Assembly (NCBI GenBank): GCA_903925285.1
Contig: CAIYET010000069.1
Span: forward strand, 1 to 32,047
DNA: 32,047 bases
DNA from: Candidatus Hydrogenedentota bacterium
GTDB lineage: Bacteria > Hydrogenedentota > Hydrogenedentia > Hydrogenedentales > SLHB01
Direction: 5' to 3'
Positions 1-32,047 of this stretch are shown one piece after another. Under the pieces are notes generated by a model that saw nothing but the letters and a program-made list of their open reading frames with translations, did not search any database and was not told where the DNA came from. The stretch's first letter is position 1. Every line of letters starts with the position of its first letter. A program made the translations under genes and the position numbers.

Positions 1-143
1 CAGAACAGCGAGTCCGGCGACATGAACGCTTTCGCATCGAACGCGGAAACCAGCTTCACGCTGTCGGGCAACTGCGCCGTCGCGGAAAACGATGCAACGG
101 CCGCAAGACAACACATCCAAACGCCAGGGGAAGCAGTGTTCAT
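1..143 (-). CDS. N-terminus of a secreted hypothetical protein (truncated by window edge)
   Basis: Not in the ORF track. Minus-strand ATG at 143..141 reads MNTASPGVWMCCLAAVASFSATAQLPDSVKLVSAFDAKAFMSPDSLF..., signal-peptide-like and open to the window edge. Confidence 0.6.
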   Translation of the reverse strand, partial: MNTASPGVWMCCLAAVASFSATAQLPDSVKLVSAFDAKAFMSPDSLF

Positions 144-170
144 GATCTACTCCTTGCGCTTCGAGGCTGT

Positions 171-239
171 ATGAATTATGAATTAGGAATGGATATAGCC
201 GGGGGTTGTTTGCCGTTCCTAATTCCTAATTCCTAATTA
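171..239. repeat. Heptamer-armed hairpin element, copy E1
   Basis: gaattatgaattaggaat-GGATATAGCCGGGGGTTGTTTGCCG-ttcctaattcctaattcctaatta: inverted 7-bp repeats around a core. Confidence 0.8.
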
Positions 240-671
240 CAACGCTCCAAAGATACCCGCGACGCGTCCTCGTAACGCCTTGTCCTCGTCCGTGACCGTC
301 AACAGCCATAACCCGTTCTTTGCCGGCGTACAAGGTTTGTTCTTCGGTTTCGCCGCGCCGAGTTGTTCGCTTAAGTTCCACGATTCGACGATAACCGAAC
401 CGGCGTCGGGTTTTTCGTTTTCAAACGCTGTCGCGATCCGGCCTCTGTCGTCGAACTCGTACAGTTGGACAATTGCACCGTTGACGGTCATGGACATCTG
501 GCTAATGGCCCTGTTCATCGGCTGCTCGAATTTTGTGATGTCGCCGACGCTCAGGCCGCTCATGCGAAACGCCTGAATCACGCGTTCCGGCGTCACAGGT
601 TTCGGAAGCAGCTTCAGTAGAAAGGGCGACGCGAGCAACAACACCGCGCCAAGTACGATTATCTTCTTCAT
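237..671 (-). CDS. Hypothetical protein with N-terminal signal/anchor
   Basis: ORF 237..731; likely start MKKIIVLGAVLLLASPFLLKLL at 671. Confidence 0.6.
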   Translation of the reverse strand: MKKIIVLGAVLLLASPFLLKLLPKPVTPERVIQAFRMSGLSVGDITKFEQPMNRAISQMSMTVNGAIVQLYEFDDRGRIATAFENEKPDAGSVIVESWNLSEQLGAAKPKNKPCTPAKNGLWLLTVTDEDKALRGRVAGIFGAL

Positions 672-743
672 TGGAAAGGCTCCTCGTATGTCGAACCAAC
701 CACCTGCATAATAGCGCGAGCGCAAACGCAAAACCAGATCTTG

Positions 744-766
744 GGGGAAGGATGAAGGATGATATT
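744..766. repeat. Short AAGGATG heptamer repeat
   Basis: gggaaggatgaaggatgata. Confidence 0.55.
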
Positions 767-791
767 GCGAACGGCATGGAGAGCGACAGGT

Positions 792-995
792 TCAGGGGGT
801 AGGGCGCGATGGCGTCTTTGTCCGGGAACGGATCAACTGGTTTACAACGGTTGATACGTCGAGATGCTTGCGCTCGGCTATCTTCTCGACAATGGCGCGA
901 TTGTCTTTGTCCAGATACACAGGGATGTTGAAGGTTGCACCGGGCGCGTAGAACCGGCCTCGTTCGGCCTTCGAGAAGTCGTATTCTTTCTTCAT
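792..995 (-). CDS. Ribbon-helix-helix/CopG-like small protein (antitoxin-like)
   Basis: 67 aa, MKKEYDFSKAERGRFYAPGATFNIPVYLDKDNRAIVEKIAERKHLDVSTVVNQLIR; resembles the widespread MKKEYDFSKAxRGKF small-protein family. Confidence 0.6.
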   Translation of the reverse strand: MKKEYDFSKAERGRFYAPGATFNIPVYLDKDNRAIVEKIAERKHLDVSTVVNQLIRSRTKTPSRPTP

Positions 996-1403
996 TTGGC
1001 TATCCCGGCGCTTCTACTTTTCTTCCGTCTTCCTTCTATCCGTTGCTCGCCGAAAACGCGGTTGGCCAGTCGCCGTGTTGTCCGATGACTTCGCCTATGT
1101 CTTGCATGAGACGGATAGTCTCACTCGAAGTTACTACGACCTCTGCCGTTCCTGCCGAAGGCCGACGTAGGTGGAACTTACAAACACTTGATAACGTTTG
1201 TTCATCTCTCGCGCATCCTATCACTTTCACAGACGATGCGCAAAGCCACAATCCGCACGTAAGGAATCTGTACGAAGGCACAAGATCAACAAAAACGACC
1301 CTCACGCGCCCAACGTTTCTTAATTCCTAATTCCCAATTTGACCCTTCGAGAAAAGCGTCGTAAACTAGGGTGTGTCGAATTAGCGATAGGAGAACAACG
1401 CGT

Positions 1404-2429
1404 ATGTTGGAGACAAAGAAGTTCCGCGTGGGGATCATCGGGGTGGGCGCCATTGCGCAGGCGTGCCATCTGCCGGGGTATCTCAAAGATGAACGCGTGC
1501 AACTGGTCGCGTTTGCGGATCCCGAACCTGAGCGCCACAAAGAAATGGCGCTGACGTTCGGCGAGATGCGCGGTTACGCACATTACCGCGACATGCTCGC
1601 AAAAGAGAAGCTCGATGTCGTCAGCGTCTGCACGCCAAACAAATACCACGCCGAAGCGGTCATCGCCGCGTTGGAAGCGAAGTGCCATGTCTTATGCGAG
1701 AAACCTATCGCCACAACGTTGAAAGAGGCCGATCTGATGATCGCGGCCGCCAAGAAGGCACGGCGCAAGCTCATGGTCGGCTACACGCACCGCCTTTTCA
1801 ACGGGCCGAAAAAATGCAAGGAACTGCTCGACGAAAAAGTGCTCGGCAAGCCCTTCATGATCCGCGTGCGTTTCGCACATGGCGGGCCGTTTCCGGGATG
1901 GGCGAAGAGCGATTGGTTTTACAAAAAGGACTTGGCCGCCGGCGGCGCGATGCTCGACATGGGTATTCACGCGATCGACCTGTGTCTCTGGTTGTTCGGA
2001 CCGATTGTCGCCCTGAGCGCGAAAGCCCTCACGTTGATCAAGAAGATCGAGGTGGACGACAACGCGCTACTATTGCTCGAATTCAAGAGCGGCGCGCTGG
2101 GATACATCGAGGTCGGCTGGACAAGCCGCCCCGGCTTCAGCGGAATCGAGATCTACGGCACCGAAGGTTCGATCATCTGCGACTATACCCGCGGCGTATA
2201 TCTTGTCGGCGGCAAGGCGGCTGCGGGGCGCGACGGACGAAACGACTGGAAAACGCTCGACAAGTCCCCGACGGAAGGCGGCTGGTCCACCGAGATTGGC
2301 TACTGGCTGGACATCGTATCGGGCACTGAAAAACTCACCATGGACGGAAAGGCCGGCCGCGAAGCGCTCGAGGTCGCCCTGGCCGCGTACAAGTCGAGTC
2401 AGACCGCCAAACGCGTCGCAATCGGTTGA
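1404..2429 (+). CDS. Gfo/Idh/MocA family oxidoreductase
   Basis: FRVGIIGVGAIAQACHLPGYL Rossmann motif, CEKPIATTLKEADLMI, GGAMLDMGIHAIDLCLWLFG; likely start MLETKKFRV at 1404. Confidence 0.9.
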   Translation: MLETKKFRVGIIGVGAIAQACHLPGYLKDERVQLVAFADPEPERHKEMALTFGEMRGYAHYRDMLAKEKLDVVSVCTPNKYHAEAVIAALEAKCHVLCEKPIATTLKEADLMIAAAKKARRKLMVGYTHRLFNGPKKCKELLDEKVLGKPFMIRVRFAHGGPFPGWAKSDWFYKKDLAAGGAMLDMGIHAIDLCLWLFGPIVALSAKALTLIKKIEVDDNALLLLEFKSGALGYIEVGWTSRPGFSGIEIYGTEGSIICDYTRGVYLVGGKAAAGRDGRNDWKTLDKSPTEGGWSTEIGYWLDIVSGTEKLTMDGKAGREALEVALAAYKSSQTAKRVAIG

Positions 2430-2514
2430 CTCTGCAACCTTTGGCGCACCGTGGGTATTGTGTAACTGTCAAGTGTTGAGTGGCGCCGGGAAAAGGACAC
2501 GTACTTCAGTGGGC

Positions 2515-2577
2515 TGAAGGATAAAGGATGAAGGATGAAGGATGAAAAACGAAGCGCACTGGTAGGTTCATCCTTGA
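2515..2577. repeat. AAGGATG heptamer hairpin, copy E5
   Basis: gaaggataaaggatgaaggatgaaggatgaa ... ttcatcctt. Confidence 0.65.
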
Positions 2578-4931
2578 CTCTAGGCCTCAGCGGCTCCCTC
2601 TGCATATTCATGTTTGTCATCGCCTGTCTTTCGGGCACTGCGATGGCGCAACGCGAACCCAAGGCCTTCCGTACTATCAACACCGATCAATACGAAGTCG
2701 CGGTCCATAAGAACGGCCTCGTCGACATTCGCGTAAATACACTCGAAGCCTATGTCACCGGCATCTACCCAATGGTTTGGTTCGAGGGCGAGCCGGCGCC
2801 GAAAGCCCTTCCCGTCGATGGGCGCTGGAGCAATCGCGTCCCCGTGAACAATCGCCTCGGCGAAGGCCAGGGCTTGTGGTTCAAGAAAGGCACCCTCGAC
2901 TGGCTAATCCAAACGTACCCATCGAAACCCTACATGACTGTTCAGGTCGCCTTCGAAAACACCACAAAGAAGCCCGTTACGATCAAGGCCCTCATTCCAT
3001 GGGCCGTCGGCGATCCGAAAAAAGGCTCGCTCACACTCGGACCGGGTTCGGGGCAATCGGTCATTCTCGAAAACGGCCGCCAGTTCGGGATGAACGACGA
3101 AGTCCCCGAAGTCGTCGTCGGAAAGACGCAAAGCGTGGGAAACTGCGCCGCATTCAATCCTCGAACCGGATTCTCGCTCATCGCCGGATTCTTGACCATG
3201 CAACATGGTTACGGCCAAGTACGGCTCGAACTCGATGACCTTGCAGCGAAATCCACAATGCGCGCCGATTGTATCTTCGACCCGCCGGTGCAAGTGCCGC
3301 CGGGCAAACGCCTCGAATCGGAGATATTCTACGTTGCCTTTACGGAACGCGATCCCTTCGACGGACTGGAACGTTTCGGGCAAGCGATGGGCGCGATCAA
3401 CGAAATCCACCCGCAACAGCGCTGGCTGCCCCACGGATGGGACTCGTGGAACACGGCCATCAAAACCGACATCAACGAGCCGCGCCTGCTCTCTGCGCTT
3501 GACGCGTTCGACCGCGACCTTAAACGGTACGGCTGGACGCATTTCGCCATCGACGACGGATGGGAACAGGCCACGGGCACGTGGGAACCCGATCCTGCGA
3601 AGTTCCCGCACGGAATGAAATGGTTCGCCGACCAAATCCACGCCCGCAAGATGACTGCCGGGATCTGGCTCGACCCGTTTACCGCGCAACTGGACAGCGC
3701 CGTGGCGCGCGAGCATCCCGATTGGCTGCGGCAACCCGCCGAGGCGTATCGCTCGATGATGCCGGAGAACCAGCGCATCATCGACGTCACGGTGCCCGAA
3801 GCCTACGCATGGGTCCGCGACCTTGCCGCACGCGTCAGCAATGACTGGGGATTCGATGCGTTGCAAGAAGCCGATTTCGTTTACCGGTTGCTGTACGCCG
3901 ACCATTACGCGGCCACCGGCCTCACGCGGGTCGACGTGTTCCGCATGGGTTTGCGGGCCCTTCGCGAAGGGCTTGGCGACGACGGATTCATCACGACGTT
4001 CGGCCCGCTCGAGGCGGCGGCCCCATTTGCAAACGCGTTACGCATCGGCGACGACTGCGCACCCATCTGGCACAAAATGCCGGACCAATGGCCTTGGGGA
4101 TGCGTCGAGGCCATGACCAATGCCGCGCGACGCTACTACTTCGCCCCATACTGCTGGACGCCCGATCCCGATTGCGCCTATTTCGGATTCGGAGCGACGC
4201 GTAAGCGCTGGAACATATCGGTAAAGGATGCGCTCACAACCGAGCAGACGCGTGCATGGCTTACCGCTGCCGCGATGACCGGCGGCGTGGTCAAAATCGG
4301 CGATTGGCTGCCCGACTTCGACGCCGGACAGCGCGCCATGCTCACGCGCCTGTTGCCAACCGTCGGACGTCCCGCGCGCCCCGTCGATCTGTTCGAACAA
4401 AAGACGCCCGCGATCTGGTCGTTGCCCATCCAATGCGAGGCCGGCTCATGGAACATCGCCGCCGTCTTCAATTGGGACGACGCTGCGGCCAGTAAGGTCC
4501 CGCTGGCATTCGCGCGCCTCGGACTCGACCCGAACAAATACTATACCGTCTACGATTTCTGGCGCGACAAATACTACGGCCTCGCAAAGGGACAAGTCGT
4601 GTTGGATATGCCGCCCGGCAGCGTGCGCCTACTGAGCCTCCGGCGCTACGAAGACCATCCCATGTTCCTCGCCACCGACCGCCACTTCACCCAAGGCGCC
4701 ACAGACTTCACCGCCCTGGGATGGAACGCGCAGACACGCATGCTCTCGGGGACATTCAACGGCATCGCACAAACGGACTATAACCTACGCGTCCTAGTCC
4801 CCGAAGACTACACCCCAAAATCGACCTACTGTTCTGCCGAAGTCCCAAAAACCGAACAAGAAGACAAAGTCTTCAAAATAGGATTCCGCTGCACCGAAGC
4901 CGCCCCTGTAAACTGGAACGTTCAGTTCTGA
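2535..4931 (+). CDS. Alpha-galactosidase-like glycoside hydrolase (GH36/GH27-like clan), secreted
   Basis: 798 aa; YGWTHFAIDDGWEQATGTWEPDPAKFPHGMKWFADQIHARKMTAGIWLDPF; signal-peptide-like N-terminus ending ...LSGTAMAQ. Alternative start at 2610. Confidence 0.8.
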   Translation: MKDEKRSALVGSSLTLGLSGSLCIFMFVIACLSGTAMAQREPKAFRTINTDQYEVAVHKNGLVDIRVNTLEAYVTGIYPMVWFEGEPAPKALPVDGRWSNRVPVNNRLGEGQGLWFKKGTLDWLIQTYPSKPYMTVQVAFENTTKKPVTIKALIPWAVGDPKKGSLTLGPGSGQSVILENGRQFGMNDEVPEVVVGKTQSVGNCAAFNPRTGFSLIAGFLTMQHGYGQVRLELDDLAAKSTMRADCIFDPPVQVPPGKRLESEIFYVAFTERDPFDGLERFGQAMGAINEIHPQQRWLPHGWDSWNTAIKTDINEPRLLSALDAFDRDLKRYGWTHFAIDDGWEQATGTWEPDPAKFPHGMKWFADQIHARKMTAGIWLDPFTAQLDSAVAREHPDWLRQPAEAYRSMMPENQRIIDVTVPEAYAWVRDLAARVSNDWGFDALQEADFVYRLLYADHYAATGLTRVDVFRMGLRALREGLGDDGFITTFGPLEAAAPFANALRIGDDCAPIWHKMPDQWPWGCVEAMTNAARRYYFAPYCWTPDPDCAYFGFGATRKRWNISVKDALTTEQTRAWLTAAAMTGGVVKIGDWLPDFDAGQRAMLTRLLPTVGRPARPVDLFEQKTPAIWSLPIQCEAGSWNIAAVFNWDDAAASKVPLAFARLGLDPNKYYTVYDFWRDKYYGLAKGQVVLDMPPGSVRLLSLRRYEDHPMFLATDRHFTQGATDFTALGWNAQTRMLSGTFNGIAQTDYNLRVLVPEDYTPKSTYCSAEVPKTEQEDKVFKIGFRCTEAAPVNWNVQF

Positions 4932-4990
4932 ACCGCACCGACAATTACCTTCGGCGTCTCCATACTCGTCTTATCCCTGTTACGTTGATC

Positions 4991-6118
4991 TCATTCCTTG
5001 ACCGCCAACCGGTGGATTTCCCAGGCGATCGCGCCGTTGACGATCCCTGATGCCGCGAGGAGAGGCACGTCATATCCTTCGAGCGGCACGCAGGCGTCGG
5101 GCCAATCCCACATCGGATCAATCCAGATCGCGCCGTGGTCGTGGACAAAATCGCGTTCGTGACGCAATGCGAGGAATGCGACGCGTGCGTCGGCGGGGCG
5201 TGCCTTGCGCAACAGGTCGTCGGGCGGCTGCTGGTAACCGATCAGCACAATCATGTCGCCGGAATGATACGTGTCGTCGGGTTTCGGAGACGCACGAAAT
5301 CCCGCGTTCCAGACGGACGAACGGAATACCTTGCCAATTTCCGTCTTGCCCACCTCGTCGGGAAACAGGTGGCCCATGCTGTACATGAACAGTTGCGCGT
5401 TCCCGGCTTTCGCTTCGCGGCACCATGCGCCAGTCGTATCGAGTTGTACGCGTTCCTCGCGTTCGACGCGTTCGAGCATGGCCTTGACGGCATCCACAAA
5501 ACGGTTCGCGACGACGCCCGCCGCTGTAAGCGGAACTGGCCTATCGTCATGAAACGCGATCTCGCCGTTCTTATATTGCGTCATGCGCGAAATGCCGCCG
5601 TACGTGCCGATGCTTTCGTAAATGACCGGCATCTTGCCGAGCCGCGTCAGCGCGGCAATCAGTTCGCCCGTAAACAGCCACGCCGGAATCGCGTTGGCCA
5701 GCGTGGGGGAGATGTTCGCCTTGGCGGCGTGATTCGAGAAAAACGGCCATTCCGGACGCGCGCTTTTCGCTCCGAAGACTACGACCAACGCCTCCGTGTC
5801 CCGCAAGGGTTCCGGTACGGCGACACCCGCTTCGGGCGTGAACAAAACGACGTCGCCGGAAGCGGGGCGTTCCTCCTTAAGCGGACGGATCATCATGAGG
5901 CCGCCAGCGCGCCCGCAGATTTCACTGACCAGCGACGACTGGCCCGCCGCCAATAGCTTGCCGCCATTGGCCAGCGCGTTTGCTGCCTTTTCGGCAACAG
6001 GCCGCATCGCAACGATATCGCCCCGCGCGCATTCGAGTGTTTGTTCCACACGCGCAAGGTACGAGTCGCCGTTTGACGCCGCCATCGTAGCGCCAATCAC
6101 GCCGATGAGCAAAGTCAT
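4991..6118 (-). CDS. SIS-domain-like protein (predicted sugar isomerase/phosphosugar-binding fold)
   Basis: ORF 4991..6310 with likely start MTLLIGVIGATMAASNG at 6118; ANALANGGKLLAAGQSSLVSEICGRAGG and a second lobe. Confidence 0.5.
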   Translation of the reverse strand: MTLLIGVIGATMAASNGDSYLARVEQTLECARGDIVAMRPVAEKAANALANGGKLLAAGQSSLVSEICGRAGGLMMIRPLKEERPASGDVVLFTPEAGVAVPEPLRDTEALVVVFGAKSARPEWPFFSNHAAKANISPTLANAIPAWLFTGELIAALTRLGKMPVIYESIGTYGGISRMTQYKNGEIAFHDDRPVPLTAAGVVANRFVDAVKAMLERVEREERVQLDTTGAWCREAKAGNAQLFMYSMGHLFPDEVGKTEIGKVFRSSVWNAGFRASPKPDDTYHSGDMIVLIGYQQPPDDLLRKARPADARVAFLALRHERDFVHDHGAIWIDPMWDWPDACVPLEGYDVPLLAASGIVNGAIAWEIHRLAVKE

Positions 6119-6170
6119 CACGAGCCGATACCTCAAATACGAAAGGAATGAATCCAAACCTGCAACCGGA

Positions 6171-7868
6171 CTACTTGAACGCCAACGTGAACCCCTTGCC
6201 GGAAACGACGACCGGGTCCACAATCGGAACTTTTCCCGATTCCGGCAGCAGAATGCGCATAGGCGCGAAGTCCAAGATGTCCTTCTGAATATCGATGCCG
6301 GGCGCGACACGTATGAGTTCGACCCCGCGCGGAGTCAACTGGAAAACGCCCACATTCGACACGTAGAACACCTTCTTGCCGTTGGCCAGCGCCTGGCGTC
6401 CGCTGAACGTGATTTCGTCCACCTTCTCGATGAACTTCGGCTTGCCGCGCTCGACGATCCGCACCGCGTTGCCTTCGAGACGAATCTTGCCCTTTAGCAT
6501 CCAACTGCTGACGAAGATAACCGTTCGCGCGACGGTCGTAAAATCGATGAACCCGCCGGGGCCGACATAGTTAATCGCGCCTTCGCCGCGCTTCGATACG
6601 TTGACATTTCCATCACTGTCGCATTGAAGCATTCCAAGGATGCTGACATCCAGATTCTCGTAACACCGATGGAAGATCTCGGCGCTCGTCACCATTTTCT
6701 TCGGGCATATCGCCGCGCCAAAAAACACGCCCGGCGCCGGCAATCCGCCCAAAACGCCGCTTTCGGTAAACAACGTAATATCCTCGGACAGCCCCGCCTC
6801 GAAGATCAGGCGGCACACCTCTTCGGGCAGGCCGATACCGATGTTGACCAGGCTTCCTTTGCTGACATTCTCGGCAAAGGCCGTCGCGGCCAGACGCGCG
6901 AGCGAGTCGTCCACCGGCGTACGGCGCGGCGTGATACCCAACGTCTGATTCGCATATTTGAGTTTGGCGACACCTTCACCGATGGGCGTGTCGCTCTCAG
7001 TCGTGAACATCGGCCAGTACTTGCGATGCCTGACCGAACCCGCTTGGTCGGTGCGCGGATACACCACGACCGCGTCGACGTCCGCAGCGGGCAGGAAGAT
7101 CTCGCCGGGACTCTTCTCGATCACATATCCGACGTTGGCAATCGCTAGTCCGCCATTCGCACGCGCGGCTTTCGCGATCTCGCGACTCTCCGCAACCATC
7201 GCGGCATGCTTCATATAGATATTACCCTCGCGATCCGCCGACGGCGCGTTGAACATCGCAACCGTGATCGGCGGAAGACCGTAGCGCAATTGAGCGCCCT
7301 CGACGGTCACCCACTGTTTCGCCGTGGGCGGCGCCAACGGCGAACCACGCCCGACGCGCGGATCCATGAACGTGCCGATCCCCGTGCTAGTCAACAGCGA
7401 CGTCTCGCCCCGTCCCTGGCCTTCGATCAAAAACGCCATGACGCCCTGCGGCAGACATTGGAGTTCCGCTTGCCCGGCATCCCCAAGGCGCAGGAGCGAC
7501 TTGAACGTCTCCATGTGCCCGCAGATAAAACGCGTGCACAATCCAGGCTGGCCAAGCTCTTCGATCGAACCCGGCACACGACCCCGAGATCCCTGTCCGC
7601 CGATGGCCATCACCGTCAGCCCGCGCGGATGCCCCGTCTCCTCGAACAACTCGCGCATCGACCAGTACAGGATCGACGTCCACTGATTGCCGCCCAGACC
7701 CGACGTTGCGACCACTGCACCATCCGGAATCAGTTTCACAGCGTCGCGCGGCCCCATGAACTTCGGATTGCCGGGAACCGTGAACCGGTAATGCGTATCG
7801 CGCCGAGCCCACGTCAAGCGCCACTTGAGAATGTGCGATAATACACTAACTTTGTCAAACAATGTCAT
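6171..7868 (-). CDS. Fused class I CoA-transferase (acetate/3-ketoacid CoA-transferase-like)
   Basis: GGQGSRGRVPGSIEELG; NIGIGLPEEV...LFTESGVLGGLPAPG (catalytic Glu motif); likely start MTLFDKVSVL at 7868. Confidence 0.85.
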   Translation of the reverse strand: MTLFDKVSVLSHILKWRLTWARRDTHYRFTVPGNPKFMGPRDAVKLIPDGAVVATSGLGGNQWTSILYWSMRELFEETGHPRGLTVMAIGGQGSRGRVPGSIEELGQPGLCTRFICGHMETFKSLLRLGDAGQAELQCLPQGVMAFLIEGQGRGETSLLTSTGIGTFMDPRVGRGSPLAPPTAKQWVTVEGAQLRYGLPPITVAMFNAPSADREGNIYMKHAAMVAESREIAKAARANGGLAIANVGYVIEKSPGEIFLPAADVDAVVVYPRTDQAGSVRHRKYWPMFTTESDTPIGEGVAKLKYANQTLGITPRRTPVDDSLARLAATAFAENVSKGSLVNIGIGLPEEVCRLIFEAGLSEDITLFTESGVLGGLPAPGVFFGAAICPKKMVTSAEIFHRCYENLDVSILGMLQCDSDGNVNVSKRGEGAINYVGPGGFIDFTTVARTVIFVSSWMLKGKIRLEGNAVRIVERGKPKFIEKVDEITFSGRQALANGKKVFYVSNVGVFQLTPRGVELIRVAPGIDIQKDILDFAPMRILLPESGKVPIVDPVVVSGKGFTLAFK

Positions 7869-7927
7869 GGCGAGCAAGTCCTTTCTGCCGACACACAATA
7901 CCATATCCACTTGACGGGCCGGGAATC

Positions 7928-8048
7928 AAGGATGAATTAGGAATTAGGAATTAGGAATGGATATGAGCGAAGGTCGTTTGCTGCTCGACATTCCTAATTC
8001 CTAATTCCTAATTCCTAATTTCTAATTCCTAATTCCTAATTCATCCTT
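7928..8048. repeat. Heptamer-armed hairpin element, copy E2
   Basis: aaggatgaattaggaattaggaattaggaat-GGATATGAGCGAAGGTCGTTTGCTGCTCGAC-attcctaattcctaatt...aattcatcctt. Confidence 0.85.
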
Positions 8049-8055
8049 CCGGTAG

Positions 8056-9969
8056 CTACCGGCCGTTTTCATGCAATGCGCGTTCGCGTCCGGCGCAACG
8101 CACGACGAGTACCGGGCAGCGGATTGCGTGGCGGACGCTGTCGACGGTTGCGCCATAGACGAGATCGCCGAGCGTGCGGTGGCCGTGCGCACCGAAGACG
8201 ACGAGGTCGAAGAGAAATTCCTCGGTGACACGCACGAGTTCGTCGACCGGGTTGCCGCGCCGCAGGAGGATTTCGACGGGAAGGTCCCGCGCTTCGATTT
8301 CGCGTGCGAGTTGTTCGAGATATTCCTTATCCTCGGTTCCATGCTGGCTGGCGCTTTCCTCGCCGTAGACGAGCGTACCGGGCGTGTCGACGACATGGAT
8401 CAGCGTGAGACGCGCCTTGTTCGAGCGCGCCAGCGTCATGGCCGCCGATATCACTTCGGCGTCACCTTCGGAGTGTTCGAGAGCCACGCCAATTTCCTTG
8501 AGAGGCATCGGTTGGATCCGTCCGGCGACCTGCGAGACGAGCGAAGGCCTTGCGCTTTCCCAAGCGCGTCCGGGATGAATCCACGGTTTGAGGACGATGT
8601 ACGCCAGCAGGGCGAGGCATCCCGTTACGAAGGCCAACGCGACCGGCCACAGCCATGCGAGGCTTCCGCCGAGCGCGCTGCTCAGCCCATCGTACACGAG
8701 TTTGCCGTTCAAGGCGACGATGATGCACGCCACAGTCCAGGCCACCAGTACGACCCAGCGCTTGTTCGCGAACGTTCCCATTTTCGTCTTGTCGGACGTG
8801 AAATGGATCAGCGGGATGGTTGCGAACGGAAGCTGAAGACTCAAGATCACCTGCGAAAGGATAAGCAGACTATAAGCGCCGTGGTCGCCGGTAATCGCAA
8901 TGACCACGACGGCTGGTACGAGCGCTATTGTACGCGTAACCATGCGTCGCAGCCACGGTCGCATGCGGAGGTTGAGAAAACCTTCCATGACGATCTGGCC
9001 CGAAATCGTTCCCGTGATCGTCGAGCCTTGTCCCGCCGCGATCAGTGCCACGGCAAACACGAGCGGGGCGAAAGTGTGGCCGAGGAGACCATCGAGCAGG
9101 GCGTGGGCCTGCTTGAGTTCGGTCACTTCGATACCCCGACTATGGAAGTTGGCGGCGGCCATGATCAGGATCGCGCAGTTCACGAAGAACGCGGCGTTCA
9201 ATGCGACGACGGAATCGATGAAATTGAACCGGCACGCCTCGCGTTTTCCCGTAACGGTATTCGAGACCGCGCGCGATTGCACCAACGACGAGTGGAGATA
9301 GAGATTGTGCGGCATCACCGTCGCGCCGACGATCCCCGTGACGATATACAACGCCGACGGATTGAACTGTGGAACGAATCCAGAGGCAATCCCGCCCCAA
9401 TCCGGCCTCGCAAGGAACACCTCGATGATGAAGCAACCGCCGATGGTGGCGACCATCACCACGATAAACGCTTCGATCTTCCGCATCCCGAACCGCTGCA
9501 ATGCCAGCAACAGGAACGTGTCGAGTGCCGTCACGGCGCATCCCCACAGTAACGGGATCCCGAACAGGAGATTCAGGCCGATAATCGTGCCGAGTGCCTC
9601 GGCAAGGTCCGTGGCCGCGATGGCGATCTCGGCAAGCCCCCACAGAACAAGCGTGACCGGACGCGGATACTCGCGCCGACACCCCTGCGCGAGGTCGAGC
9701 CCGGTGGCGATCCCGAAGCGTGCCGCGAGCGTCTGCAATAAGATTGCCATGAGGTTCGACATCAGGATAACCCAGATCAGCGTGTATCCGAATCGCGCCC
9801 CACCCTCGATATCCGTAGCCCAATTGCCGGGGTCCATGTACCCGACGCTGACCAGATAGGCCGGCCCCATGAACGCCAGCAAGCGCCGAATCCCGCCGCG
9901 CTGTTTTACCGAAACCTCGGCGCGTTCCCCGCCGAGATGGGCAGGCAGTTCTGCTACGGTTTCCGCCAC
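8056..9969 (-). CDS. Nramp-family divalent metal transporter fused to a C-terminal UspA domain
   Basis: MDPGNWATDIEGGARFGYTLIWVI and MPHNLYLHSSLVQSR Nramp motifs; C-terminus IGVALEHSEGDAEVISAAMTLARSNKARLTLIHVVDTPG...LVVFGAHGHRTLGDLVYGATVDSVRHAIRCPVLVVR is Usp-like. Confidence 0.9.
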   Translation of the reverse strand: MAETVAELPAHLGGERAEVSVKQRGGIRRLLAFMGPAYLVSVGYMDPGNWATDIEGGARFGYTLIWVILMSNLMAILLQTLAARFGIATGLDLAQGCRREYPRPVTLVLWGLAEIAIAATDLAEALGTIIGLNLLFGIPLLWGCAVTALDTFLLLALQRFGMRKIEAFIVVMVATIGGCFIIEVFLARPDWGGIASGFVPQFNPSALYIVTGIVGATVMPHNLYLHSSLVQSRAVSNTVTGKREACRFNFIDSVVALNAAFFVNCAILIMAAANFHSRGIEVTELKQAHALLDGLLGHTFAPLVFAVALIAAGQGSTITGTISGQIVMEGFLNLRMRPWLRRMVTRTIALVPAVVVIAITGDHGAYSLLILSQVILSLQLPFATIPLIHFTSDKTKMGTFANKRWVVLVAWTVACIIVALNGKLVYDGLSSALGGSLAWLWPVALAFVTGCLALLAYIVLKPWIHPGRAWESARPSLVSQVAGRIQPMPLKEIGVALEHSEGDAEVISAAMTLARSNKARLTLIHVVDTPGTLVYGEESASQHGTEDKEYLEQLAREIEARDLPVEILLRRGNPVDELVRVTEEFLFDLVVFGAHGHRTLGDLVYGATVDSVRHAIRCPVLVVRCAGRERALHENGR

Positions 9970-10038
9970 GTCAATTGTTCTCCTGCGCCCTCAATCGAAG
10001 GTTCGAGAGCGTCTTTGGCACTGTCGCATTTTCACAAA

Positions 10039-10126
10039 AAAGATAAAGGTCAAAGATGAAGGATGAACCTATCAGTGTCCTTCGTTTTTCGTCCTTCATC
10101 CTTAACCTTCTGTCCTTTATCCCTTA
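10039..10126. repeat. AAGGATG-type hairpin, copy E4
   Basis: aagataaaggtcaaagatgaaggatgaa ... ttcgtccttcatccttaaccttctgtcctttatccctt; overlaps the 3' end of the sulfatase-like CDS. Confidence 0.65.
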
Positions 10127-11813
10127 CGCTATGGCATCGTGCGGCCATTCCGCCGAGAAGGACGGCCAATAGGGCAAGTCCGCCGAGGCTGGCCGCAGGG
10201 ACGCTGTTCGGTGGGAGTACGTCGAGTACGTGCGCCTGCGCGAATCGGAGTCCTTTGACACCATCGTCGTACTCGCACTCGTAGGTTCCGGAATCTTCGG
10301 CGAGTGTGGGGTTCAGCGTTAGGGTCCGCGTACATGCGCCGGTGACGCGTTCGGGCGCGTCGGCGATCAACACGCCGTTCTTGAACCACCGGTAGTTCGA
10401 GCCGGGCGGCGCGGTCATGGTCACCCGTGTACTTTCTTCAATAAATCCGTTGGGACTGATCGTCAGGACGCCGGTACGCACGCGGGCGCGAATATTTAGT
10501 TCGGTCTGCGTATCGAGTAGCGCCCGTAAGTGGATAACCAGTTCTGGGTACGTTACGGCGAGATTCGTGGTCTCCAACGGATCCGCGACGATGTCGTACA
10601 ACGCGACAGCGTCGGTGCGCCGATTGTGGATCAGTTTCATCGAGCCTTCTCTGACCGCCTCGAAATCCATGTCGCGAGGGGATCGAGCTCCGCGCGTATA
10701 GGAGAATACCGGGTCTAGGGGATTGCGCGTTGCCAAGAGACTCCGTCCTTGCCAAGCGGGACGCGCCGACAATCCAAGCAGGGCAGCCACGGTGGGCAGG
10801 ACATCGACCGTGCTGACGTTCGTGGCTATAGACGCCTGGGCCAGGCCGGGGCCTTTGATGAACAGTGGAACACGCAGTTCCGGTTCATACAGCGATAGGC
10901 CATGGCCCAATAGGCCGTGTTCCCAGAAGTGCTCGCCGTGGTCCGCTAGGACGATGACGAACGTATTCGGATACTGTGCCAGGAGCGTGTCGATAAGTCC
11001 GCCAATTTCGGCATCCGCATAACGGGCTTCGCCGTCGTACAGGGTCTCGACCGAGTCTTTTCCAATGGCCGACAACTCCGGGAATTCCCGGACGGGCTTG
11101 ATGCCGAGCGTGAAATCCACTTGGTCCAGGGTGTAGGGGATGAAGTCCTCAGCGTAACCCTGTTCCAGGGTACTGAGTCCTGCGGCGGGATAGCCAAAGA
11201 GGCTTCTGTACTGCTGAGGCGGCAGATAGGGGACATGGGGATCCATGTAATGCGCGTACAAAAAGAACGGTTGCGTGTGGCGTTGGACCTGCTGTAGCGC
11301 CGCGTTTGTCACCTGTTCGGCGGAGGCTTCGGGACTGCCATAATAGCCGTATTCATCGAACCCCTGTCCGAAACCGAGTTCATGCGTCAGATTGCCGTTC
11401 GTTTGCACGCCCATGGTGGAATAGCCGACTGTCTTAAGAAACGACGCCATTGTCTCGATCGTGGCAGGCAACGCGTCCGACGGCGTGGACACCTCATGCG
11501 CCTCGACCTCGATCCCGGTGAAAATGGACGCCATAGACGGGCGAGTCCACGAACACGGCGCAACCGCATTGGTGAACCATACGCCATTCGCAGCCATGTC
11601 CAAGAGATACGGCATTACGGGCAGGCCGTTTCGCGTCGCGTTGAGCCGGTCGGCCCGCAACGCATCCACGAGGATCACGATGACGTTCGGCGCGACGGCA
11701 TTGCCGGAGGGGGATTGAACGGAATCCGCTTGCATCCGTCCCTCGGCGGTCGAAGTAAAGAAACACCCACTCCCGCCCAGCAGCAACAACAAGACGCCAA
11801 CACGCCCACCCAT
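10050..11813 (-). CDS. Sulfatase-family (alkaline phosphatase superfamily) protein with C-terminal Ig-like domain and TM/sorting tail
   Basis: PNVIVILVDALRADRLNATR, WTRPSMASIFTG, VLADHGEHFWEHGLLGHG; Ig-like YRWFKNGVLI...LTLNPTLAEDSGTYECEYDDG; C-terminal hydrophobic segment. Confidence 0.88.
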   Translation of the reverse strand: MGGRVGVLLLLLGGSGCFFTSTAEGRMQADSVQSPSGNAVAPNVIVILVDALRADRLNATRNGLPVMPYLLDMAANGVWFTNAVAPCSWTRPSMASIFTGIEVEAHEVSTPSDALPATIETMASFLKTVGYSTMGVQTNGNLTHELGFGQGFDEYGYYGSPEASAEQVTNAALQQVQRHTQPFFLYAHYMDPHVPYLPPQQYRSLFGYPAAGLSTLEQGYAEDFIPYTLDQVDFTLGIKPVREFPELSAIGKDSVETLYDGEARYADAEIGGLIDTLLAQYPNTFVIVLADHGEHFWEHGLLGHGLSLYEPELRVPLFIKGPGLAQASIATNVSTVDVLPTVAALLGLSARPAWQGRSLLATRNPLDPVFSYTRGARSPRDMDFEAVREGSMKLIHNRRTDAVALYDIVADPLETTNLAVTYPELVIHLRALLDTQTELNIRARVRTGVLTISPNGFIEESTRVTMTAPPGSNYRWFKNGVLIADAPERVTGACTRTLTLNPTLAEDSGTYECEYDDGVKGLRFAQAHVLDVLPPNSVPAASLGGLALLAVLLGGMAARCHSVRDKGQKVKDEGRKTKDTDRFILHL

Positions 11814-11917
11814 CGTTTATACCTCATGAACGGTCCATATCGGGACGCCGAACGTTTACAACCGCCACCTTCAATATACCACAATCCGCTCGCTCTTTGT
11901 CCGACGAGCCGCGCCTC

Positions 11918-13618
11918 TCAGCGGCATCTCCCACGGAGAAACAGGCGAGCGCCGAAAAGCATGGTGATCAATACGCAAGATCCGGCTACATCGAGCGCGG
12001 GGACGCTGTTGAAAGGAAGGACGGTAAAAACGTACGGTTTCGTGTATAGGAACGTCCAGACGCCGTCCGCGTACTCGCATTCGTAAGTCCCCGAATCCTC
12101 GGCAATCAGTTGATTCAGGGTTAACGTACGCGTATCGGCGCCGACAATGTGGAGAGGATCGTCGGCAATGGGCTGGCCATTTTTTATCCATTGGTAGCTC
12201 ATGCCGCTGGGAGCGGTCAACGTAAGACACGTCCCTTCCTCGATCCATCCGCCCGGATTGGGAATAACATCGGCTACACGTACGCGCGCCCGGATATTTT
12301 GCTCGTGGTGGGCATCGAGCAGTGCCTTCAGTTGAGCGACCTGCTCCGGGTATTGGGCCGCCAGATTCGTTGTTTCGTCGGGATCATGCGCCAAATCGTA
12401 GAGTTCCGCAGCACCCGTTCGCCGGTCGCGGATCAGTTTAATGGAATCCACCTTGACCATCTCGCAATCGGTGGTGCGCGGAGGCAGTCCGCCACGCGTG
12501 TAAGAAAAGGTTGGGTTCCGCAAGTCGCGCGGAGCGAGCAGGCTTCGTCCTTGCCACGTGGAACGCGCCGACAACCCAAGCAGGGAAGCTAAGGTAGGCA
12601 GGATGTCGATGGTCTCGACGTTCGCGTCACTGGTCGCGGGCGTCAATCCCGGACCTGCAATGAACAGGGGAACGCGCAACACCGGTTCGTACATGGTTTG
12701 TCCGTGGCCGAGCCAACCATGTTCCCAGAAATGGTCCCCGTGGTCTGCGGTTACAACGAAAAAGGTGTTTGGAAATTCACTCCGAATCGAGTCGATGAGC
12801 CGCCCTATTTGTTCGTCCGTGTAGCGACACTCGCCATCGAACAAGAGCCGCACGGCGTCGCGTGCTACCGGAGAGAGTTCGGGGAAGTCGCGGGAGGGTT
12901 TGACGCCGAGCATGTAGTCCACTTGGTCAATAAGGTACGGTTGGAAGTCCTCGACGATTGCCTGTTCCATCGAATCGAGTATGAGATTGGGGTAACCGAA
13001 GAGCTGGCGATACGCTTCAGGCGGCCAATACGGGCAGTGTACGTCCAGGTAGTGAACGTACAGGAAGAAAGGCGTCGATGTTTCCTGTATGAGTTGCAAA
13101 GCATCGTCCGTCACGGCCAGAGCCGGCGGCACGTTCGCAACCAGGTCGTCGTAAGCGACGAAGCCCTGAGCAAATCCGTTTATCGCGGTCAAGTGCCAAT
13201 TGGTCTGCACGCCCATGGTCATATAGCCCGCTTTCTTCAGAAAAGAGGCCATCGTTTCGACTTTATCGGAGAGCATGTCGAAAGGGGTGGACACCTGGTG
13301 CGCCTCGATGTACATGGACGTGAGAATAGACGCCACCGACGGGCGCGTCCACGAACATGGCGCCATCGCGCTCGTAAACCACGCACCCTGCGCGGCCATG
13401 TGCGAAAGATACGGCATTACGGCAACGCCGTCTCGCGTCGCCGTGAGACGATCGGCCCTCAATGCATCGATGATAATCAGTACGACATTCGGCAGAGAAG
13501 CCGTGCCGTTCGATGCTTCGGTGGGAGCGTTCAGCGTCAATTCGTCCGCAGCCAAGGCCAACGGACATCCAATCCACACAACCAGCACTAATAGGAAGAC
13601 AAGATGCTTCGATGCCAT
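11918..13618 (-). CDS. Sulfatase-family protein, tandem paralog of the previous gene
   Basis: PNVVLIIIDALRADRLTATRDG, WTRPSVASILTS, VTADHGDHFWEHGWLGHG, Ig-like SYQWIKNGQPI...TLNQLIAEDSGTYECEYADG; likely start MASKHLVFLL at 13618. Confidence 0.88.
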   Translation of the reverse strand: MASKHLVFLLVLVVWIGCPLALAADELTLNAPTEASNGTASLPNVVLIIIDALRADRLTATRDGVAVMPYLSHMAAQGAWFTSAMAPCSWTRPSVASILTSMYIEAHQVSTPFDMLSDKVETMASFLKKAGYMTMGVQTNWHLTAINGFAQGFVAYDDLVANVPPALAVTDDALQLIQETSTPFFLYVHYLDVHCPYWPPEAYRQLFGYPNLILDSMEQAIVEDFQPYLIDQVDYMLGVKPSRDFPELSPVARDAVRLLFDGECRYTDEQIGRLIDSIRSEFPNTFFVVTADHGDHFWEHGWLGHGQTMYEPVLRVPLFIAGPGLTPATSDANVETIDILPTLASLLGLSARSTWQGRSLLAPRDLRNPTFSYTRGGLPPRTTDCEMVKVDSIKLIRDRRTGAAELYDLAHDPDETTNLAAQYPEQVAQLKALLDAHHEQNIRARVRVADVIPNPGGWIEEGTCLTLTAPSGMSYQWIKNGQPIADDPLHIVGADTRTLTLNQLIAEDSGTYECEYADGVWTFLYTKPYVFTVLPFNSVPALDVAGSCVLITMLFGARLFLRGRCR

Positions 13619-13637
13619 ACTCGAACCTCCCATTTCC

Positions 13638-15461
13638 TCAAAAAGTGGCCTCCACCTCGACGGGCGGCGCTCCGTCCGTGTCCCATCCGCGTTTCTCGTA
13701 GTAGAGCGAGAGCATCTTTTCGAATTCGTGCGCGTCGATGGTCTTTCCTGCATTAGGCCCCGTGAGGACGGGCACCTTCGTGACCTTGTACGGCAGCGAA
13801 TCGGATTTCCGTGTCGCGCCCAAACGGATGTTCAGCCGCCGCGTCAGGTTGTAGACATGGTCGGAAAGTTTGAGCAACTCTTCGAGCGTCATCTGTTTAC
13901 CGGTCACGTAACTGTAGAACTTCTCGTAATGGCGCTCGTTCAAACCGAGTTCAATCCACGGCAGTCGGCATACACCGAGCATGTCGAACAGTGGGCGCAC
14001 GGCTTGGTGGTACATGACGAGATCGACCTTCTGTTCGGCGGTCCATGCCGCCCCCTCCTCGATCTCTTTTGCGATGGTCCATGCCCGCGCGTGGTGCGCG
14101 CCAATGTCGGAAGTCGCGTACGCGAGGCCCATCGACGTCCCGACCCGGCTGTCGTAAGCCGACTGTTCAAGCCCCTTGACTTGGAGCAGCACTTTCTCCA
14201 TTTCGGGCCACTGCGCGATGATGCGGCGCGAGCCGTCCGCCAGAATGTCACCGATGCCTTCGCGCCGTGCGATGCGGTGCATAAGGTCGAGAATCGCGTC
14301 ATCGTCGTTCCAGGCGATTGCCTTGCCATCGAGATCGGCGAGCGTTACGATCCCTTTCTCATAGCCCTCGATTATCGCTCCGACGATGCTTCCCGTTGAG
14401 ATCGTGTCGATGCCGAGTTCGTCGCACAATTTGTTGGCCGCGAGCACCGCGTCGAAGCGGTCGATGCCGAGATTCGAGCCGAGCATGGCGCACGATTCGT
14501 ATTCGGGACCTTCGGTTACGGTACCCGCGTACTTCCCATTTTTCACCAGACAGATATTGCTGCAGCACATCGGGCACATAAAACACGCGCTATCGCCGAT
14601 CTTGTAATGTTCGAGCATCGTCTCGCCATTGATCTTGTCATGCGCCGCAAACGTGGTCGCCTTGAAATTGTACGTGGGCAGGATGCCTTTCGCATTTGCG
14701 TACTCGATGACGTTCATCAAGCCCTGCTGCTGCCACAACCGGAAATATTTGTGGTCCGTCATATACTTGACGGCCTTGCGCGTCTCGTCGGCCAGTCCGT
14801 TCATGTCGAAGACCGGCAGATCCTTCGTACCGCGGACTGCGATGGCCTTGAGGTTCTTCGATCCCATGATCGCGCCGATGCCTGTCCGCCCCGCGTTGCG
14901 GCTCCAATCCGAATTAACGCACGCGAAGCGTACGAGGTTCTCGCCCGCGACGCCGATCGCGGCGACATGGAGGTTGTGCGAAGCGAGCTTCTCCTTGATG
15001 AGGCCTTCCGTTTCGAGACAGGTCTTGCCCTTTAATTGCGGCATCGGAATGATGCTTACTTTCTCGTTGTCGATGAACAGAATCGACAGTTCCGACGCCG
15101 CGCCCGTGATGGCGAGATAATCGTGGCCCGTCTGGCGCAGTTCGACGCCGAACCCGCCGCCCATCGACGAGTCGCCGTAGAAACCAGTCGCCGGCGAAAT
15201 CGAAATGAACGAGTTCTTGCCCGAAGACGGCAAATAGCAGCCCGTAAGAGGACCGGGCGCCACGACCAAAAGGTTTTCCGGACCTAGCGGGTCCACCTTG
15301 AAGTCGTGCGCCTTGAGGTTGTCCCACACGAGCTTCGCCCCGAATCCGCGCCCGCCGACGTACCGTTCGATGAAATCCTCGGAAAGGTCGCGCCGTTCCG
15401 ATGTGCCCGCCGTCAGATCGACATGCAGACCTTTGCGAAAGTAGCCGCCTTTGATATTCAT
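13638..15461 (-). CDS. aor: Aldehyde:ferredoxin oxidoreductase (tungsten-type)
   Basis: Start MNIKGGYFRKGLHVDLTAGTSERRDLSEDFIERYVGGRGFGAKLVWDNL; CFMCPMCCSNICL cluster ligands and later LGVCRLPW; ORF extends upstream artefactually to 15722. Confidence 0.93.
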   Translation of the reverse strand: MNIKGGYFRKGLHVDLTAGTSERRDLSEDFIERYVGGRGFGAKLVWDNLKAHDFKVDPLGPENLLVVAPGPLTGCYLPSSGKNSFISISPATGFYGDSSMGGGFGVELRQTGHDYLAITGAASELSILFIDNEKVSIIPMPQLKGKTCLETEGLIKEKLASHNLHVAAIGVAGENLVRFACVNSDWSRNAGRTGIGAIMGSKNLKAIAVRGTKDLPVFDMNGLADETRKAVKYMTDHKYFRLWQQQGLMNVIEYANAKGILPTYNFKATTFAAHDKINGETMLEHYKIGDSACFMCPMCCSNICLVKNGKYAGTVTEGPEYESCAMLGSNLGIDRFDAVLAANKLCDELGIDTISTGSIVGAIIEGYEKGIVTLADLDGKAIAWNDDDAILDLMHRIARREGIGDILADGSRRIIAQWPEMEKVLLQVKGLEQSAYDSRVGTSMGLAYATSDIGAHHARAWTIAKEIEEGAAWTAEQKVDLVMYHQAVRPLFDMLGVCRLPWIELGLNERHYEKFYSYVTGKQMTLEELLKLSDHVYNLTRRLNIRLGATRKSDSLPYKVTKVPVLTGPNAGKTIDAHEFEKMLSLYYEKRGWDTDGAPPVEVEATF

Positions 15462-15991
15462 ATCTGTTCCTTTCCGATCTCGGCGTACTGGAGCGTCTTC
15501 GTCTCGCCCTTCTCGTTGAATTCGATTTCCTTCATTTGCGTGTAACTCAAGACGTTGTTGAGTCGCTTGCTCTCGCCCAGCGCATACTCGGCTACCAAAC
15601 GTAACGCGCCCTTCGGACAATGTTTCACGCACTCCGGATCGCCGCCGCACAAGTCGCACTTGATCGGATATTCGCAATCGTCGTGCGCGTACATGGCCCC
15701 GAACGGACATGACTCGACGCAATGGAAACAGGAAATACAGAGATCCTGGTCCAACGCCACGACGCCATCCTTCCGGCTAAGCGCGTCGACCGGGCATACC
15801 GCCTCGCACGGCGGCTTCTTGCATTGACTGCAAACGATCGGCATTCGGATTATCGGATGCGGGTAGGTGATGAGCACGCGTATCGCGCTCTTCTTGGGGT
15901 TGTTTACGCCGAAATGCTTGATCGCGCACACGAGTTCGCACATTTTGCACCCGGAACATTCCGAGGGAATGACCGCCAACTTTCGCGACAT
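15458..15991 (-). CDS. 4Fe-4S ferredoxin-type electron transfer subunit for AOR
   Basis: CSGCKMCELVC, CSQCKKPPCEAVCPVDAL, CISCFHCVESCPFGAM, CDLCGGDPECVKHCPKGAL; stop overlaps AOR start (ATGA). Confidence 0.93.
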   Translation of the reverse strand: MSRKLAVIPSECSGCKMCELVCAIKHFGVNNPKKSAIRVLITYPHPIIRMPIVCSQCKKPPCEAVCPVDALSRKDGVVALDQDLCISCFHCVESCPFGAMYAHDDCEYPIKCDLCGGDPECVKHCPKGALRLVAEYALGESKRLNNVLSYTQMKEIEFNEKGETKTLQYAEIGKEQI

Positions 15992-16137
15992 GCTCTACCT
16001 CCTGTGTAGTCGGAATTCAGAATATTCCGAATCCAGCTCGCTGGGAATGCCGCATTCGGCAGTACCCAAACCGGCTTATGCTATCGGACTGCGGACATAG
16101 AGTCAAACGAAGGGCTGTGTCGTTGGCGGATTCGCAC

Positions 16138-18903
16138 ATGTTGCCGAGGCAACATGGATCTGTCAGAATAGCGTATCAGATATTGGACAGAAGTCATGTC
16201 GCGTCGCCACTTGGCGATACCACGGCTTCAAGTGCTCTGGACGTACTTGCGGAGAGTAATAGACACATGTTTGAGCATCTAAACCCCAAGACACGAAAAA
16301 TAGTCCATGGGATTGTAATGGGATCCCCGGTGTCTATCGGTGGAAAGCGTGTCGAGCCTTTCAGCGAGCAGGAGTCGCAATCCCTGTGGTTGCTGGCCAA
16401 TAACATAGCGGTACTCGATGAATGCAAAGGCGCCACTTTGGCAAGTAAATTCTTGGATCTTCACCGGGAGTTTCAACAGACTGTCGACAGCGGAGAATGT
16501 GACTTCACGAATCTTTCCGGGTCAGAGCAGACCCCGGCATTGCCAGTCGCAGAAGGTGTTAAACGGCGGATCGCGAAAATGTCGGCGCAGTCGTTTCGCG
16601 GACTGGCGCCAGCAGGGCAGCAGTGGGAGTATGATTTCGAGGGGCGCTCGCACCTGTTGTACGGACCCAATGGGTGCGGAAAATCGTCTTTGCTCGGCGC
16701 CATCTCATGGTGTCTCACAGGATGCATTTTTCGCGATGACTGTGAACCATCTTTTCCGGAATCGATCGCTGTATTTGAGGACGGCGGTACCAAGCACAAG
16801 TCACAACGTCCAGACGCTCTAGCCTTGGTCGATGAAGAGGGCAAGAGCACGCGTCCGAATGAACCGTATTGGGTGGCCATCGAGTTGGTTGCAGCGGACT
16901 CGAATGCTCACGCGGGCGTCTGGTTGCGACGGCACAGCGTGGACGGACTTCAGCATTCGGAAGACGGATCGGCTTGGAAGCCGCTACGGTCCATTGAAGA
17001 AGTCGGGATTAGCGAACTCGACGCCGAACTCCACATCCTCATGCCGGCGCGGGTATCGCACATGCAGTTTGGCAAGAACCCGGATCTCGTGAAGCTGTTT
17101 TCACAGATTGTGGGAATGGACGATCTCGAGCGGATCGCGGAAGTCGCCGGTGATTTTTGTACCGCGTCAAAGACGATGGCTACCAAGAAAGAGAAAGCCG
17201 AACTGATTCCCCAACAAAATGCCGTTCGGGATATTCTTGAAGAGATCGGAAAGACCGCTGTTTCGGAACTGCAAGCATGGCCCGAATACAAAACTCTTTT
17301 CGCCTCAAACTGCAACCTCGCAACTATTCAGACGCTCGGAAAATGCCTAGCGGCTGCTTGCGCCCAAATGACCGATACCTTGGCAAAGGATCTGGGGCTT
17401 CTCATGCCCGACAAGGATTCCGGTAAGAATCTTCCGGGCCAGGTGCAGGTAGCGGTGGATTTCTTTACTCGGCCAGCCGCGCAAGTTCTGCCCATGTCTA
17501 TGGGGATTGCAGCCCCGACGGCAGAGGACCTGGGCGCTCTTAAAGACGATCTCGCGAATCTGGAACAGGCGGTCGTTAAGGAAGCAGGCGAACGTCTCGA
17601 ATGGGCGTTCGAGGAAATCGCCGATCCAAAGGCGGGCCTGCTGCTCTTGGCATCGCAGCACTTCGATCCCGGTGTCAACTCGTGCCCCGTTTGCACGCAA
17701 GACCTTGATGCGGTGCCCATTGTTACTGCCAGACTCGTCGCGTTGCAGGCGCGCCTGTGCCTGGCGCATCTCAAAAAACAGATCGACGACCACGAAAGGG
17801 AGTTGCTGGACCGTCTTGAGAAGATCCTTCCTTCTGCGACGCGAAAGCTCGCCGAAGATCCCTTGTCTGCGCGCATGCTTGGGGATTGGGAAAACCTGAA
17901 GGAAAAATATACGCCGGGTTTACTGGCAACCCTTGCGGACAGATTCGACGACCGTATCAACGACATTACCCACAAGTGCGTGACAGTAGAATCGGATGCC
18001 GTGTTTGTTATTCCCAAGGAGCCTCAAGATACGTTTTCAGGTGCTTACTGCCGTATCGAGACCGGAATCAATGAGGCGCGACGCTACCTCACTTTCGTCG
18101 ACTCTTTGCTGAAACACGAAGCAGAGATACGCGATATGTGGAATACAATCGCCGACGACTGTGAGCCGACCGCGCTCGTGACAGTACTCAAACGCGGAAG
18201 CGCCACCATTGAAGCGTGGTCGGGATACGACAAGACGTACAAGTCCATGCAGGATCTCTACAAGAAGCAAAAGGCCATTGACGTGTTGACGGCGGAAATC
18301 GACTCATACCGTTCCCTTGCCGATTCAACGGATCGCTCGAAAAAGCTCGCCAGTTTTGTGCGTAACCAGGTCATCGCCGAGGTCGGGGAAGTCCACGAAC
18401 TGATGCGTTCCAACTACGAAAAGCTCTATGACATGGAACTACTACCCTTTCAACTGCTGACTCCCGGAGACGCAAAAAATGAAACCCTCAAGGATCAGTT
18501 GAACGCCTATCTGAAGGCGGGCGACGAGCTTGTTCCCATAGGTCCGTTCTCCAACGCGGGACGTTTAAGAGCGTTGGCCCTCTCCTTCGTCTTTGCCCTT
18601 CTGTCGAAATCCAGCCACACCCTCGATGTGCTAATTCTCGATGACCCGGCGCTGTCCATGGACGATCAACATAAAGACCGATTCCTGACCCACCTGATCG
18701 GCCCGGCAGCCAAGGAAAATCAAATCCTGATGGGAACGCATTACAAAACTTTCTTCGAGCGCGCTGGACTTCAGGTTTCGGACGCCACGCGTCTGTGTCT
18801 AACGCCACGACGAGGCTCTGGAGACGCAGTCGGTTTTGAGCCAGCAGACTTACTCCGGCGGGTAGAGAGCGACCACGGGCTTCAACGGCCGAATTTAGGC
18901 TGA
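16138..18903 (+). CDS. SMC/Rad50-like AAA ATPase, stand-alone
   Basis: Walker A LLYGPNGCGKSSLLGAISWCLTG (~16663-16689), central CPVCTQDL CxxC, signature-like PFSNAGRLRALALSFVFALL, Walker B LDVLILDDPALSMDDQHKD; start 16138 or 16267 uncertain. Confidence 0.8.
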   Translation: MLPRQHGSVRIAYQILDRSHVASPLGDTTASSALDVLAESNRHMFEHLNPKTRKIVHGIVMGSPVSIGGKRVEPFSEQESQSLWLLANNIAVLDECKGATLASKFLDLHREFQQTVDSGECDFTNLSGSEQTPALPVAEGVKRRIAKMSAQSFRGLAPAGQQWEYDFEGRSHLLYGPNGCGKSSLLGAISWCLTGCIFRDDCEPSFPESIAVFEDGGTKHKSQRPDALALVDEEGKSTRPNEPYWVAIELVAADSNAHAGVWLRRHSVDGLQHSEDGSAWKPLRSIEEVGISELDAELHILMPARVSHMQFGKNPDLVKLFSQIVGMDDLERIAEVAGDFCTASKTMATKKEKAELIPQQNAVRDILEEIGKTAVSELQAWPEYKTLFASNCNLATIQTLGKCLAAACAQMTDTLAKDLGLLMPDKDSGKNLPGQVQVAVDFFTRPAAQVLPMSMGIAAPTAEDLGALKDDLANLEQAVVKEAGERLEWAFEEIADPKAGLLLLASQHFDPGVNSCPVCTQDLDAVPIVTARLVALQARLCLAHLKKQIDDHERELLDRLEKILPSATRKLAEDPLSARMLGDWENLKEKYTPGLLATLADRFDDRINDITHKCVTVESDAVFVIPKEPQDTFSGAYCRIETGINEARRYLTFVDSLLKHEAEIRDMWNTIADDCEPTALVTVLKRGSATIEAWSGYDKTYKSMQDLYKKQKAIDVLTAEIDSYRSLADSTDRSKKLASFVRNQVIAEVGEVHELMRSNYEKLYDMELLPFQLLTPGDAKNETLKDQLNAYLKAGDELVPIGPFSNAGRLRALALSFVFALLSKSSHTLDVLILDDPALSMDDQHKDRFLTHLIGPAAKENQILMGTHYKTFFERAGLQVSDATRLCLTPRRGSGDAVGFEPADLLRRVESDHGLQRPNLG

Positions 18904-18933
18904 ATTGGGGAATGTGTTGGCGAAACGCAATGC

Positions 18934-19887
18934 CTAATGGGTGTCGAGGCCGTGCAGCATGTAGAGGGCGTGTTCGAGCGTCTTGAGAATTTCGCTCATG
19001 TATTCGTCGACGGCCTTGACGCTGCCTGGCAGGGTGTAGATAAGTGTTTGTCCAAAGACGGCGGCGACGGACCGGCTCAACAGGACGTTTGGCTTGTCCG
19101 CGCCGTACTTGGTCCGGATATGTTCCATGATGCCGGGAACGATCTTGTCGGCGAGGTCGGCGACGACGTCCGGCGCGATGTCGCGCGGACCAATGCCCGT
19201 GCCGCCGGTCGTGAATACGACGTGTGAGTGGGCGTCACGCGCGGCTACCAGTTCCTCGCGCAGTCTTTCCGCGTCGTCGGCCATAAGCGTCGTGACCGCT
19301 TCGAAACGCCAGCGATTTTCCTGCGCGAACGCTTCGAGCCGCTCGCGAATCCGCGGACCGCTTCGATCCGCGTAGACGCCTTGGCTGGCGCGGTCGCTCA
19401 GCGTAACGATGTGGCATCGCAGTGCGCGCGGCACATGTACGATCGCGTCGCCCGGTCTCACGAGTCCGCCGCGGACGACGCGCGCAAACACGCCTTCCTT
19501 GGGCATCACGCAACGGCCGACCTGCTGGAAAATTGCACAACCCGCGCCGTGGCATTGTTTGCCCAACTGCGTCACTTCAAGTTCTGCCGACGGCCCGATC
19601 GCAAGCCGGTCGAAGATCGCCACGTCGAGCAGCCCGACGTCCCGCGTCGTGATGTTCTCCGCAAACTCGCCGGGGAGAAAAATCTGGCCCGCTTCGGCGG
19701 AAAACCGTTCGATGCTTTCGGCGGCCAACAGACTGACTTGACGGTGCCAATCGCCCGCATGGGCGTCGCCTTGCACGCCCCGCTCGTCGATGACGATTTC
19801 CGCCATCGGGTGTTTCGACGTGCCCTGTCGCTCGGACAGGTTTACCGAGACGACCAGTCCTTCCGCTGTATGTGCTTGAGTCATCAT
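18934..19887 (-). CDS. MOSC domain - MogA/MoaB (molybdopterin adenylyltransferase-like) fusion
   Basis: N-terminal GVQGDAHAGDWHRQVSLLAAESIERF...GEFAENITTRDVGL (MOSC); C-terminal HIVTLSDRASQGVYADRSGPRIRERLEA...VVFTTGGTGIGPRDIAPDV (MogA/MoaB). Confidence 0.92.
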   Translation of the reverse strand: MMTQAHTAEGLVVSVNLSERQGTSKHPMAEIVIDERGVQGDAHAGDWHRQVSLLAAESIERFSAEAGQIFLPGEFAENITTRDVGLLDVAIFDRLAIGPSAELEVTQLGKQCHGAGCAIFQQVGRCVMPKEGVFARVVRGGLVRPGDAIVHVPRALRCHIVTLSDRASQGVYADRSGPRIRERLEAFAQENRWRFEAVTTLMADDAERLREELVAARDAHSHVVFTTGGTGIGPRDIAPDVVADLADKIVPGIMEHIRTKYGADKPNVLLSRSVAAVFGQTLIYTLPGSVKAVDEYMSEILKTLEHALYMLHGLDTH

Positions 19888-19960
19888 CGCACTTCCTCGC
19901 CGGGAACTCTCCCGATGGTTCGGAAGTGCAATGATACTCGATTAAGTGAAAGGGCCGCTA

Positions 19961-20533
19961 CTACGGCTTCTTCTCGTCCTTCTTGTCTTCCTTATGTTTG
20001 TCGATTACGCCGTCGGCGCAATGGATCTCGATGGTTTCCAGGCACTTCACGCTACGCCCGACCCATTTGTCGCCGGGAAAAACGATACGGAATTTACCTT
20101 CCAACGGGGGCAAAGGTTCCGTGCCTTTGTCAAGGGCGATCATGACGCGTTTGCCTTCCGTGGTCATGGTAAGTTCGGTCCATGACGCCAGGGTCTGGTA
20201 ACCATCCGTTCCTCGAAACACGACGTACATATTTTCGCGTCGGTATTCGCTCGCGCCTTCTGCCGCCTTGGCTCTCTTGAGAACCTCGCTCAACCGGACG
20301 CCCGAATAGTCGAAGATGCCGAGGAACCCCGACGAGTGCCCCACGCAGATAAGTTCCTCTTCGATTTCCTGTGTCATCTTACGCAGGTCGTCGGCGGTCA
20401 ACGGAATTTTCGACCCATCGAGGTCCACAATGGCGAGCGATTCCGAAGAGCGCGAAAGCCCCTCGGTCCAAGCTCCAAACGCAAACAACAAAACGGCTAC
20501 TACTGCGAACACGCTGCACTTCACGTTCAACAT
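19961..20533 (-). CDS. Oxidoreductase molybdopterin-binding (SUOX-like) domain protein, secreted
   Basis: Likely start MLNVKCSVFAVVAVLLFAFGAWTEG at 20533; ELICVGHSSGFLGIFDYSGVRLSEVLKRA and GTEPLPPLEGKFRIVFPGDKWVGRSVKCLETIEI. Confidence 0.65.
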   Translation of the reverse strand: MLNVKCSVFAVVAVLLFAFGAWTEGLSRSSESLAIVDLDGSKIPLTADDLRKMTQEIEEELICVGHSSGFLGIFDYSGVRLSEVLKRAKAAEGASEYRRENMYVVFRGTDGYQTLASWTELTMTTEGKRVMIALDKGTEPLPPLEGKFRIVFPGDKWVGRSVKCLETIEIHCADGVIDKHKEDKKDEKKP

Positions 20534-20564
20534 GGTACTGGCTCCCTCCTGTTTTCCATTCCAT

Positions 20565-21422
20565 TCATGGCGTGGGATTCCCGACTGTACTCGGATCCGT
20601 TGGATCCGTAGGACCGCCCTTGCCCAGCTTTTCGGCGAGATAGCGAGAACAGGGGTATACGTCCTCATAGCGAAGCCATCCGGTATGGCCGTCAAGGTAG
20701 AGACAGTTCATGCCGCCCGGCACGTGGTTGAATTGATTGCCTGTGCCGCCCGGATTCTGGCATACAACGTCCCACATGACCGGAATCGTGCTTTGTGCCA
20801 TGGCGGTAGCGGAGGGGTTGTTGATATCCGTGACGAAGAAGCGCTCGACGCCCTCACGCAGGCGGTACAGCCTTGCGCCCTCGAACTCGATATCGGCGGT
20901 TACGAAGCTTTCCGGCAGGACTTTATTGCTGTCGCGCGCGTCTCCTGACGCGCTTTTTTGCGTGCCCCAATCGTCGTCCGAACGCGTGGCCCATCCGAGG
21001 TACATGTACGAATAGTCCCGGAATTGTTGCGCGAGTTCCTTGAATCGAAGATCGCGCAGTTGGTCGATGACGCTCTTTATCCGCGCTGCCGTAGGATCGG
21101 AGGGACAGAAAATGATGCTGTAGTCCGTCATGTACTCGGGGTATATTCCCGGCCCCCAACAGAACGAGTGCGTCGGTACGGCCGTCGCTCCCCCTGCGGG
21201 ATAATAGCCCGGAAACTGCGGCGGAAAACTCTGCGCTCCGGCCTCGTTGGCATACATTTTGAACACAATCCCCAATTGCTTGAGGTTGTTCTGGCAGGAC
21301 GACCTGCGTGCCGATTCGCGTGCGCGCGACAGCGCCGGCAGTAATATCGCGGCCAGAATGCCGATGATCGCGATGACCACAAGCAGTTCGATGAGCGTAA
21401 AACCGTGTCTTCGTCTTAACAT
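20565..21422 (-). CDS. Prepilin-type N-terminal cleavage/methylation protein, DUF1559-like
   Basis: [49 protein letters not shown]-terminal [15 protein letters not shown]. Confidence 0.9.
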
Positions 21423-21588
21423 TACGCAGTTCCTCCCAGACAGAATGTTTTGATTCGTCTATTCATGTCCATTGCCTTTCCTGTTTGTCGATGCGGATAC
21501 AACCGATATGCACGACAAAACATATCGGTGCCAAAATAAGAACCGGTCCCAGGTGCGAGCGCCGCGCTTTCCGGTTTCCACAGCGCGG

Positions 21589-22056
21589 CTATTCACGTTC
21601 GATATCCTCCTTTCGTTTTTCGATCAACTCAATGGTGCCTATGGCCATCTGCTTGTCCACGGCCTTACACATGTCGTACACCGCCAGGAGTGCGACGCTG
21701 ACGGCCGTCAACGCCTCCATCTCGACGCCGGTCTTGTCGGTGGCAACGACTTCGCTCTCGACGCCGACTCCATCGCTTTCCAGTCGCGCGCGCACTTGCA
21801 CGTTGTCGATGTGAACGGTGTGGCACAACGGGATGAGTTCGCAGGTCCGCTTTGCCGCCTGGATCCCGGCGATTTCGGCCACGGTCAGCACGTCGCCCTT
21901 CTTGATGCTGTTCTCGCGGATGAGCGCTACCGTCTCCGGGGCCATGCGGATGTGCCCGCGCGCACGCGCGATGCGGCGCTGGACGGGTTTCGCGCTGACG
22001 TCCACCATGCGTGCGCGGCCTTCCTCGTCGAGGTGCGACAGCTTGTTCACAGTCAT
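21589..22056 (-). CDS. moaC: Cyclic pyranopterin monophosphate synthase
   Basis: MTVNKLSHLDEEGRARMVDVSAKPVQRRIARARGHI...KKGDVLTVAEIAGIQAAKRTCELIPLCH...ATDKTGVEMEALTAVSVALLAVYDMCKA; the ORF track's 401-aa form includes spurious upstream codons. Confidence 0.95.
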   Translation of the reverse strand: MTVNKLSHLDEEGRARMVDVSAKPVQRRIARARGHIRMAPETVALIRENSIKKGDVLTVAEIAGIQAAKRTCELIPLCHTVHIDNVQVRARLESDGVGVESEVVATDKTGVEMEALTAVSVALLAVYDMCKAVDKQMAIGTIELIEKRKEDIERE

Positions 22057-22871
22057 CCTCCTATAGTATTGAATCGGCTCTGGCTCGTCTCGCCGCACAA
22101 GGGTTTCGATGCAAGAGCCTGCAAGATTGCCTCTCTCGGACCCAACGCGCGCACGCTGAAACGGAGATCGTTGAAGAGGCACGGACGGATCATGCCGTCG
22201 CAGGAAAGCCGGAGCCGGTTGCAGCGCGCGCAATCGCCACCTGTCCCGCCAACCACGATTGAGAAATCGCCGATCTCGAGGTTCATGCGGCGGATGAAGC
22301 GCACCTCGAAACCCTCTTCGGCGGCGTACGCCGCCACGGCGCGCGCGTCGGGCTCGTCCGGTGTCTCTTGAATAACGCAATTGAGTTTGACAGGGTCGAG
22401 GCCCGCCTCGCGAGCGGCGCGAATCCCGTCGAGGACGGTTTGGACATCGCCGCCGCGCGTAATGGCCGCGTAACGCCCCGGATCGATTGCGTCGAGGCTG
22501 ACGTTGACACGGTGCAGACCGGCCTCGGCGAGCGGGCGCGCGAATTCGGCCAGGCGCGTCGCGTTGGTGGTCATACCGAAGTCCGCGATCCCTTCGATCG
22601 CGCTCAACATGCCGATCAGCGTCGCGATGCCGCGCCGTACAAGCGGCTCGCCACCCGTCACGCGCACTTTGGTCACGCCCAGTTCGACGGCCGTTTTCGC
22701 CACGTCGGCGATTTCCTCGAAACGCAACACATCCTCGTGGCGGATGATCGGCACGCCATTCTTGGGCATGCAATAAATGCACCGCAGATTGCACTTGTCG
22801 GTCACGGAGATCCGAAGATAGTCTATTTGTCTATTGAAGCGGTCGAACACGTACCAACGTTCCTTTCTCAA
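22053..22871 (-). CDS. moaA: GTP 3',8-cyclase (radical SAM), short form
   Basis: YLRISVTDKCNLRCIYCMPKNGV; VRVTGGEPLVRRG; C-terminal CARCNRLRLSCDGMIRPCLF and terminal GG. Start TTG at 22871 or GTG at 22850. Confidence 0.93.
   Translation of the reverse strand: MRKERWYVFDRFNRQIDYLRISVTDKCNLRCIYCMPKNGVPIIRHEDVLRFEEIADVAKTAVELGVTKVRVTGGEPLVRRGIATLIGMLSAIEGIADFGMTTNATRLAEFARPLAEAGLHRVNVSLDAIDPGRYAAITRGGDVQTVLDGIRAAREAGLDPVKLNCVIQETPDEPDARAVAAYAAEEGFEVRFIRRMNLEIGDFSIVVGGTGGDCARCNRLRLSCDGMIRPCLFNDLRFSVRALGPREAILQALASKPLCGETSQSRFNTIGG
22827..22865. repeat. Direct repeat copy A (39 bp exact) at moaA 5' end
   Basis: ttgtctattgaagcggtcgaacacgtaccaacgttcctt, identical to 23043..23081. Confidence 0.95.
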
Positions 22872-23041
22872 TTATGAATTATGAATTATGAAACGGCTGT
22901 GTCTGCCCGGTTGTCTCCAATGACCGGAAGCAGGACGTTTCGTCATTCTGAATTATGAAACGCCTTTGCCCGCTCGGTTCTCTCTAATAGCCGGAAGCAG
23001 GACGTTTCATAATTCATAATTCATAATTCATAATTCATCCT
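22870..23041. repeat. Heptamer-armed hairpin element, copy E3 (two related ~67-bp units)
   Basis: aattatgaattatgaattatgaaacg...ccggaagcaggacgtttcgtcattct then gaattatgaaacg...ccggaagcaggacgtttcataattcataattcataattcataattcatcc. Confidence 0.85.
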
Positions 23042-23042
23042 C

Positions 23043-23081
23043 TTGTCTATTGAAGCGGTCGAACACGTACCAACGTTCCTT
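23043..23081. repeat. Direct repeat copy B (39 bp exact) at moeA 3' end
   Basis: Identical to 22827..22865; includes the moeA stop codon. Confidence 0.95.
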
Positions 23082-24225
23082 CCTCGAAGACGCCCGCGCC
23101 GACGGGAAGCACGATGAGACCGTCGGCCTCGCACAGGGCATTGATGTGGGCCGAGCCATGATATGCGCCCGGCTCGACGCGTCCGTCCGGCGTGATCCGT
23201 ACGGGAAGCCATGTTTCGCGGTCCACCCGTTTCGGTTCGAGGCGTGACGCGAGCGGCAGCATCGAGTGGGTGGGACGAAAGTCATGTCCCATGAGTTTGT
23301 ACAAGAACGGTTTCACGAGGATCTCGAACTGGATGAAGGTCGAGACCGGATTGCCCGGCAGTCCGAAGCAATAGACTGTAGGCGAGACGCCGAACGTCGT
23401 GGGCTTACCCGGCTTCATGGCGATCGAATCGAAAAGGATCTCGATACCATTCTGCGTCATGATACCCGGCACGAGATCAAAGTCGCCCTTCGATACGCCC
23501 CCGGAAAGCAGAACCACGTCGTTTTCGGCCATCGCCCGCTTGAGCGCACCGTCGAGCGAGGCTGCCGTGTCGCGCGCGATCCCGTAATACGTGGGTAGCG
23601 TGTCCGCGTCGAGCGCCTGCGCGTACAGTTGACAACTGTTGCTCGTGCGGATTTGCGAAGGGCCGGGGCGCTCGCCGGGTTCGACGAGTTCGTCGCCCGT
23701 GGCGATGATCCCGACGCGTGCTTTTCGGTACACGCGTGGCCGCACGCATCCCACCGTAGCCAGCACGGCCACATGCGGCGGCGCAATACGCTCGCCGCGT
23801 TCGAGTACCACATCGCCCTCGCGAATATCCTCGCTCCTGCGGCAGATATTGTCGCGCGTCGACGCGCCCGTAAAACGGACGACGCCTTCGCGCACCTCCT
23901 CGGTGTACTCGATCATGACGACGCAGTCCGCGCCTTCCGGCAACATCGCGCCGGTCATAATCTTCGCGCATTGCCGCTCGCCGACCGTCTTCGTCGGCGA
24001 CGTTCCCGCTTGAATGATCTCGATGACGGCGAGTTCGCGATCAAGGTCGGCGCGACGGCACGCGTAACCGTCCATGGCCGACTTGTCGAACGGCGGCATG
24101 TCGATATCCGACCTAATATCTTCGGCGAGGATTCGATGGAGCGACTCGGACAACGCGACCTCTTCCGAATCGAGGACGCGCGCGCACTCCATCACGATTT
24201 CCTGCGCTCGAACAAACGAGATCAT
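23047..24225 (-). CDS. moeA: Molybdopterin molybdenumtransferase
   Basis: DIDMPPFDKSAMDGYACRRADL; ARVGIIATGDELVEPGERPGPSQIRTSNS; VVLLSGGVSKGDFDLVP; FGLPGNPVSTFIQFEI. Start MISFVRAQEI at 24225. Confidence 0.95.
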   Translation of the reverse strand: MISFVRAQEIVMECARVLDSEEVALSESLHRILAEDIRSDIDMPPFDKSAMDGYACRRADLDRELAVIEIIQAGTSPTKTVGERQCAKIMTGAMLPEGADCVVMIEYTEEVREGVVRFTGASTRDNICRRSEDIREGDVVLERGERIAPPHVAVLATVGCVRPRVYRKARVGIIATGDELVEPGERPGPSQIRTSNSCQLYAQALDADTLPTYYGIARDTAASLDGALKRAMAENDVVLLSGGVSKGDFDLVPGIMTQNGIEILFDSIAMKPGKPTTFGVSPTVYCFGLPGNPVSTFIQFEILVKPFLYKLMGHDFRPTHSMLPLASRLEPKRVDRETWLPVRITPDGRVEPGAYHGSAHINALCEADGLIVLPVGAGVFEEGTLVRVRPLQ

Positions 24226-24803
24226 GTGCCATTCACTCCTTGACGATGAAACGTCCAACGCCCGTCGACGACGGCGACGTCATCGAGTTCGAGGTCGAAA
24301 CGCGCCCCGTCCCACAGTACGATCCGGTCGGCGTGGCGGCGCACCGCGTCCGCGGACGCTTTGACTGTATCGAGATCCGTGTGGCGAAACAAGAAGAATA
24401 ACCCAGGTTCGACGACGGTTCGCAGGCTGTTGGATTCACAGACGATGGGACGATTCGCGCCGATGGTCTCGATGAGCGCCTGTGCACCTTCCACGAGATG
24501 TTCTTTCGCAACGCGTAACCAGTAAACCTTGAACGCGCCCGCGTCGAGCAGTCGTTGCGTGTCTTTCGTGCCGCCACGAACGGTTTCCTCCGTTATGCAG
24601 AAGCGCCCGTCGAGCGTCGCGCAGACGCCGCACCCGTCGCCGCCGCGCGGACACGTTCCGTCGCGTTCTTGAATTGTGGTGACTTTCGCCGCAACGATTT
24701 CGTGTCGTCCCGAAAGGTGCGCGATCAGCGCGCACGCAAACGTGGTCTTGCCGGAATTCCGGTCTGCGGAACCGATCATCAACATGTTGGGCGCTTGAAT
24801 CAT
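24222..24803 (-). CDS. MobB-like P-loop NTPase with Cys-rich motif
   Basis: MIQAPNMLMIGSADRNSGKTTFACALIAHLSGRHEIVAAKVTT, CPRGGDGCGVC; start at 24803; stop overlaps moeA start (ATGA). Confidence 0.65.
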   Translation of the reverse strand: MIQAPNMLMIGSADRNSGKTTFACALIAHLSGRHEIVAAKVTTIQERDGTCPRGGDGCGVCATLDGRFCITEETVRGGTKDTQRLLDAGAFKVYWLRVAKEHLVEGAQALIETIGANRPIVCESNSLRTVVEPGLFFLFRHTDLDTVKASADAVRRHADRIVLWDGARFDLELDDVAVVDGRWTFHRQGVNGT

Positions 24804-24804
24804 G

Positions 24805-25860
24805 CTATTCCTCGATGAAACGTGCGGCGGACGCTTTGAAACTAACCCACGCGTCCTTGCCCACTCGAAGTTCGAGCCGTTCGAGCGATTCGGTCGTGAC
24901 CCACGCCGTTGCCTCGAGACCGATGTCGATGGTCGCCTCGATACCCAGCCGTGCGGGCGCAACATCCGTTACCGTGCCTCGAAACGTGTTCTGCGCGCTC
25001 GTATCGCCTTTCGCGAGCGACACGGTGATATCCTCGCTGCGCACGATCAGATAGCCGGGGCCGGGCGTCGCGTCGGTGAGCACCGCGAACGATAAATCGC
25101 CCGCGACGAATTTAGGCGTCCCGCCCGCGTCCCCCGGTAAAAGACGGCCCTTGTACACGTTTCTAATCCCGACAAAGCGCGCGACGAACTCGGACGTGGG
25201 ATGATGGAAGACATCGCGCGGCGTGCCGACTTGGACCACCGTGCCGTGTTCCATCACGCCCACGCGCGTCGCGAGCGAGACCGCTTCTTCATAATCGTGC
25301 GTGACGTGGACGACCGTATGGCCGCGCCGATGCAGGGTGCGCAGCAACGCGCGCATCTGGCCGCGCGCCTGCGTGTCCAACGACGCGATAGGCTCGTCGA
25401 GCAGCAGACACCTCGGCTCGACGGCCAGCGCTCGGGCCAGCGCCGTGCGCTGCGCCTCGCCGCCGGACAGCGTTCCCGGCATACGCTCGAGTAGCGCGCC
25501 CACCCCGACTTCATCCGCCAACGCGCGCGTGCGTTCATGCATTTCGTGGCGTTTCATCCCGCGCGCGCGAAGACCATACGCGATGTTGCCTTCGACCGAC
25601 ATATGCGGGAAGAGCGCCTGATCTTGATAGACCAATCCAAAACCACGATCCTGGATCCGGGCATGAGTGATATCGTCGTCGTTCCAGAAGATGCGTCCAG
25701 CGTCCGAGGTCTCGATTCCCGCGAGCATTTCGAGCAGGACCGTTTTGCCGACGCCGGACGCGCCGAGCAGGACGAAGTAGTCGCCGTCGGCCACATCGAA
25801 GGCGACGTCGCGTACCGCGAATTGACCGAGGCGTTTGCTTAGGTTCTCAACGCGCAGCAT
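24805..25860 (-). CDS. wtpC: Tungstate/molybdate ABC transporter ATP-binding protein
   Basis: LLGASGVGKTVLLEMLAG, LSGGEAQRTALARALAVEPRCLLLDEP, VTHDYEEAVSLATRVGVMEHG, C-terminal TOBE-like region; start MLRVENLSKRL at 25860. Confidence 0.85.
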   Translation of the reverse strand: MLRVENLSKRLGQFAVRDVAFDVADGDYFVLLGASGVGKTVLLEMLAGIETSDAGRIFWNDDDITHARIQDRGFGLVYQDQALFPHMSVEGNIAYGLRARGMKRHEMHERTRALADEVGVGALLERMPGTLSGGEAQRTALARALAVEPRCLLLDEPIASLDTQARGQMRALLRTLHRRGHTVVHVTHDYEEAVSLATRVGVMEHGTVVQVGTPRDVFHHPTSEFVARFVGIRNVYKGRLLPGDAGGTPKFVAGDLSFAVLTDATPGPGYLIVRSEDITVSLAKGDTSAQNTFRGTVTDVAPARLGIEATIDIGLEATAWVTTESLERLELRVGKDAWVSFKASAARFIEE

Positions 25861-26656
25861 GGGTTTGCCGCCTATCGAGTAATCTCGCCACGATGAAAAA
25901 GACCAGGCATATGCCGATAAACAGCACCGAAATGGGACGGGTGTACTTGAGACCAAATGCGCCGAAGCGCTCGTAAATGAGTACGGGCGCGATGATCGGA
26001 TGATAGGCGACAATCGCCACGGCGCCGAATTCGCTGAGGCCCCGCGCCCACATCAGAATCAGCCCGGACAAGATCGCCCGCCACGCCAGCGGCACCGAGA
26101 TCGTGAAGAAGACGCGAGTGGGGGATGCGCCCAGTCCGAGTGCGGCCTTTTCGAGGCGTTCGGGCACGGCGCTGAACCCGTCGCGCGCGGCGTTGAGCAG
26201 AAACGGCAGGCTCACGAATGCCATCGCCGTCATGATACCCGCCGCGCCGCCCACGAAATGAATGCCAAACCGCTTGCCCAGCGTTCCCACGAAACTGTCG
26301 CCCGCGATGAATCCAAGGATCGCGATGCCCGCCGCCGAATGCGGGATCACGATCGGCAAATCGATGATCGCCATCACGAGACGCTTGAACGCAAACTCTT
26401 TTCGTGCCAGCAGGTACGCGAATGGAATTGCAGCGACGGCCATAATCGATGTCGCCGCCATCGAAGTCCACAACGTCAGAAAAACGCTGCGCTGCACTTC
26501 GACGTCGTGCGCGGTCTGTACCACTTCCGCCCCGGACGTTTTCAATACCATACCCGCCAACGGTGCGACGATAAACAGCAGTACCAAGCCGCCCAGGAAT
26601 GTGAACAGGAGGTGGAGCGGTTCGAACCGCGCAAACGGCTTGTTTCCGTTAGTCAT
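25847..26656 (-). CDS. wtpB: Tungstate/molybdate ABC transporter permease
   Basis: FAYLLARKEFAFKRLVMAIIDLPIVIPHSAAGIAILGFI; EKAALGLGASPTRVFFTISVPLAWRAILSGLILMWARGLSEFGAVAIV (EAA loop). Confidence 0.88.
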   Translation of the reverse strand: MTNGNKPFARFEPLHLLFTFLGGLVLLFIVAPLAGMVLKTSGAEVVQTAHDVEVQRSVFLTLWTSMAATSIMAVAAIPFAYLLARKEFAFKRLVMAIIDLPIVIPHSAAGIAILGFIAGDSFVGTLGKRFGIHFVGGAAGIMTAMAFVSLPFLLNAARDGFSAVPERLEKAALGLGASPTRVFFTISVPLAWRAILSGLILMWARGLSEFGAVAIVAYHPIIAPVLIYERFGAFGLKYTRPISVLFIGICLVFFIVARLLDRRQTHAAR

Positions 26657-26700
26657 AATTTCGGCTCATCCGGATTTAGCATACTCCCTTGTAGATGAAG

Positions 26701-26740
26701 AAAGGCCCGGCAAAGACGGAGTTCTCCCTACCGGGCTTTT
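26701..26740. terminator. Hairpin with terminator-like features
   Basis: aaaggcccgg-N20-ccgggctttt; on the minus strand followed by a T-rich tract. Between wtpA and wtpB. Confidence 0.5.
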
Positions 26741-26805
26741 CATCGGGGTTTTGGGTTTGGATAACAGAAATTTCACTTTTACGGAAAATTACCGCTTCGA
26801 TTCGG

Positions 26806-27020
26806 TTTCCCCGAAGGGGAGGAACATGAATAGCCGTGGGTGTAACCCACGGATACAAAACCGACATCCATCGACCCTGGAATGGTCGTACTATGTCCAT
26901 ATCATTGTAAATAAAGGACGACACCGTGCTCCTTGTGCGACCCTTCCAGGGTCGGTGGTTAAGCATTTGTGCCCGTGGGTTATCACCCACGGCTATTCAT
27001 GTTCCTCCCCTTCGGGGAAA
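26806..27020. mobile_element. REPIN-like non-autonomous inverted repeat element
   Basis: 37-bp perfect terminal inverted repeats (26806-26842 and 26984-27020), each adjoining an internal ccgtgggt/acccacgg hairpin, plus an inner 11-bp inverted repeat (26872-26882 / 26944-26954). Confidence 0.75.
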
Positions 27021-27084
27021 TTTAGTTGAGACGACAACTTTCCCAAAGAGCGAAGCTTTATAAAGTACGCTAAATTCGGAAGAG

Positions 27085-28035
27085 TCACAATTTCGATGCG
27101 TATTTCCGGAGGGCTTCGGGAAGTTTGTCGTACGTTTCCGACGCGGCAGGCACGAGGGACGGCTGGCCGTTCTTTTCCATGATCGCCAGACCCTTACCTT
27201 TTTCGAGCAGGAAAGCGACGAAGGCCAGCGCGGCCTTCGGGTTCGGCGCGTTCTTCGGGATCGTAACGCCGTAGACCATCGGTTCGCCACGTTGCGTCAT
27301 CATCTCGCCAGGCTTCGTGCCCGATACCTCGACCGACGCCGTCTTGTACAGTGCCGCGAACTTCGCATCTTTGAGGTTGATTTCGTTGGGCAACGCGAGC
27401 CATTTCAAACCGTGCTGGCTGGCCACGGAACGATACAGGAAGACGTAATCGATCGTTTTCGTTTCGAGCAGGGCGAGGAGATCCGTCTCCTTTGGCCGCA
27501 TGTAACGGAGGTCCTTTTTCAAGAACTTTTCCGCGAGACCCGGCTGCTTATAGAAGTCCTCGGCGAGTTTCATCGTAAGAACGGCGCGATAGCCGCACGG
27601 ATCCGCGTTCGGGTCGGCGCGCGCAAAAGCTACATCGTCGCGCAGGAGGATCTCGTGCCAATTCTTATCCGTGATTTCCTTCGCATACTTGCTGGCCTCG
27701 GTGTAGACGATGGCCATTTCATTCCCGGCGAATTTGATGTTCCATTCCGCGAATTTCGGGATCAACAGCGTGTCGATGACCGCGTAGTCCGCCGACGCCA
27801 TCACGTCGCACGGCTTACCCAGATCGCTGATCTTGCGCGCACATTCGCGGCTTCCGGCCGCTTCGGACAATACGCGCACGCCCGGATATTCCTTATTGAA
27901 GGCCGCCGTAATTTCCTTAATCGGCACGCTCAGGCTCCCGGCATGGAACACGGTCAAGTCGCCCGAAACGTCGTCTGCCGCCAATACTGCGCCTGTACTC
28001 ATACAAAGGATAACAACAAGCAAAGTGGTCCTCAT
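27085..28035 (-). CDS. wtpA: Tungstate/molybdate substrate-binding protein, WtpA type
   Basis: DLTVFHAGSLSVPIKEITAAFNKEYPGVRVLSEAAGSRECARKISDLGKPCDVMASADYAVIDTLLIPKFAEWNIKFAGNEMAIVYTEASKY...RADPNADPCGYRAVLTMKLAE; start MRTTLLVV at 28035. Confidence 0.93.
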   Translation of the reverse strand: MRTTLLVVILCMSTGAVLAADDVSGDLTVFHAGSLSVPIKEITAAFNKEYPGVRVLSEAAGSRECARKISDLGKPCDVMASADYAVIDTLLIPKFAEWNIKFAGNEMAIVYTEASKYAKEITDKNWHEILLRDDVAFARADPNADPCGYRAVLTMKLAEDFYKQPGLAEKFLKKDLRYMRPKETDLLALLETKTIDYVFLYRSVASQHGLKWLALPNEINLKDAKFAALYKTASVEVSGTKPGEMMTQRGEPMVYGVTIPKNAPNPKAALAFVAFLLEKGKGLAIMEKNGQPSLVPAASETYDKLPEALRKYASKL

Positions 28036-28400
28036 TTCAACGTCCTTTCCGCCCAAGAGGCAAATGCCTTATCCACCGCCTTCGCGACCCGCTCGTGAAA
28101 GCGTTCATACTCCTTTAGCCACTTCCGGCCCGTGTCCGTCAGTAGCGTCTCGCCGCCGTCGCTTCCGCCGCGCCGCCGTTCGAGAAACGTGACGCCCAGC
28201 GCCTTCTCCGCATTGCGCAGATCGCCCCAAGCCTTTCGGTAACTGATGCCGAGAGCATCCGCCGCCGCACGCAACGACCCTTCCCGCTGGATCGCTTCGA
28301 GCAAACGCCATTTACCGCCGCCGAAGACCTCCTTCGGGTCGTCCCCACGCAGCCACAGCTTGAACCCTGGACAAAAAAGTTTCGGACGGCGCGCGATCAT
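28032..28400 (-). CDS. ModE N-terminal-domain-like transcriptional regulator (no molybdate-binding domain)
   Basis: FKLWLRGDDPKEVFGGGKWRLLEAIQREGSLRAAADALGISYRKAWGDLRNAEKALGVTFLERRRGGSDGGETLLTDTGRKWLKEY; overlaps wtpA start by ATGA. Confidence 0.9.
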   Translation of the reverse strand: MIARRPKLFCPGFKLWLRGDDPKEVFGGGKWRLLEAIQREGSLRAAADALGISYRKAWGDLRNAEKALGVTFLERRRGGSDGGETLLTDTGRKWLKEYERFHERVAKAVDKAFASWAERTLK

Positions 28401-28588
28401 TTGAAACAGCCGAGCTGGCAACTGGCGATTCTGACCTTTTCGTCATTGCACGCCTGACCGACCGCGCTCAACGTTTCGCCGAGTTGTTCGGCGATCTTGA
28501 AGGCCTGCGCACAAGGCAGAATCATCCGCCCATCCCGCTCGACCGCCGCTTGCCGGACGGCTTCCCGCAACGCCTGTGATGGTTCCAT
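28397..28588 (-). CDS. Small (63 aa) protein with CQLGCF C-terminal motif
   Basis: MEPSQALREAVRQAAVERDGRMILPCAQAFKIAEQLGETLSAVGQACNDEKVRIASCQLGCFK; stop overlaps the ModE-like start (ATGA). Confidence 0.75.
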   Translation of the reverse strand: MEPSQALREAVRQAAVERDGRMILPCAQAFKIAEQLGETLSAVGQACNDEKVRIASCQLGCFK

Positions 28589-28599
28589 TGTGGCTCTCC

Positions 28600-28623
28600 C
28601 GTTATGTACACGCCAACATATCG
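28600..28623. promoter_or_regulatory. Candidate ModE operator
   Basis: CGTTATGT-ACACGCCA-ACATATCG, 7/8 inverted repeat, 12 bp upstream of the first ATG of the Mo/W operon. Confidence 0.65.
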
Positions 28624-28852
28624 AAGGCGATTCTAACACATAGCGCGCGGGGCTTTCACAAATGGCGCCAAGAAGCGCAATCGTTGTATTTTTAGTACGC
28701 AAAAACAGGCTGAATAGGGGTTTTCCGACAGCGCTGATTCATTCTTCGTCCTTAACTTGAAACCTGTACGGCGTAGTGGTACCATCCTTCTTACATTCCT
28801 TACAGCATCAAGCCTCCGGTCTGGAGCAACGGTTTTCCTGCGGACATATGAG

Positions 28853-30847
28853 ATGGATGACGCTAGTAGACCTTCGCTGGTCCAACGCCTGCGAAGGGTC
28901 ATTATAGGCGGTGCGCGCGATCCGAACGATCCCGCGATGTTTCACAAGCTGTCGCTGATCGCGGTTTTTGCGTGGGTTGGCCTTGGCGCAGACGGTCTTT
29001 CTTCGTCATGCTATGGTCCACCGGAAGCCTTTCTGGCGTTGGGTAAATATCCGTATCTGGCGATATTCGTAGCGTTTGCGAGCGCATTTACCGTCATCAT
29101 CGTCAGCGTTTGCTACGCGCAGATCATCGAACTGTTTCCAAGCGGCGGCGGCGGTTACGTGGTGGCCAGCCAATTGCTTAGTCCGAAACTCGGCATGCTT
29201 TCGGGCTGTGCACTGCTCATCGATTACACGCTGACAATTGCCCTTTCGGTCGCGAGCGGCACGGATGCTATTTTCAGTTTTCTTCCCTTGGAGTGGCACG
29301 GGTATAAGATTTGGATGGCGATCCTCGGCGTGTTATTGCTGACTGCTCTGAACATGCGGGGCGTGAAGGAATCGGTCGTTCCGTTGCTGCCGGTGTTCAT
29401 GATCTTCATTTTACTGCATGTGTTTGCCATCGTGTATGCGCTGGTCAGCCATGCGGGCGAATTGGGCAACCTGGCGGGCAACACTGCGAATCAGGTCAAG
29501 GGTGCGAGCGCCGAATTTGGCATCTTCGGCATGTTGCTGCTCATCTTGCGCGCGTATAGCATGGGGGCCGGCACCTACACGGGTATCGAGGCCGTCAGCA
29601 ACGGTTTGCCCATGCTGCGCGAGCCTCGCGAGAAGACCGGCAAGCGAACCATGCTCTATATGGCGTCCTCGCTGGTGTTTGCGGTGGTCGGTCTGATGCT
29701 GGCGTACATATTGTGCGGCGCACAGTTCGCAGAGGGCAAGACGTTGAACGCCGTAATGCTCGAATCGCTGACCGACGGTTGGAACGAAAGGTTTGGCTAC
29801 ATCTTCGTGCTCGTGACGCTGGTATCGGAGGCAGCCATCCTCTTCGTTGCGGCGCAGACGGGCTTCTTGGGCGGTCCGCGCGTGCTTGCCAATATGGCGC
29901 TCGACCGCTGGTTTCCGAACCGTTTCGCGATGCTCAGCGACCGTCTCGTAACGCAGAATGGCGTTGTGCTGATGGGCGGCGCCGCCGTGTGCGTGATGGT
30001 CTTTGCGGGCGGCAACGTGCAGTATCTCGTGGTCCTTTATAGTATCACCGTTTTCATCACGTTCGTGCTGGCGCAACTGGGCATGGTGCGACACTGGTGG
30101 CAGCAACGCGGAAGCAGCCAAGCATGGATTAAAGGTATCGCCATCAACGGGACGGGCCTCGTGCTGACCATCTTTATTCTCATTTCCATGACGGTCATAA
30201 AGTTCAAGGATGGGGGCTGGATCACGTTGCTGGTCACGGGCTGCCTCGTCGCGCTGGCGCTGACCATCCGACGCCATTACGACAAGACGCGGCGTATGCT
30301 CGGCCGTTTGGACAGCCTCGTCGAGGTGTCCACTGTCGAGCGGGAAGTGACTAACGGCACGACGCCCGCTCGGGAACCCGCCTACGACTCCGAAGCCAAG
30401 ACGGCGGTCATTCTCGTGAACGGGTTCAACGGACTGGGACTCCACACCCTGTTCAGCGTAATCCAGTTGTTCGGCGCGAGTTTCCGCAATTTCGCATTCA
30501 TTCAGGTCGGCTTGGTGGACGCGGGTAATTTCAAAGGTACGGCCGAACTGGGGCGGCTTCAGGAACACATCGAAGAGGAATTGGACCGCTATGTGCGGTA
30601 TATGAAGAAAGAAGGGTTCTACGCGGACAGTTTCTGTGCGCTCGGCACGGATATCGTCGAGGAAATCGCCGCGCTTGTGCCCAAGATCCAGGAACGTTTT
30701 CCGCGAGCCGTGTTCTTCGGCGGGCAACTCGTGTTTCCCGAAGAGACGGCTTTTACCCGCTTGTTGCACAATTACATCGTGTTTGCCGTGCAACGACGTC
30801 TTTACGGACGCGGCATTCCTTTCGTGATTCTACCGATACGTATCTGA
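28853..30847 (+). CDS. APC-superfamily transporter with C-terminal cytosolic domain
   Basis: MFHKLSLIAVFAWVGLGADGLSSSCYGPPEAFLALG; many TM segments; AYSMGAGTYTGIEAVSNGLPMLREPREKTGKRTMLYMASSLVF; start MDDASRPSLVQRL at 28853. Confidence 0.85.
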   Translation: MDDASRPSLVQRLRRVIIGGARDPNDPAMFHKLSLIAVFAWVGLGADGLSSSCYGPPEAFLALGKYPYLAIFVAFASAFTVIIVSVCYAQIIELFPSGGGGYVVASQLLSPKLGMLSGCALLIDYTLTIALSVASGTDAIFSFLPLEWHGYKIWMAILGVLLLTALNMRGVKESVVPLLPVFMIFILLHVFAIVYALVSHAGELGNLAGNTANQVKGASAEFGIFGMLLLILRAYSMGAGTYTGIEAVSNGLPMLREPREKTGKRTMLYMASSLVFAVVGLMLAYILCGAQFAEGKTLNAVMLESLTDGWNERFGYIFVLVTLVSEAAILFVAAQTGFLGGPRVLANMALDRWFPNRFAMLSDRLVTQNGVVLMGGAAVCVMVFAGGNVQYLVVLYSITVFITFVLAQLGMVRHWWQQRGSSQAWIKGIAINGTGLVLTIFILISMTVIKFKDGGWITLLVTGCLVALALTIRRHYDKTRRMLGRLDSLVEVSTVEREVTNGTTPAREPAYDSEAKTAVILVNGFNGLGLHTLFSVIQLFGASFRNFAFIQVGLVDAGNFKGTAELGRLQEHIEEELDRYVRYMKKEGFYADSFCALGTDIVEEIAALVPKIQERFPRAVFFGGQLVFPEETAFTRLLHNYIVFAVQRRLYGRGIPFVILPIRI

Positions 30848-30867
30848 CGGAATCTGTTCTAAGGAAA

Positions 30868-32047
30868 ATGGACACCGAAAAGAAACCCTCCATTCTCGGA
30901 CGTGTACGCCGACTGATTATCGGCGCAGCGCGCGACCCGCACGATCCGGACATGTTTCACAAGCTGTCGCTGATAGCCTTCTTCGCATGGGTCGGCCTCG
31001 GCGCGGACGGCTTGTCTTCTTCGTGCTACGGCCCGTCGGAAGTATTTCTGGTGTTGAGAGAAAACCCCCACCTCTCCGTGCTGGTGGCGCTTGCCACGGC
31101 ATTCACGATCATCATTGTCAGCACGGCCTATTCGCAGATCATCGAGTTGTTTCCGACGGGCGGCGGCGGTTACGTAGTCGCCAGCCACCTGATCTCGCCC
31201 ACCGTGGGCATGGTCTCCGGTTGCGCATTGCTGATCGACTACGTGTTGACGATCTCGCTGTCGATATCGAGCGGCGCGGATGCCATCTTCAGTTTCCTGC
31301 CGCCAAGTTGGATGCCGGCGCGATACTGGTTCGCGGTGGTAGGTGTGCTGCTGCTGACCGCGATGAACATGCGCGGCGTAAAGGAATCCGTCCTGCCGCT
31401 GATCCCGATATTCCTCTTCTTCGTAGCCTCGCATGTCTTTGCGATTGCCTACGCATTCTTCGCCAATGCGGGACATGTGGTTGACATTCCGCAGCAGACA
31501 TGGAGCGAGGCTCACACGGTTGCTTCACAGACGGGCCTGTTCGGCTTGTTGTTCGTGATTATGCACGCCTACAGCATGGGCGCCGGCACCTACACCGGAA
31601 TCGAGGCCGTCAGCAACGGCTTGCCCATCCTGCGCGATCCGAAGGTGCGCACCGGCAAACGAACGATGCTGTATATGGCGGGATCGCTGATTTTCATGGT
31701 CATCGGCCTCATGTTCGCGTATATTCTGACCGGCGCCACGTTTGTGGAAGGCAAGACGCTCAATGCCGTGATGCTCGAACGCATCAGCGCCGCATGGAAT
31801 CCCCATGTGGGGCACACATTCGTCTGGCTGACGCTGTTTTCAGAAGGCGCTATCCTGCTCGTAGCCGCCCAGACCGGTTTCCTCGATGGCCCGCGCGTGC
31901 TGTCCAACATGGCCCTCGACCGCTGGTTTCCGAACCGATTTGCAATGTTGAGCGACCGGCTCGTCACCCAGAACGGCGTCTTGCTCATGGGCGGCGCTGC
32001 GATGGCCGCCATCATGTTGTCCAATGCCTCGGTCGGGTACCTCATGG
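30868..32047 (+). CDS. APC-superfamily transporter, tandem paralog (truncated by window edge)
   Basis: Absent from the ORF track. Read from ATG 30868: MDTEKKPSILGRVRRLIIGAARDPHDPDMFHKLSLIAFFAWVGLGADGLSSSCYGPSEVFLVLRENPHLSVLVALATAF..., open to the right edge. Confidence 0.88.
   Translation, partial: MDTEKKPSILGRVRRLIIGAARDPHDPDMFHKLSLIAFFAWVGLGADGLSSSCYGPSEVFLVLRENPHLSVLVALATAFTIIIVSTAYSQIIELFPTGGGGYVVASHLISPTVGMVSGCALLIDYVLTISLSISSGADAIFSFLPPSWMPARYWFAVVGVLLLTAMNMRGVKESVLPLIPIFLFFVASHVFAIAYAFFANAGHVVDIPQQTWSEAHTVASQTGLFGLLFVIMHAYSMGAGTYTGIEAVSNGLPILRDPKVRTGKRTMLYMAGSLIFMVIGLMFAYILTGATFVEGKTLNAVMLERISAAWNPHVGHTFVWLTLFSEGAILLVAAQTGFLDGPRVLSNMALDRWFPNRFAMLSDRLVTQNGVLLMGGAAMAAIMLSNASVGYLM

Follow-up and report, generated by a model that had tools for sequence, protein, structure and literature searches.

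In E. coli, the ModE protein represses modABC and activates moa (PMC11980592), and its consensus operator is the dyad CGNTATATA-N6-TATATANCG (PMC545781). Desulfovibrio has genes for ModE proteins that consist of the DNA-binding domain only (DBD-only), and its mod operons carry the box CGGTCACG-N14-CGTGACCG instead of the E. coli type; metal sensing by DBD-only ModE proteins was noted as unclear (PMC545781). Here we analysed a stretch of 32,047 nucleotides from Candidatus Hydrogenedentota (the window), in which an original prediction had placed a ModE-operator-like palindrome in front of a molybdenum/tungsten (Mo/W) operon. Conservation and co-occurrence with modE support a ModE-type operator, and positions 28600-28623 are very probably a real switch site by which a stripped-down regulator would control its own operon. 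The features of the locus are compiled in the table.

On re-checking of letters and coordinates, 28600-28623 was exactly as described and reads CGTTATGTACACGCCAACATATCG, with half-sites that are indeed 7/8 complementary. The palindrome (operator 1) is located upstream of the first gene of the operon (gene 1; ATG at 28588-28586, minus strand) as proposed, but the gap is 11 bp and not 12, and it abuts the SD-like GGAG of that gene. On the coding strand, a TG precedes the -10 box to give an extended -10, TG-t-TAGAAT, which ends 6 bp ahead of operator 1; the first bases of the operator are likely the start point of this predicted promoter. No other sequence in the window matches the ModE site of E. 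coli modA as well as operator 1 does; the modA site reads CGTTATATTGTCGCCTACATAACG in NC_000913.3, letter for letter as in the original prediction, and ends 19 bp ahead of the modA ATG. The claimed identity of 18/24 was reproduced and rose to 19/24 on the other strand, while in simulated 32-kb sequences 18 identities were reached in 4/300 and 19 in 0/300. The site also fits 13 of the 16 fixed consensus positions of the ModE operator. The CGCC of the spacer had been counted into the match, but relatives show no conservation of the spacer (≤0.22 bit in the central columns), so this agreement with E. coli is a coincidence. Bare palindromy was not significant either, as 17 8-N8-8 palindromes of such quality occur in the window and 17.8 are expected; thus the weight rests on the sequence match and on conservation.

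Table. Predicted features of the Mo/W locus, with positions in the window
Feature	Position	Strand	Basis
Sigma-70-like promoter GTGAAA-18-TAGAAT	28630..28659	-	Consensus match only
ModE-type operator 1, coding strand CGATATGT-TGGCGTGT-ACATAACG	28600..28623	-	Site search and relatives
Gene 1, 63-aa four-cysteine protein (C26, C47, C57, C61; ...CQLGCFK)	28397..28588	-	Unnamed family
ModE DNA-binding domain protein, 122 aa	28032..28400	-	Profile and structure-sequence matches
WtpA-type tungstate/molybdate binding protein	27085..28035	-	NF003196 373 bits (cut-off 355), TIGR03730 320 (cut-off 243)
Inverted-repeat (MITE-like) element, ~250 bp, between wtpA and wtpB	26772-27054		
Terminator-like hairpin between wtpA and wtpB, in transcription direction	26705-26736	-	
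WtpB-type permease	25847..26656	-	NF040839 270 bits, under cut-off 340
WtpC-type ATPase, C-terminal TOBE domain	24805..25863	-	Profile matches
MobB-like P-loop protein	24222..24824	-	Weak match
MoeA	23047..24225	-	Profile match
MoaA	22053..22871	-	Profile matches
MoaC	21589..22080	-	Profile matches
ModE-type operator 2, coding strand CGATATGTTTTGTCGTGCATATCG	21504..21527	-	Search for operator 1 half-sites
DUF1559/N-methylation (pseudopilin-like) protein, first gene after operator 2	20565..21422	-	
Oxidoreductase molybdopterin-binding domain protein	19961..20536	-	
MOSC + MoCF_biosynth (MogA/MoaB-like) fusion	18934..19887	-	

Searching the window for the half-sites revealed a second site, CGATATGCACGACAAAACATATCG at 21504-21527, which the original prediction did not contain. 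Operator 2 lies in the gap after moaC, 81 bp ahead of the next gene, and precedes a further molybdopterin cluster encoding the DUF1559 protein, the oxidoreductase molybdopterin-binding protein and the MOSC-MoCF fusion; an exact or near-exact equivalent occupies the same position in two relatives (G012 and G063), again after moaC and ahead of the DUF1559 gene. Subsequently, the 8.28-Mb assembly was searched with the pattern CGWTATGY-N8-RCATAWCG rather than by a full weight-matrix scan. Exact matches were operators 1 and 2 only, both bordering Mo/W genes, and no copy with one mismatch was found elsewhere in this genome, while the two-mismatch background equalled the control (20 versus 20). The pattern was partly drawn from these two sites, so other genomes provide the independent test.

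Among 67 genomes of the order, 16 carry a modE gene, a count that omits a weak LysR-like match in G023. The exact site was found in 12 of these 16 genomes and in none of the 51 without modE (Fisher p about 3e-10, computed with 52 non-carriers), and the reversed-pattern control had 0 matches in all genomes. The exact sites in relatives are usually positioned just ahead of gene 1, and the order gene1-modE is kept in all 15 genomes with sequence upstream of modE. Conservation in orthologous promoters, on which the original prediction had staked the site, was observed in 10 of these 15 at zero or one mismatch: eight are exact, two have one mismatch (G058, G010), and two further sites are degraded (G059, G063). 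The remaining three promoters, all of genus g41 (G056, G064, G066), have no site in front of gene1-modE, so autoregulation is not universal. Alignment of 21 sites gave the half-sites CGATATGY and RCATAWCG, a CGNTAT-type sequence in a 24-bp dyad. As the gene 1 proteins of relatives are 38-65% identical to that of the window and the spacer is random, the arms are held by selection. In addition, a more distant ModE-like gene of a genome outside the order (G091) is preceded at ~40-55 bp by CGTTATTCTATCCTGCATAACG, which has a 6-bp spacer (L047:10028-10049).

The second gene of the operon encodes the ModE DNA-binding-domain homologue that had been proposed (TIGR00637 E=1.8e-22, PF00126 above cut-off), its 79 bits with TIGR00637 being below the NCBIfam ModE-domain cut-off of 98.5. 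It matches PDB entries 2ijl, 1o7l and 1b9m in profile comparison, and its recognition region, SYRxAW and RGGxxGG, is nearly invariant in relatives and common to the ModE structures 1b9m/1o7l and the DBD-only 2ijl. No TOBE/Mop molybdate-binding domain was found in the protein, nor has any complete orthologue a TOBE domain, as all stop about 110-126 residues past the alignment start. By sequence, the product is a DBD-only ModE homologue and not a canonical ModE. Since the regulator lacks a TOBE or other oxyanion-binding domain, any Mo/W sensing must pass through another factor; the only frames with TOBE in its own genome are WtpC and one other of ABC-ATPase size.

We consider it quite likely that the operon's own single-domain ModE binds operator 1 and represses gene1-modE-wtpA, with the signal coming via another factor. 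The protein would bind the palindrome as a dimer, each subunit contacting one half-site. Because the predicted start point of the gene1-modE-wtpA promoter falls within the operator, bound ModE would block transcription, so that uptake of tungstate/molybdate would be under negative autoregulation. This ModE probably also controls the second molybdopterin cluster through operator 2. The Mo/W or cofactor signal would arrive through gene 1 as the leading candidate or, alternatively, through the TOBE domain of WtpC.

An operator at which the regulator activates, or both activates and represses, is improbable. It would agree with the dual role of E. coli ModE, but most sites coincide with the predicted start point or follow it, and activators seldom function from such positions. 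In the window as well as in G043, G062, G012, G058 and G059, a -10-like box precedes the site by 1-6 bp; a site at or after the predicted start that recurs in relatives has a geometry that suits repression. We give little credence to binding by a separate, unlinked regulator, with the linked ModE-like protein serving other targets. The different box at the mod operons of Desulfovibrio, which has DBD-only modE genes, provides a precedent, but here the exact site is confined to genomes with modE and fits the ModE consensus geometry, and the linked ModE is the sole HTH_1 match in its own genome. Slightly less credible still is a function of the palindrome as RNA, that is, translational control by a Moco-type riboswitch or by a hairpin adjoining the Shine-Dalgarno sequence. 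In favour of such a reading, the predicted 5' leader contains the site or begins at it, and in most relatives the site adjoins the SD, but its arm positions do not covary over the 21 sites, which argues against an RNA stem: the pair 3/22 is standard in 9 of 21 (8.7 if independent), and no arm pair exceeds independence. Furthermore, in G043 and G062 the site precedes the SD by a wide margin and the ATG by roughly 80-120 bp, at moaA the site directly follows the -10, and an Rfam scan of the window, including the Moco riboswitch, gave no match at gathering threshold. Least credible of all is a functionless palindrome resembling the E. coli site by chance, which the frequency of equally good palindromes in the window would allow but which is contradicted by conservation, co-occurrence with modE and genome-wide exclusivity.

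A linked ModE that lacks TOBE domains leaves the sensing role to a partner, for which gene 1 may qualify. Its four cysteines are invariant within the phylum, and its distribution coincides with that of modE in all genomes but G065, where the contig ends within modE; gene 1 is an obligate neighbour of the Hydrogenedentota DBD-only ModE. Searches of Pfam, NCBIfam and PDB sequences with gene 1 returned no family. In other phyla, its domain occurs as a fusion with MobA (L108) or with a MobB-like protein (Halanaerobium, L102). Elsewhere in these phyla it is encoded next to moeA (L092, L098), in the vicinity of moaA-moaC-MOSC genes, or ahead of genes for a radical SAM protein and a BcrAD-type ATPase (L093, L095, L097, L101), and tandem duplicates are sometimes seen; modE was not found beside it in the loci examined there. 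The AlphaFold model is a small alpha/beta structure of fair confidence (pLDDT 86), in which two successive helices could form a helix-turn-helix, and a fold search with this model gave no PDB match below E=0.5.

Sites were also found at other promoters of the relatives. The moaA promoters of G058 and G059 have an exact or near-exact site one base past TATACT, and in G064 and G066 such a site precedes an 823-aa secreted protein. In G056 and G066, an exact site is located ~60-70 bp ahead of an NAD-type aldehyde dehydrogenase gene (PF00171; L055:1501-1524, L056:1501-1524). In relatives, gene1-modE often has genes for tungsten-type aldehyde ferredoxin oxidoreductase next to it; these genes and modE occur in 16 genomes each, 14 of them common (p about 1e-10), and the NAD-type enzyme is possibly a tungsten-free substitute. 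A more elaborate scheme, which we regard as rather unlikely, would have a two-part sensor in which ModE binds DNA and gene 1, standing in for the TOBE domains, signals metal, Fe-S or Moco status, together with a g41 regulon that extends to the NAD-type aldehyde dehydrogenase, by which a tungsten-free enzyme would replace the tungsten aldehyde oxidoreductase. The sites within moaC of G043 and G062 (L063:1501-1524, L054:1501-1524) were rejected as operators: their letters encode the MoaC motif LCH[TA]VHI, whose Leu codon is TTA in either genome, the moaC of the window is without them, and they are probably a coding coincidence.

The wtp, moeA, moaA and moaC genes bear out the Mo/W operon proposed downstream of the palindrome. 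Between wtpA and wtpB, where the gap is short in relatives, the window carries the MITE-like element, with at least 40 genome copies, mostly 83-94% identical, and the terminator-like hairpin. These make one long transcript doubtful and may split the operon, so that wtpB onward would be only partly under the gene 1 promoter. The same contig also contains aldehyde ferredoxin oxidoreductase and ferredoxin genes (13638-15991).

Our data thus outline a candidate, testable Mo/W regulon for an uncultured phylum, in which an E. coli-like ModE operator persists though the regulator lost its sensor domain, and flag an unannotated Moco-linked cysteine protein family as a possible replacement sensor. Operator 2, the regulon in relatives and the conserved gene 1 partner go beyond the original prediction. 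As at E. coli modA, a 24-bp dyad of equal half-site spacing (18-19 of 24 bases shared) is positioned ahead of an oxyanion ABC transporter, 11 bp here and 19 bp there from the start codon, and the DNA-binding domains of the regulators are homologous. Nevertheless, E. coli ModE possesses two TOBE domains and its gene is not cotranscribed with modABC, whereas the Hydrogenedentota regulator is a DNA-binding domain only, its gene in the window is inside the operon, a cysteine-protein partner accompanies it, and operator position 7 is an invariant G and not A. The transporter resembles WtpABC in that WtpA clears both NCBIfam cut-offs, and differs in that WtpB and WtpC score under their equivalog cut-offs. 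With PDB 2ijl and the single-domain ModE of Desulfovibrio, the regulator shares one ModE DNA-binding domain and no TOBE; in contrast to the Desulfovibrio proteins it retains an E. coli-like box, and in contrast to both it always has gene 1 adjacent.
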